A stretch of DNA of 63,087 nt. It comes from an uncultured Candidatus Pelagibacter sp. (GTDB taxonomy: Bacteria > Pseudomonadota > Alphaproteobacteria > Pelagibacterales > Pelagibacteraceae). Positions 1 to 63,087 of this stretch are shown here, piece by piece. Location: positions 1-63,087 of the forward strand of contig CAJQTO010000011.1 in NCBI GenBank assembly GCA_905620465.1. The letters are read 5' to 3'. The translations under genes were made by a program, and so were the position numbers. The notes below the pieces were generated by a model. It did not search any database. It was not told the origin of the DNA and saw only the letters and a program-made list of their open reading frames with translations. Positions within the stretch are counted from its first letter, which is position 1, and each line of letters starts with the position of its first letter.

Positions 1-2511
1 GATACTTTTAATAATATCTTTTTTCTCTAAATACTTTTGTAATTCCTTGGTTTTTTTTATTTTATCTATTAAATCTTTTTCTTCCAAGCTATTTTCTGTT
101 GTAATTAAGCTCCTTTTTTTACCATTTATCTGAACAACTATATTAATTTTTTTATCCCTAAGGTATTTTTTATCAATTTCAGGCCATTGATATATTGTAT
201 CGTTAGATATTTCAGTTAAGCATTCATTCGCTAAATGAGGAACTATTGGCAGCATAACCTTTAAAATTTTAATGTAATTATTAATTAAATTTTTATTTAT
301 TTTTCCCTCTTCAGTAATTTTGTAATAGTAATTATACACTTCATGCAAATTTGCAATAATGACATTATAACTAAACTTTTCTAAGCTAATATTCATTTTA
401 TTTATTATTTGGTTTGTAAATTCTTTAATAGATTCGTCAATGACTTCGTTGGGTTCTTCGTTATTTTTCTGTTTTTCAGATTTAATTTTTTCATGCAATA
501 TCCAAAATTTTTGAATAAATTTATAAGCAGCTATCATTCCTTGATCAGACCATTGTACGTCTTTTTCAGGGGGACTATCAGATAAGATAAATAATCTAAC
601 CGCATCTGCCCCATATCTATCTATCATTTTTTGTGGATCAATCGTATTATTTTTCGACTTAGACATAGATTCAGTTGTTCCAACAATAACTTTTTCTGAG
701 AGATTTTTTTTATTATAGTAATTCTTTCCATCCTCTGAAGTTACTTCATCGGGATTAAGCCATTTATTATTTTGACCTTTGTAAGTTTCGTGACATACCA
801 TGCCCTGAGTAAACAATCCCCTGAAGGGCTCATCATGGTCTAATTTTTTATTGTCATAATTTAGAGCTTTCATAAAAAATCTTGAATATAATAAATGTAA
901 TATTGCATGTTCAACCCCCCCTATATATTGGTCTACAGGCATCCAATAACTTGCTTCTTCAATATCAAAAGCATCTTTTTCATTTTTAGGCGAGCAAAAT
1001 CTCAAGAAATACCATGAAGAGTCCACAAACGTATCAAGAGTGTCAGTTTCCATTGTGCATTCTTCACCATTAATTATAATCTTTTTCCAATCTTTTTGGT
1101 GATCTAATGGATTACCTGTTGAATTTAAGTCAACTTTCTCAGGAAGTTTTATGGGTAAGTTCTCTATAGGTACTTTAATAATTTCATTATTTTTATTATA
1201 AGCAATAGGAATAGGACATCCCCAATACCTTTGTCTAGATACACCCCAATCTTTTAATCTAAAATTTATTTTTTGTTTTCCTAATTCTTTTTCTTCTAGT
1301 ATTTTAATAGTTTTCTGGATTGATTCACTTGGAACCTTTAACCCATCTAAAAACTTGGAATTAAAAATTATGCCACTACCTGCGTATGCTTCATTTGTAA
1401 CCTTAAAATTATTACTCTCATCTGCAGGCTTTACTACAGTGTTAACTTTAAGTTTATATTTTAAAGCAAAATCGAGATCTCTTTGGTCATGGGCAGGACA
1501 ACCAAATACAGCACCAAACCCATAATCCATTAATACAAAATTAGCGAAATAAACAGGCACTTTAATTGATTCATCAAGAGGATTTATTGCAATAAGATTG
1601 GTTTTAAAACCAATTTTATCAGCTTGAGCAATTGATTCTTCCGTAGTTCCAGTTTTTAAACAGTCTTTTTTAAACTTAGTAAAGTCTTTATTATTTTTAT
1701 AAAGCTTCGATAGAGGATGATCCACAGATACAGCTAAAAATGAAAATCCGAATAGAGTGTCTGGTCTTGTAGTAAAACATTTAATATTTTTAATTTCAGA
1801 ACTACCATTGATTTTAAAGTCAATTTCACAACCAAAAGATTTACCAATCCAATTTTTTTGCATAATTTTAACCTTGTTGGGCCATTCATCTAGACCGTTA
1901 AGATCATCAAGGAGTTTTTCAGAAAATTTTGATATATTAAAAAACCATTGATTAAGTTTTTTTCTTTCAACTAAAACACCCGATCTCCAACCCTTACCAT
2001 CAATTACTTGTTCATTTGCTAATACTGTCTGATCAATTGGATCCCAATTAACATAATTTTCTTTTCGATAAACTAAGCCTTTGTCGTAAAGTTCAAGAAA
2101 AATTTTTTGCTGATGTTTATAATAATCAGGTGAACATGTAGAAATTTCTCTATCCCAATCAATAGAGAGACCCAATTTTTTAAGTTGATTTTTCATCGCT
2201 GCGATATTTTTTTCAGTCCAAGTTTTTGGGTCTAAATTATTTTGGCGTGCAGCATTTTCTGCAGGCATTCCAAAAGAATCCCATCCCATAGGGTGCAAAA
2301 CATTATAACCTTGTAATGATTTGTAGCGTGCAAGCACATCTCCAATAGTATAATTTCTTACATGTCCCATATGGATTTTTCCAGACGGATAAGGAAACAT
2401 TTCCAGGCAATAAAATTTTTTTTTAGTTTTGTCTATTTCTGACTTGAAAGTTTTTTTGGTATCCCAGTAGTTTTGCCATTTATTCTCAACAGTTTTAAAA
2501 TTATAGCGCAT
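1..2511 (-). CDS. leuS: Leucyl-tRNA synthetase, C-terminus truncated by window edge
   Basis: Reverse-strand reading from ATG at 2511: [64 protein letters not shown]..., with the HIGH-like class I aaRS motif ([11 protein letters not shown]). Open at position 1, so absent from the ORF track. Confidence 0.95.
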
Positions 2512-2515
2512 TACT

Positions 2516-2635
2516 TTAGTTATTTAGCAAAATAGTTTTTTTAATAGCTTGTTTATTTTTTGAACCTACGATTACAAATTTACTGTTTTTGTCGACTGTT
2601 ACTATATTACCAAGCAGTATCTTTATTGGTATCAT
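2516..2635 (-). CDS. Small hypothetical ORF, 39 aa ([39 protein letters not shown]), between the DUF3576 gene and leuS
   Basis: ATG at 2635-2633, TAA at 2518-2516. Overlaps the 3' end of the DUF3576 CDS by 29 nt and ends 4 nt before the leuS ATG. Composition looks coding-like. No homology search possible. Confidence 0.4.
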
Positions 2636-3146
2636 TTTTTTTTTTAATTAAGGCAGCCTTTTTGAGTATAGCTAATTTTATTTCAGAATTTAATTCAGAA
2701 CTAATTTTTGAAGTTACACAATTTTGATCATCACCACATTTTTTATTGTAAATTTTAACCTCCAAAGCATCTGATCTAATTTCATTTGATAAAAATTGTA
2801 CAGAAATTTTAATTGATTCATTTTTTTCTTGGTTTTCAGAATACCAGTCAGTAATTATAATTCCTCCACCATAATCGGCATTTAGCAGGGGTACAAAATC
2901 TAAAACGTCAATAGCTGCTCTCCACATTTCATTGGATGATGCAAAATCAAATTTACCACCTTTATTTTTTTTGCCACCAAAGGTAATCTTACGACCTTCT
3001 TTCATATTTTTTGCTCTTTTATCACTGTCATTGATTGGGTAATCTTTAACATCTGATTTCTTGTATTTTAGGGCTTCGCAGGAATTGAGTAAAAAGAGTG
3101 ATGCTATTAAAAATAACAATAAATGATGAAATGATTTGATTTTCAT
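2607..3146 (-). CDS. DUF3576-type lipoprotein
   Basis: Signal peptide with lipobox (LFLLNSC), followed by NEMWRAAIDVLDFVPLLNADYGGGIIITDWYS typical of DUF3576; sits upstream of leuS as in other alphaproteobacteria. Confidence 0.8.
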   Translation of the reverse strand: MKIKSFHHLLLFLIASLFLLNSCEALKYKKSDVKDYPINDSDKRAKNMKEGRKITFGGKKNKGGKFDFASSNEMWRAAIDVLDFVPLLNADYGGGIIITDWYSENQEKNESIKISVQFLSNEIRSDALEVKIYNKKCGDDQNCVTSKISSELNSEIKLAILKKAALIKKKNDTNKDTAW

Positions 3147-3390
3147 GAAATTAATGATTAATTGAAAGTTGAATTAGCATAATTATTTAAGATATTATAC
3201 TTAAGAATGATAATAAAAAATCAATAATTAAGGAAAATTTGACTGTAAAACGTTGAAAAATAATAAGTAGTGATATTTTTACAACATATTGCATTTTATT
3301 TAAAAATATCTCGTATTAATTGCGCAAAAGAACCTCTCTACTGGTAAACATCACGCATTGATTAATCAAAATAATAAAAAGGATAAAACT

Positions 3391-4395
3391 ATGATCAATT
3401 TTAAAAAAATAGGTTTAACTGCTCTTGCAGGATCGCTTGTTGCGTTTTCTGCTAATGCAGTTGAATTTGGTGTAGCTGGTGGAGTTGAAGTAACTCTAAC
3501 AGATACAGGCGGAACCAAAGGAAACGAAGTAACTGGTAACCAATTTGGTGCTAACAGTGCTTTGACTTTTTCTGCTTCAGGCGACGTTGGATTTGGAACA
3601 GTAAGTGCTACAAGAGCGCTTCTTGATTCAGCTGGCGCATCTGGTGGAATTTCTACATCATACCAATCTTTAGATATGGGTGATATGGGAACTTTCTCAT
3701 TTGATGGTAAGGGCGGAGCATTAGTTGGACTTACAGCTAATGATGACGTTTTACCAACAGCTTACGAAGAAATGTGGACTGGTGTAGGTTCTGGTGATGG
3801 TATCGCCGGTGTTGGTTCTACTAACGTAATCGGTTACAAAAATACATTTAGTGGAATAACTATTTCTGCTGGATATTCTAATGGTATAGGTGCTGCAACT
3901 ACTGCAGAAAGTGGTGCTTCAGGAGCAGGTGCAGACGGATCTAAAGCAGATCTTTATGTTTCTAGTTCTGTTGTTGATGGTATGACTGTTGGTGCTGGTA
4001 TTGGACAAAGTAGTGCTGGAAATAATAATAGTACAGATTCTGACACAGAAGAATTAGTTGCTCATGTGGTTTACGCAAGTGGACCAATTAGTGCTGGTTT
4101 AAGAATGGGTACTACTGACGGCGGTGCTGAAGGTACAAGGGCTACTGAAATCTTGGGTTATTCAGTTGCGTTTAATGTAAATGAAAACTTTGCATTATCT
4201 TATGGTATACAAGAGATAGAACAAATTGCTCTTGGTGCTGGTGCTGCAGTTACAGAAAAAGTAACTGGAATTAGTGCTGCTTATACTGTAGGTGCTGCGT
4301 CTGTAAGATTCCATAGATCAGAAGCAACTAATGCTGCTTATGTTAAAGGAACAGACGATGAGCATATGGAATTAGGTGTTGTATTAGCATTCTAA
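3391..4395 (+). CDS. Outer-membrane porin (Gram-negative porin family)
   Basis: ATG at 3391 after an AAAAGG-like RBS; signal peptide MINFKKIGLTALAGSLVAFSANA; Gly/Ser-rich barrel; C-terminal Phe (LGVVLAF). The track's TTG start at 3358 is less likely. Confidence 0.85.
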   Translation: MINFKKIGLTALAGSLVAFSANAVEFGVAGGVEVTLTDTGGTKGNEVTGNQFGANSALTFSASGDVGFGTVSATRALLDSAGASGGISTSYQSLDMGDMGTFSFDGKGGALVGLTANDDVLPTAYEEMWTGVGSGDGIAGVGSTNVIGYKNTFSGITISAGYSNGIGAATTAESGASGAGADGSKADLYVSSSVVDGMTVGAGIGQSSAGNNNSTDSDTEELVAHVVYASGPISAGLRMGTTDGGAEGTRATEILGYSVAFNVNENFALSYGIQEIEQIALGAGAAVTEKVTGISAAYTVGAASVRFHRSEATNAAYVKGTDDEHMELGVVLAF

Positions 4396-4421
4396 TTACG
4401 TAAGTACTAAAATTAAATTTT

Positions 4422-4450
4422 ACGGCCCCCTTGTGGGGCCGTTTTTTTTT
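4422..4450 (+). terminator. Intrinsic terminator after porin
   Basis: ACGGCCCC-CTTGT-GGGGCCGT, 8-bp GC-rich stem followed by a T-run. Confidence 0.93.
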
Positions 4451-4454
4451 ATCA

Positions 4455-6023
4455 TTATAAATTATCTAAATTATTAAATAAGTCTGCTAGGAAAGGTTCA
4501 AATTTTTTACTAGATGAAATTGATGATTTGTATAATGGTTGTCTTGCCTGGGCCACACTTACAGTTTTAATAGCCCTTTTTGTATCATAGAATTTAAGAC
4601 AATTATCATGCCAATCTAAATCACAAAAAGTTAATAGTTTTTCTATTTCAATTTTTGAGTTACCAATTAGATCCTCATATTTGCAGTCATAAATAAAATC
4701 GGGTAGTTTTTTTTTCCAAAAATTCATTAAGTCAACATAGTTTTTATAATAATGAAATAGATGTGACTTGTCGTATGTCCAATTTAAACTGTCATCAAAA
4801 ATATTTTTGTATAGTGATAAGCAATTATCTTTTGGGTCTCTAACTGAATGAATTATTTTAGCATTAGGAAAAAGTATTTTAATAAAGCCAATCCATCTAA
4901 AATTTAAAGGTGCCTTATCAGTTATATTTTTTTGATTAGAGTTAAAATCCTCTATTAATTCACGATATTTTGATGATATTTTCTCAACTAATTCCTGATT
5001 ATCTTCATTTTCTAAATTTGGTATCTTTAGCTCATTGTTTGTATAAAAATTATTGACTATTAATCTTTCTAAATAATCCAATTCTCCACTTCCATAAACA
5101 TCTGGATGCGATGAAATTATTTGCTCTATTAAACTTGTTCCCGATCTTGGCATCCCTACTATAAAAATAATTTTTTTATTAAAATTTTTATTAGAAACAT
5201 TATTATTAAAAGCATAATTTTCGAAGGACTCTTTAAGGCCTCTCAATAATTTATCAAATGGTCTCATATCATGGTTACTTATTTTGCTTTTAATTTTGTT
5301 TCCTTCATCGATATAAAAAAAAGATTTTTTGTAATCTGATAAATCTTCATATGCTTTGCCAATTGCAAAATTTAAGTTAATTTTTGAATCGTTATTTAAC
5401 TTCTCATTTTTAATTTTTTGTAACATTTCTTTTAAATGTGAATCGTCTTCATTATATTTGATGAACCTACTCATAAGTCTATCAATAATGTTCATGTTGG
5501 GGTTAATTTTTAACACCTCTTTATAGTGAAGCAATGCCTCTTTAAAACTTCCTAAGCTTTGGTAAACTAATGCGATATTGTAATGCACAAGAGCATCTTT
5601 ATTGTTAATTGTTAATGCTTTTTTATAATAATGAATTGCATCTTCGTATTTATTTAACTTATAATTTAAACCTGCATAGTTATTGATAGTATTAATATAA
5701 TTAGGATTTATTTTTAATATCTTTATGTATAACTCTTCAGCTAATTTATTTTCATTTAAATCTTTGTAAACATTAGCTAAGTTATTTAACGCTGCACAAC
5801 TATTATTATCTACAGCAATTGCTCTAGAGAACACTTTTTTTGCTGTATTTAGGTCTCCTAATCTATGGTAACTTGATCCTAGTAAATTTAATATAAACTG
5901 ATTATTTGGTTGTTTTTTTAGAAGTATATTTACTTGTTGAATTACAAATTTATAATTTTTAGCATTAAAGTGATTAGATAACTTTTCTACTTTCAGTTTA
6001 AAATTTTTGAATTTATTATCCAT
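4455..6023 (-). CDS. Tetratricopeptide-repeat sulfotransferase family protein
   Basis: N-terminal TPR repeats, then a sulfotransferase domain with a 5'-PSB-like motif (IIFIVGMPRSGTSLIEQIISSHPDVYGSGEL). Start set at MDNKF because the upstream start overlaps the neighbouring gene. Confidence 0.88.
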   Translation of the reverse strand: MDNKFKNFKLKVEKLSNHFNAKNYKFVIQQVNILLKKQPNNQFILNLLGSSYHRLGDLNTAKKVFSRAIAVDNNSCAALNNLANVYKDLNENKLAEELYIKILKINPNYINTINNYAGLNYKLNKYEDAIHYYKKALTINNKDALVHYNIALVYQSLGSFKEALLHYKEVLKINPNMNIIDRLMSRFIKYNEDDSHLKEMLQKIKNEKLNNDSKINLNFAIGKAYEDLSDYKKSFFYIDEGNKIKSKISNHDMRPFDKLLRGLKESFENYAFNNNVSNKNFNKKIIFIVGMPRSGTSLIEQIISSHPDVYGSGELDYLERLIVNNFYTNNELKIPNLENEDNQELVEKISSKYRELIEDFNSNQKNITDKAPLNFRWIGFIKILFPNAKIIHSVRDPKDNCLSLYKNIFDDSLNWTYDKSHLFHYYKNYVDLMNFWKKKLPDFIYDCKYEDLIGNSKIEIEKLLTFCDLDWHDNCLKFYDTKRAIKTVSVAQARQPLYKSSISSSKKFEPFLADLFNNLDNL

Positions 6024-6027
6024 ATAT

Positions 6028-6576
6028 TTAAATTTTATAATTTTCTTTAATATAAGAAATTGACGCAAAACCATAGCAATTTAGCATTTTAATTTTTTTA
6101 ATATTATTTTTATCAATACCACCTAGCGCTATAGCTTTTCCGTTTAACAAATTCGCAAGTATATTAAATTTTACTACATCTAAAAAATTATTAGATTTAC
6201 TAACTTTAAAAGTTGGAGCTAAAAAAATTATATCTATCCCTTGCTTTTTTTTTTGATTAATTTCTTTAAGATTGTGGGCAGATCCAAGTAATAGCATATT
6301 TTTATTCTTTAATTTATACACAGAAAGACAATTGTTAAAAGCTGGTATGTAAGCACCATCAAGATTTAATTTATTAGCTAAGCCAATGTCATTAGCTAAA
6401 AAAAATTTTTTTTTTATATATCTACAAAATTTTTTGATTTCTAAAATTTTTTCTTGATTGTATTTTTGGGAATAATTTCTATAGATTATATTGATATTTT
6501 TGTTTAAACTTCTGATATGATCTTTGTTAAAATCATCAATAAAATAGAAATTATTTAAGTTTTTATTATGGATCAT
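6028..6576 (-). CDS. Divergent thiamine-phosphate synthase/TenI-like protein
   Basis: FLANDIGLANKLNLDGAYIP, LLGSAHNLKEI, DIIFLAPTFKVSKS and AIALGGIDKNNI align in order with ThiE/TenI TIM-barrel motifs, but with degenerate positions. Confidence 0.65.
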   Translation of the reverse strand: MIHNKNLNNFYFIDDFNKDHIRSLNKNINIIYRNYSQKYNQEKILEIKKFCRYIKKKFFLANDIGLANKLNLDGAYIPAFNNCLSVYKLKNKNMLLLGSAHNLKEINQKKKQGIDIIFLAPTFKVSKSNNFLDVVKFNILANLLNGKAIALGGIDKNNIKKIKMLNCYGFASISYIKENYKI

Positions 6577-7233
6577 ATTGTTACCAATTTAATTGAAATA
6601 CAAAAAGAAATACAATTAAAAATATCTGAAAGCAATAATGTTATTGAAATGCCAGAAATTATTGCCGTAAGTAAAACATTTTCAATATCTGAAATATTGC
6701 CAGTAATAAATCATGGGCAAATCCATTTTGGAGAAAATAAAATTCAAGAAGCACTTGATAAGTGGGAAAGTATAAAAAACGATTTTAATCATATAAAATT
6801 ACATATGCTTGGAAAACTACAGACAAATAAAGTTAAGTATTTGATACCACTCTTTGATTATTTACACTCTCTAGATAATATGAAGCTTGCTGAAAAAATT
6901 TCACTTGAACAAAAGAAAAAAAATAAAAAGTTAAAAATTTTTATTCAAGTAAATATTGGGAGTGAACAACAAAAGAATGGTATTGAAATAGATCAAGTAG
7001 AAAATTTTTATAAAAAATGTACAAATGAATTAGGGTTAGATATTATTGGTCTTATGTGTTTACCACCAAATAACGAAAAATCTTCATTATATTTTTCTAA
7101 GATGGATATATTATCAAAAAAATTAAATTTAAAAGAATTAAGCATGGGTATGTCAAATGACTATATTGAAGCTGTAGAAAATAATTCATCATTTCTAAGG
7201 ATTGGTTCGAAAATTTTTGGACCAAGAGATTAA
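6568..7233 (+). CDS. yggS: YggS family PLP-binding protein (PLPBP)
   Basis: IIAVSKTFSISEI, HFGENKIQEALDKW, HMLGKLQTNKVKYLIPLFDYLHSLDN, LSMGMSNDYIEAVENNSSFLRIGSKIFGPR. Confidence 0.93.
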   Translation: MDHIVTNLIEIQKEIQLKISESNNVIEMPEIIAVSKTFSISEILPVINHGQIHFGENKIQEALDKWESIKNDFNHIKLHMLGKLQTNKVKYLIPLFDYLHSLDNMKLAEKISLEQKKKNKKLKIFIQVNIGSEQQKNGIEIDQVENFYKKCTNELGLDIIGLMCLPPNNEKSSLYFSKMDILSKKLNLKELSMGMSNDYIEAVENNSSFLRIGSKIFGPRD

Positions 7234-7721
7234 TAAATTTTTATTTTTGTTTTTTTATTAATTAATTTTATCAAAATCAAAAAATCTTTTTCTTGCAATG
7301 CAATACACCCTGCAGTTTTTTTATACTTTTTGGTTAAATGAATAAAAATAGCACTACCTTTGTTGGATACTATCTTTTTAGTATTATAATTTATTACAAT
7401 AAAATAATTATAGGAATTATTTTTTTTAAATAACTTTTCATGCTTTAGTTTATTATTAATTTTAATTTCTTTATTGTAATAATTACTTGTAGGATCATCA
7501 CACCAACCCATATTTTTAGTTATAATTTTAATTGAAAGTTTAGTTACAGGTTTTTGAACCCTATCAGCTCTGTAATATAATTTGCCTAAAGAAAATTTTC
7601 CTCTAGGCGTGGCTTTATCACCCTCAGTTTTTCTTGTTTTTGTTCCATTTTTCCCAACTGAACATTTAAAAATAAAATCATCTATAACTAAGGTCTCTTT
7701 ATTTTTTAGAGTTAATAGCAT
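7230..7721 (-). CDS. L,D-transpeptidase (YkuD/ErfK-like) family protein
   Basis: GKNGTKTRKTEGDKATPRGKF...GSAIFIHLTKKYKKTAGCIALQEKDF: the YkuD catalytic H-x(n)-GCI motif. Confidence 0.85.
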   Translation of the reverse strand: MLLTLKNKETLVIDDFIFKCSVGKNGTKTRKTEGDKATPRGKFSLGKLYYRADRVQKPVTKLSIKIITKNMGWCDDPTSNYYNKEIKINNKLKHEKLFKKNNSYNYFIVINYNTKKIVSNKGSAIFIHLTKKYKKTAGCIALQEKDFLILIKLINKKTKIKIY

Positions 7722-7734
7722 AAGTTATGTTTTA

Positions 7735-8331
7735 ATGTTTAAACAATCAGTAAGTTTAGTAGAGTTTCCAAAATTGTATAATATTTTGAACGAAATGAAT
7801 GATTTATTTTCATTTAATATTCTTAATTATCAAACTTCTAAAGAATTTTTAAAAGAAATAGAATTAAATAATCTCGAATGCTTAAATTCTACAATTATTG
7901 TTGATAAAAAACAGCATATATTAAGATCAAGTAGCCAAATAAATATTAATACTATCTTAGTAATGGATATATGGCCCCTTAAAATTGAAAAAATTCTTGA
8001 TGAGATAAATATACAATTAATAAAACAAAAATATAACTTTCATTCTAAATTAAATATTAAAAACTATACACTAAATTTTAATTCAAGAATTATTTACAAT
8101 AAAACTAAAGAATTAAAATTAACTGAAAAAGAAATTGATATTATTTTATTTCTTAAGAATCAAAGTATTCCACAATCTGTTAACATAATGCAAAATAAAG
8201 TATGGGGTTACTCTTCTGACCTAGAAACTCATACTGTTGAAACTCATATCTACAGATTAAGAAAAAAGATAAAGGATAAATTTAATGATGAAAATTTTAT
8301 AACTAGTGAAGAAAAAGGTTATAAAATATAA
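7735..8331 (+). CDS. Orphan OmpR/PhoB-type winged-helix regulator without a recognisable phosphoacceptor receiver domain
   Basis: C-terminus LTEKEIDIILFLKN...VWGYSSDLETHTVETHIYRLRKKIKDKF...FITSEEKGYKI is a typical Trans_reg_C domain. ATG at 7735 preferred over the track start at 7582, which lies inside the opposite-strand gene. Confidence 0.75.
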   Translation: MFKQSVSLVEFPKLYNILNEMNDLFSFNILNYQTSKEFLKEIELNNLECLNSTIIVDKKQHILRSSSQININTILVMDIWPLKIEKILDEINIQLIKQKYNFHSKLNIKNYTLNFNSRIIYNKTKELKLTEKEIDIILFLKNQSIPQSVNIMQNKVWGYSSDLETHTVETHIYRLRKKIKDKFNDENFITSEEKGYKI

Positions 8332-8448
8332 ATGACAAAAAAAAATCCTATTGCTAAAGATCTAAGAACTAGAAAATTTAAACCGAGAGTGGTAAAAGCA
8401 AAAAGAGGAAAAGGAAGTTACAAGAGAAAAAAGTCTAGTTTAGTCTAG
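8332..8448 (+). CDS. arfA: ArfA-like alternative ribosome-rescue factor, 38 aa
   Basis: MTKKNPIAKDLRTRKFKPRVVKAKRGKGSYKRKKSSLV. Aligns without gaps to recalled E. coli ArfA (...[23 protein letters not shown]...): L-x4-F-x2-RV-x-K-x-K-[KR]-GKGSY-x-RK. ATG directly follows the upstream TAA. Below the ORF-track length cutoff. Confidence 0.78.
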   Translation: MTKKNPIAKDLRTRKFKPRVVKAKRGKGSYKRKKSSLV

Positions 8449-9364
8449 CACCTATTTTTTGAATTATTTTTGAAGACATTTCCGTACCTTTTTTAAGACT
8501 TTCAAGAATTGTTAAATTATTAATGTACCCATGAAGATAGCCAGCTGCAAATAGGTCTCCAGCACCTGTAAGATCAACTATTTTAAGGTTTTTTTCACTT
8601 TCACACTCTATTACTGTATCTTTATTTATGGCAATGCTTCCTTTTTCACCACGTGTAATAATTATTATTTTTCCAATCTGTTGGCCAAATGAGATTATTT
8701 CCGCAAAGTTCTTTGCGCTTATTAAGGAGGTAATTTCTTGTTCATTTGCAAAAGTAATATCTAATTTATTTTTAACTAGTTCTAAAAAGTGTGGTTTATG
8801 CCTTTCTACACAAAATGAGTCTGACAAAGACATTGCAACTTTATTTGAATTTACAATAGCTTTATCAAAAGCAGACTTAGGTTCACCTTCATCCCACAAG
8901 TAACCCTCTAGAAAAAGTATTTCGCTATTTTTAATTGAATTTATATCAACATCATTTTCATTGATTTTCCCTGCAGTACCAAGAAATGTACACATTGTTC
9001 TTTCAGAGTCTGGTGTAATTAGTATTAAACAAGTTCCAGTTGGTAAACTTTCTTTTTTTTTAGAGTAGAAATAATTAACATTTTCTTTTTTTAAACCATC
9101 TTCGTATTTTTGGCCTAAGTTATCGTTACTAACTTTACCAATAAACCCAACTTCATTTCCTAGTTGAGATAATCCAACAATAGAATTGGCTACTGATCCA
9201 CCAGAAACAGTTTCTTCAATTTTTAAGGATGATAATAGTTTTTTAAACTCAATTTCATCAACTAGTTTCATTGTGCCTTTAGTTAACCCATTGTCTATTA
9301 AATATTTATCTTCAATTTTGCAGATAACATCAACTATAGCATTTCCGATTCCTAGTATTTTCAT
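8435..9364 (-). CDS. PfkB family sugar/adenosine kinase
   Basis: GGSVANSIVGLSQLG and DLTGAGDLFAAGYLHG, the PfkB signatures. Confidence 0.9.
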   Translation of the reverse strand: MKILGIGNAIVDVICKIEDKYLIDNGLTKGTMKLVDEIEFKKLLSSLKIEETVSGGSVANSIVGLSQLGNEVGFIGKVSNDNLGQKYEDGLKKENVNYFYSKKKESLPTGTCLILITPDSERTMCTFLGTAGKINENDVDINSIKNSEILFLEGYLWDEGEPKSAFDKAIVNSNKVAMSLSDSFCVERHKPHFLELVKNKLDITFANEQEITSLISAKNFAEIISFGQQIGKIIIITRGEKGSIAINKDTVIECESEKNLKIVDLTGAGDLFAAGYLHGYINNLTILESLKKGTEMSSKIIQKIGARLN

Positions 9365-9365
9365 A

Positions 9366-10019
9366 TTATGTTTTTTTTGTTTTAATTGGATATTTGCGGT
9401 GAGGATAACAAGTAGTACAAATTTTACAAGTTAAACCATAACAATCTCTAGCTTTACAAAACTCTCTTCCATAAAAAATTATTTGTAAATGTAATTTGCT
9501 CCAAGTTTTTTTAGGAAATAATCTTTTTAAATCCACTTCGGTTTGAACAACATTTTTACCATTTGTTAAACCCCATCTTTGAGATAATCTGTGTATATGG
9601 GTATCGACTGCAAAGGCTGGCAAACCAAAGCCTTGAGACATGACCACACTTGCTGTTTTATGGCCCACACCAGGTAGTTTTTCAAGTTCTTCGAAGCTCT
9701 TGGGCACTCTACCCCCATGCTTTTCCAAAAGCTGCTTAGACATTAAATAAATGCTTTTTGCTTTAACTCGAAAGATACCAATACTTTTAATTAATTTTTC
9801 AATTTTTTTTCTTCCTAATTTAACAAAGTGTTTAGGTTTATTATATTTTGGATATATATCCTTAGTTACATTGTTAACATTTAAGTCTGTGCATTGTGCC
9901 GACAAAAGAACAGAAGTTAAAAGTGTAAATTTATTTCTATGTTTTAATGGAATAGGGGTAGTTGGATAAATTTTATTTAAAATTTTAAGTATTTTTTTTG
10001 CTTTTTCTTTTGCATTCAT
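9366..10019 (-). CDS. nth: Endonuclease III
   Basis: HhH motif LEKLPGVGHKTASVV, catalytic VDTHIHRLSQRWGL, and a C-x6-C-x2-C-x5-C Fe-S loop (CYGLTCKICTTC). Confidence 0.95.
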   Translation of the reverse strand: MNAKEKAKKILKILNKIYPTTPIPLKHRNKFTLLTSVLLSAQCTDLNVNNVTKDIYPKYNKPKHFVKLGRKKIEKLIKSIGIFRVKAKSIYLMSKQLLEKHGGRVPKSFEELEKLPGVGHKTASVVMSQGFGLPAFAVDTHIHRLSQRWGLTNGKNVVQTEVDLKRLFPKKTWSKLHLQIIFYGREFCKARDCYGLTCKICTTCYPHRKYPIKTKKT

Positions 10020-10795
10020 TATTTAAAATTCAACAAATCTCTCATTGAATAAAGTCCAGGTTTTTTACTTGTAAGCCATTTTGCAGCAGTTAAAGCACCA
10101 TCTGAATAAAGAGCTCTATCAAATGCTTCATGATTTAATTTTATTATTTCTTTACCACTAGAAAATGTAACCTCATGTTCTCCAATAATCTCACCCTTCC
10201 TAATAGAGTTAAAGTTAATTTTTTTTCCATAAGGAAAAGATTTTTTATTTAAAAATTTTTTACCAATTAAATTGTAAATATTTTTATTTTTTCCATCAGC
10301 TATACCTTTTCCTAGCATCAATGCAGTTCCTGATGGATAGTCCTTTTTATGTTTGTGGTGAATTTCAAACACTTTACTTAAATAATTGTCTCCAAGAGAC
10401 CTTGAAGCAATTTCAGTTAAATACATCAATAAATTAACACCCAAGCTCATATTACCAGCTTTTATTATTGGGATTTTTTTTGAATATTTTTTAATTAAAT
10501 TTTCTTCTTTTTGAGTAAAGCCAGTTGTTCCAATAACCACTCTTTTTTTTAGTTTTGATGCTATTTTAAGAATCTCAAGAGTACATTTTGGCACTGTAAA
10601 ATCTATAATCACATCAATTTTTTTAAAGGCCTGATCTGTATTTAAATCAAGATTAATACCACCTATTTTCTTATTGATAGGCTTGTTTTCTGTGAGAGTT
10701 ACTAATTTAAAGTTTTTATTAGATTTAGAAGATTTGATAAGTTGCTGACCCATTCTTCCAAGACAGCCAGAAATTGCTAAGTTAATTTTTTTCAT
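10019..10795 (-). CDS. dapB: 4-hydroxy-tetrahydrodipicolinate reductase
   Basis: AISGCLGRMGQ, VIGTTGFT, EIHHKHKKDYPSGTAL. Confidence 0.95.
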   Translation of the reverse strand: MKKINLAISGCLGRMGQQLIKSSKSNKNFKLVTLTENKPINKKIGGINLDLNTDQAFKKIDVIIDFTVPKCTLEILKIASKLKKRVVIGTTGFTQKEENLIKKYSKKIPIIKAGNMSLGVNLLMYLTEIASRSLGDNYLSKVFEIHHKHKKDYPSGTALMLGKGIADGKNKNIYNLIGKKFLNKKSFPYGKKINFNSIRKGEIIGEHEVTFSSGKEIIKLNHEAFDRALYSDGALTAAKWLTSKKPGLYSMRDLLNFK

Positions 10796-10832
10796 CTGGG
10801 AAAATATTAACCTTTTTTAGTTAATTAGTCTT

Positions 10833-11954
10833 TTAGTTTTTCCAAAAAATTTTGGCTTTTTGGAAAAACTTTTTAATACTAGGGTTTGACTTCTCATTCT
10901 CAATTTCTCTAAATTTTTCAAGTAGTTCTTTTTGTGCTTTATTTAATGAAATTGGAACTTCGGTATTTACCTGAACATAGAGGTCACCATTTCCACTGCC
11001 ACGCATGTAAGGCATTCCCTTACCTTTTAGTCTAAATTGTTTTCCATTTTGAGTTCCATCTGGTATTTTAATTTTTGCTCTTCCCCCATCAATTGTTGGT
11101 ATTTCAATTGTAGTACCTAGTGCAGCATCTGCTAGAGAAATAGGAAATTCAAAAAATAAATTTTCATCTGACCTTTTAAAAAGATCATGAGAATGAACGT
11201 TAATAAATAGATATAAGTCTCCACTAGCCCCACCTTTGGTTCCAGCCTCACCCTTACTAGCCAACCTTATTCTTGTTCCATCATCAACACCCTTCGGTAT
11301 CGTTACTGATATTTTTTTTGAAGCTTGTTTGTTACCTTGACCGTTACAATCGGTACATGGGTTTGTAATTTCTTCTCCACTTCCAGCACACTGAGGACAA
11401 GCTTGTTGAACAGTAAAAAAACCTTGGTTAGATCTAACTTTTCCATTCCCTCCACAAACTGTACATCTATCAGGAGAAGAGCCTGGTTTAGATCCATTAC
11501 CTTTGCAGGTATTACATTTTTCTGTGGTTGAAAATTTTATATCTTGCTTTTTTCCTTCATAAGCTTCTTCAAGGGTAATTGATAGATCATATCTTAAATC
11601 AGATCCTCTGTTGTTAGTACTTCTTCTTCCTCCAGATCTTCCACTACCTCCAAAATCCCCAAAAAAATCTTCAAAAATATCTGAAAAGTCAGCTCCACCA
11701 AAACCACTACTTTGTCTTCCACCACCTCCTTCAAAAGCGGCATGGCCAAAGCTATCATAGTTTTGTTTTTTTTCTTGATCTGAAAGGATGTTGTAAGCTT
11801 CACTTGCTTCTTTAAATTTATCTTCAGAAATTTTGTCACCAGGGTTTTTATCAGGGTGATGTTTTACTGCTAGCTTTCTATAGGCTGATTTTAATTCTTG
11901 TGGGCTTGCGCTTTTACTAACACCCAAGACGTCATAAAAATCTCTTTTAGCCAT
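10833..11954 (-). CDS. dnaJ: Chaperone DnaJ
   Basis: J domain with HPD, G/F linker, four CxxCxGxG zinc repeats. Confidence 0.97.
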   Translation of the reverse strand: MAKRDFYDVLGVSKSASPQELKSAYRKLAVKHHPDKNPGDKISEDKFKEASEAYNILSDQEKKQNYDSFGHAAFEGGGGRQSSGFGGADFSDIFEDFFGDFGGSGRSGGRRSTNNRGSDLRYDLSITLEEAYEGKKQDIKFSTTEKCNTCKGNGSKPGSSPDRCTVCGGNGKVRSNQGFFTVQQACPQCAGSGEEITNPCTDCNGQGNKQASKKISVTIPKGVDDGTRIRLASKGEAGTKGGASGDLYLFINVHSHDLFKRSDENLFFEFPISLADAALGTTIEIPTIDGGRAKIKIPDGTQNGKQFRLKGKGMPYMRGSGNGDLYVQVNTEVPISLNKAQKELLEKFREIENEKSNPSIKKFFQKAKIFWKN

Positions 11955-11989
11955 AAGTTACTTTAAGATGATAGTTGTTGTTGTAAGTC

Positions 11990-13939
11990 TTAAGCGCTTT
12001 TTTCTTTATCTTCTTCTTTATCTTCTTCTTTTACTTCTTCTTTTACTTCTTCAAAATCAGCATCAACCACATTATCGTCTTTTTTTCCTTCATCATTTTT
12101 ACTACCATCTTTAGATGAATCTGGCTTTTTTTCTTGAGATTTATAGATCGCTTCGCCTAATTTCATTGAAGCCTGAACCAATATTTCTGTTTTTTTCTTA
12201 ATATCTTCAATATCAGTACCTTTGATGGCCTCTTTTAAGCTTGATGAAGCATCTTCTATTGCTTTTTTTTCAGCGTCTGAAACTTTAACACCATGTTCTT
12301 TTAGGTTTTTTTCTGTAGAGTGCAAAAGGGTATCTGCCTGATTTCTCACATCGACAGACTCTCTTTTCTTTTTATCCTCTTCTTTATTTGCTTCAGCATC
12401 TTTAACCATTTTTTCTATTTCTTCATCACTTAATCCACCAGAAGCTTGAATTTGAATTTTTTGTTCTTTACCAGTACCCTTGTCTTTTGCAGAAACACTT
12501 ACTATTCCATTTGCATCAATATCAAAGGTTACTTCTATTTGAGGAATACCTCTTGCTGCTGGTGCAATTCCAATTAGTTCAAAATTTCCAAGCATTTTAT
12601 TATCAGAGGCCATTTCCCTTTCACCCTGAAGAACTCTTATTGATACAGCGGGCTGACTATCTTCGGCAGTTGAAAAAACTTGACTTTTTTTAGTAGGGAT
12701 TGTTGTATTTTTTTCAATTAATTTTGTTGATACACCACCCAAAGTTTCAATTCCAAGTGATAAAGGTGTTACATCTAAAAGAAGGACATCTTTCACATCT
12801 CCTTGCAATACACCAGCTTGAATTGCTGCTCCCATTGCAACAACTTCGTCGGGGTTAACACTTTTATTCGGATCTTTACCAAAAAATTTTTTTACTTCTG
12901 CAACAACTTTTGGCATTCTTGTCATTCCACCAACCATTACAATTTCATCAATTTCGCTTGCATTAAGACCAGCGTCTTTTAGAGCTGTTTTGCAAGGTGG
13001 TATAGTTCTTAAAATTAAATCTTCTACTAAAGCTTCTAGTTTGGCTCTAGTCATTTTTAAGTTAATATGTTTTGGACCTGTTTTATCTGCAGTTATAAAG
13101 GGTAAATTAACATCTGTTTGTTCTGCTGATGATAATTCTATTTTAGCTTTTTCTGCTGCCTCTTTTAATCTTTGAAGTGCTAATTTATCAGTTTTTAGGT
13201 CAATTCCACTATCTTTTTTGAATTCATTAATTAAATAATTAACAATAGAATTGTCAAAATCTTCTCCGCCTAAAAAGGTATCACCATTAGTAGATTTTAC
13301 TTCGAATACACCATCTCCTAATTCAAGAATAGAAACATCAAATGTTCCTCCTCCCAAATCATAAACAGCAATTTTTTTATTTTCCTTTTTTTTATCCAAA
13401 CCATAAGCGAGAGAAGCAGCCGTAGGTTCGTTTATGATTCTTAAAACTTCTAAGCCCGCAATTTTACCAGCATCTTTAGTGGCTTGTCTTTGAGCATCAT
13501 TAAAATAAGCAGGAACAGTTATTACTGCTTTTGTAACTTCTTGACCTAAATATTTTTCAGCAGTTTCTTTCATTTTTTGAAGAATAAAAGCAGATATTTG
13601 TGAGGGTGAATATTTTTGCCCCTTTGCTTCAATCCAAGCGTCACCTTTTTCAGAATTAACTATTTTAAAGGGCGCTGCTGCAATATCTTTTTTAACAGTT
13701 GGGTCTTCAAAATTTCTTCCTACTAATCTTTTTACTGCAAATATAGTATTTTCAGGGTTAGTTACTGCCTGCCTTTTAGCAGGTTGTCCAACGAGTTTTT
13801 CACCATCATCAGTAAAGGCAACAACAGATGGAGTTGTTCTAGCGCCCTCTGCATTTTCCAATACTTTAGGTTGGCTACCTTCCATGATAGATACGCATGA
13901 ATTTGTTGTCCCTAAGTCTATTCCTATAATCTTGCTCAT
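11990..13939 (-). CDS. dnaK: Chaperone DnaK (Hsp70)
   Basis: [21 protein letters not shown]..., full Hsp70 architecture with an acidic tail. Confidence 0.98.
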
Positions 13940-13999
13940 AATTTTAAATCCTACCTTTCATATAAGTGCTAATTTTTAATCTACAAGTTTAGTCAAAAA

Positions 14000-14620
14000 T
14001 TATTTGTTGTCTGATTTCTCTATATTTTCCTCGGTTTTTTGATCTTTATTTTCAGTTTTTTTTGATATACCAACTAAAGCCGGTCTTAATAATCTATCTT
14101 TCATCATAAATCCTTTTTGAATTTCTTTAATGATAGTGCCAGGTATTTTTTGATCATTCTCAATTTCCATCATTGCTTGATGCATATTTGGATCTAATTT
14201 TTTCCCAATAGAATCTATTGGTATAATATTGTTTTTAGAAAAAACAGAGAATAAATCTTTATTGATTATATCAAAATGTTCTAAGGTTATTTTTAAGGCC
14301 TCTGTATTTTTTAAAACATTATCATTTTCTAAGATTTGTTTTGATCTTTCTAAGTTATCTATAAGATTTAAAGCTTCTCTTGCGAAAGCAAAACCACCAT
14401 AATCAAAAGCATCATCTTTTTCTTTTTCAAATCTTCTTCTTTGATTTTCCATTTCAGCTAAAGTTCTAATAACTTTGTCTTCTAGTACTTTGATTTTTTC
14501 CTCAGGGGTAATTTCTTTTACCTTTTCTTGCCCTATTGGATCTGTGGAATTTGGTTCTGTTTTAGGAATTTTTTCCTCATTACCTTGTTCTACACTATTG
14601 ATGTTTTGATCTTTTTCCAT
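14000..14620 (-). CDS. grpE: Nucleotide exchange factor GrpE
   Basis: AEMENQRRRFEKEKDDA...LDPNMHQAMMEIE...GFMMKDRLLRPALVGISK. Confidence 0.95.
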   Translation of the reverse strand: MEKDQNINSVEQGNEEKIPKTEPNSTDPIGQEKVKEITPEEKIKVLEDKVIRTLAEMENQRRRFEKEKDDAFDYGGFAFAREALNLIDNLERSKQILENDNVLKNTEALKITLEHFDIINKDLFSVFSKNNIIPIDSIGKKLDPNMHQAMMEIENDQKIPGTIIKEIQKGFMMKDRLLRPALVGISKKTENKDQKTEENIEKSDNK

Positions 14621-14656
14621 TGAGACTTATATGGTATGAAATTTGAAAATTGCTAG

Positions 14657-15259
14657 ATGTTAAATAAAAAAATAACAAAATTATTAGTTGGCACAAATAA
14701 TGTAGGAAAATTAAGAGAAATTAAAGATTTACTGCCCAAAAATCTTGAAATTTATTCTCCCGCAGACTTTAAAATTAAAAGTCCAGCTGAAAATGGAAAA
14801 AATTTTGCAGAAAACTCATTAATTAAGGCAAAATTTTTTTCGTATAAATCTAAAATGGTCTGCTTGGCAGATGATTCTGGACTTCAAATAGAAATTCTGA
14901 ACGGTGCGCCAGGAATTTATTCTGCTAGATGGGGAGGTAAAAATGCTAACTTTACTAAAGCAATAAACAGAGTTTTTAAAGAGTTAAAAAAAAAAGATAA
15001 AAATTGGAAAATTAAAAAAATTAAAGCCAAATTTATTTGTGCCTTAACAATTTACTGGCCTAATAAAAAATCAATACATTCAGTAGGAGAGATTAAAGGT
15101 TATATTTCCTCTAAGCCAAAAGGGAAAAAAGGATTTGGTTATGATCCTATTTTTATACCATTAAATAAAAAAATTACTTTTGGTGAAATGAAATCTTCCG
15201 AAAAATATAAAATAGATCATAGATATAAAGCTTTTAAAAAAATTAAAAAATTTCTTTAA
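14657..15259 (+). CDS. rdgB: Non-canonical purine NTP pyrophosphatase (RdgB/HAM1)
   Basis: LLVGTNNVGKLREI, ADDSGLQIEILNGAPGIYSARWGG, KGKKGFGYDPIFIP. Confidence 0.95.
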   Translation: MLNKKITKLLVGTNNVGKLREIKDLLPKNLEIYSPADFKIKSPAENGKNFAENSLIKAKFFSYKSKMVCLADDSGLQIEILNGAPGIYSARWGGKNANFTKAINRVFKELKKKDKNWKIKKIKAKFICALTIYWPNKKSIHSVGEIKGYISSKPKGKKGFGYDPIFIPLNKKITFGEMKSSEKYKIDHRYKAFKKIKKFL

Positions 15260-16394
15260 AATTTTTATTTTCAACTTTATAAAAATTAAGAATATGATTT
15301 ATTTTGTTGTCTTTTATTTCAAAAATTCCAATTTTCCCTTTAAACATAGTTTTTTTAATAAAGATTTTTTGATCTATAACTAAATTATTTTGGAGTATTA
15401 AATAGTAAACAAGTCCCACTAAATCAAAACTCAAAAAAGACAATTGATTTGGATTCTGGTTAAATTTTTCAAAATATTCTGCTGAAAAATTTTCGTAATT
15501 TTTTTTATTTATGGATGGAAAATAAATAGGTTGTGAGCTAGTTTCATTTAGCAGCGATTCATCAAACCACTGATTAAGTGTTATAAAATATTTTTTTTTA
15601 GGAGATATGTTTGTGTATAATAGTGATGTAGTAACACTTTTTAAGCTTTCGTCAAAATCTGCAATTATTATCGAATCAAATTTAACACCTCCAAGGGTAT
15701 CTTTTTTATTTAATCGTTCAATTAAAAGTTCCTTGTTGGCTTCATCTGATTTTTCTATTCTTGTTATTTCGTCTTCAAGGTTTTGTTTTCTTATTGAATA
15801 ATTTGTAATTTTTTCAATTTGTTTTGTAAGTTTTGTAGGGTCTGTATTATAAATATAACTTTTAAATATTTTTATTTTCGAATTAGATATAGCTATCTTT
15901 ATTTCATTTTTATAATTTACATCGGGTATCAGAAAAATAGTTTTTTTTATTCCATTTAATTCTATAAATTTTTGTATGGTTCTTAATTGGGAAGAGGCAT
16001 TTATGCCAGCACTAATAATATTTTTAGGATTGCCAATAGTTTTATTTGTAAGGGATAAAAAAGTAATATCTTTTAATTCATCAAGGTATGTTAAACTATT
16101 ATTAAACACAGGCCCAATTATTATTTTAACTCCCAATTGGCTTAATTCCTTAGCAGCTCTTAATGTAGTTTCAGGTTTTGACTTTGTATCTTTAGGAACT
16201 ATTTCAATAGAAGCGTTGTTGATTTTATTAATAGCAAGTTGGGTAGCTTTAATTATAGATTGGCCAATCTCTGCATTTTTTCCAGACAAAGGAACAAGTA
16301 GACCAATCTTAATTTTTTCTGCGGCAAATATCTTTTGGTTAGGAGTCAGTAAAGTTAAAAGTAATAATAGTATAATTTTAATAATTTTGATCAT
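15243..16394 (-). CDS. Penicillin-binding protein activator / periplasmic-binding-fold protein (LpoA-like)
   Basis: KIGLLVPLSGKNAEIGQSIIKATQLAI, type I periplasmic-binding fold; convergent organisation next to rsmI. Confidence 0.78.
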   Translation of the reverse strand: MIKIIKIILLLLLTLLTPNQKIFAAEKIKIGLLVPLSGKNAEIGQSIIKATQLAINKINNASIEIVPKDTKSKPETTLRAAKELSQLGVKIIIGPVFNNSLTYLDELKDITFLSLTNKTIGNPKNIISAGINASSQLRTIQKFIELNGIKKTIFLIPDVNYKNEIKIAISNSKIKIFKSYIYNTDPTKLTKQIEKITNYSIRKQNLEDEITRIEKSDEANKELLIERLNKKDTLGGVKFDSIIIADFDESLKSVTTSLLYTNISPKKKYFITLNQWFDESLLNETSSQPIYFPSINKKNYENFSAEYFEKFNQNPNQLSFLSFDLVGLVYYLILQNNLVIDQKIFIKKTMFKGKIGIFEIKDNKINHILNFYKVENKNFKEIF

Positions 16395-16426
16395 TTTAGT
16401 GTTATTATTATAGCGATTATAATTTA

Positions 16427-17290
16427 ATGATTCTACATTCAGAAAATAAAAATAACCAAGTTAAAAGTGGATTATATATTGTATCTACGCCTATTGGTAA
16501 TTTAAGCGATATTACCTTAAGAGCAATAGATGTTTTACAAAAATCAGATTATATTTTGTGCGAAGATACTCGTGTTTCAAAAAATTTATTAGATAAATAT
16601 GAAATTAAGTCAAAATTAATTTCAAATCATAAATTTAATGAAAAAAAAAACTTATTAAGAATTATTGATATATTAAAATCTAATTGTATTGTATCGCTTA
16701 TTTCTGATGCAGGTACACCATCAATTTCCGATCCGGGAGCAATACTTATTAATGAGTGTTTTCAGAATGAGATTAACATTTTCCCCTTGCCTGGACCCTC
16801 AGCAGTTTCATCAGCTGTTTCAATTAGTGGATTTTCAGAAAAATTTTTTTTCTATGGATTTTTTCCAGAAAAAAATAATAAATTAAAAGAAGATTTTACA
16901 AATTTATCAAATTTAGATAGCTCAATAGTACTTTTTATTTCTCCAAAAAAGTTCAACAAATCAGTGAAAGTTATTAAAGAATATTTTTCTGGAAGAAAAA
17001 TATTAATATGTAGAGAAATGACTAAATTTTATGAAGAATATATAAGAACAAGTGTTGATACTCTTAAACCTTTTAAAGATAATCCAAAAGGAGAATTGAC
17101 TATAGTAATTTCTGAAAAAGAAAAAATAAAAAAAACTTCGCTAAAATTAGAAGAATCAGATAAAAAAACTATTGAAAAAATGATTAAAAAATTAAGTATA
17201 AAAGATATTACAGATTTGATTAGTCTAAATAGTAATGTTCCAAAAAAAGAAATTTACAACTATTGTTTAAAATTAAAGAATGAAAAATAG
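16427..17290 (+). CDS. rsmI: 16S rRNA (cytidine-2'-O)-methyltransferase RsmI
   Basis: GLYIVSTPIGNLSDITLRAIDVLQKSDYILCEDTRVSKNLL...ISDAGTPSISDPG. Confidence 0.96.
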   Translation: MILHSENKNNQVKSGLYIVSTPIGNLSDITLRAIDVLQKSDYILCEDTRVSKNLLDKYEIKSKLISNHKFNEKKNLLRIIDILKSNCIVSLISDAGTPSISDPGAILINECFQNEINIFPLPGPSAVSSAVSISGFSEKFFFYGFFPEKNNKLKEDFTNLSNLDSSIVLFISPKKFNKSVKVIKEYFSGRKILICREMTKFYEEYIRTSVDTLKPFKDNPKGELTIVISEKEKIKKTSLKLEESDKKTIEKMIKKLSIKDITDLISLNSNVPKKEIYNYCLKLKNEK

Positions 17291-17873
17291 ATTAATTTCA
17301 ATTTTTTTTATATTTATAGTTTTCGCTGGATGTGTAGGCACAGCATCAACAGGAATTTTTGGCACAGGTGTGAGTATAGCTCTGGATCCAAGATCTATTG
17401 GAACACAAATCGACGACTCAGTTATGCAAAAAAATTTAACAGCAAGAATATTATTAAGGAATAAAAGTTATTTATTAACTTTAAATACAAAAGTTTTAGA
17501 TGGTAGAATTTTTATAACTGGAAAAGTTCCTAATCCAGAGGAGAAACTTCAAATAACAAAATTGGCATGGGAAACTAAAGGAGCAAGATCAGTTAAAAAT
17601 GATACTAAAATCAAAGAAGAGTTTAATTTTAAACAATCTGCAAAAGATTTATTAATTACCTCCCAATTACGTACTGCCACAATATTTAACAAAAAAATTA
17701 AAGCAACAAACTATCAAATAGACACATATAAGAAAAAAATCTTTATCTATGGTATTGCTCATACGGCTGAAGAGAGAATAGAAGTGATTAATGAAGCGAA
17801 AGAAATACTTGATGTTGAAGATGTAATAGCAAGTATTTTTTTAGTGAAAGATTTAAGAATTCAAAAAAATTAA
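17280..17873 (+). CDS. BON-domain protein with lipoprotein-like signal
   Basis: MKNRLISIFFIFIVFAGCVG lipobox; two BON-like domains (DGRIFITGKVPNPEEKLQITKLAWETKGARSVKNDTKI and KKIFIYGIAHTAEERIEVINEAKEILDVEDV). Confidence 0.85.
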   Translation: MKNRLISIFFIFIVFAGCVGTASTGIFGTGVSIALDPRSIGTQIDDSVMQKNLTARILLRNKSYLLTLNTKVLDGRIFITGKVPNPEEKLQITKLAWETKGARSVKNDTKIKEEFNFKQSAKDLLITSQLRTATIFNKKIKATNYQIDTYKKKIFIYGIAHTAEERIEVINEAKEILDVEDVIASIFLVKDLRIQKN

Positions 17874-20158
17874 TTTTTCTCATTATAGTTAATTACTCCA
17901 GCAGAATAAGCTGCAATAGAGGCTAGATTTAAAATGTCAGAAGTAGATGACCTTAAGGGTGCAATTTCTATCGGTTGTCCCAAACCTATTAAAAGAGGTC
18001 CAATAACTTTAGCACCTCCTAACTCTCTCATCATTTTGTATGATATTGCTGCACTATGTTGACCAGGCATTATTAATATATTGGCATTACCAACTATCTC
18101 TGAAAATGGATATAATTCTTTATATTGGTCATTTAAGGCGACATCAGGCTGCATGTCACCATCAAATTTAAAATCTACATTTTTTTCTTTTAATATGTTT
18201 ACCGCATTTTTTATATGTTTAGTTCTACTAGTTAGAGGTTGACCAAATGTTGAGTGAGAAACAAAAGCAACTTTAGGATCAAAACCAAATAATCTTACAA
18301 CTCTTGCAGACGAAATAGCTATATCAGCCAATTGTTCTGAACTAGGATATTCATGCACACTTGTATCGCCTACAAAAACTGTTTTACCTTTATTAACAAT
18401 CATATTAAGACCAAACATAATTTCTCCAGGCCTTGGATCTACTACTTTGGTTATTTTTTCTAAAGAAGCTCCATATCTTCGTGTGTTTCCCGTTACAACT
18501 CCATCAGCATCTCCACAAGAAACCATACAAGAAGCCCAGATTACTCTGTCATTTCTTACTAATCGATCACAGTCTCGCTCAAGTAAACCCTGTTCTCTTT
18601 GCATTTTTTTAAATAAAAAATCTACGTACTTCTCTCTCTTTTTTTTGTCTGTTGAATTACTAATTTCAATGTCAAAATTTTCATTATAACCAATTTCTTT
18701 TAATCTTTGTTGGATACGTTCTTTTTTTGCAACTAGTATTGGAATTCCTAGACCACTATTTTTAAAAGCAATTGCTGCTTTTAAAGTATTTGCATCTTCT
18801 CCATCTGCGAAAACAATTTTCTTCTTTGTTTTTTTAATTTGAGAATTAATTCCTTGCATAATAGTAACAGAAGGGTCAAGTCTCTGGTTAAGCTGTTCTT
18901 TATAAATTTCAAAATTTTTTATCTCTTTTCTTGCAACACCACTTTCCATTGCTGCTTTTGCAACAGCCACAGGAATTATACTAATTAATCTAGGATCAAA
19001 AGTTGATGGTATAATATAATCTTTTCCATAATGGGGTCTATCACCGCCCATAGCGGCAACAACTTCATCGGGAACATCCTGTCTTGCTAGCTTGGCAATA
19101 GCGTGCGCTGCAGCAACCTTCATTTCTTCATTTATAGTTTTTGCCCTAACATCCAGGGCTCCTCTAAATATATATGGAAAACCAATCAAATTATTTACTT
19201 GGTTTGGATAATCAGACCTACCAGTCGCAATAATTGCATCACTTCTAACTTCTTGAATTTCCTCAGGGGTAATTTCAGGATCAGGATTTGCACAAGCAAA
19301 AATTATGGGGTTTTTTGCCATTTTTTTTACCATATTTTTTGATAGAGCTCCTTTCGCAGATAGTCCCAAAAAGACATCAGCATCCTTAATGACATCATCC
19401 AAAGTTCTAAGGTTAGTGTCAATCGCATGAGAAGATTTCCATTGATTTAAATTATCTCTTCCGTGGTAGATTACTCCTTTTCGATCTACCATAACTATAT
19501 TTTTTTGTGGCACGCCACTATTTTTAAATAAGTTGGTACAGGCCATTGCAGATGCTCCAGCTCCATTCACCACAATCTTAATTTCTTTTATTGATTTTTT
19601 ATTTATATCTAGTGCATTTATTAATGCGGCAGTTGTAATTATAGCTGTTCCATGTTGGTCATCATGAAATACTGGAATATCTAAAATTTCTTTTAATTTT
19701 TCTTCAATAATAAAACAATCTGGTGCTGCGATATCTTCTAAATTTATACCTCCAAAACTTGGTGCAAAATTTTTAATACTATTAATAATTTCATTTGCAT
19801 CAGCAGAATCAATCTCTAAATCAATCGCGTCTATATCCGCAAATCTTTTAAATAGAACAGCTTTTCCTTCCATCACCGGTTTGGAAGCTAAAGCACCTAG
19901 GTTACCCATACCAAGAATTGCCGATCCATTACTTATAACTGCAACCAAATTTCCTTTTGATGTATAGTCATACGCAGCATCAGCATTTTTAGCAATTGCG
20001 TTTACAGGAGCCGCCACTCCTGGAGAGTAGGCCAAAGCCAGATCTCTTTTTGTTAACATGGGCTTTGAGGAGTTAATCTCAATCTTGCCTGGTTTATTAC
20101 TATTATGAAACTCTAAAGCTTCTTTATCTGTGTAATGATCAACTTTTGTTTTTTTCAT
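17870..20158 (-). CDS. maeB: NADP-dependent malic enzyme with C-terminal phosphotransacetylase-like domain
   Basis: LAYSPGVAAPV, VFHDDQHGTAIITTAALINAL, PTA-like C-terminus. Confidence 0.96.
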   Translation of the reverse strand: MKKTKVDHYTDKEALEFHNSNKPGKIEINSSKPMLTKRDLALAYSPGVAAPVNAIAKNADAAYDYTSKGNLVAVISNGSAILGMGNLGALASKPVMEGKAVLFKRFADIDAIDLEIDSADANEIINSIKNFAPSFGGINLEDIAAPDCFIIEEKLKEILDIPVFHDDQHGTAIITTAALINALDINKKSIKEIKIVVNGAGASAMACTNLFKNSGVPQKNIVMVDRKGVIYHGRDNLNQWKSSHAIDTNLRTLDDVIKDADVFLGLSAKGALSKNMVKKMAKNPIIFACANPDPEITPEEIQEVRSDAIIATGRSDYPNQVNNLIGFPYIFRGALDVRAKTINEEMKVAAAHAIAKLARQDVPDEVVAAMGGDRPHYGKDYIIPSTFDPRLISIIPVAVAKAAMESGVARKEIKNFEIYKEQLNQRLDPSVTIMQGINSQIKKTKKKIVFADGEDANTLKAAIAFKNSGLGIPILVAKKERIQQRLKEIGYNENFDIEISNSTDKKKREKYVDFLFKKMQREQGLLERDCDRLVRNDRVIWASCMVSCGDADGVVTGNTRRYGASLEKITKVVDPRPGEIMFGLNMIVNKGKTVFVGDTSVHEYPSSEQLADIAISSARVVRLFGFDPKVAFVSHSTFGQPLTSRTKHIKNAVNILKEKNVDFKFDGDMQPDVALNDQYKELYPFSEIVGNANILIMPGQHSAAISYKMMRELGGAKVIGPLLIGLGQPIEIAPLRSSTSDILNLASIAAYSAGVINYNEKN

Positions 20159-20208
20159 TTATGTTAATTAGATATACAAATGGAGCAATTTTAAGACTAA
20201 TATGATTT

Positions 20209-21738
20209 ATGAATCTTATTAAGTCAACAGGGACATTTAGCTTTTTTACTCTAATTAGTAGAATCCTTGGATATATAAGAGACATATTGATTGCAATATT
20301 TCTTGGTACGGGCCCTTTGGCAGATGCATTCTTTGTTGCATTCAGAATTCCTAACACGTTTAGAAGGCTTTTTTCAGAGGGAACATTTAATTCTGCATTT
20401 GTTCCAAGCTATGCATCTGAACTCTCGCAAGGAAAAGACCAATCTAATAAATTTGCAAACAGTGTATTTAATTTATTAATGTTAGGTTTATTTTTTATAG
20501 TGATAATTATTGAAATTTTTATGCCTATTTTTGTATTTTTGATAGCACCGGGGTTTGATGGTGATAATCAAAAAATGGAGTTAGCAATTAATCTAACCAG
20601 AATAACATTTCCTTTTCTGTTTTTTATAAGCATAGCATCATTTTTTTCAGCAATTTTAAATTCACATAATAGATTTGCCATTTCATCCGCAGCTCCAATA
20701 ATTTTGAATATTATGTTGATAGGAGTTTTGTTTTATGGAAAAATTTTAAATGATCAACTTGTTTATTATTTGTCATATGCAGTTACTTTATCTGGAATTG
20801 TTCAGTTAATGTTTTTGTATGTTTTTGTAAAAAAATTTTATTTACCAAAATTTACTCTTAAAATTATAATAGATGAAAAAGTAAAAAAATTCTTTAGGAA
20901 ATTATTACCAAGTATATTTGCTTCAGGCGTAACCCAGATTAATATTTTAGTTGGAACTATTATTGCATCATTTCAAACAGGTGCAGTTTCTTATCTTTAT
21001 TATGCAGATAGAATTTATCAAATAAATTTGGCTATTGCTGGCATAGCAATAGGTACAGTCATCTTACCAAAGCTTTCAAGTTATATTCAAAATGGAAATA
21101 AAGATGAAATAATGTTAATTCAAAACAAAGCATTGGAACTAAGCTTATTTCTAAGTATTCCTGCTGCTGTTGCCCTTCTAGTTTCATCTGAACAAATTAT
21201 ATCTGCGTTATTTGGGTATGGAACATTTGATGAAGAGGGAGTTAAAAATTCTGCAAAAGCTCTTTTTTATTTTAGTTTGGGTCTACCAGCATTTTCTTTA
21301 ATAAAAATTTTTTCAAGTTTTTTCTTTGCACGACACAATACCAAAATTCCATTTTATATATCTGTAATTTCAGTCTTATTGAATATTGTTATAAGTGTTT
21401 TTTACTTTAATAGTTTTGGATTTATTATTATTCCTATCGCTACAAGTATTTCATCGTGGTTTAATTCAATTATGTTATTTGTTTTTTTAAAAAAAGATAA
21501 TTTATTTAATTTTAGCTTTTTATTTATAAGTAGATTTATAAGAATTATAATAGCCACAATTATAATGGGATTACTTTTTAATTATTTGATTAATTTTTTT
21601 GATACCAATATGAGCTATGAACAAAACTTTAAGGCCGTATACTTAATTGGAGTAGTATTATTGGGACTTATTTCTTATTTGTTAATTGCAGTTTTGATCA
21701 AAGCTTTTAAAATTAGCGATATTAAACTAAAGTACTAA
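20209..21738 (+). CDS. murJ: Lipid II flippase MurJ
   Basis: [66 protein letters not shown]. Confidence 0.96.
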
Positions 21739-21742
21739 ATTA

Positions 21743-22744
21743 ATGAGTAAAAAAATTTTTTCAGGAGTTCAGCCAACAGGAAATCTCCACCTAGGAAACT
21801 ATTTAGGGGCAATTAAAAATTTTGTAGAATTAAATAATGAAAAAGATAATGAGTGTTTTTTTTGTGTAGTTGATCTTCATGCAATCACCACTAAGCAAGA
21901 ACCTAAAGAATTAAAAAAAAATATAAGAGAAACGGCCGCTACATTTATCGCAAGCGGAATAGATCCAAAAAAAAGTATTATTTTTAATCAATCGATGGTT
22001 TCAGCTCATTCTGAAGCAGCCTGGATTTTAAGTTGTGTATCAAAAATTGGTTGGTTAAACAGAATGACACAATTTAAAGAAAAAGCTGGAAAAGATAAAG
22101 AAAAAGCTAGCATTGGACTTTATTCTTATCCAGTGCTGATGGCAGCAGACATATTGCTTTATGATACAACACATGTTCCAGTAGGAGATGATCAAAAACA
22201 GCATTTAGAATTGTGTAGAGATATTGCTCAAAAATTTAATAATGATTTTAATGCACCGGAATTTTTAAGGCTTCCAGAACCTTTAATTCAAAAAGAATTT
22301 TCCAGAATCATGAGTTTAAAAGATGGATTAAAAAAAATGAGTAAATCAGACCCATCTGATTTAAGTAGAGTAAATCTTACAGATGATAAGGATCAAATAT
22401 CAAATAAAATTAAAAAAGCAAAAACAGATCCTCTGCCAATACCTTCAGAATTAAATGATTTATCACAAAGACCAGAAACGGCAAATCTACTAGGCATTTA
22501 CTCTAGCCTAAAAAATCAAAATTTAGAAAAATCTATAAATGAATTTAATGGAAAGAACTTTTCTGAGTTTAAAAAAAAACTTTCTGAAATATTAATTGAA
22601 AAGATTGAGCCAATTTCAAAAGAGATAAAAAAATTACTAAAAGATGAAAAATATTTAGATACTATTTTATTAGAAGGATCTCAAAAAGCAGATGAAATTG
22701 CTTCAAAAAAAATCAAAGAAATTAAAAAACTAGTAGGTTTTTAA
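21743..22744 (+). CDS. trpS: Tryptophanyl-tRNA synthetase
   Basis: [25 protein letters not shown] motif. Confidence 0.97.
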
Positions 22745-22795
22745 TAAAATTTATTAATTAGTTTAAATGTTGTAATTAATCACTATATATAAGAT

Positions 22796-23338
22796 ATGTT
22801 CGTTCAAACAGAGATAACACCCAATCCTAATTCACTTAAGTTTATTCCAGGAAAATCCGTATCTAATAATGGATCTTTTGAAATTACAAAAAAGGAAGAA
22901 GCCGATAATGAATTAGTTAGAAATCTTTTATCCATTAATGGAGTAACAGGAATTTTTTTAGGTGCAGATTTTTTATCTATAAATAAGGCAGAAAATATAG
23001 ATTGGGAAGATATAAAACATATAGTTATATCTTTAATCAATGATTTTTATTCAAGTGGAAAAGAATTTGTAATTGATAAGAGCTTAAATGAAGAAAATAA
23101 ATCTGAATTTGATGAAATAGAAAAAAAAATAATAAAAATTTTAGATACAAAGATAAGACCCGCTGTTGCAAGAGATGGTGGTGATATTAAATTTAAAGAG
23201 TTTAAAGATGGCGTAGTAAAAGTAGAGTTGCAAGGTAGTTGTTCGGGCTGCCCCAGTTCAACCTTGACTCTTAAACAAGGTGTGCAAAATCTTTTGTGTC
23301 ACTACATACCCGAAGTTAAAGAAGTAGTTGCGATATAG
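22796..23338 (+). CDS. nfuA: NifU-like Fe-S scaffold (Nfu family)
   Basis: N-terminal Nfu_N (ITPNPNSLKFIPG) plus NifU C-domain with CXXC (GSCSGCPSSTLTLKQGVQNLL). Confidence 0.93.
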   Translation: MFVQTEITPNPNSLKFIPGKSVSNNGSFEITKKEEADNELVRNLLSINGVTGIFLGADFLSINKAENIDWEDIKHIVISLINDFYSSGKEFVIDKSLNEENKSEFDEIEKKIIKILDTKIRPAVARDGGDIKFKEFKDGVVKVELQGSCSGCPSSTLTLKQGVQNLLCHYIPEVKEVVAI

Positions 23339-23340
23339 AT

Positions 23341-24477
23341 ATGAAAAAAAATTATATAACATTTACTGAAATAAAAAAATATTTAAAAGTTAAAGGTTTT
23401 ACTTTAACCATAAAAAAAAAAAATGACTATTTTAAAAATGATAATTTAAATGTTTTGTTACGAACATTTGTAAGTAGCATAATAATAATTTTTACTTTTT
23501 ATGTGTTGCCAGTCTTTGTTGATTTTAAAGATAAAAGAATGTCAAGTTTTAAAGAGTTTAAAAATAATTCTAAGAATATTCTCAAAAACACACTAGAAAA
23601 TAAGAATCTTGGTAAACTATCTAAAGTAGATGATGATTTATTAGAAAAATATATATTTGAAGATGTGCTTGAAATTAATGATTTACCGACTGATTATGTT
23701 AGATTGAGTGCATCAACTATTGAGCAATTATTTAAAGATACTAATTATAATTTAGAAGATGTTAGACAAACAAAATTGGTTAAACCAATTTCGTTATCAT
23801 TACTACCTCAAGAAATCAAAAAAATAGAAAATACAAAAGAGAGAAAAAAATTATTTATTCAAATTATTTTACCATTGGTGATTAAAGAAAATAATAATAT
23901 TAAACTAGATAGAAAAAAGCTTTTTAGCATTATTAATAAAAACAATAACACGATATCTGAAAAGAAATGGTTAAAACAAAAATTTAAACAATACGGCGTC
24001 CGAAAAAATGATTTATTAACATTAAAAATTAGAATGGATGAAATTCCAGTATCATTAGCAATTGCGCAAGCAGCAAAAGAAACGGGCTGGGGGACATCAA
24101 GATTTGCTCAAGAAGGTAATGCACTATTTGGCCAATGGACTTGGTCTGGAGAAGGAATAAAGCCCGCAGGAGCAGAAAATAATACAACCCATAAGGTGAT
24201 GAAATTTAAAGTCTTACAGGCCTCTGTAAAAGCCTATCACAGAAATCTCAATACGCATTCTTCGTATAAAGAATTTAGAAGAGCAAGAGCTGAATCAAGA
24301 GATGAGGGTAAAATATTATTGGATAGTATAGTTCTTTCCGAACACCTAGATAAATATGCAGAGACTGGTAAGGAATATGTTAAAATTTTACAACAAATTA
24401 TAAAACAAAATCAACTAACAGACTTTGATGATGCTAAATTACTTCCAGCAAGTATTGCATTAGAGAGCTTAATTTAA
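23341..24477 (+). CDS. Glucosaminidase domain-containing (Bax-like) membrane-anchored protein
   Basis: N-terminal TM segment; SLAIAQAAKETGWGTSRFAQEGNALFGQWTW, typical Bax/glucosaminidase catalytic region. Confidence 0.83.
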   Translation: MKKNYITFTEIKKYLKVKGFTLTIKKKNDYFKNDNLNVLLRTFVSSIIIIFTFYVLPVFVDFKDKRMSSFKEFKNNSKNILKNTLENKNLGKLSKVDDDLLEKYIFEDVLEINDLPTDYVRLSASTIEQLFKDTNYNLEDVRQTKLVKPISLSLLPQEIKKIENTKERKKLFIQIILPLVIKENNNIKLDRKKLFSIINKNNNTISEKKWLKQKFKQYGVRKNDLLTLKIRMDEIPVSLAIAQAAKETGWGTSRFAQEGNALFGQWTWSGEGIKPAGAENNTTHKVMKFKVLQASVKAYHRNLNTHSSYKEFRRARAESRDEGKILLDSIVLSEHLDKYAETGKEYVKILQQIIKQNQLTDFDDAKLLPASIALESLI

Positions 24478-25535
24478 TTTTGTTGAATAGAAAACTGGAC
24501 ACCAAACCATCTCCAAACACCCTCGTCATTTAACGAGCAATTAATTCTTCCTCTGCGAAAAATAAATTTTTCTTTAAATTTTATATTTAATTTATTTTTA
24601 TTAATATAAGTTTTAGATTTTGCCCATTTATTACCTTCATTTGAAAAGCAATTAATATTATTTATATTATTTTGGTTTTTAAAAAACTCTACTGAAAACA
24701 TAGGAGGGTTATTTTTAATTGTTATGTATTTATCAATAGGAAGAAGATTTTTATATTGCAAAGGCTCAAGATTAATTAAAAATGTGAATCTTTTTAAATC
24801 ACCATATTTTTCATTGATTGGAAATCGAGGTAATTCGAATCTATTTTTATTTATATCAATTACGCCAGAGTGCTGTCCAAAAGAAAATTTAAAATTTTTA
24901 GAAATATATTCCTTTATATCCTCGCTATATTCTCCAAAAGGATATGAAAAAAATATGGGATTATATCCGAGTTTATTAGTAAAAACTTTACTAGCTTTAT
25001 TTATATCACTTATAAAATCCTTTTTTTTTAAGTTAACTAAATAATCATGTGAATGAGAATGGTTGCCTATATATACAGTATGTTCTTTCTCTATTTCATT
25101 TATTTGATCCCAATTCATATATCCTTTTTTCCCTATAGCCTCAGTCGAGACAAACAAAATAAAAGGAATTTGATTCTTTTTTAAGTATGGCCATGCAACC
25201 TCATAAAATGAAGAGAAGGCGTCATCTATAGTTATAAGAATTTTTTTTTCATTTTTTGGAACAGTAAAATTTTTTTCTAGATCTCCAGGATCATAAAAAT
25301 TATAATTTAAGTTCTTAATTATTTTGATTTGATCTAAAAAAATATCCATTTGAATATTCGTTGATGGGTACTTTTCTTCGTTAAATCTATGATACATCAA
25401 CGAAAGTATACCTTTATCGTTCGAATAATATTTGATATTATTTTCATCTGCTCTAGAATTAGAAATAAATATTATTATTATAATGAGCAGCTTAATTGTA
25501 GATGCAGCAAAAGATAAAATTTTTTTAACACACAT
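24474..25535 (-). CDS. Polysaccharide deacetylase family protein (secreted)
   Basis: LMYHRF, ILITIDDAFSSFYEVAWPYLKKNQIPFILFVST, IGNHSHSHDYL: NodB motifs; signal-peptide-like N-terminus. Confidence 0.85.
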   Translation of the reverse strand: MCVKKILSFAASTIKLLIIIIIFISNSRADENNIKYYSNDKGILSLMYHRFNEEKYPSTNIQMDIFLDQIKIIKNLNYNFYDPGDLEKNFTVPKNEKKILITIDDAFSSFYEVAWPYLKKNQIPFILFVSTEAIGKKGYMNWDQINEIEKEHTVYIGNHSHSHDYLVNLKKKDFISDINKASKVFTNKLGYNPIFFSYPFGEYSEDIKEYISKNFKFSFGQHSGVIDINKNRFELPRFPINEKYGDLKRFTFLINLEPLQYKNLLPIDKYITIKNNPPMFSVEFFKNQNNINNINCFSNEGNKWAKSKTYINKNKLNIKFKEKFIFRRGRINCSLNDEGVWRWFGVQFSIQQN

Positions 25536-25869
25536 AGTAGATAAAAATATTTATACTTGTGGTTACGAAAATAGCAAAATTAATTTTGAAAAATTAATTA
25601 TACTAATTAATGAGTTTTTAGAAAATAATAAGAGCTCACTTAATGAAATAAAGGTTATTTATGTTAATAGAGGGCCAGGTAGTTTTGCGGGTATAAGAAA
25701 TTCACTTGCAACCATTAAAGCTTTATTTTTAACCAAAAAAATAGACTATTATTGTTTTAGTTTTCTAGATTTTGAGAAATCGAATAAAGCTAAATATGAA
25801 AATGTCCCGCATTTATGTGATAAATTTAAAATTAAAAAGAATTTGATTAATCCTATTTACTTAAGTTAA
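25483..25869 (+). CDS. tsaB: TsaB-like t6A biosynthesis protein, shortened (129 aa)
   Basis: MSSLIVDAAKDKIFL...VNRGPGSFAGIRNSLATIKAL (TsaB signature); ends NPIYLS, resembling the usual TsaB C-terminal tail. Located upstream of fur. Confidence 0.8.
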   Translation: MSSLIVDAAKDKIFLTHIVDKNIYTCGYENSKINFEKLIILINEFLENNKSSLNEIKVIYVNRGPGSFAGIRNSLATIKALFLTKKIDYYCFSFLDFEKSNKAKYENVPHLCDKFKIKKNLINPIYLS

Positions 25870-25877
25870 AATTGAAT

Positions 25878-26288
25878 ATGTCAGAAAATATAGAACAAAA
25901 ATGTTTATCAAAAGGTGTAAAGCTCACTGAGCAAAGAAAAATTATAGCTAAAATTATGTCAGGATCTAGTGATCACCCTGATGTAGATGAACTTTATAAT
26001 AGAGTATCAAAAATTGATTCAAAAATTAGTATTGCAACCGTCTATAGAACAGTAAAGCTGTTTGAGGAGTCTGGAATTTTAGCAAAACATGAATTTAAAG
26101 GGAGCAAGGCTAGATATGAAGAACTTAATGAAGGACATCACGACCATTTAATAGATGTTAAATCTGGAAAAATAATAGAATTTGTAGACGAAGAAATTGA
26201 AAAGTTACAAAAAAAAGTTGCTGAAAAGTATGGTTATAATTTAGTAGATCATAAATTAGAACTGTATGGGGTTAAAAAAAAAACCTAA
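25878..26288 (+). CDS. fur: Fur family transcriptional regulator
   Basis: KLTEQRKIIAKIMSGSSDHPDVDELYNRVSKIDSKISIATVYRTVKLFEESGIL; EGHHDHLIDVKSGKIIEF. Confidence 0.93.
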   Translation: MSENIEQKCLSKGVKLTEQRKIIAKIMSGSSDHPDVDELYNRVSKIDSKISIATVYRTVKLFEESGILAKHEFKGSKARYEELNEGHHDHLIDVKSGKIIEFVDEEIEKLQKKVAEKYGYNLVDHKLELYGVKKKT

Positions 26289-26293
26289 AGTAA

Positions 26294-27634
26294 ATGGTAA
26301 AAAAAATATTTATAAAAACATTTGGATGTCAAATGAATGAGTATGATTCAAACCGTATTTATGATTCCGTTAAAAAAATTGGTTTTGAGAAAACAGATAA
26401 ATATGAAGATGCAAACTGTTATATTTTAAATACATGTCATATAAGAGACAAAGCAAAAGAAAAAGTTTATCATGAAATAGGAAGGGTAAAAAAAAAATTT
26501 AGATTTCAAAAAAAACCAATTGTTATTGTTGCAGGTTGTGTAGCTCAAGCAGAAAATCAAGAAATGTTAAAGAGGGAACCTTACATAGATATAGTAATAG
26601 GCCCTCAAGCATATCATAAAATTAATGACACAATTTTAAATTATTTTAAGAAAAAAAAAAAATATGATGAAACAGAGTTTGATACTATTTCTAAGTTTAA
26701 CTATCTAAGTAAAATTAAAAATAAAGATAGTAAGATATCATCTTTTTTAACAATACAAGAAGGATGTGATAAGTTTTGCCACTTTTGTGTTGTGCCATAT
26801 ACAAGAGGGCCTGAATACTCTAGGCCATTTACTCAAATTATTAAAGAGGTAGTAGAATTAATTCAAAATGGAACAAAAGAGATTATTCTATTGGGACAAA
26901 ATGTTAATGCCTACAGCTACAGAGAAAAAAATAAAGAATTTAGACTGTCTGATTTAATATTAGAATTGGAGAAATTTTCAGAGATAGAACGAATCCGGTA
27001 CACCACCTCCCATCCAAAAGACATGACGGAAGATTTATTAAATGTCTATAAAAAAAGTAAAAAACTAATGCCGCTTGTTCATTTGCCAGTACAGAGTGGT
27101 TCTAATAAAATTTTAAAATTAATGAATCGAAAACATACTATTGAAGAATATTTAAAAATTTATAAAAAATTAAAAGATATAAATCCTAATATAGAGTTTT
27201 CTAGTGATTTTATCATAGGATATCCTCAAGAAGAAGAAGAAGATTTTAAAGATACATTAAGACTAGTTAAAAATATAAAATTTGTAAATTCATATTCATT
27301 TATTTTTAGTCCCAGGCCAGGAACTGTGGCTGCTGACTTAGATTTAGTTGATAAAAGTCAATCTAAAGCAAGATTAGAAATTATTCAAAAATTATTATTT
27401 GAATATCAGATCAGTAAAAATAAATCTTTAGAACAAAAAATTGTAAATGTATTGGTAGAAAATCAAATGAAAGATAAAGTAAAGTTATTTGGCAGAACAG
27501 AACATATGACATCGGTAATATTCGATGGTGGTATAGAAAATATTGGAAAAATAGTGCAAGTAGAAATAAGTAGTAGTAGTCAAAACAGTTTGTTTGGAAA
27601 AATTAAAAGAAACTACAATCAAAAGGTAGCTTAA
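26294..27634 (+). CDS. miaB: tRNA-2-methylthio-N6-dimethylallyladenosine synthase
   Basis: KTFGCQMNEYDS; radical-SAM CDKFCHFCVVPYTRG; TRAM-like C-terminus. Confidence 0.96.
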   Translation: MVKKIFIKTFGCQMNEYDSNRIYDSVKKIGFEKTDKYEDANCYILNTCHIRDKAKEKVYHEIGRVKKKFRFQKKPIVIVAGCVAQAENQEMLKREPYIDIVIGPQAYHKINDTILNYFKKKKKYDETEFDTISKFNYLSKIKNKDSKISSFLTIQEGCDKFCHFCVVPYTRGPEYSRPFTQIIKEVVELIQNGTKEIILLGQNVNAYSYREKNKEFRLSDLILELEKFSEIERIRYTTSHPKDMTEDLLNVYKKSKKLMPLVHLPVQSGSNKILKLMNRKHTIEEYLKIYKKLKDINPNIEFSSDFIIGYPQEEEEDFKDTLRLVKNIKFVNSYSFIFSPRPGTVAADLDLVDKSQSKARLEIIQKLLFEYQISKNKSLEQKIVNVLVENQMKDKVKLFGRTEHMTSVIFDGGIENIGKIVQVEISSSSQNSLFGKIKRNYNQKVA

Positions 27635-27637
27635 AAA

Positions 27638-28645
27638 TTGAGAAACATACAATCAAAAAGAATTAATTCAATTTTAAAGTTTGTTTATTCTGACAACAAT
27701 TCATTAAGTGTAATTTTCCACGATAACGATTTATTACTGGGTGTTGTTGGAGAATTTAATAAAAATTTAAAGGAGTTAGAAAAAATTACCAATACCAGTT
27801 TATATTCTAGGGGAAATTCGATTATAATAAAATCAAGTCCTGAAAAAAATGAAATTACAAAAAATGCTATTCAATTTTTGGCAAACCAATTTATTAATAA
27901 TGGTAGTATTGAAAAAAAGGATATAATCTCATCAATAGATAAATTTATGATCGACGAAAAAGTTAAAAATAAAAATCAAAACATTTCTGATATTATTAAT
28001 ACTCCAAAAAAATCAGTAATACCAAGATCTGAAAGACAAAAAGAATATGTGAGAGCATTAAGACAAAGTGATATTGTTATATCTGCTGGACCAGCAGGAA
28101 CTGGTAAAACGTTTTTAGCGGTCGCTGTAGGTCTTACAATGTTATTAGATAAAAAAATTGAGAGAATTATATTATCAAGACCAGCTGTTGAAGCTGGTGA
28201 ACGATTAGGTTTTTTACCAGGTGATTTGAAGGAAAAAGTTGATCCGTATTTAAGACCTTTATATGACTCACTTTATGATCTTTTTGATTATGAAAAAATC
28301 CAAAGAATGATCGAAATTGGAGATATTGAAATAGCACCCTTAGCTTTTATGAGAGGAAGGACATTAAAAAATTCCTTTGCGATATTAGATGAAGCGCAAA
28401 ATGCTACAGATACTCAGATTAAAATGTTTTTAACACGTATTGGTGAAAATTCAAAAATCGTAATTAACGGAGATCCATCTCAAATTGATTTACCCAATAA
28501 AAGTACGTCTGGATTAAGTAGATCAAAAAAATTATTAGGACATTTAGATGAGATTGCTGTTGTAGATTTTGATCATTCTGATGTAGTAAGACATCCTTTA
28601 GTTTCTAAGATTGTAAAGGCTTATTCAGATAAAGATAATGATTAA
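27638..28645 (+). CDS. phoH: PhoH family ATPase (TTG start)
   Basis: [56 protein letters not shown]. Confidence 0.95.
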
Positions 28646-29108
28646 TATTGAAGTTGTCTCTGATAATAATCTTTGGAATAAAAAAATAAAAAAAAAAATT
28701 ATTTTTTTTAATATCTTAACAAAACTTTTACCAAAGAAATATAGATTTATAAAAAAAAAAGTAAGTTTATCAGTCTTATTGTCTAATAATAAAAATATTC
28801 AAAAATTGAATAAAAAATTTAGAAATAAAAATAAACCAACAGATGTTCTATCTTTTCCTGCGGAAAAAAAAATTGATATAACAAAAAATTCTTATTTAGG
28901 AGATATAATTATCAGTTATGAATTTATTGATAAACCAAAAAAATTAACTAACTTAGAATTTAAAAAAAAAGTTGCCAAAACTTTTATTCATGGTTTTCTT
29001 CACCTTTTAGGTTACGATCATATTAAATTAAAAGATTTTAAAAAAATGATTAAAGAAGAAGAAAAAATTTATAAACTTATTAATATAAAAAATACATATT
29101 TTGTTTAA
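28638..29108 (+). CDS. ybeY: Endoribonuclease YbeY
   Basis: [25 protein letters not shown] zinc motif. Confidence 0.95.
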
Positions 29109-30645
29109 AAATAATTTTTTAAATTCCATATATCTTATTTTTATAGGAGTTATTAGCGCATTTAGCTTGCCACCATATAATTATTTCATAATTAATTTTA
29201 TAACATTTACTTTATTTTTTATTTTCATATTTAATAAAAAAAAAAATTTTTTAAAAAATAAACACTTTTTCTTGTACGGATGGTCTTTTGGTTTTGGATA
29301 TTTTTTAAGTGGGTTATACTGGATATCAATTTCGTTAACTTTTGATCAAACTTTTAGATTTTTAATACCATTTGCTATAGTTTTAATACCAGCTTTTCTT
29401 GCATTATTTTATGGTATAATTACATATTTATTTTCAATTCTTTATTCAAAAAAAGTGGTTGTATCATTTTTAATATTTTCAATTTTATTTGGAACTATTG
29501 AACTAGTAAGAGGATTTATTTTCACTGGTTTTCCATGGAATTTAATTGCATTTAGTTTTTCAGAAAACACAAATTTTATTCAAATATTATCAATTATTGG
29601 AACATATTCATTTAATCTAATTTGTATTTCTTTATTTACATCCCCGGCTATACTTATTTTAAGAAAATCTAAAAGTGAAATTTTTGCATGCTTTCTTTTT
29701 ACCTTTATCGCAGTTATTTTTTTAATTTTTGGAACTGTAAGAAATAATCAGATTGATTTAGTTAAAAAAAATAATCATGATTATATAATTAGAGTAATTT
29801 CACCAAATATTAGTCTAGATAGTTTTTATTCAGCAGAAAATGAATTAAAAATAATCAATGAACTAATTTCTTTAAGTAATCCAAAAGATAATCAACCAAC
29901 TATTTTTCTGTGGCCCGAAGGAATAATTCCAGATAGCTATTTGGGAGATATGAAGATTTATGAAGATTTATTTTCAAAAAACTTTAGTAAAAATCACATA
30001 ATAATAATGGGTATAAAAGACCTAGATAGCAAAAATAATAAAAATTTATATTTTAATTCATTAGCAGTATTTGATAACGAATTAAATTTAATCAAATCAT
30101 ATAATAAAATTAATTTAGTTCCATTTGGAGAGTTTATGCCATTCGAAAACTTTTTTAAATTTATAGGTATTGGAACAATTACAAATAATCAGCAATCGTT
30201 TTCGCGTGGATTAGATAGAAAACCTTTGAATATAAATAATAATAAATTTAATTTAAGTTTATTACCTCTAATTTGTTATGAAATTATTTATTCTGGCAGA
30301 TTATCCAAGAATTCAAATTTTGATTATATTATTAATATTTCAGAAGACGGGTGGTTTGGTAAATCAATTGGTCCAAAACAACATTTTGCTCATAGTATTT
30401 TTAGGTCTATTGAAAGTGGAAAGTATATAATTAGATCTGCAAATAATGGAATTTCAGCGATCATAAATCCACTAGGAACTGTAGAAAAACAAGTTAAATT
30501 CGGAAATACTGGTCATATTGATTTTACCGAGAGTAAGGACTTAAAAACCACACTATTTGCACGATATGGAAATATAATCTTTATAATTTTAATTTTATTA
30601 TATATTTTTTTAATTTTTTCATTTAATAGGATTGAAAATGAGTAA
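29101..30645 (+). CDS. lnt: Apolipoprotein N-acyltransferase (TTG start)
   Basis: Multi-TM N-terminus; nitrilase-like domain LWPEGIIP...[13 protein letters not shown]...[11 protein letters not shown]. Confidence 0.93.
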
Positions 30646-31807
30646 CTTAAAAAATTTTTTATTTACTAGCGAATCAGTATCTGAAGGTCATCCCGACAAA
30701 GTATCAGATCGTATCTCAGATATGGTGGTAGATAGTTATCTTGCTAGGGATCCTTTTTCTAGAGTGGCTTGTGAAACATTAACCACAACAAATAAAGTAA
30801 TTCTTGCTGGAGAAGTAAGAGGTCCAGAAATTAAAAAAGAAGAACTAATTCAAAAAGTCAGAGATTGTATTAAAGATATTGGATATGACCAAGAAGGTTT
30901 TACTTGGAAGGATGATACTAAAATAGAAAGTCATTTACATTCACAGTCTACGGATATTGCAATGGGAGTAGACTCTTCAGGAAACAAAGATGAAGGAGCT
31001 GGTGACCAAGGAATAATGTTTGGTTATGCTTGTAATGAAACAGAAGAATTAATGCCAGCACCAATTCATTATTCTCACAAAATTTTAAGACTTATGGCAG
31101 AAGATAGAAAATCTGGAAAATTGAAAAATATAGAACCAGATTCAAAGAGCCAAGTTACCTTTGAATATATTGATGGAAAGCCAACTAAAGTTAAATCAGT
31201 TGTAATATCATCACAACACTCTGCTGATGTAGATCAAAGCAAAGTAAGAGAATTGTTAAAACCCTATATGTTGAAATCAATTCCAGAAAAATTTTTAAAA
31301 GATTTTAATGAAGAAGAGCTTTATATAAATCCTACTGGAAATTTCGTAATAGGAGGACCAGATGGAGATTGTGGTTTAACAGGTAGAAAAATTATTGTTG
31401 ATACTTATGGTGGTGCAGCGCCTCATGGTGGTGGAGCCTTTTCAGGAAAAGATCCAACTAAAGTTGATAGATCAGCAGCTTACGCTTCAAGATATATTGC
31501 AAAAAATATTGTTGCTTCAAAAATTGCAGACAAATGTTTAATTCAATTAGCTTACGCTATTGGAGTTTCAAAACCTTTATCTATTTATATAGATTTATTT
31601 GATAATGATTTAGAAAAGAATAAATTTATCTTAGAAAAAATTTCAAAAAACTTTGATTTAAGCCCTAGAGGAATAAGAGAAATGTTAGGCTTGAATAAAC
31701 CAATTTATGAAAAAACAGCAGCGTATGGTCACTTTGGAAGAACTCCAGAAGCTAATGGCTCATTTTCATGGGAAAAAACAGATAAAAAAGACATTTTTTC
31801 TAAATAG
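30638..31807 (+). CDS. metK: S-adenosylmethionine synthase
   Basis: [50 protein letters not shown]. Confidence 0.98.
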
Positions 31808-31813
31808 TTGCTA

Positions 31814-31841
31814 TTGAATTAAAATAAAATCTTTATATATT
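31814..31841 (+). promoter_or_regulatory. Candidate sigma70-like promoter for nusA
   Basis: TTGAAT (31814-31819), 16-bp spacer, TATATT (31836-31841). Eye-picked in AT-rich DNA. Confidence 0.35.
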
Positions 31842-31866
31842 GCCCTTACATTATTAAAATTACAAG

Positions 31867-31890
31867 ATGGGCTTAAGCCCATTTTTTTTT
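31867..31890 (+). terminator. Intrinsic terminator/attenuator between metK and nusA
   Basis: Perfect palindrome ATGGGCTTAAGCCCAT followed immediately by T8; 15 nt before the nusA ATG (31906). Confidence 0.82.
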
Positions 31891-31905
31891 GGAACCAATA
31901 AAAAT

Positions 31906-33459
31906 ATGTTAAATAAAAGAGCTGATAAATTAGAATTACTTAGAATAGCTGAAGCAGTAGCTTTAGAAAAATCTATTGATAAAGAATTGATTATAGATTC
32001 TATGGAAACCGGAATCGCCAAAGCTGCAAAATCTAAATTTGGACAAGACAACGAAATTAAAGTTTTAATTAATAGAGAAAATGGCGATATTGGAATATTT
32101 AGGAAATTAATAATTGTAGAGAATCCTGAAAATACAAATACAGAAATTAACCTTCAAGATGCAACAACATTAAATGTAGAGAATAAAGACAAAAAAATTG
32201 GTGAAGAAATTTTACAACCACTGCCCTCCTTTGATTTCGGAAGAATAGCTGCTCAAACAGCAAAACAAGTTATTAATTTTAATGTAAGAGAAGCAGAGCG
32301 TGAAAGACAGTATAATGATTTTATAGATAAAAAAGATTCAATCTTAAGTGGTATTGTAAAGCGATTAGAGTTTGGAAATACAATTATTGATTTAGGAAGA
32401 GCAGAGGCAATTATTCAAAAAAATGAAATGATACCAAGAGAAAATATTAAAGCTGGCGATAGAATCAAAGCTTATTGTTATGATGTTAGAAGAGAGGCTC
32501 GAGGTCAGCAAATATTTTTATCAAGAGCTCACCCAAAGTTTATGGAAAAACTATTTGTACAAGAAGTTCCCGAAATCTATGATGGACTAATTGAAATTAA
32601 ATCATCAGCAAGAGATCCAGGAAGTAGAGCAAAAATTTGCGTTCAGGCAGTTGATACTTCATTAGATCCAGTGGGTGCATGTGTTGGAATGAGGGGATCA
32701 AGAGTCCAAGCTGTTGTTAATGAACTTCAAGGAGAAAAAATTGATATTGTTAATTGGTCTGAAGATCCTGCAATAGTAGTTTCAAATGCGTTATCACCAG
32801 CAGAAGTTCAAAGAGTTAATGTTGATAGTGTTGCAAAAAAATTAGATGTAATTTTAACTGAAGAAAATTTAAGTAAAGCAATTGGTCGTAGAGGTCAAAA
32901 CGTTAGATTGGCTACAAAGCTTTTAAATTATGAAATCAATATAATGACAGACCAAGAAGATTCTGAAAGAAGACAATTAGAGTTTAAAGAAAAAACAGAA
33001 AATTTTGTTAAAAATTTAGAACTAGATGAAACTCTAGGACAATTGCTTGTAGCTGAGGGGTTTTCTTCAATATCAGATATTAAAGATAGTACACCTGAAA
33101 GTTTAATGAAAATTGAAGGCATAGAAGAAGATACTGCTAAAGCTTTGATAGAAAGAGCAAAAGAATTTTATCTAAAAGATCAAGAAGATATTACAAAAAG
33201 AATTAAAGATCTGGGACTTGAAGACGATCTTATTAAGCACAAAGGTTTAACACCTGGTATGTTAGTTACTTTAGGTGAACAAAAAATTTTAAAATTAGCT
33301 GACTTTGCAGACCTTGCGTCTGATGAATTAACAGGTGGTTATGATATTGTAAAAGGTGAAAGAATTAAAATTCAAGGATATCTAGAAGACTTTGCATTAT
33401 CGAAAACAGAAGCAGATGAGCTAATAATGTCTGCAAGAAATATTATATACAAAGATTGA
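31906..33459 (+). CDS. nusA: Transcription termination/antitermination protein NusA
   Basis: MLNKRADKLELLRIAEAVALEKSIDKELIIDSMETGIAKAAK; S1/KH domains; two C-terminal HhH repeats. The track start (31867) lies in the terminator hairpin and is rejected. Confidence 0.96.
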   Translation: MLNKRADKLELLRIAEAVALEKSIDKELIIDSMETGIAKAAKSKFGQDNEIKVLINRENGDIGIFRKLIIVENPENTNTEINLQDATTLNVENKDKKIGEEILQPLPSFDFGRIAAQTAKQVINFNVREAERERQYNDFIDKKDSILSGIVKRLEFGNTIIDLGRAEAIIQKNEMIPRENIKAGDRIKAYCYDVRREARGQQIFLSRAHPKFMEKLFVQEVPEIYDGLIEIKSSARDPGSRAKICVQAVDTSLDPVGACVGMRGSRVQAVVNELQGEKIDIVNWSEDPAIVVSNALSPAEVQRVNVDSVAKKLDVILTEENLSKAIGRRGQNVRLATKLLNYEINIMTDQEDSERRQLEFKEKTENFVKNLELDETLGQLLVAEGFSSISDIKDSTPESLMKIEGIEEDTAKALIERAKEFYLKDQEDITKRIKDLGLEDDLIKHKGLTPGMLVTLGEQKILKLADFADLASDELTGGYDIVKGERIKIQGYLEDFALSKTEADELIMSARNIIYKD

Positions 33460-33469
33460 GTAATGAAAT

Positions 33470-35692
33470 ATGGAAAACAAAAAAACAAAACTAACACTTT
33501 CTGGCATAGCCAAAAAATCAATAGATAATATTGAGCTAGCCAAAACTCAAAGTAAAAATTCAGTTGTAATTGAAAAAAAACCAAATAAATTTTCTACCAC
33601 AAAAAACTTTAGTAGACCATCTAGCGTAAGATCAAAAAGCACAACAAGTCCTTCGGGAAGTTTTGCTTCTAGGTCAAATGTAGCAGCTAAACCATCCTCC
33701 CCAATTACTAATGATTATGAAAGACGTAAATTGGCAGAACAAAGAGCAACAAGAAGACTTAGGGGAAATACTGGAGATAAAGATTCAAAAGGTAAATTGG
33801 GAGTAAAAAAAAGAGAAATAGAATTAACTGTTTCAAGAGCATTAAGTGACGAGATTGAATCAAGATCAAGAAGCTTAGCATCTCTTAAAAGAGCTAAATT
33901 AAAAGAAAATAGAGAACTCACTAAAGAAGAAATTAAAGAAAATTTAAAACCAATAAAGAGAGATATAAATATTCCAGAAGCTATTACTGTTAGAGAGCTA
34001 GCAAACAGAATGGCCGAACAATCTAGCAATGTTATCAAACATTTATTTGGAATGGGCGTAACAGTTACCATTAACCAAACTCTAGCAGCAGATACAGCTG
34101 AGTATTTAGTAAAAGAATTTGGCCATAACCCCATAAGAGAAACAAAAGCTGAAGAAATTATTCAAAAAATAAAAGAGTCTAGATCTGAAAATTTAAAAAA
34201 TAGACCGCCCATAGTAACAGTAATGGGACACGTGGATCACGGTAAAACTTCAGTATTAGATGTTTTAAGAAGTGCAAACGTTGTATCAGGTGAGTTTGGT
34301 GGAATAACACAACACATTGGTGCTTATCAAATAGAACACGAATCAAATAAAATTACATTTATAGATACCCCAGGTCATGCGGCATTTACAGAAATGAGAG
34401 CTAGAGGGTCAAAGTTAACAGATGTTGTAGTATTAGTTGTTGCGGCAGATGACGGTGTAAAACCACAAACTATCGAATCTATTAAACATGCGAAAGCAGC
34501 AAAAGTTCCAATTGTTGTGGCAATAAACAAATGTGATTTACCTGATGCAGACCCACAAAAGATTAAAAATCAACTTTTAGAGTATGAGCTTATTGCAGAA
34601 GATTTATCAGGAGATACTTTGATGGTTGAAATTTCTGCAAAAACAAAAAAGAATTTGGATAAGTTGGTAGAGTCAATTGTATTACAAGCTGAAATTTTAG
34701 ACTTAAAAACAGACTTTGAATCTAAAGCGACGGGTATTGTTTTAGAATCTAAAATTGATATTGGAAGAGGAGCTGTAGCAACTGTTATTGTAACATCTGG
34801 AACAATTAAAAAAGGTGATTTTTTTGTTAGTGGACGGAAGTGGGGGAAAGTAAGAGCTTTAATTAATGACAAAGGGAAAAATATTAATGAAGCACCACCA
34901 TCATCACCTGTAGAAATTCTAGGGATTAATGGAGCAGCAAAATCTGGTGATGACTTTATTGTTTTAGATTCTGAAAAAGAAGCAAAAACATTAAGTGAAA
35001 ATAGAGCAGAAGAAACCAAGAGTGGAGGAAACCCTTTAACACTAGCGACCCAAGATTCTGCTTTTGCAGATAAATCTGCCGAGGAATTAAATATTATTAT
35101 AAAATCAGATGTACACGGATCTGCTGAAGCAATTAAAAGTGCTATAAATCAAATTATTCATGATGAAGTTAAACCTAAAATTATTTTATCTGATATAGGA
35201 GTAGTAACGGAAACAGATGTAACCTTGGCAAAAGCTTCTAACGCAGTATTAATTGCCTTCAATGTCAAACCAAGTAAAGAAGCAAAAAGATTAGCAGAAA
35301 ATGAAAAAATTAAAATTTCTTCATATAATATTATTTATGAAGTTTTAGATTACATTAAACAAAAAATGTCCGGGCTTCTATCTCCAGATCTTCAGGAAAC
35401 TATTATTGGTTCTGCTCAAATCCTAGAAATTTTTAAAGTTTCAGGGACAGGAAAGGTTGCTGGATCAAAAGTAACTGATGGTGAAATAATAAATGGATCT
35501 GATGCTAGATTAATCCGTGATGGAGCGATTATATATACTGGTAAAATTAGCTCAATTTTTAGAGAAAAAAATCAAGCCAAACAAGTTACTAATGGTCAAG
35601 AGTGTGGAATAACACTTAAAGATTTTATTGATTACCAAAAAAATGATATAATAGAGGCTTATAGCTCAATTTCTACTGAGAGAACAATATAA
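33470..35692 (+). CDS. infB: Translation initiation factor IF-2
   Basis: [30 protein letters not shown]. Confidence 0.97.
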
Positions 35693-36060
35693 TGGTTGAT
35701 AGAATAGGAAAACCAGTATCACAGAGGCAATTAAGAGTTGGAGAGATGATCAAACAATCTTTAGGTATGATTTTTGCAAGAAATGAAGCTAAGGTCCCAA
35801 ATTTAGAAACTAACACTATTACTGTTACGGAAGTAAAAATGAGTCAAGATCTTAAAATTGCAAAAGCGTACGTATTGCCCTTAGGAGGAAAGGACGCTGA
35901 AATAGTTATTAAAAAATTAAGAGAATATTCTTTTTTAATTAGAAAAGTTTTATCTAAAAAAGTAATTATGAAATATTTACCAAAAATACTTTTTGCCAAA
36001 GATGACTCTTTTGAGTATGCGGAAAAAATAGAAAACTTAATAAAACAAACAAATAAATAG
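35692..36060 (+). CDS. rbfA: Ribosome-binding factor A
   Basis: RQLRVGEMIKQSLGMIF...ITVTEVKMSQDLKIAKAYVLPLG. Confidence 0.93.
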   Translation: MVDRIGKPVSQRQLRVGEMIKQSLGMIFARNEAKVPNLETNTITVTEVKMSQDLKIAKAYVLPLGGKDAEIVIKKLREYSFLIRKVLSKKVIMKYLPKILFAKDDSFEYAEKIENLIKQTNK

Positions 36061-36074
36061 GAAAAAAAAATAGT

Positions 36075-36323
36075 ATGATGAAAAAAGCAGAAGAATTAAA
36101 AATGCATGAAAAAGACACGGGGTCTTCAGAGGTACAAATTGCATTATTAACAGACAAAATTGAAACTCTTTCAAAACATATTAAACAATTCAAAAAAGAT
36201 AAACACTCTTCGGTTGGATTGTTAAGAGCAGTAAATAGAAGAAAAAAATTGTTAGAATATTTAAAGAAAAATAAAATAGATTCTTACAAAAATGTATTAA
36301 CACAATTAAATTTAAGGAAATAA
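36075..36323 (+). CDS. rpsO: 30S ribosomal protein S15
   Basis: DTGSSEVQIALLTDKIETLSKHIKQFKKDKHSSVGLLRAVNRRKKLLEYLKK. True start may be the second ATG at 36078. Confidence 0.97.
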   Translation: MMKKAEELKMHEKDTGSSEVQIALLTDKIETLSKHIKQFKKDKHSSVGLLRAVNRRKKLLEYLKKNKIDSYKNVLTQLNLRK

Positions 36324-38411
36324 ATGTTTAAAGTATCGAGACAAGAAGTAGAAGTTGACGGGAAAACAATAATATTAGAAACCGGAAAAATCGCAAGACA
36401 AGCTGATGGGGCAATTATTGCAACGTGTGGTGAAACAGTAGTAATCGCAACTGCAGTTGGCGCAAAAAGAGTAAACCCAGATATTGATTATTTTCCACTG
36501 CAAGTAAGTTATCAAGAAAAATACTACGCAGCAGGAAAAATTCCTGGTGGATATTTTAAAAGAGAAGCAAGACCTACAGAGGCTGAAACATTAATTTCTA
36601 GATTAATTGACAGACCAATTAGACCTTTGTTTCCAGAAGAATTTAGAAATGAAGTACAAGTATTACCAACAGTACTTTCTTATGACGGTATTAATGAGCC
36701 AGATGTATTAGCTATTATTGCTTGTTCAGCAGCTTTAGCAATATCTGGAATGCCTTTTCAAGGACCAGTTGGCGCCTCAAGAGTTGGCTTAATAGACGAT
36801 AAGTTTATATCTAACCCAACTAAAGAAGAAATTGAAAAATCAAATTTAAACCTAGTAGTTGCTGGAACTAAAGATGCAGTTTTAATGGTAGAATCCGAAA
36901 CTTCAGGTTTATCTGAAAAAATAATGTTAGATGCAGTTAAATTTGGACATGAAAAATTTGTTCCTGTTATTGCAGCAATCGAAGCATTAGTTAAAGATTG
37001 TGGAAAAAAACAATGGGTTGTTGAAAAGAAAGATTTATCTAAATTAGAAAAGAAAATTTCAGATAATTTTAATAAAGATTTAACAGCAGCATTTGCCATT
37101 AGAGACAAGCAGAAGAGATCAACTTTAATAGGTGAAATTACTGCAAGATGTAAAGAAATGTTTAAAGAAGATGAATCTTATTCAGATCTAGATGTTTCTA
37201 TGATGCTTAAAAAGACTGAGAAGAAAATTGTAAGAACTGATATCTTAAAAAATAAATCTAGAATTGATGGTCGTTCTTTAAGTGATGTTAGACAAATTGA
37301 TTGTCAAGTTGGCGTTCTACCGAGAACTCATGGTTCAGCTTTGTTTACTAGAGGAGAAACACAGGCATTAGTTGTTTTAACATTAGGAACTTCTGAAGAT
37401 GAGCAAAGAGTAGAAAGTCTTGATGGATTAAAGCGTAATAGATTTATGCTTCACTACAATTTCCCTCCTTTTTCTGTTGGTGAAACAGGAAGAATTGGAA
37501 CGGGTAGAAGAGAAATTGGCCATGGTAAATTAGCTTGGAGAGCGCTTAATTCTTCATTACCTGAACAAGAAGCATTTCCATATACTTACAGAGTTGTATC
37601 TGAGATTACAGAGTCAAATGGTTCGTCTTCAATGGCGTCTGTTTGTGGTGCATCATTAGCATTGATGGATGCTGGTGTTCCAATAAAAGCTCCTGTTGCA
37701 GGTATTGCTATGGGACTTATTAAAGAAGGAAATGATTTTTCAGTTCTTTCAGATATTTTAGGTGATGAAGATCACTTAGGTGACATGGACTTTAAAGTTG
37801 CTGGAACTGCAGAAGGTATTACTTCTTTACAAATGGATATTAAAATCACTGGAATAACATTTGAGATAATGGAACAAGCTTTAGCGCAAGCTAAAGAAGG
37901 AAGAATTCACATCTTAGGTGAGATGGCGAAAGCTTTGTCTGGTTCTAGAGATAGTGTTTCTAAATATACTCCTAAAATTGAAACAATTACTGTTGATAAA
38001 AAAGATATTGCAGCTGTAATTGGAAAAGGTGGTGCAACAATTAGAGAGATTGTTGAGTTATCAGGAGCCAAAGTAGATGTTAAAGATACAGGTGAAGTAA
38101 CAGTAGCTGCTCCAGATGAAGAATCTAGAAACAAAGCAATGGCTATGATCAAAGATATTATTGCTAAACCTGAAATGAATAAAATCTACACAGGTAAAGT
38201 AATGAAAATTATGGAATTTGGTGCTTTCGTTAACTTCTTAGGGAAACAAGATGGTCTTGTTCACATCTCAGAACTTGCTGCTAAAAGAGTGGAAAAAGTT
38301 ACTGACGTTGTAAAAGAAGGTGATGAAGTTACTGTTAAAGTAATTGGTTTTGATAGAGGTAAAGTTAAACTTTCTATGAAACAAGCTATAACTGGCACAG
38401 AAGCAAAATAA
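36324..38411 (+). CDS. pnp: Polyribonucleotide nucleotidyltransferase
   Basis: RNase PH domains, KH and S1 domains; [38 protein letters not shown]. Confidence 0.98.
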
Positions 38412-38427
38412 TATAAATTAAGGTTTT

Positions 38428-38458
38428 AACCCTCTAGAATGAAAGTTCTGGAGGGTTT
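38428..38458. terminator. Bidirectional terminator hairpin between convergent pnp and sulP
   Basis: AACCCTCTAGAA-TGAAAG-TTCTGGAGGGTT, 12-bp stem with one G-U; T-rich downstream on the + strand. Confidence 0.8.
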
Positions 38459-38459
38459 C

Positions 38460-40085
38460 TTATTTTCCGAAAATCCCTAATTTAACACTATAATCAATTG
38501 CCATTCCATAATCAGGATCATCATCACTATCAACAACCAATTGGCCAGATCTTCTAAGTAATTTGTGACAGTCACGAGTTAAGTGTCTAAGTTTAACTTT
38601 TTTTCGAAAACTATTATATTTATCTGCAATATCTTCAATCGCCTTCAAAGCAGATTGATCAATTACTTTTGATCTAGCAAAATCGATAATAATTACTTCT
38701 GGATCTTCAGATGGATTAAAAATTTCTAAAAAACTGTTAGTTGAACTAAAAAAAAGTGGCCCTTCTATTTCATAAACTTTTGCACCTTTTTCAGTTTTAG
38801 ATGGTCTTTCTATGGCTCTAATTCTTGACGCAGATTTCCACGCAAAAACTAGTGCAGATACAATTATACCGACTATTACGGCAACAGCCAAATCCTCAAG
38901 AACTGTTACGACAGTTACAAGAATAGTAACTAGTGCATCACTCTTGGGAACAAAAAATAAAATTTTTAAAGAATTCCAAGCAAATGTTGCAATCACAACC
39001 ATAAACATAACCCCCACTAAGGCAGCAATAGGTATCATTTCAATATATGAAGAAGCATATAAAATAAAAATTAATAAAAATAAAGCAGCAGCTATTCCAG
39101 CAATACGTGTTCTACCGCCAGACTTAACATTAATCATTGACTGTCCAATCATTGCACAACCACCCATTCCTCCAAAAAAACCAGTAACTGTATTTGCTAA
39201 ACCTTGTGCCAAACATTCTTGGCTAGCCCCGCCTCTCTTGTTGGTAATTTCCCCTACTAAATTCAATGTTAATAAGCTTTCAATTAACCCAATTGAAGCC
39301 AATATAAATGCATAAGGGAAAATAATTTTCAAAGTTTCAAAGTTTAAAGGGATATTTGGTATTGAAAAATTCGGAAGACCTCCTTTAACACTAGCAAGAT
39401 CCCCAACACTTGGGATATTAATTTTTAATACTAAAACCAATATAGTAGTTGCTAAAATAGCAACTAAGGTAGCTGGTAGTGCTTTTGTTATTTTAGGTAA
39501 TAACCATATAATAAGCATAGTTAGAATAACAAAGCCAATTGAGTAAATTAATGTATCACCTGTAATCCAAACTGACTCTCCAAGGGAATTGAATGTTTTA
39601 AATTGACTAAGTTGAGAAATACCAATTACTATTGCTAAACCATTGACAAAACCAAGCATCACAGGCTGGGGAACCATTCTAATAAATTTTCCAAGTTTAA
39701 AAACACCTGCAATCAATTGCAAAATTCCCATTAAAACAACAGTTGCAAAAAGATATTCTACGCCATGATCCATAACAAGTGCTACCATAACAACAGCTAA
39801 CGCTCCTGTTGCTCCAGAAATCATTCCAGGGCGACCGCCCACTATCGCCGTAATCAAACCAACTATAAAAGCTGCATAAAGGCCCGATAAGGGTGCAACC
39901 CCAGCAACAAAAGCAAAAGCGATAGCTTCCGGGACCAAAGCTAAAGCAACAGTTAATCCTGATAGAATTTCAACTCTAAATAATGAAAAAGATGCACCTT
40001 CCATTGGAATATAATTTTGTGAGTTAAAACTAAAGGATTTTGCAATATCCATAAGTGCCTGTGACGGAGTTGTTATTTTTTTCAA
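38460..40085 (-). CDS. SulP family inorganic anion transporter with STAS domain
   Basis: LTVALALVPEAIAFAFVAGVAPLSGLYAAFIVGLI; C-terminal STAS domain (VIIIDFARSKVIDQSALKAIEDI). Confidence 0.94.
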   Translation of the reverse strand: MKKITTPSQALMDIAKSFSFNSQNYIPMEGASFSLFRVEILSGLTVALALVPEAIAFAFVAGVAPLSGLYAAFIVGLITAIVGGRPGMISGATGALAVVMVALVMDHGVEYLFATVVLMGILQLIAGVFKLGKFIRMVPQPVMLGFVNGLAIVIGISQLSQFKTFNSLGESVWITGDTLIYSIGFVILTMLIIWLLPKITKALPATLVAILATTILVLVLKINIPSVGDLASVKGGLPNFSIPNIPLNFETLKIIFPYAFILASIGLIESLLTLNLVGEITNKRGGASQECLAQGLANTVTGFFGGMGGCAMIGQSMINVKSGGRTRIAGIAAALFLLIFILYASSYIEMIPIAALVGVMFMVVIATFAWNSLKILFFVPKSDALVTILVTVVTVLEDLAVAVIVGIIVSALVFAWKSASRIRAIERPSKTEKGAKVYEIEGPLFFSSTNSFLEIFNPSEDPEVIIIDFARSKVIDQSALKAIEDIADKYNSFRKKVKLRHLTRDCHKLLRRSGQLVVDSDDDPDYGMAIDYSVKLGIFGK

Positions 40086-40096
40086 AAGTTTTCTAT

Positions 40097-40882
40097 TTAG
40101 GTAATATTTTTTGGATCGGGCATTCCAACCTTGTTGTAACCAGCATCAACATAGTGAATTTCACCTGTAACACCAGCAGCAAGATCGCTTAATAGATATA
40201 AAGCTGAGTTCCCAACATCATGAATATCTACATTTCTCTTTAAGAAAGAATGGTCTGCATTCCATTTATAAAGGAATTTTGCATCTCCAATAGCAGAAGC
40301 TGCTAAGGTTTTAATTGGTCCTGCGCTTATTGCATTCACTCTCATTCCTTTAGCCCCCAAGTCTCTTGCAAGGTACTTAACACTTGCCTCGAGAGCAGAC
40401 TTACAAACACCCATTACATTATAATTTGGAATAGCTTTATTAGATTCATAAGTTAAAGTTAATAAGCTTCCACCTTCTTTCATTATTTTAGAAGCTTCTT
40501 TAGAAACTTCTGTAAATGAAAAACACGAAATTAACATACTCTTTAAAAAATTTTCTCTAGTAGTGTTTAAATATTCACCAGATAATTCTGATTTATCTGA
40601 AAAAGCAACTGCATGAACAACAAAATCAATTTGTCCCCATTGTGATTTTATATCTTCGAAAAGTTTTATTACCTCTTCTTTATTTTCAACATCACAGCTA
40701 AAAGTAATATTTGAGTTTAATTTTTCAGCTAAAGGGATAACTCTTTTTTTTAATGCATCACCTAGATATGTGAATGCTAATTCAGCTCCCGCTTCTGCTA
40801 ATTTTTGAGAAATACCCCAGGCAATAGACCTTTCATTTGCAACACCCATGATTAATCCTCTCTTACCCTTCATTAAACTCAT
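40097..40882 (-). CDS. fabI: Enoyl-ACP reductase (NADH)
   Basis: GKRGLIMGVANERSIAWGI; YNVMGVCKSALEASVKYLARDLG. Confidence 0.95.
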   Translation of the reverse strand: MSLMKGKRGLIMGVANERSIAWGISQKLAEAGAELAFTYLGDALKKRVIPLAEKLNSNITFSCDVENKEEVIKLFEDIKSQWGQIDFVVHAVAFSDKSELSGEYLNTTRENFLKSMLISCFSFTEVSKEASKIMKEGGSLLTLTYESNKAIPNYNVMGVCKSALEASVKYLARDLGAKGMRVNAISAGPIKTLAASAIGDAKFLYKWNADHSFLKRNVDIHDVGNSALYLLSDLAAGVTGEIHYVDAGYNKVGMPDPKNIT

Positions 40883-42094
40883 TTAAATTTTTTCAAAAAT
40901 TAAAGTTGCGTTTGTTCCACCAAAACCAAAACTGTTAGACATTACTGAATTTAAATCTACATCCGTTTCTGTTTTAGTTACAATTGGGAATTTTTTGGCT
41001 TCGTCATCCATGTTAGTAATATTAACTGATGCTGTAATAAAGTTATTTTTCATCATGATTAAACTATAGATAGCCTCATGAACCGAAGCTGCACCTAATG
41101 GGTGACCAGAAAGTGATTTAGTAGAACTGATTTTAGGAATCTCAGCACCAAACGCTTCACTAACTGCTTTTAATTCTGTCATATCTCCTACCGGAGTCGA
41201 TGTTCCATGAGTATTTAAGTAATTAACTTTATTTTTTGCAGTCGCTAAAGCCATCTTCATACATCTAACAGCACCTTCGCCTGATGGAGCCACCATATCA
41301 TACCCGTCAGAAGTTGCGCCATACCCTGTTAATTCACCATATATCTTCGCACCTCTTGCTTTTGCGTGTTCATACTCTTCAAGTACTAAAACACCACCAC
41401 CACCAGCTATAACAAATCCATCTCTAGTCTTATCATAAGCTCTTGATGCTTTTTCAGGCGTATCATTGTATTTAGAAGATAGTGCGGTCATTGCATCAAA
41501 CATCGCAGTCATAGCCCAGTGTAATTCCTCACTACCACCTGCAAACATAATGTTTTGTTTTCCCATTTGTATTAATTCCATAGAGTGCCCGATACAGTGT
41601 CCACTAGTTGCACAAGCTGAGCTCATTGTATAATTTACTCCTTTAATTTTAAAAGGCACAGCAAGTGTGGCAGAAGCTGTACTAGCCATAGTTCTTGGAA
41701 CAATAAAAGGCCCCATTAATTTTGGAGTTTTTGCTCTAGTTTTATCAGCAGCTACAATAACATTTTCAATTGAAGGTCCACCAGAACCCATAACTATTCC
41801 AGTTTTAAAATTACTAACATCTTTTTCATCTAAACCTGAATCGTCAATAGCCTCTTTCATTGCTATATAATTATACGCAGAACCAGAGCCCATAAATCTA
41901 ATTGTTTTTCTATCAACGTGATCTTCTAATTTTATATTTGGTTTGCCATGAATATGACTTTTTAAATTGTGTTCTTTATATTCTTCAGAAAAAGATATTC
42001 CAGATTTTGAATTTAAAAGAGATTGATAAACTTCATGTTGATTATTACCCAAACATGAAACAATTCCCAAGCCTGTAATTACCACTCTTCTCAT
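40883..42094 (-). CDS. fabB: Beta-ketoacyl-ACP synthase I
   Basis: [37 protein letters not shown]. Confidence 0.95.
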
Positions 42095-42594
42095 TATTTA
42101 AATAATCCCACTTTTAAACTTTCTGCTGAATATATTTTTTTATCATCTGCCAATACAATACCATTTGCAAGGCCAACTGTAGTTCCACCTGGAGCCATAA
42201 TTTTTTTCATATCAATTTCATACTTTACTTTTTTTACATTCTTTAAAACTTCACCTGTAAACTTAACAGTGCTAACACCTAATGCCCTACCTTTTCCTGG
42301 GTTTCCTAACCATCCAAGGTAAAAACCCACTAACTGCCACATTGCATCTAGGCCTAGACAACCTGGCATTACAGGGTCTTCTTTAAAGTGACAATCAAAG
42401 AACCAAAGATCCTCTTTAATATCAAGTTCAGCTTTTAAAGAACCTTTTTTGAAAATACCATTTTCTTCATTGATTTCAGTTATTCTATCAAACATAAGCA
42501 TTGGAGGAAGCGGTAATTTTGCATTACCTGGGCCAAAAAGTTCTCCATTTCCGCAGCTTATTAGCTCATCATATGTAAATGAGTTTTTTTTCAT
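42094..42594 (-). CDS. fabA: 3-hydroxydecanoyl-ACP dehydratase
   Basis: [46 protein letters not shown]. Confidence 0.96.
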
Positions 42595-42644
42595 AAATTA
42601 AGATCCTTTAATACTTGATTTGTAAGGATTATAATATAGAAATA

Positions 42645-42663
42645 GTTTAGAACTATTATAAAC
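42645..42663. promoter_or_regulatory. Putative Fur-family (Irr) operator at irr
   Basis: GTTTAGAAC-T-ATTATAAAC, an imperfect 9-1-9 palindrome ending 4 nt before the irr ATG. Confidence 0.5.
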
Positions 42664-42667
42664 AATA

Positions 42668-43096
42668 ATGAGTAATTTAAATATTTATAAGAAAAAATTA
42701 AGAGAATCTGGTTTAAGACCAACTAGACAGAGACTTAAAATCTGTGAAGTGCTGTTTTCACCTGAAAAAACTTTCCATTTCACAATAAATGATCTTACTA
42801 AGATTATTGAGGAAAAACTGAGTGAAAAAATTTCGCTAGCTACAGTTTACAATACTATTCATGCTTTTAAAAAAAAAGGTTATCTAAAAGAAATTTCAAT
42901 TAATAGTGACAAGAGTTACTTCGATACTAATGTTACTGAACACCACCATTTTTTTGATGAAGACACAAATGAATTAACTGACTGTAGTAGTGATGATATT
43001 GATTCTGTAAATATAAAACAAAACATTACAGGAAAAAAAATAAAATCTATAGAAGTGCTAATTAAAGTTGCAACTGATAATCAAAATCAAAATTAA
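42668..43096 (+). CDS. irr: Fur family iron response regulator Irr
   Basis: LRESGLRPTRQRLKICEVLF...ISLATVYNTIHAFKKKGYLKEI...TEHHHFFDEDTNELTDC; next to fabA as in other alphaproteobacteria. Confidence 0.88.
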   Translation: MSNLNIYKKKLRESGLRPTRQRLKICEVLFSPEKTFHFTINDLTKIIEEKLSEKISLATVYNTIHAFKKKGYLKEISINSDKSYFDTNVTEHHHFFDEDTNELTDCSSDDIDSVNIKQNITGKKIKSIEVLIKVATDNQNQN

Positions 43097-43134
43097 TTTA
43101 ATAATATCAATAGTTTAACATTTACATTAAAATA

Positions 43135-43164
43135 ATTCTAAACTGTTGACTTATAGTTTAGAAT
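43135..43164. promoter_or_regulatory. Inverted repeat over the rubrerythrin promoter (putative Irr operator)
   Basis: ATTCTAAAC-N12-GTTTAGAAT, perfect 9-bp arms; the spacer contains the likely -35 TTGACT (43146-43151). Confidence 0.6.
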
Positions 43165-43175
43165 GATTATATATT
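43146..43175 (+). promoter_or_regulatory. Sigma70-like promoter of rubrerythrin
   Basis: TTGACT (43146-43151), 18-bp spacer, TATATT (43170-43175); AAGGAG Shine-Dalgarno just before the ATG at 43201. Confidence 0.65.
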
Positions 43176-43200
43176 AATCATAATCATTAAGGAGAAAAAT

Positions 43201-43617
43201 ATGTCATTAAAAGGAAGTAAAACAGAAGAAAACTTAAAAGATGCATTTGCAGGTGAAAGCCAAGCAAACAGACGTTATTTATACTTTGCTCAAAAAGCAG
43301 ATATAGAAGGTTATAACGATGTAGCATCAGTATTTAGATCTACAGCAGAAGGTGAAACAGGACATGCTCATGGACATCTTGAGTATTTAGAGGAAGTTGG
43401 TGACCCCGCTACAGGATTACCAATTGGTGAAACTAAAGATAATTTAGCTTCAGCTGTTCAAGGTGAAACACATGAATATACAGACATGTACCCAGGTATG
43501 GCAAAAACAGCCAGAGAAGAAGGGTTTGGAGAAATTGCTGACTGGTTTGAAACTTTAGCAAAAGCTGAAAAATCACATGCAGGTAAATTCCAAAAAACAT
43601 TAGAATCTATTGCGTAA
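43201..43617 (+). CDS. Rubrerythrin (diiron domain only, no rubredoxin domain)
   Basis: [29 protein letters not shown]; paired EXXH motifs ([18 protein letters not shown]); no C-terminal CxxC rubredoxin domain. Confidence 0.93.
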
Positions 43618-43631
43618 ATAAGACTTAATTT

Positions 43632-43654
43632 ATGGTGGGGTTCTTCCCCACCAT
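43632..43654 (+). other. Hairpin between rubrerythrin and Fe-S gene (attenuator or mRNA-stabilising element)
   Basis: ATGGTGGGG-TTCTT-CCCCACCAT, 9-bp perfect stem without a T-tract. Confidence 0.75.
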
Positions 43655-43674
43655 TAAATCCTAAAATTTTAAAT

Positions 43675-45006
43675 ATGAGCAAAGAAGGCGGCACAGAAGC
43701 ACCTATAAGACATCCAATAAATTTTGAGCATCCTGATTTTTTAGATACAAAAAAATTAGATGACGAAATGAGAAGAGCATTTGATATCTGTCATGGATGT
43801 AGAAGATGTTTTAATTTATGCGACTCATTTCCAAAATTATTTGATATGATAGACGAGTCAGAAAATGAGGATGTAGAAAGTTTAAAAAGTGAACAATTTG
43901 AACCTGTAGTAGATGCCTGCACATTATGCGATATGTGTTTTATGACTAAGTGTCCTTATGTTCCACCACATGATTTCGATTTAGATTTTCCTCATTTAAT
44001 GTTGAGATATAGAACAGCTCAAAAAAAATTAAATAAATTACCAGCAGTACCAGCGCAATTAGCTCAAATTGATAGAAATGCAAAAATTGGTGTAATGCTA
44101 TCATCACTAATAAATTGGACAACAAATATTAAAAATACATTCTTTAGAAAAATATTAGAATTAGTTGCTGGAATTGATATGAGAGTTAAATTACCAGTTT
44201 ATAATTCAGAAACATTTACAAATTATTTTAAAAAAAATAATGATCCAATAAATACTGAAGCTCCATCCAAAAGTAGAAAAGTTGTAATTTATTCAACGTG
44301 CTTTGTTAATTTTAATAAAAAGGATACAGGAGTTGCTGCTTTAAAAGTTTTAAAGAAAAATGGAGTTGAAGTTCAAGAGGCTTACCCAGGATGTTGTGGA
44401 ATGCCTTACCTCGAACAAGCAGACCTTTTAAAAGTTGTTGAACAAGCCAAAAAAGTATCCAAAGACTTATTGGAATGGGTAGATAAAGGTTATAAAATTA
44501 TTACACTTACAGCTAGTTGTGGTTTAATGTTAAAATTTGAATGGCCATTATTATTGCCCAATAATGAAAATATTAAAAGAATTTCAAAAAATACTAGAGA
44601 TATAGATGAATATATCGTTGATATAGCACAAAACGAAGGCCTAGCAGAAGGTTTACAAGAAATTGATGGTGGGGTGACAGTTCACAATGCTTGTCACGCT
44701 AGAGCACAAAATATGGGCATTAAATCTAGAGATATGCTAAAATTTATTCCCAATATTAAAATGGATGTTGTTGAAAGATGTGCAGGCCATGGTGGAACTT
44801 TCGGGGTTATGAAGAAAACACACGATCTTGCTGTAAAAGTTGGAACACCAACAGCGAGACAGATTAAAAATAAAAATAATAAATACATGTCTTCAGACTG
44901 TCCTTTGGCGGGAAAGCATTTAAAACAATTAGAGACAGACACAAACATAGCCAACGATGAGGCACTACACCCCATCGAATTAATGGCAAAAAGTTATAGA
45001 TTATAA
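43675..45006 (+). CDS. (Fe-S)-binding protein, heterodisulfide reductase/GlpC-like (CCG domains)
   Basis: [15 protein letters not shown] and [17 protein letters not shown] (4Fe-4S); CCG-type motifs [14 protein letters not shown] and [11 protein letters not shown]. Confidence 0.9.
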
Positions 45007-45008
45007 TT

Positions 45009-45602
45009 ATGAGCAAAGAAAAAAGATTAATTGAAAAAAAAGATTTAATGTCAGCAGATATTTATGCTGGAAATAGAAAACAAATTAGAAAAGACCTTGT
45101 CGAATTTAAAAAAAATAGAAGAATAGCACTTGGCCCTTATGCAACTTTTTATTTTGAAAGTTTTGAGACTATGGTGGCGCAAATTCAAGAAATGTTACAT
45201 ATTGAAAAAGGTGGTGACCAACAATTAAAAGATGAGTTAATTGCTTATAATCCTTTAGTCCCAAATGGAAAAGAGCTTACGGCAACCCTAATGTTTGAAA
45301 TTGACAATCCAATTTCTAGAGGAGCATTTTTAGGAAAAGTTGGTGGGATAGAAGAAAAAATATTTATGAAAATTGATAACGAGGAGATTAAAGCAGCACC
45401 CGAAGATGATGTGGATAGAACGTCAGCTGAAGGAAAGGCATCTTCAGTACAATTTATTCATTTTAAATTTAATGATGATCAAATTAATAAAATTAAATCA
45501 GGTAATATAAATATTGAACTTGGGATAGATCATAAAGAATATTCACACACTACAAAATTAACTGAAGATAACGTCAAATCCTTATCAGCTGATTTTATTT
45601 AG
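45009..45602 (+). CDS. DUF3501 family protein
   Basis: ADIYAGNRKQIRKDLVEFKKNRRIALGPYATFYFESFETMVAQIQEMLHIEKGG; conserved partner of rubrerythrin and CCG Fe-S proteins. Confidence 0.85.
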   Translation: MSKEKRLIEKKDLMSADIYAGNRKQIRKDLVEFKKNRRIALGPYATFYFESFETMVAQIQEMLHIEKGGDQQLKDELIAYNPLVPNGKELTATLMFEIDNPISRGAFLGKVGGIEEKIFMKIDNEEIKAAPEDDVDRTSAEGKASSVQFIHFKFNDDQINKIKSGNINIELGIDHKEYSHTTKLTEDNVKSLSADFI

Positions 45603-46044
45603 TAGATCCCCAGACATTTTTAGCTTTAATCCAACCTGAATAATTATCTGTAGTTATTTTACACCAACTGTCTGCACATTTTTTGATAACCAGCAGTCTC
45701 CCTTTTTCTAATCTTGCAATTGGTTTAGAAAAATCGGAAGGTTTTTTGAATAAAATCTTATCCTCTAAAACAATAATTGAATTTGATTTTTTTAACTGGC
45801 TAGTATGTATCCAACCACTATTGTTTTTTAAATCCATAATTCTTAGGAAATTTTCCTTTTTATCTATTTGTTTTACTGGCAGGTTTATTTTTTTATATAT
45901 ATATTTAATTTTCGAGTTCAAACTCGGTCCATATCTAACATTTACTTTGTTATTTTTTAAAGACCAGAATTTTTCTACAGCGCTTGAGTACTGTGTAAAT
46001 AGAATTGATAGAAATAAAAACCAAATAGCTATTTTCTTTGTCAT
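45595..46044 (-). CDS. SH3-like domain secreted protein
   Basis: Signal peptide; two SH3-like repeats (KVNVRYGPSLNSKIKYIYKKINLPVKQIDKKENFLRI; CADSWCKITTDNYSGWIKAKNVWG). Confidence 0.85.
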   Translation of the reverse strand: MTKKIAIWFLFLSILFTQYSSAVEKFWSLKNNKVNVRYGPSLNSKIKYIYKKINLPVKQIDKKENFLRIMDLKNNSGWIHTSQLKKSNSIIVLEDKILFKKPSDFSKPIARLEKGRLLVIKKCADSWCKITTDNYSGWIKAKNVWGSTK

Positions 46045-46796
46045 TTGCAGAAACAGTTTTTTCTTTTTTTTATTTTAACTTTTCTAAAGTTTAAATTAAG
46101 TAAATCTAGAATAAAAATATATCCATCAAGCCCCGTTCCAATATTTAGTATTTTTTTTAATACTTCATTCGCCTGAATAGTTCCCACAATTCCGGCAACA
46201 GTTCCAAGAATACCTTCAGACTCACAGTTTAATAAATCATCTGAGATATTAGATTCTTGAAAAAAACATCTCAAACAAGGAATTTTTTTATTTTTAAAAT
46301 TAAAAGTGAATATATGTCCATCAAACTTACTAATTGCCCCGGTCACAAGAATTTTTTTAAACCTTAAACAATAATCATTTAATAGAAATTTAGTCGTAAA
46401 ATTATCTGATCCATCAACTATATAATCATAGTCATTTATAATTTTTTTAAAATTATTATTATTTAATCTAATTTTATAAATAGTAACTCTTGTAGTGGGA
46501 TTTATTTTCTTAATTTTATCTTTTGCTATCTTCACTTTAAATTTTCCGATATCAGACGTATTGTAAAGTCCTTGTCTATGTAAATTAGAAAGACCTACCT
46601 TGTCATCATCAACAATTCCTAGTGATCCAATTCCAGCTCTTGAAAGAAATTCCGCAACAGGAGATCCTAGACCACCAGCACCAATAATTAAAACTTTTGA
46701 CAATAAAATTTTTTTTTGGCCCAAAACACCAATATCTTTAAGTACTATTTGTCTTGAATATCGTTCAATTATTTTTTTATTCAGTTGGCTTTTCAT
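46041..46796 (-). CDS. ThiF/MoeB/HesA family adenylyltransferase
   Basis: RYSRQIVLKDIGVLGQKKILLSKVLIIGAGGLGSPVAEFLSRAGIGSLGIVDDDKVGLSNLHRQ. Confidence 0.92.
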   Translation of the reverse strand: MKSQLNKKIIERYSRQIVLKDIGVLGQKKILLSKVLIIGAGGLGSPVAEFLSRAGIGSLGIVDDDKVGLSNLHRQGLYNTSDIGKFKVKIAKDKIKKINPTTRVTIYKIRLNNNNFKKIINDYDYIVDGSDNFTTKFLLNDYCLRFKKILVTGAISKFDGHIFTFNFKNKKIPCLRCFFQESNISDDLLNCESEGILGTVAGIVGTIQANEVLKKILNIGTGLDGYIFILDLLNLNFRKVKIKKRKNCFCK

Positions 46797-47230
46797 TTAC
46801 CAGTTGAGCCAAATCCACCTTCACCTCTTAAAGTATCTAGTAAATTATCTGTTTCTTCTAATTCCATTTTGATAACTGGAGTTAAGACCATTTGTGCCAC
46901 TCTATCTTTATTATTAATTATAAAGTCTTCTTTTCCGTGATTAAAAAGAATAATTTTAATCTCACCCCTATAATCACTATCAATAGTTCCTGGCGTATTT
47001 AAAACCGTTATACTATTTTTTGCAGCAAGACCTGAACGAGGACGAATTTGTATCTCATAATCCTCTGAAAATGCCATAGAAAGCCCTGTAGGCACCAAAT
47101 ATGATCTATTAGGTGATATTTTAATTGGCTCTTCTATAAAGGCCATTAAGTCCATACCAGAAGCACCACTTGTTTTGTAAACTGGAAGTTCTACATCAGG
47201 GTTTAATTTTTTGATTAATACTCTTGCCAT
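46793..47230 (-). CDS. dut: dUTP diphosphatase
   Basis: ASGMDLMAF; RPRSGLAAKNSITVLNTPGTIDSDYRGEI; RGEGGFGSTGK. Confidence 0.97.
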   Translation of the reverse strand: MARVLIKKLNPDVELPVYKTSGASGMDLMAFIEEPIKISPNRSYLVPTGLSMAFSEDYEIQIRPRSGLAAKNSITVLNTPGTIDSDYRGEIKIILFNHGKEDFIINNKDRVAQMVLTPVIKMELEETDNLLDTLRGEGGFGSTGK

Positions 47231-47236
47231 TAAATT

Positions 47237-48442
47237 TTAATTTAACTGTTTAATAACTCTATCCGTTATTTCTTCCGAGATTTTAGATTTTTTTTTCATA
47301 GTAAGTTTTTCATTTTTCATTTCTTTATCTTTATAAAAAATTGAAACCTCATTAAAATCAGAGTCAAATCCAATAGAATTATTGGATACATCATTTGCTA
47401 TTATCCAATCACAATTTTTTTCAATTAATTTTTTTTGAGCATTTTCTTGAATGTTATTTGTCTCAGCTGCAAATCCAATAACTAATTTTGGTCTAAGAGA
47501 GTTATGTTTTGATACATAATTTAGAATATCAATATTTTTTTCAAGTTCTAAATTTAAATATTCTTGTTTCTTCATCTTTTCATTTTTTCTCTCTTTTACT
47601 TTAAAGTCAGCAACGGCTGCAGAAAAAATTGCTACATCGGCAGGTAAATTTTCTTGTGTTGCTTTAAGCATTTCATCTGCTGTTTCAACTTTAATTAAAT
47701 TTATATTATCATCTATTTGTAAATTTGTAGGTCCAGAAATTAGGGTTGTTTGAAATCCTCTTTTTGCCAATGACTTTGCTAAAGCATACCCTTGCTTTCC
47801 AGAAGATTTATTTGTTATGAATCTTATGGGATCGATGTATTCTTTAGTTGGTCCTGCGGTTACTAAGGCTTTAAATTTTTTATTATCATTTAATTCTCTA
47901 AAATATGAATCAATTTCTTGCAAAATATTTTTTGGTTCCGTCATTTTTCCTTCACCAAATTCTCCACATGCCATATCTCCAACTTCAGGGCCGATTATTT
48001 TATATCCATAAGATTTCAATTTATTAAGATTTTCTTTTGTCGATGGATGCTCCCACATTCTAACGTTCATAGCAGGTGTTAAAAAAACATTTTTGTCTGA
48101 TGCAAGAATTACTGTTGAGGCAAGATCATTTGAAGAACCAGCACTTAATTTTGAGATAGTATTTGCTGTAACTGGAGCAACAAGGATTACATCAGCCCAC
48201 CTAGATAGCGATATATGGTCCATTTCTGCCTCATCTTCAACATTAAACAAATCATCGTAAACTTTTTCTTGAGAAAGAGAAGCTACTGATAAAGGAGTTA
48301 CAAATTCTTTAGCACTTTTAGTGAGAATAGTTTTGATTTCTGCATCCTCTTTTTTGAACAATCTGATAAGCTCTAAACTTTTATAAGCAGATATACCTCC
48401 ACATATTATTAAAAGTATTTTTCTTTGTGATAAATTATTCAT
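47237..48442 (-). CDS. coaBC: Bifunctional phosphopantothenoylcysteine decarboxylase/synthase
   Basis: ICGGISAYKSLELIRLFKK; TPAMNVRMWEHPS; VTAGPTKEYIDPIRFITNKSSGKQGYALA. Confidence 0.96.
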   Translation of the reverse strand: MNNLSQRKILLIICGGISAYKSLELIRLFKKEDAEIKTILTKSAKEFVTPLSVASLSQEKVYDDLFNVEDEAEMDHISLSRWADVILVAPVTANTISKLSAGSSNDLASTVILASDKNVFLTPAMNVRMWEHPSTKENLNKLKSYGYKIIGPEVGDMACGEFGEGKMTEPKNILQEIDSYFRELNDNKKFKALVTAGPTKEYIDPIRFITNKSSGKQGYALAKSLAKRGFQTTLISGPTNLQIDDNINLIKVETADEMLKATQENLPADVAIFSAAVADFKVKERKNEKMKKQEYLNLELEKNIDILNYVSKHNSLRPKLVIGFAAETNNIQENAQKKLIEKNCDWIIANDVSNNSIGFDSDFNEVSIFYKDKEMKNEKLTMKKKSKISEEITDRVIKQLN

Positions 48443-48450
48443 TGAGCAAA

Positions 48451-50019
48451 TTAAAATACTAATAGACCAAAAATTACAAGCAATAATAAACCAACAATAG
48501 ACTGATTTCTAAACATTATCATTTCAGATTTCTTTTCATTTAGAGCTGTAAATGAGTTTGAATTATGCGGTATTTGACCACTTGCTAAAAATGTAAGTGC
48601 TTGATTGGCTTTATCCATAATTTCTGGAAAATCAGGTAATCTTTTAATTACTTCTGTAGTACTTTTTAAACCTTTATTTAAAGTATTGATAGGATCTTTT
48701 GTTTCCCTTAACCAGCTTTCCAAAACAGGTTTTGCAGTTTCCCACATATTGGTATTTGGATAGAGTTTTCTGGCGACACCTTCTACGACAACCATAGTTT
48801 TTTGTAACATTAATAATTGAGGTTGAGTTTGCATATTAAACTTTTCAGTAACATTAAAAAGTTGTTTTAATAATTTTCCACCAGAAATATCTTTTACAGA
48901 TTGACCAAAAATTGGCTCACCAATCGAGCGCAACGCTTGAGCTAAATCATCTACAGGTACATCTTTAGGAACAAGACCGGCAACCAAATGCACTTCAGCA
49001 ACCTTTTTATAGTCCCTTTGAATAAAGCCAAATAAAATCTCTGCTAAAAATCTTTTACTAAGGCTATCTAATCTGCCCATAATACCAAAATCTATTGGAA
49101 CAATTTGTCCATTGTTATCGATAAATATATTTCCTTGATGCATATCAGCATGGAAAAATCCATCTCTAACAGCATGTCTTAGAAAATGTTGAATAATGTC
49201 AGAGGCAATTTTTTTAGTATTAATGTTTCTTTTTTGTAAATCTTCAGTTTCACGAATAGAAACACCATCTACCCAATCAAGCGTCATGACATTTTCACTT
49301 GTAAAATTCCAATAGATTGCAGGAACTCTAAAACCCGCATCATTCTTTGTGTTTTCTGCATATTCATTAGCAGCAGCTGCTTCAAACCTTAAGTCCATTT
49401 CTAGGTTGGTTATTTCTTTAAGTAAAAAAACTACCTCAATTAATTTTAATCTTTTGGTTTTTTTAATAAATGATTCAACAAAAAAAGCAAAAAGCATCAG
49501 CGCATCGATTTCTTCATTAAATAATTTTTTAATATTAGGCCTTAAGATCTTAATGGCTACATCTTTTATTGTACCATTATCATTTATTTTAGCCTTGTGA
49601 ACTTGTGCTATTGAAGCTGCTGCAACAGGTTCACTTAAATCTATTATTGAGTTAAAAGTTTCCTCTCCCAAATCTTTTTTAATGATTGCTTTTGATTCAG
49701 ACAAAGAAAAGGCAGGAAGTCTATCTTGTAAGCCTTCCAATTGTTTTGCCAGCTCATCTCCAATTATATCAGGTCTAGTAACTAAAAATTGACCTAATTT
49801 AATGAAAGTTGTTCCCATAGACTGTAATGATTTTGAGAGTCTTTCACCCTCAGTATCATTTAAATTATTTCTTTTTGGGTTTGAAAAAGAAAAAGAAAGT
49901 ATTTGAAACAGAATCTTAATAGCCAGAGGGGGTTTTTTAAATTTAGAAACAACATTTAAAATATCGGATTTAGCTAACTTTCTTCCTAATTTAAACAATG
50001 TAAATAGTTTTTTAATCAT
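48451..50019 (-). CDS. ubiB: ABC1-family kinase-like ubiquinone biosynthesis protein
   Basis: KSLQSMGTTFIKLGQFLVTRPDIIGDELAKQLEGLQDRLP; HADMHQGNIFIDNNGQIVPIDFGIMG. Confidence 0.95.
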   Translation of the reverse strand: MIKKLFTLFKLGRKLAKSDILNVVSKFKKPPLAIKILFQILSFSFSNPKRNNLNDTEGERLSKSLQSMGTTFIKLGQFLVTRPDIIGDELAKQLEGLQDRLPAFSLSESKAIIKKDLGEETFNSIIDLSEPVAAASIAQVHKAKINDNGTIKDVAIKILRPNIKKLFNEEIDALMLFAFFVESFIKKTKRLKLIEVVFLLKEITNLEMDLRFEAAAANEYAENTKNDAGFRVPAIYWNFTSENVMTLDWVDGVSIRETEDLQKRNINTKKIASDIIQHFLRHAVRDGFFHADMHQGNIFIDNNGQIVPIDFGIMGRLDSLSKRFLAEILFGFIQRDYKKVAEVHLVAGLVPKDVPVDDLAQALRSIGEPIFGQSVKDISGGKLLKQLFNVTEKFNMQTQPQLLMLQKTMVVVEGVARKLYPNTNMWETAKPVLESWLRETKDPINTLNKGLKSTTEVIKRLPDFPEIMDKANQALTFLASGQIPHNSNSFTALNEKKSEMIMFRNQSIVGLLLLVIFGLLVF

Positions 50020-50723
50020 TAGATCTTCCAGCCAGAGTGAATTGCTACAATTCCACCAGATAAATTCCTATAAGAACAATTCTTAAATTTATTTTTCTTC
50101 ATTAGATCAACTAACTCTTCTTGATTAATAAACTCTTCAATACTCTTAATTAAATATTCATAAGGTTTCTTATGACCAGCAACTGTTTTTCCAATTAAAG
50201 GAATAAGTTTTGAATAATTCTTATAAATAAAATTAAGATTAGAGTTTTGAATTTTTGAAAACTCTAAGCATAGATAACGACCACCTGGCTTTAGTACACG
50301 ATAAGCCTCCGAAAGAGCTTTGTTAAGATCTTTGGTATTTCGCAAACCGAAACTAATTGTATAGTAGTCACAAGAGTTATCTTTAATAGGTAGTTTTTCT
50401 GCGGGAGCAATCATCCAGTCAATATTTTTATAACTATTTAGCTTTATTTTTCCTTTGCTAATCATACCTTTATTTGGATCAATACAAAAAATTTTTCCAT
50501 CTTTATTAGTTAAATCTAAAAAAAGTTTACCCAGATCGCCAGTTCCACAAGCAACATCAATTAAAGTTTTATCTATTGAAGGATTCATCCAGTTTATTAA
50601 ATCTTTTTTCCAAATTCTATGAACGCCTAGAGACATGAAATCATTCATTAAATCATATTTGTCATAGACACTATCAAAGACACCTTGAACAAGCCCTTTT
50701 TTGTTTTGGAGATATTGTTGCAT
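50019..50723 (-). CDS. ubiE: Ubiquinone/menaquinone methyltransferase
   Basis: YDLMNDFMSLGVHRIWKKDLI; DVACGTGDLGKLF; ISFGLRNTKDLNKALSEAYRVLKPGGRYLCLEFS. Confidence 0.96.
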   Translation of the reverse strand: MQQYLQNKKGLVQGVFDSVYDKYDLMNDFMSLGVHRIWKKDLINWMNPSIDKTLIDVACGTGDLGKLFLDLTNKDGKIFCIDPNKGMISKGKIKLNSYKNIDWMIAPAEKLPIKDNSCDYYTISFGLRNTKDLNKALSEAYRVLKPGGRYLCLEFSKIQNSNLNFIYKNYSKLIPLIGKTVAGHKKPYEYLIKSIEEFINQEELVDLMKKNKFKNCSYRNLSGGIVAIHSGWKI

Positions 50724-50758
50724 ATTAAATTTATTATTTATTGATAATATAGTGTGAA

Positions 50759-51622
50759 ATGCCAGAATTACCAGAAGTAGAAATAGTCAAACAATCATTA
50801 AATCAAAAGATACAACAAAAAAAAATCAAAAAGATAATAATAAAAAACAGAAACCTAAGGTTTAAAATTCCTTTAAAATTTGAAAAATTATTAGAGAACA
50901 GAATAGTAAAAAAAGTAACTAGATTTTCTAAATATCTGATTTTGAATTTTTCTGATGGTTCTTTTTGTTTAATTCATCTTGGAATGTCAGGTACCATTCA
51001 TTTAATTAAAAAAAATGATTTAAATAAACTTACTAATACAAGCTTTTATAATTCACCCAGTCTACCAAAAAAACACAATCATGTTGAAATACATTTTAAA
51101 GATTTAAAAATTATTTATAACGACCCTAGAAGATTTGGGTTTTTAAAATTCATAAATAATAAACAAGCACTTATAGATAGATTTGATCATTTAGGGCCAG
51201 AGCCATTTTTTAAAACCTTTAACTTAAAATATTTACTAAAATATTTTTTAAATAAAAAAAAAAATATAAAAAGTTTTTTATTAGATCAAAAATTTGTATC
51301 TGGAATTGGTAATATTTATGCTAGTGAAATTTTATTTTTAAGTAGAATTAATCCAAAAACCCATGCAATGAAATTATCTAAAGAAGAATGTAAAAAAATT
51401 ATTTTTTTTTCAAAAACCGTTCTTAAGAGGGCTATAGAAAAAGGAGGATCAAGTATCCGTGATTTTAAAAACATTTCTGGAGAAAATGGGAATTTTCAAA
51501 AAGAATTTAAGGTTTACCAAAGAGAAAATTTAAGTTGTCTAAGAAATAAATGTACAGGCAAAATAAAGAAAATATCCATATCTAATAGGTCAACTTTCTT
51601 TTGTAATACATGCCAAAAATAA
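50759..51622 (+). CDS. mutM: Formamidopyrimidine-DNA glycosylase
   Basis: MPELPEVEIVKQSL N-terminal catalytic motif; zinc finger at C-terminus. Confidence 0.96.
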   Translation: MPELPEVEIVKQSLNQKIQQKKIKKIIIKNRNLRFKIPLKFEKLLENRIVKKVTRFSKYLILNFSDGSFCLIHLGMSGTIHLIKKNDLNKLTNTSFYNSPSLPKKHNHVEIHFKDLKIIYNDPRRFGFLKFINNKQALIDRFDHLGPEPFFKTFNLKYLLKYFLNKKKNIKSFLLDQKFVSGIGNIYASEILFLSRINPKTHAMKLSKEECKKIIFFSKTVLKRAIEKGGSSIRDFKNISGENGNFQKEFKVYQRENLSCLRNKCTGKIKKISISNRSTFFCNTCQK

Positions 51623-51634
51623 ACAATTATTCTA

Positions 51635-51663
51635 TTGACCGGTATAAATTCTCGAGCTATACC
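51635..51663 (+). promoter_or_regulatory. Candidate promoter of rpsT
   Basis: TTGACC, 17-bp spacer, TATACC; -10 ends 9 nt before the ATG at 51673. Confidence 0.55.
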
Positions 51664-51672
51664 ACAGCGCTT

Positions 51673-51933
51673 ATGGCAAACACAAAATCAGCGATTAAAC
51701 GAATTAGAAGAATTAGCAAGCAAACGTTGGTTAATAAAGCCCGTAGAAGCAAATATAGAAATGCTCTTAAAAAGATGAACCTTCTACTTGAAGCAAAAAA
51801 GAAATCAGAAGCTTTAAAATTCTTACCTAAGTTGAATTCTGAACTAATGAAAGTAACAAAAACTGGAATTATAAAAAAAGAGAATGCCTCAAGAAATATC
51901 TCAAGAATTACAAAAAAGATTACCGCACTATAA
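51673..51933 (+). CDS. rpsT: 30S ribosomal protein S20
   Basis: MANTKSAIKRIRRISKQTLVNKARRSKYRNALKKM. The track ORF start at 51610 is upstream of the likely promoter. Confidence 0.96.
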   Translation: MANTKSAIKRIRRISKQTLVNKARRSKYRNALKKMNLLLEAKKKSEALKFLPKLNSELMKVTKTGIIKKENASRNISRITKKITAL

Positions 51934-52246
51934 TTAACTACTTATAGTTGATTAAAGCGCTTCAACCAAAAGCTTTAACACTAAATAAGAAAAGTAAATT
52001 TATTTTTTAACTATATATAGATTTGGTAAAATATTAAATTATTTAATTTATAAAGTTCACACTCACATATTTTTTATTTGTAAAACTATTTAATAACTAA
52101 AATTATCCCTGTGATCAAAATACTTAATTTAAATTTATGCACGTAGAAAATGATTCACCTATAGATTTAATTTTTTTTTAATTTCAGTAAATTATTTATT
52201 GCATAAATCTTATTTTACTTCTAACTGACTTTATACCTACAAAAAT
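51934..52246. promoter_or_regulatory. AT-rich dnaA upstream region; possible regulatory or origin-like region
   Basis: 313-bp gap, the longest in the window; DnaA-box-like near matches (TTATGCACG at about 52136-52144, TTATCCCTG); inverted TTTATGCA/TGCATAAA pair (52134-52141, 52200-52207). No perfect TTATCCACA. Confidence 0.3.
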
Positions 52247-53659
52247 ATGTCTACTTACAATTCAACACAAAATATTAAAAATATACCTTCTAACAGCTTG
52301 GATTGGAGTATTGTTCAGAAAGATATGAAGAATAAGCTTGGTAGAGATATTTATGAAAGCTGGCTTAAAAAAATAGACTTTATAGAAGAAATAAATAATT
52401 ATATTTTGTTATCTGTTTCGACTAGATTTATAAAGGATTGGATTACCTCAAGATATTTAGATCAAATTTTACAGATTGTTAAAGCTTATAAAAAAGACCT
52501 TAATAGAATTGAATTTAAGATTGTTGAAAAAAATATAAATGATAATACTCAAGATGATGTTGGCTCATCAGAAAAAAATGCAAACGTATCTTTTATTAAA
52601 GATACTTATTTACAATATAATAGAATAGATCCAAACAAAAGATTTGATAATTTTATTACTGGATCGAGTAATAAATTAGCTTATGAAGCATCTCAAAAAG
52701 TTTCAGAAAACATTTCTCACTATAATCCACTTTATATATATGGTGGAGTTGGAATGGGAAAAACTCATTTATTGAATGCCATAGGCCTTACATTAAAAGA
52801 AAAAAATAAAGTTATGTTTATTTCTGCCGAAAGATTCATGTACCAATTTGTAAAATCAATTAAATCAAATGACATGGTTAAATTTAAAGAATATTTTAGA
52901 AATACTGATATTTTATTAATTGATGATATCCAATTCATGAATGGTAAAGAAGCAATGCAAGAAGAGTTTTTTCACACTTTTAATGCCCTGTTAGACAAGG
53001 GTTCTCAAGTCATAATTTCAGCTGATCGAGCCCCAAATAAACTATCTAGAATTCAAGAAAGAATAAAATCTAGATTTGCAGGCGGACTAGTTGTTGATAT
53101 TCAAAAACCTGATTATGAACTTCGTAGTAAAATAGTTAAAAAAAAAACCGAGGAACTAAACATTTTTTATTCAAATCAAATAAATATCTCAGATGAAATT
53201 CAAAAATTTATTAGTTCTGAAATTACAACAAGCATTAGAGAATTAGTTGGTGCGATTAATAGAGTTGTTTCTTTTTCCAGAATATATAACAAAGTTCCAA
53301 ATCTATCTGAAGTCAAAGTAGTCTTAAAAGATCTGTTAAATCTTGCAGAAAATAAAGTTACCATTGATTTAATTCAATCTATCGTTTGTAAATTTTTTAA
53401 AATAAGCAAAAATGAGATGCTTTCTTCTAGAAGATCAAGATACCTAGTAAGACCAAGGCAAACTGCGATTTATCTAACAAAGATTCTAACATCAAAGTCG
53501 TTACCTGAAATTGGTAGAGAGTTTTCCAATAGAGACCACACTACAATCATACATTCTGTTAAAACGATTGAAAGATTAAAGGAAAATGACCAAGAAATGA
53601 CCAACAATATAAATAACTTAAAAAATCAAATATTGTATAATAAAGAAAATGAAATTTAA
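52247..53659 (+). CDS. dnaA: Chromosomal replication initiator protein DnaA
   Basis: NPLYIYGGVGMGKTHLLNAIG; DILLIDDIQF; C-terminal DnaA signature SRRSRYLVRPRQTAIYLTKILTSKSLPEIGREFSNRDHTTIIHSV. Confidence 0.97.
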   Translation: MSTYNSTQNIKNIPSNSLDWSIVQKDMKNKLGRDIYESWLKKIDFIEEINNYILLSVSTRFIKDWITSRYLDQILQIVKAYKKDLNRIEFKIVEKNINDNTQDDVGSSEKNANVSFIKDTYLQYNRIDPNKRFDNFITGSSNKLAYEASQKVSENISHYNPLYIYGGVGMGKTHLLNAIGLTLKEKNKVMFISAERFMYQFVKSIKSNDMVKFKEYFRNTDILLIDDIQFMNGKEAMQEEFFHTFNALLDKGSQVIISADRAPNKLSRIQERIKSRFAGGLVVDIQKPDYELRSKIVKKKTEELNIFYSNQINISDEIQKFISSEITTSIRELVGAINRVVSFSRIYNKVPNLSEVKVVLKDLLNLAENKVTIDLIQSIVCKFFKISKNEMLSSRRSRYLVRPRQTAIYLTKILTSKSLPEIGREFSNRDHTTIIHSVKTIERLKENDQEMTNNINNLKNQILYNKENEI

Positions 53660-54761
53660 CGTTAATCAACAAGATTTGCAGCAAGCCCTTAACTATTGCC
53701 AAGGAGTAATCGAAAAAAGAAGTACTCTTCCCATTTTGTCAAATGTTCTATTGAATGTCACCAATTCTAACTTAACAATTACAGCAACAGATTTAGATTT
53801 AATATTTATTCATAAAATTGATAATGTAGAAGTTATTAAAGAGGGAAATACCACCACGACATTATCAATAATGTATGATATTATTAGAAAATTACCTTCT
53901 GGGAAAAAAATAAATTTGTCTTTGAGTGATATTAGTAAACTCCAAGTAGAGTCAGAAAAATCTATTTTTAATTTAAACTGTATTAGTGCAACGGAATTTC
54001 CACTAACGGATGAAAATTTTAATGAAAATGAATTTTTAATAAAATCAAAACAGTTATTAAAGCTTCTTAATAAATGTAAATTTTCAGTTTCAAATGACGA
54101 AACTAGACATTACTTAAGTGGAATATTTTTTCACCAGACCCAAGTAGAAGATAAAAACTTTCTAACTGCTGCTGCAACCGATAGTCATAGAATGTCAATA
54201 TCTAAAATAAGACTAGATAAAAAGATAGATTTTGAGCCCATTATATTACCTAAAAAAACAATATTTCAACTATGTTCATTATTAGAAAGCTATGATGGAG
54301 ATGTTAAAATATCAAATTTAAAATCAAAAATTAAGTTTGAATTAAATAACAGCATTTTAATATCAAAATTAATAGATGGAAAATTTCCTAACTATATTCA
54401 GGTATTACCTAAAAATAATCAAAAAAAGTTAGAAATTGATTTAAAATTATTTTTAGATTCAGTAGACAGGGTAGCATCAGTTTCTCTTGATAAAAAAGAT
54501 GGTGTAAAATTTAATTTATCAAAAGATATTTTAAATTTATCTGTTAACAATACAAATAGTGGTGATGGAAAAGAAAGTCTGAGTGTAAAATTTGACCATG
54601 ATTTAGAAATTAGTTTTAATTCAAGATACCTAATAGATGTTGCATCTCAATTAAATGGAAACAAAATTGAAATATTTTTTAATGATACGGGTTCTCCAGC
54701 TTTAATTAAAGATCCAGCAGATTTTGATAGCATTTTTGTTGTGATGCCTATGAAAGGTTAA
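53649..54761 (+). CDS. dnaN: DNA polymerase III beta sliding clamp
   Basis: MKFNVNQQDLQQALNYCQGVIEKRSTLPILSNVLL; C-terminal VVMPMKG. Confidence 0.96.
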   Translation: MKFNVNQQDLQQALNYCQGVIEKRSTLPILSNVLLNVTNSNLTITATDLDLIFIHKIDNVEVIKEGNTTTTLSIMYDIIRKLPSGKKINLSLSDISKLQVESEKSIFNLNCISATEFPLTDENFNENEFLIKSKQLLKLLNKCKFSVSNDETRHYLSGIFFHQTQVEDKNFLTAAATDSHRMSISKIRLDKKIDFEPIILPKKTIFQLCSLLESYDGDVKISNLKSKIKFELNNSILISKLIDGKFPNYIQVLPKNNQKKLEIDLKLFLDSVDRVASVSLDKKDGVKFNLSKDILNLSVNNTNSGDGKESLSVKFDHDLEISFNSRYLIDVASQLNGNKIEIFFNDTGSPALIKDPADFDSIFVVMPMKG

Positions 54762-55459
54762 TTTAGTAAATCAAGCTCTGAATAAATATCATTTTCTAAT
54801 TTCTTTAAAAAAATTTGTTTTTCTAGTCCAGGCTCTATAGGTTTTAAAATTGAAATAGTTAAATTAGAATTAATTTTTTTTATACCTTTTTTTGGCCAGA
54901 CATGCCCAGAATTAATAGCAATTGGTTGACATGATATATTTAATTCTTCATAAATTCTACTTACCCCCTTTTTAAACGAAGATCTATCCTCAGGTAATAA
55001 TCTTGTACCTTGAGGAAAAACTATCAAAGGTCTATTTGATGTATTAACTAATTTAGATATTTCATCAAAAAAACCTAGATTTTCTTTCGTTATTTTATTT
55101 CTTTTAATGGAGATTGATCCAATTTTTTTAAGGTACCAACCAAATACTGGAATTATAAGTAATTCCTTTTTTAAAATGAATACGGGTGAATTAAAAATTG
55201 TTTGTAAAAAAAATGTTTCAAACATTGATTGATGTGATGCTGCAATAAAAAACTTACCATTATTAATTATATTTTCTTTACCTTTAATAATTATTGTAGT
55301 TGATAAAAAAACACGTAAACAAAAAGAAGCCCAATACCCCATTGCCCTTCCTCCTATTAACACAATTTTTTGTGGTAAAAAAAATGTAGGGATAAAAGCA
55401 ATAGAAATTAAAATAATTCCTAAAAAAAAGAAAAGTGAAAATAAAAAATTTCTTATCAT
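54758..55459 (-). CDS. plsC: 1-acyl-sn-glycerol-3-phosphate acyltransferase
   Basis: FIAASHQSMFETFFLQ (HX4D-like: HQSMFE), IVFPQGTRLLPEDRSSFKKG. Confidence 0.9.
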   Translation of the reverse strand: MIRNFLFSLFFFLGIILISIAFIPTFFLPQKIVLIGGRAMGYWASFCLRVFLSTTIIIKGKENIINNGKFFIAASHQSMFETFFLQTIFNSPVFILKKELLIIPVFGWYLKKIGSISIKRNKITKENLGFFDEISKLVNTSNRPLIVFPQGTRLLPEDRSSFKKGVSRIYEELNISCQPIAINSGHVWPKKGIKKINSNLTISILKPIEPGLEKQIFLKKLENDIYSELDLLN

Positions 55460-55470
55460 TGTTTCAAAAA

Positions 55471-56685
55471 CTAAATTAAGTCTTTAAGTTTTTGTCTTTT
55501 TTTAATAACATTAATTTTAGATCCTTTAATTAATATTTCTATCGGTTTTGGTCTAACATTATAATTTGAACTTAGTGACATTCCATAAGCCCCAACATCA
55601 CACATTATAATAAGATCTTTTTCTTTTAATTTTTGAAATTTTTTTAAAGTTATGAATTTATCAGTACTTTCACAAATGGGACCAACAAATTCATAAATTT
55701 TTTTTGAAAACAAATTTGTTTTTAAAGCAGGAAGTGTGCGATGTTTAGCCCCATATATTGCTGGTCTCATTAAATCGTTCATAGCAGCATCCAATATAAT
55801 AAAGTCTTTTTTTTCATTTTTCTTTATATAAATTATTTTTGTAATTAAGACTCCTGCATTTCCTACAATTGATCTACCTGGCTCAAATATAATTTTAGAG
55901 TTATGATTTTTTAAAAATTTTTTTATAGATATATTATATTTTTTATAATTAAGTTTTTTACCATTATTGTCATATGATATTCCCATACCTCCACCAAGAT
56001 CAATAAATTCAAATTCATAATTAGCTTTCCTTATAATTCTATCAACAACATTTAACATTTTTTCGTAGGGTACATTATCTACAATTTGACTCCCAATATG
56101 AACACTTAAGCATTTGAGACTAATGTTTTTTGAATTTTTGGAATATTTGATTAATTCAAAAAAAACTTTTTCATCAACACCAAACTTGTTTTCTTTCTTT
56201 CCAGTAGAAATTTTGCTTAATGTTTTGGCGTCTGTATTAGGGTTTAATCTAATGCCAATATTGATAATTTTATTTTTTGATTTTGCTATTTTTTCAATTT
56301 CAATTATTTCACTTTTTGACTCAGCATTTAATAATAATATTTTTTTATCAATAGCATAACTTATTTCAGTCTTTGTTTTACCAACACCTGAAAAAACAAT
56401 TTTTTTTGGATTTATACCAGCTTTTAAAGCTTTCATAAGCTCTCCTATGGACACCACATCTGCACCCAATCCAAGTTTTCCAATTTCCCTAATCAGATTA
56501 ACGTTAGCATTGGCTTTAACTGCAAAACATACCAAAGGAGAGAATGATTTAAAATTTTGTTTAAAATTATTTATATTTTTTTTTAATTGTTTGTAGGAAT
56601 AACAATAGATGGGAGTTGCAAATTTTTTTGCTAAGTTTTGTGCTTTAACTTTTTCTATTGAGAAGCTTTTGTTGATATATTTCAT
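55471..56685 (-). CDS. lysA: Diaminopimelate decarboxylase
   Basis: PLVCFAVKANANVNLIREIGKLGLGADVVSIGEL; CESTDKF. Confidence 0.96.
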   Translation of the reverse strand: MKYINKSFSIEKVKAQNLAKKFATPIYCYSYKQLKKNINNFKQNFKSFSPLVCFAVKANANVNLIREIGKLGLGADVVSIGELMKALKAGINPKKIVFSGVGKTKTEISYAIDKKILLLNAESKSEIIEIEKIAKSKNKIINIGIRLNPNTDAKTLSKISTGKKENKFGVDEKVFFELIKYSKNSKNISLKCLSVHIGSQIVDNVPYEKMLNVVDRIIRKANYEFEFIDLGGGMGISYDNNGKKLNYKKYNISIKKFLKNHNSKIIFEPGRSIVGNAGVLITKIIYIKKNEKKDFIILDAAMNDLMRPAIYGAKHRTLPALKTNLFSKKIYEFVGPICESTDKFITLKKFQKLKEKDLIIMCDVGAYGMSLSSNYNVRPKPIEILIKGSKINVIKKRQKLKDLI

Positions 56686-56801
56686 TAAACCTTATTTATA
56701 AGGATATTATTTTTTTTAACTTTATATTCTAGGTCTGTTTTTTTCCCACATGAAAAGAACAGAGAACACAACATAGAAATTAATATTATTTTTTTTATCA
56801 T
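56685..56801 (-). CDS. lptM: LptM/YifL-like small lipoprotein, 38 aa
   Basis: MIKKIILISMLCSLFFSCGKKTDLEYKVKKNNILINKV; lipobox FFSCGKK; ATGA overlap with the argH stop and TAATG overlap with the lysA start. Too short for the ORF track. Confidence 0.75.
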   Translation of the reverse strand: MIKKIILISMLCSLFFSCGKKTDLEYKVKKNNILINKV

Positions 56802-58192
56802 TTTAAGTTTTTTTTATAATTGATTATCATTTTTTTAATATTATCAAAAGATGTTCCGCCATATGATTTTTTCGAATTTACTGAGTTTTTTAAGTCAAAA
56901 ATCTTCAGTACTTCAATTGTAAGTTTTGATTCAATGCTTTTTAGTTCATCAATACTTAATTCATTCAATTTCTTCTTCTTTTTTTCTGCATAATTAACAA
57001 CAGAAGCAGTGATTTTGTAAGCTTTCCTAAAAGACATAGAATGATTTTTAACAAGATAATCTGCTAAATCTGTTGCAGTGATGTAGCCTGTATTAGCAAG
57101 ATTTAACATCTTTTGTTTATTAGGATTAAGATTTTTTAAAACCTCATTGAGAATTAGAATACAATTACCAAGAGTTTCATTAGATTTAAATACTATTTCT
57201 TTATCATCTTGAAGGTCTTTAAAATATGATATTGGAAGACCTTTTAGTATAGTTAACATCGAGAATAAATTTCCATAAGTAGAGCCAGTTTTCCCTCTTA
57301 AAAATTCTAATAAATCAGGGTTTTTTTTTTGAGGCATTATTGACGAACCAGTAACAACCTTGTCTGAAAGATTAATAAGATTAAAACCGTCCGAGTTCCA
57401 TATGATGAGTTCTTCAGCTATTCTTGAAATGTGCATAGAACAAACAGACACACTATATAAAAAATCTAAAACAAAATCTCTATCAGCGACAGTATCTATT
57501 GAATTGTTTGTAGGTTTTTTAAATCCTAAATTTTTTGTTGTAAAATTTCTATCAATATTAAATGATGTACCAGTTAATGCAGCGACACCCAAAGGGTTTT
57601 CAGATAAACTTTCTAAATTATTAAAAAATCTCTGCTTGTCTCTATTAAACATTTCAACATATGCCATTAAATAATGGGCAAAAGAAACAGCCTGTGCATT
57701 TTTTAAATGTGTAAACCCTGGCATAATTGTATAAATATTTTTTTCTGAAATTTTGAGAATAGTTTTTATAATATTATCTAAATTTTTGTTAACTTCTTTA
57801 GTAGCTGATCTAATCCACATTTTAAAATCGGTAATAACTTGATCATTTCTAGATCTGGCAGTATGCACGTATCCTGCTTCTTCTCCTATTATTTGAAACA
57901 ATCTTTTTTCAATATTCATGTGTATATCTTCATATTTTTTATTGTATTCAAATTTATTTTTTAAAATTTCTTTTTCAATTTTATTTAGTCCATAAATAAT
58001 TTTATTTTTTATTTTAAAAGATATAATTTTTTGCCTAAATAGCATTTCAGTATGAACAATTGATCCTTCAATATCTTCTTTATAAAGTTTTTTGTCTATA
58101 TCTATTGAATTACCAACCTTTTGAAATAATGTTGAAACATTTTTTTTAATTCTAGTATTCCATATTGTCTGGTTGTTTTTATTTTTTGTCAT
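56798..58192 (-). CDS. argH: Argininosuccinate lyase
   Basis: HTARSRNDQV; GSSIMPQKKNPDLLEFLRGK signature. Confidence 0.97.
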   Translation of the reverse strand: MTKNKNNQTIWNTRIKKNVSTLFQKVGNSIDIDKKLYKEDIEGSIVHTEMLFRQKIISFKIKNKIIYGLNKIEKEILKNKFEYNKKYEDIHMNIEKRLFQIIGEEAGYVHTARSRNDQVITDFKMWIRSATKEVNKNLDNIIKTILKISEKNIYTIMPGFTHLKNAQAVSFAHYLMAYVEMFNRDKQRFFNNLESLSENPLGVAALTGTSFNIDRNFTTKNLGFKKPTNNSIDTVADRDFVLDFLYSVSVCSMHISRIAEELIIWNSDGFNLINLSDKVVTGSSIMPQKKNPDLLEFLRGKTGSTYGNLFSMLTILKGLPISYFKDLQDDKEIVFKSNETLGNCILILNEVLKNLNPNKQKMLNLANTGYITATDLADYLVKNHSMSFRKAYKITASVVNYAEKKKKKLNELSIDELKSIESKLTIEVLKIFDLKNSVNSKKSYGGTSFDNIKKMIINYKKNLK

Positions 58193-58216
58193 GGTATTTA
58201 ATTATACCTATTTAAC

Positions 58217-58732
58217 ATGAAATTTTTAATAATATTTATTTACCTAATAACCAGTTGTTATAGTTACGCTATAGAAAAACCAAATATTGAGAATTTAGTT
58301 ATAAATAAAAATCTGAAAACATATGATGAGATAGTTTTTAAAGATGAAAATCAAAAAAATATAGATTTAGCCGATTTTAAGGGAAAATTATTAATATTAA
58401 ATTTTTGGGCTACTTGGTGTGTTCCTTGCAGAGAAGAGATGCCATCACTAGATTTGTTACAATCAGATTTTAGATTAAATAATATAAAAATTTTTCCAAT
58501 AAATATTGGGCAAGAAGATCTGTCAAAATCAGTAATTTTTTTTAAAGAATTAAAAATTAAAAATCTAAATATTTATTATGATCCAGCAGTTACTTTGGCT
58601 AAAAAATTTTCATTAAGAGGAATTCCAACAACTATATTGCTGAACAAGGAAGGCAAAGAATTTGCCCGAGTTATAGGATCTATAGATTTTGGTAATAAAG
58701 AATTTATTAATTGGTTAAGTTCTTATAATTAA
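58217..58732 (+). CDS. TlpA family thiol:disulfide oxidoreductase
   Basis: LLILNFWATWCVPCREEMPSLDLL thioredoxin-like CxxC; divergent to argH as in many alphaproteobacteria. Confidence 0.92.
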   Translation: MKFLIIFIYLITSCYSYAIEKPNIENLVINKNLKTYDEIVFKDENQKNIDLADFKGKLLILNFWATWCVPCREEMPSLDLLQSDFRLNNIKIFPINIGQEDLSKSVIFFKELKIKNLNIYYDPAVTLAKKFSLRGIPTTILLNKEGKEFARVIGSIDFGNKEFINWLSSYN

Positions 58733-58807
58733 TTTTTAAAAAATAAGTTATACTAAGTGATGTAATTAATATATTTTGATAAAAATTAAAAAAATACTAA
58801 CTCATTA

Positions 58808-59464
58808 ATGACATTTTGCCTTACTACAACGGTTATAAAACCAGAAAAAAATATCCAGATTAATAATGCGGTTATTTTACTCCATGGTTATGGAGGTGAG
58901 GGTAAAGATATTAGTATGCTGACTTTAAATTGGAAAAGATTTTTACCTAACACTATTTTTTTATGTCCAAATGGCCATGAATCTTGCTCAATAAACCCAT
59001 CAGGATACCAGTGGTTTGATTTAACACAAGATGACGATCAATATATTTTAGAACAATCAAAAAAAGCGGAACAAAAACTACAGGAATTTATCGAAGAGGT
59101 AAAAGTTAAATATAATTTGAAAAATTCGCAAATTTGTTTATCAGGATTTAGTCAAGGCTGTATGATGTCTATAAATTTAGGGTTAACAGCCGATATAAAT
59201 TATAATTGTATAGTCGGCTTTTCAGGAAAAATAATAAATCAAAAAGATATAATAAAAAGAAAAAGCTCTTCCACAAAAATGCTTTTATTGCACGGAGATT
59301 TAGATTCTATTGTTTCACCAACATATTTATTAGAAGCTAAAGATTTTTTAATCAGAAGTAATATTGAAGTGGAAACAAAGATAATAAAAAATTGTGAACA
59401 TAATATTCCAGTTGAAGCTTCGAGTATAGCTCTAAATTATATAATAAATAACTTTAAAATTTAA
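58808..59464 (+). CDS. Alpha/beta hydrolase, carboxylesterase/phospholipase family
   Basis: AVILLHGYGGEGKDI; CLSGFSQGCMMSINLGL (GxSxG). Confidence 0.9.
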   Translation: MTFCLTTTVIKPEKNIQINNAVILLHGYGGEGKDISMLTLNWKRFLPNTIFLCPNGHESCSINPSGYQWFDLTQDDDQYILEQSKKAEQKLQEFIEEVKVKYNLKNSQICLSGFSQGCMMSINLGLTADINYNCIVGFSGKIINQKDIIKRKSSSTKMLLLHGDLDSIVSPTYLLEAKDFLIRSNIEVETKIIKNCEHNIPVEASSIALNYIINNFKI

Positions 59465-59522
59465 TAAAAAAAGTATTTTCTATTCATTGATAAAATAATT
59501 TAATTCAGTTAGAATATTTTTC

Positions 59523-60092
59523 ATGATTAATTTTGCTGAACAAAATCATTCGTTAGAAAAATGCCCTGCTTTAGTTCTAAATGCAGACTATAGACCCTTA
59601 AGTTATTATCCGCTATCCCTTTGGAATTGGCAAGATTCAGTAAAATCTGTATTTTTAGATAGAGTAACAATAGTAAGTAGCTATGATAGATTAATCAGAA
59701 GTCCGTCATTTAATATGAAGCTCCCAAGTGTTATTGCTTTAAAAAATTTTATCATCCCTCAAACTAACCCAAATTTTACTAGATTTAATGTATTTTTAAG
59801 AGATAGATTTACATGTCAATATTGTGGTAGTGGTGAAGAATTAACGTTCGATCATTTGTTGCCTAGATCAAAAGGTGGACAAACTAATTGGGATAATGTT
59901 GTGACCGCTTGCTCAGATTGTAATGTAAAAAAAGGAGGTAGATTAATTCAACACTGTGGAATGACACTTAACCATGAACCTTTTCAGCCTTCTACAGAAG
60001 ATCTACACAAAAATGGAAAAAACTTTCCACCAAATTTTCTTCATAAAAGCTGGATAGATTATCTATATTGGGATGTAGAACTAGAAGCTTAG
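59523..60092 (+). CDS. HNH endonuclease family protein
   Basis: DRFTCQYCGSGEELTFDHLLPRSKGGQTNWDNVVTACSDCNVKKGGR. Confidence 0.92.
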   Translation: MINFAEQNHSLEKCPALVLNADYRPLSYYPLSLWNWQDSVKSVFLDRVTIVSSYDRLIRSPSFNMKLPSVIALKNFIIPQTNPNFTRFNVFLRDRFTCQYCGSGEELTFDHLLPRSKGGQTNWDNVVTACSDCNVKKGGRLIQHCGMTLNHEPFQPSTEDLHKNGKNFPPNFLHKSWIDYLYWDVELEA

Positions 60093-60626
60093 TTATATTT
60101 TTTCTGAAATATTGATGGCAATCTTTGAGCCAGTTTTAATAATTTTATCCAAAATAGAATACAAACCTTTTTTTGTTGCTCCTTCTTCATATGCAATGTT
60201 TTTATGATGTAATTCATCTTTTCTAAATTTAGTTATTTTTTTTTTTAATTTATTTTCATCATGCTCTAGTTGATTAATTTGATTTGCATAGTGTTCATCG
60301 ATTACTTCCTCAACAGACGCAGTACAAAGCATAGCAGCTTTTTTTCCTAGTATAGTCGAACCGAAACCAAGACCAACACCAAGCAAATCCCATAATGGCA
60401 AAAATTTTGTGGGTTTGATTTTTCTTTTTTTTATTTCATTTTCAAAATAATTACAGTGTTCTTTTTCATGTTCTTTCATTTCTTCAATTGTCTTTTTTAG
60501 TTCATCATTTTTAATAAAAGTATTTAAAGCGAGCAGTTGACCTTCATATATTTTTATAGCACCACGCTCACCTGCATGATCAACTCTTATAAATTCTTCA
60601 ACTTTAGTTTTATTTGTTTTTTTCAT
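60093..60626 (-). CDS. coq7: Demethoxyubiquinone hydroxylase (Coq7)
   Basis: FIRVDHAGERGAIKIYEGQL; EMKEHEKEH; EEVIDEHYANQI diiron motifs. Confidence 0.95.
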   Translation of the reverse strand: MKKTNKTKVEEFIRVDHAGERGAIKIYEGQLLALNTFIKNDELKKTIEEMKEHEKEHCNYFENEIKKRKIKPTKFLPLWDLLGVGLGFGSTILGKKAAMLCTASVEEVIDEHYANQINQLEHDENKLKKKITKFRKDELHHKNIAYEEGATKKGLYSILDKIIKTGSKIAINISEKI

Positions 60627-61110
60627 AATTATAAAAAATTTTAGTTACTATAATGCTTAGTATTAGAGAAATAATGGTATTTATTGTAGCAAGAGAAAGA
60701 CCTAAGATTTTAAAAGTTACATCTTTACAACTTATAGTTTGCTCTTTTAATTCATTTAAAATGTCTTTGGCTGTTAAATTATTACCTAGAGAAGTTAAAT
60801 CACAAACTAAGGATTCTTTAAAAAAACCTTGTTCAATTCCAAAATGATAAAAAGATAACAAAGTTGTTGAAATAAATATTATGCTTAGTAAAGCCAGATA
60901 AATTTTTTCATATTTTTTAAATATAAAAATTGTGACAATTATTATGATGGTTAAAATATAAGGAATTCTTTCTATTAGACATAAATTACATGGCATGTGG
61001 CCCAAAACATATTGAATAAAATAAGCTGTAAATAAAGCAAAAATACTAAAAGATAAAATTAAGATTAATAAGGTTTTATTTTTTATTTGAGACATTTTAT
61101 TTAATAACAA
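60610..61110 (-). CDS. dsbB: Disulfide bond formation protein B family
   Basis: Four TM segments; QYVLGHMPCNLCLIERIPY CxxC motif. Confidence 0.9.
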   Translation of the reverse strand: MLLNKMSQIKNKTLLILILSFSIFALFTAYFIQYVLGHMPCNLCLIERIPYILTIIIIVTIFIFKKYEKIYLALLSIIFISTTLLSFYHFGIEQGFFKESLVCDLTSLGNNLTAKDILNELKEQTISCKDVTFKILGLSLATINTIISLILSIIVTKIFYNYEKNK

Positions 61111-61693
61111 AATATATAATTACACCAATAGTAACAACAGCAAGTCCAGCAATAGTGAACCATTTTGCACCCTCTTTTTGAATAAATTTATTAAAAATAT
61201 GTCCAAATTTATAAGATAAGTAAGAAACAATAAAAAATCTTAATCCACGTGACATCAAGCAAATTAAAAAAAAGATAATAATATTAAAATCAATAATACC
61301 ACTAGTTATTGTAAAAACTTTAAATGGCAATGGAGTAAAACCAGCAAGGAATAATGCTCCTAAAAATATATAAAAGCCACCACCACTTTTTAAATCATTT
61401 TTTAGATTTAATACTTTTTCTTCATAGCCATAAAATTCAATCACACTCATTGATAAATCTAAAAAAGTTGATCCTATTAAATATCCCAATAAGCCACCAA
61501 GAGCAGAAAAAAGAGTAGCTATTAGAAATATCTTTAAATAGTCAGTTTTTTTTGCAATTATCATTGGTACAATCATAATGTCAGGTGGAATTGGAAAAAA
61601 AGAGCTTTCTGAAAATGACACGAGAGCTAAAATTTTTTTTGAACTTTTGTGAGCAGCTAATTTTAAACATTTTTGGTATAGATTTTTGGACAT
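61097..61693 (-). CDS. YqaA family / DedA-like (SNARE-associated) membrane protein
   Basis: ALVSFSESSFFPIPPDIMIVPMIIAKK; GALFLAGFTPLPFKVFTITSGI. Confidence 0.88.
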   Translation of the reverse strand: MSKNLYQKCLKLAAHKSSKKILALVSFSESSFFPIPPDIMIVPMIIAKKTDYLKIFLIATLFSALGGLLGYLIGSTFLDLSMSVIEFYGYEEKVLNLKNDLKSGGGFYIFLGALFLAGFTPLPFKVFTITSGIIDFNIIIFFLICLMSRGLRFFIVSYLSYKFGHIFNKFIQKEGAKWFTIAGLAVVTIGVIIYFVIK

Positions 61694-61760
61694 TTTTTGG
61701 TTTTAATACAATTTGAGTTCTTATACTATTTAATTTTTAAATTTTAATAAAGGAAATCAT

Positions 61761-61845
61761 GGGCGAATGGCGGAACTGGTAGACGCGCACGACTCAAAAT
61801 CGTGTTTCGTAAGAAGTGAGAGTTCGATTCTCTCTTCGCCCACCA
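61761..61845 (+). tRNA. tRNA-Leu (anticodon CAA), CCA encoded
   Basis: Acceptor stem GGGCGAA/TTCGCCC; anticodon stem-loop CACGA-CTCAAAA-TCGTG gives CAA; long variable arm (type II); GTTCGATTC T-loop; CCA end. Confidence 0.96.
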
Positions 61846-61852
61846 ATATTTT

Positions 61853-63087
61853 ATGGAAATAAATAAAATAAATAACTTATTAGAACTATTTTATTATCAA
61901 TATCAAAAGCAAAACAAAAATGATATTTTTTTAGAATCTTTAAAAGAACCAAAAAAAAAATATTCTTGGGAAGATGTTTATTTAAATATTATTAAATTAT
62001 CTAAAGAAATTTCAAAACATATAAACAAAGGTGATAGATGTTTATTAATCTCTGAAAATAGACCTGAATGGATGATAACAGACCTTTCTATTATGTTATC
62101 GGAAGGCATAACTGTTCCAGCATATACAACGTATGTGGAGAGAGATTACGAATATATAATTGATAATTGCGAACCATCTATAGTTTTTGTTTCTGATAAA
62201 ATTCAATATGAAAAAATTAAAAATTTAATACCAATAAAGAAGTTTATCAAAAAGGTATTTATCTTTGAACCTGATAATGATCTTAATAATGATTCTAATT
62301 TGTATACAAATGACATATTTAAAAATCAGAGTTATGAATTTAAAAATTTTTTTGATTTAACAATTAAAAGAAAAGATATGGCTTGTATAATTTATACCTC
62401 AGGAACACAAGGAAATCCAAAAGGTGTTATGTTAAGTCATGGCGGCATACTAAATAATTGTGAGGGTTCATGTGAATTATTAAAATCAATTGTTACAAGT
62501 CATCCTAAATTTTTAACATGGCTACCGCTGTCCCACTCTTATGAACATACTATTCAATTTGTGCAAATAGCTGTTTCAGCAAGAGTATTTTATGCAGAGA
62601 GTATTGAAAAATTAATAAAAAATATGGGTGAATGTAGTCCAGAAATAATGACAGCCGTTCCAAGATTTTATCAAAATTTATATCAAAAAATTAATGCAAC
62701 ATTTATGAAGGCGACTGGACTAAAAAAAATCTTAGTAAATAATACAGTTAATCTTGGAAAAAAAAGATTATCTCAAAATAAGTTTTCTATAATTGAAAAT
62801 TTAATTAATTTTTTTTGTGAAAAATTAGTAAGAAAAAAAATTAGAAAACAGTTTGGAGGAAATTTGAGAGCATTTATTTCAGGAGGAGGAGCCCTAGATA
62901 AAGAAGTTGGATCTTTTTTAAATTCCATAGGGTTACCTACCTTGCAAGGTTATGGTTTAACAGAAACTTCGCCAGTTGTAAGTTGTAATCCTATTAATGA
63001 TATAAGAGTCGAAACTGTGGGTCCCCCATTTAAGGGGAATTTAGTAAAAATTGCTAAAGACGGAGAAATACTTGTTAAGGGTGAAAA
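61853..63087 (+). CDS. AMP-dependent synthetase / long-chain fatty-acid CoA ligase, truncated at window end
   Basis: Translation from ATG 61853: MEINKINNLLELFYYQYQKQNKNDIFLESLKEPKKKYSW...CIIYTSGTQGNPKGVMLSHGG...GYGLTETSPVVSCN. Open at the window end, so absent from the track. Confidence 0.93.
   Translation, partial: MEINKINNLLELFYYQYQKQNKNDIFLESLKEPKKKYSWEDVYLNIIKLSKEISKHINKGDRCLLISENRPEWMITDLSIMLSEGITVPAYTTYVERDYEYIIDNCEPSIVFVSDKIQYEKIKNLIPIKKFIKKVFIFEPDNDLNNDSNLYTNDIFKNQSYEFKNFFDLTIKRKDMACIIYTSGTQGNPKGVMLSHGGILNNCEGSCELLKSIVTSHPKFLTWLPLSHSYEHTIQFVQIAVSARVFYAESIEKLIKNMGECSPEIMTAVPRFYQNLYQKINATFMKATGLKKILVNNTVNLGKKRLSQNKFSIIENLINFFCEKLVRKKIRKQFGGNLRAFISGGGALDKEVGSFLNSIGLPTLQGYGLTETSPVVSCNPINDIRVETVGPPFKGNLVKIAKDGEILVKGE

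Follow-up and report, generated by a model that had tools for sequence, protein, structure and literature searches.

A putative paired Irr operator at the rubrerythrin promoter of SAR11 bacteria

Introduction

The Irr operator, ICE, belongs to a family that is already known. Irr binds ICE without heme, and in other genera it represses or activates depending on the position of the ICE (PMC7762939). The rubrerythrin-like gene blr7895/mbfA is among the Rhizobiales Irr targets (as cited in PMC3413700). In R. sphaeroides Irr binds the promoters of mbfA and ccpA, and its deletion raises the resistance to H2O2 (PMC3413700). A trio of genes comprising rbr, DUF3501, and RFO has been described as the aerobic-type rubrerythrin cluster (PMC5114695). 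The predicted target operon of the SAR11 locus described here is exactly this trio; Irr is not mentioned in the text of that paper.

Here we analyse a stretch of 63,087 nucleotides from an uncultured Candidatus Pelagibacter sp. (the window). SAR11 bacteria are extremely abundant, live with low iron and photochemically formed peroxide, and have few regulators; genetic work on these cells is difficult. The key papers on ICE are those of Rodionov et al. 2006 and Rudolph et al. 2006, of which the former may already contain irr/rbr sites of Ca. P. ubique. The SAR11 arrangement, consisting of paired boxes and a seemingly single target that can be either rubrerythrin or KatG, appears to be undescribed in the literature searched, in which no publication joining SAR11, katG, and Irr was found; priority is uncertain.

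Results

Gene order and the Irr-type regulator

In the window a dehydratase gene on the minus strand, presumably of the fabA type according to its translation, is followed by irr on the plus strand, rbr, a gene with CCG domain, and a DUF3501 gene (Table 1). The source assembly comprises 679 kb and is about 50% complete. A TATAAT sequence at 42630–42635, conserved among relatives, lies before the box upstream of irr. A Fur paralogue is encoded at 25881–26285, about 17 kb upstream of irr.

Table 1. Genes, promoter elements and predicted ICE boxes in window coordinates
Feature	Position	Strand	Remarks
ICE box upstream of irr, TTTAGAACTATTATAA, 0 mismatches	42646..42661	+	between TATAAT and irr ATG
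irr, Fur-family regulator, Irr type, 142 aa	42668..43096	+	FUR PF01475, E 4.8e-22
ICE box 1, TTTAGAATTATTTTAA on minus strand, 1 mismatch; holds left arm	43127..43142	-	ends 3 bp before TTGACT
-35 element TTGACT	43146..43151	+	read directly; TTGAC kept in alignment of relatives
ICE box 2, TTTAGAATGATTATAT, 1 mismatch; holds right arm	43157..43172	+	over spacer and first half of -10
-10 element TATATT, 18-bp spacing from -35	43170..43175	+	read directly and from alignment
rbr, aerobic-type rubrerythrin without rubredoxin domain, 138 aa	43201..43617	+	PF02915, E 2.1e-29
CCG-domain Fe-S oxidoreductase (RFO type)	43675..45006	+	presumed same transcript as rbr
DUF3501 protein	45009..45602	+	PF12007, E 2.3e-59; presumed same transcript as rbr

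The best NCBIfam model for the regulator was IrrA (E 7.8e-39, 132.7 bits, cut-off 150), followed by Irr (122.4 bits, cut-off 170) and PerRA (67.7 bits). Because the scores stay below the curated cut-offs of the two Irr models and the SAR11 proteins are divergent, we named the protein Irr-type. Residues 92–94 form an HHH (HXH) motif, and its first and third histidines, H92 and H94, are invariant in all 164 Pelagibacterales sequences and in all 29 other sequences; these positions are a candidate site for the response to heme or oxidation. A Cys heme regulatory motif of the Bradyrhizobium type was also searched for, and no CP was found in the N-terminal 40 residues, the N-termini of the distant sequences being partly cut. 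In Bradyrhizobium this motif is linked to heme-triggered degradation; it is not universal among Irr proteins.

The inverted repeat consists of halves of two ICE boxes

The initial annotation had described a perfect 9-N12-9 inverted repeat around the -35 element of rbr as the operator. The repeat is real, with ATTCTAAAC at 43135–43143 and, after 12 nucleotides, GTTTAGAAT at 43156–43164, and the match even extends to 10-N10-10 (ATTCTAAACT/AGTTTAGAAT). The -35 and -10 elements, 18 bp apart, had been located correctly as well. Perfect 9-N12-9 repeats are found twice in the window compared to 1.8 expected from a first-order Markov model of the window, and the half-site GTTTAGAAY three times compared to 2.5 expected. 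With counts this close to expectation, neither the repeat nor the half-site alone exceeds chance in the AT-rich window. The signal above chance is provided by the longer motif GTTTAGAAYNATT together with phylogenetic conservation: exact copies of GTTTAGAAYNATT occur three times in the 679-kb assembly, and all three are situated at irr/rbr.

We searched for ICE with the consensus TTTAGAAYNRTTMTAA (TTTAGAAynrTTmTAA) and called a box when at most one mismatch was present. Read against this consensus, each arm of the 9-N12-9 repeat is the strong half of a predicted ICE box of its own, so that two inward-facing boxes result, their starts 30 bp apart. The repeat as a single operator was rejected, since the arms evolve separately and loci that lost box 2 still retain box 1. 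The half-site that had been noticed upstream of irr is present (GTTTAGAAC, 42645–42653), but it is actually part of a full ICE box, which suggests an autoregulatory site. Allowing one mismatch, we found a box within the 80 bp preceding irr at 143 of 164 distinct Pelagibacterales loci. Five katG-type loci (L097, L102, L103, L105, and L107) have lost this box and kept the katG box, suggesting that autoregulation was lost there.

A second inverted repeat had been proposed around the -10 element. This repeat, ATGATTA-TATAT-TAATCAT, is indeed present at 43163–43181. It is not conserved in relatives, however, and is probably fortuitous; we rejected it as a functional element. Repeats of the 7-N5-7 type occur 27 times in the window, compared to 16 expected from a first-order Markov model.

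Conservation and position of the boxes

More than 80 related irr–rbr intergenic regions share the block ATTATAATnATTCTAAACTrTTGACA. It contains an entire ICE box, whose reverse complement is TTTAGAATnATTATAA and which stops 3 bp short of the -35 element. Box 1 is near-universal at irr–rbr loci, and a distance of 19 bp from the start of the ICE to TTGAC occurs 94 times among 104 distinct rbr loci. Box 2 is kept in the near clade of the window, is degenerate in many rbr lineages, and lies downstream of the -10 element in L092–L095; at about half of the rbr-type loci it is weak or lost, leaving box 1 alone. The position of box 2 is the commonest box position at katG-type loci. Where both boxes are present, their starts are mostly 30–31 bp apart. 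In the sister family the palindrome TTTAGAA-N3-TTCTAAA is exact, giving the fully palindromic TTTAGAATAATTCTAA, while the second ICE half is usually TTATAA in the clade of the window.

In the interval from irr to the following gene, all but one of the 164 distinct Pelagibacterales irr loci, a second family included, have a box when one mismatch is allowed (163/164). Shuffling this interval produced a box in 20 of 8,200 cases, and reversing it produced none in the 164 sequences. All 160 irr loci with rbr or katG behind them have the box. The initial annotation had named footprinting across relatives and a genome-wide scan as checks; the sites turned out to be conserved in related irr–rbr regions, and they are concentrated at the irr/rbr locus instead of being spread over the genome. 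Likewise, across the genus (61 genomes) exact copies of the motif are mostly located at the irr locus, and searches outside this locus for ICE with no or one mismatch yielded no excess over reversed-pattern controls. For lack of this excess we claim no wider Irr regulon, although weaker sites may escape a consensus search. From these searches the SAR11 circuit looks like a small dedicated switch composed of irr and one neighbouring peroxidase and not like a global iron regulon.

Far from irr, one genome (G071, contig C1:76167–76312) contains four ICE-like palindromes in a row (TTTAGAATTATTCTAA, TTTAGAAAGATTCTAA), spaced by about 32 or 65 bp. They might form a repeat array that has nothing to do with Irr, or else a cluster of operators.

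Outside the Pelagibacterales, irr is followed by rbr at 24 of 29 other alphaproteobacterial loci (81–89% identical among the loci listed). In twelve of these 24 loci a box, again with one mismatch allowed, lies between the two genes, often directly upstream of TTGAC. The irr–ICE–rbr unit thus looks like an old alphaproteobacterial unit.

Rubrerythrin and KatG exchange behind the box

Many lineages have katG, coding for the catalase-peroxidase HPI, behind the box in place of rbr. Rubrerythrin is a non-heme protein, and KatG is a heme enzyme. Among 247 Pelagibacterales genomes rbr was found in 95 and katG in 133, whereas no genome contains both, compared to 51 genomes expected if the two genes were independent (kinship ignored). 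On the Irr tree, which is weakly resolved, at least six changes of the neighbour are needed. L259–L262, placed inside an rbr-type clade, have a full double-box promoter in front of katG. By gene neighbourhood and tree, rubrerythrin and katG have evidently been swapped repeatedly across SAR11, the switch being retained. The retained box is situated by the -35 element at rbr and over the -10 element at katG.

In three lineages, L169 (G064), L171 (G276), and L168 (G261), Irr and its rbr or katG neighbour are unusually similar to those of another lineage, suggesting that the irr–ICE–peroxidase cassette may have moved by horizontal transfer. Two loci of the sister family, L254 and L255 (genus g8), have a perfect ICE after irr with neither rbr nor katG behind it. 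What follows the ICE in L255 is a promoter with TTGACA and a short ORF that begins with MIKEALIKKLEGQVA. Both have katG elsewhere, near a tRNA gene and with an ICE of its own.

The box follows irr

All 59 tested katG loci of Irr-encoding genomes contain the box in the katG promoter (56/56 irr-linked and 3/3 irr-unlinked loci). In contrast, none of eight katG-bearing Irr-less genomes, in which irr was not detected, has it, the best match showing four mismatches. The difference corresponds to a Fisher p of 1.5e-10 with kinship ignored; since the presence of Irr follows phylogeny, the Irr-less genomes, which belong to four genera, are not fully independent. Three genomes of the sister family, with katG and irr on different contigs, have an exact box at katG. 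A Fur orthologue is retained in six of the eight Irr-less katG genomes. In ten Irr-less genomes only one exact box was found altogether, and nine of them are without any. As the box is absent from Irr-less genomes with Fur and present at unlinked katG genes, it follows Irr and neither fur nor linkage.

One of the eight Irr-less katG genomes, L251 (G148), has lost irr; its katG adjoins the fabA-type gene, at the place usual for irr, and has no ICE. This is an apparent natural joint loss of regulator and operator.

Discussion

Very probably, the site serves as a paired operator for Irr, binding being deduced from motif, position, and co-occurrence. The initial annotation had proposed an Irr operator over the rubrerythrin promoter; this proposal holds, with the operator redrawn and with the presence of the box tracking the irr gene. 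We considered two other explanations for the site. The inverted repeat could be a chance product of the AT-rich intergenic region, as the frequencies of repeat and half-site in the window would allow. Deep conservation at fixed promoter positions, the tracking of irr, and the near-exclusive genomic location make this scarcely credible; for the two ICE boxes we take chance to be refuted, and for the repeat at 43163–43181 it is still the best reading. Alternatively, Fur, which has an orthologue in the window, or a different regulator could read the boxes, given that operators of the Fur family are AT-rich palindromes. However, six Irr-less genomes keep Fur and have no box at katG, the exact box is missing from nine of ten Irr-less genomes, and the motif matches the ICE consensus of Irr, so that we judge a reading by Fur to be very improbable.

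On the Irr reading, one Irr dimer would occupy box 1, against the -35 element, and another box 2, which covers the spacer and the start of the -10 element. With box starts 30 bp apart, that is, about three helical turns, the dimers would be situated on the same face of the DNA and could act together. The third box, upstream of irr, would serve autoregulation. Irr would keep the rbr promoter down at least via box 2 by blocking the -10 element; box 1 may add to the repression or may, where it stands alone, act positively. Upon heme binding or loss under oxidative conditions Irr would release the promoter, and rubrerythrin would be made together with its partners RFO and DUF3501 to scavenge peroxide. 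In other SAR11 lineages the same Irr switch would act on katG.

As to the sign of control, we lean towards Irr being a repressor here, because of the position of box 2 and the near-consensus promoter. Irr could instead be mainly an activator that, at low heme or iron, binds box 1 by the -35 element and recruits RNA polymerase to rbr. The near-universal presence of box 1 at rbr with its fixed spacing to the -35 element is consistent with activation, which is common for Irr and depends on the position of the ICE (PMC7762939). Moreover, in iron-limited Ca. P. ubique the rbr mRNA rose 1.57-fold and the irr mRNA did not follow iron (PMC2864753). The rise is not what a simple repressor at low iron would produce and leaves room for the activator. 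The change is small, however, and may not depend on Irr, the promoter already has near-consensus -35 and -10 elements, and box 2 over the -10 element in the clade of the window, like the box at most katG loci, fits repression. A role mainly as activator is thus rather unlikely in our view, though to be taken seriously. Going beyond repression at rbr, we suggest, tentatively and with some doubt, that Irr may be a dedicated PerR-like heme/peroxide switch for one exchangeable scavenger, with the retained box moving with the enzyme and possibly changing the sign of control.

The locus provides a concrete candidate operator for the main candidate peroxide defence of SAR11. The Pelagibacterales surveyed have rubrerythrin or KatG and never both, and whichever is present is usually located behind the same Irr switch. 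The swap amounts to a natural experiment on how one regulator deals with the same task when it is carried out with or without heme.

Comparison with known systems

The closest similarity is to Irr and ICE of the Rhizobiales (Bradyrhizobium, Rhizobium, Brucella), with which the SAR11 system shares an Irr protein with HXH motif and a TTTAGAA-N3-TTCTAAA operator near the promoter. Rhizobiales Irr, however, acts globally in iron regulation, on several to many targets, whereas in SAR11 no excess of boxes was found beyond the irr locus. Unlike in Rhizobiales, SAR11 Irr would control KatG or a rubrerythrin that is soluble and of the aerobic type, and its boxes commonly form pairs 30–31 bp apart around the -35 element. 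The Cys heme regulatory motif of Bradyrhizobium Irr was not seen in SAR11 Irr. Irr of R. sphaeroides resembles the SAR11 regulator in having few predicted direct targets, which are linked to peroxide or iron stress, and in an ICE at the promoter (PMC3413700); its targets differ, being a membrane-bound ferritin (mbfA) and a cytochrome c peroxidase (ccpA). In outline the system is also similar to PerR, a Fur-family protein adjoining and controlling peroxide-scavenging genes, the control being deduced in the case of SAR11. In contrast to PerR, the SAR11 sequence groups with Irr, and its operator is the ICE.
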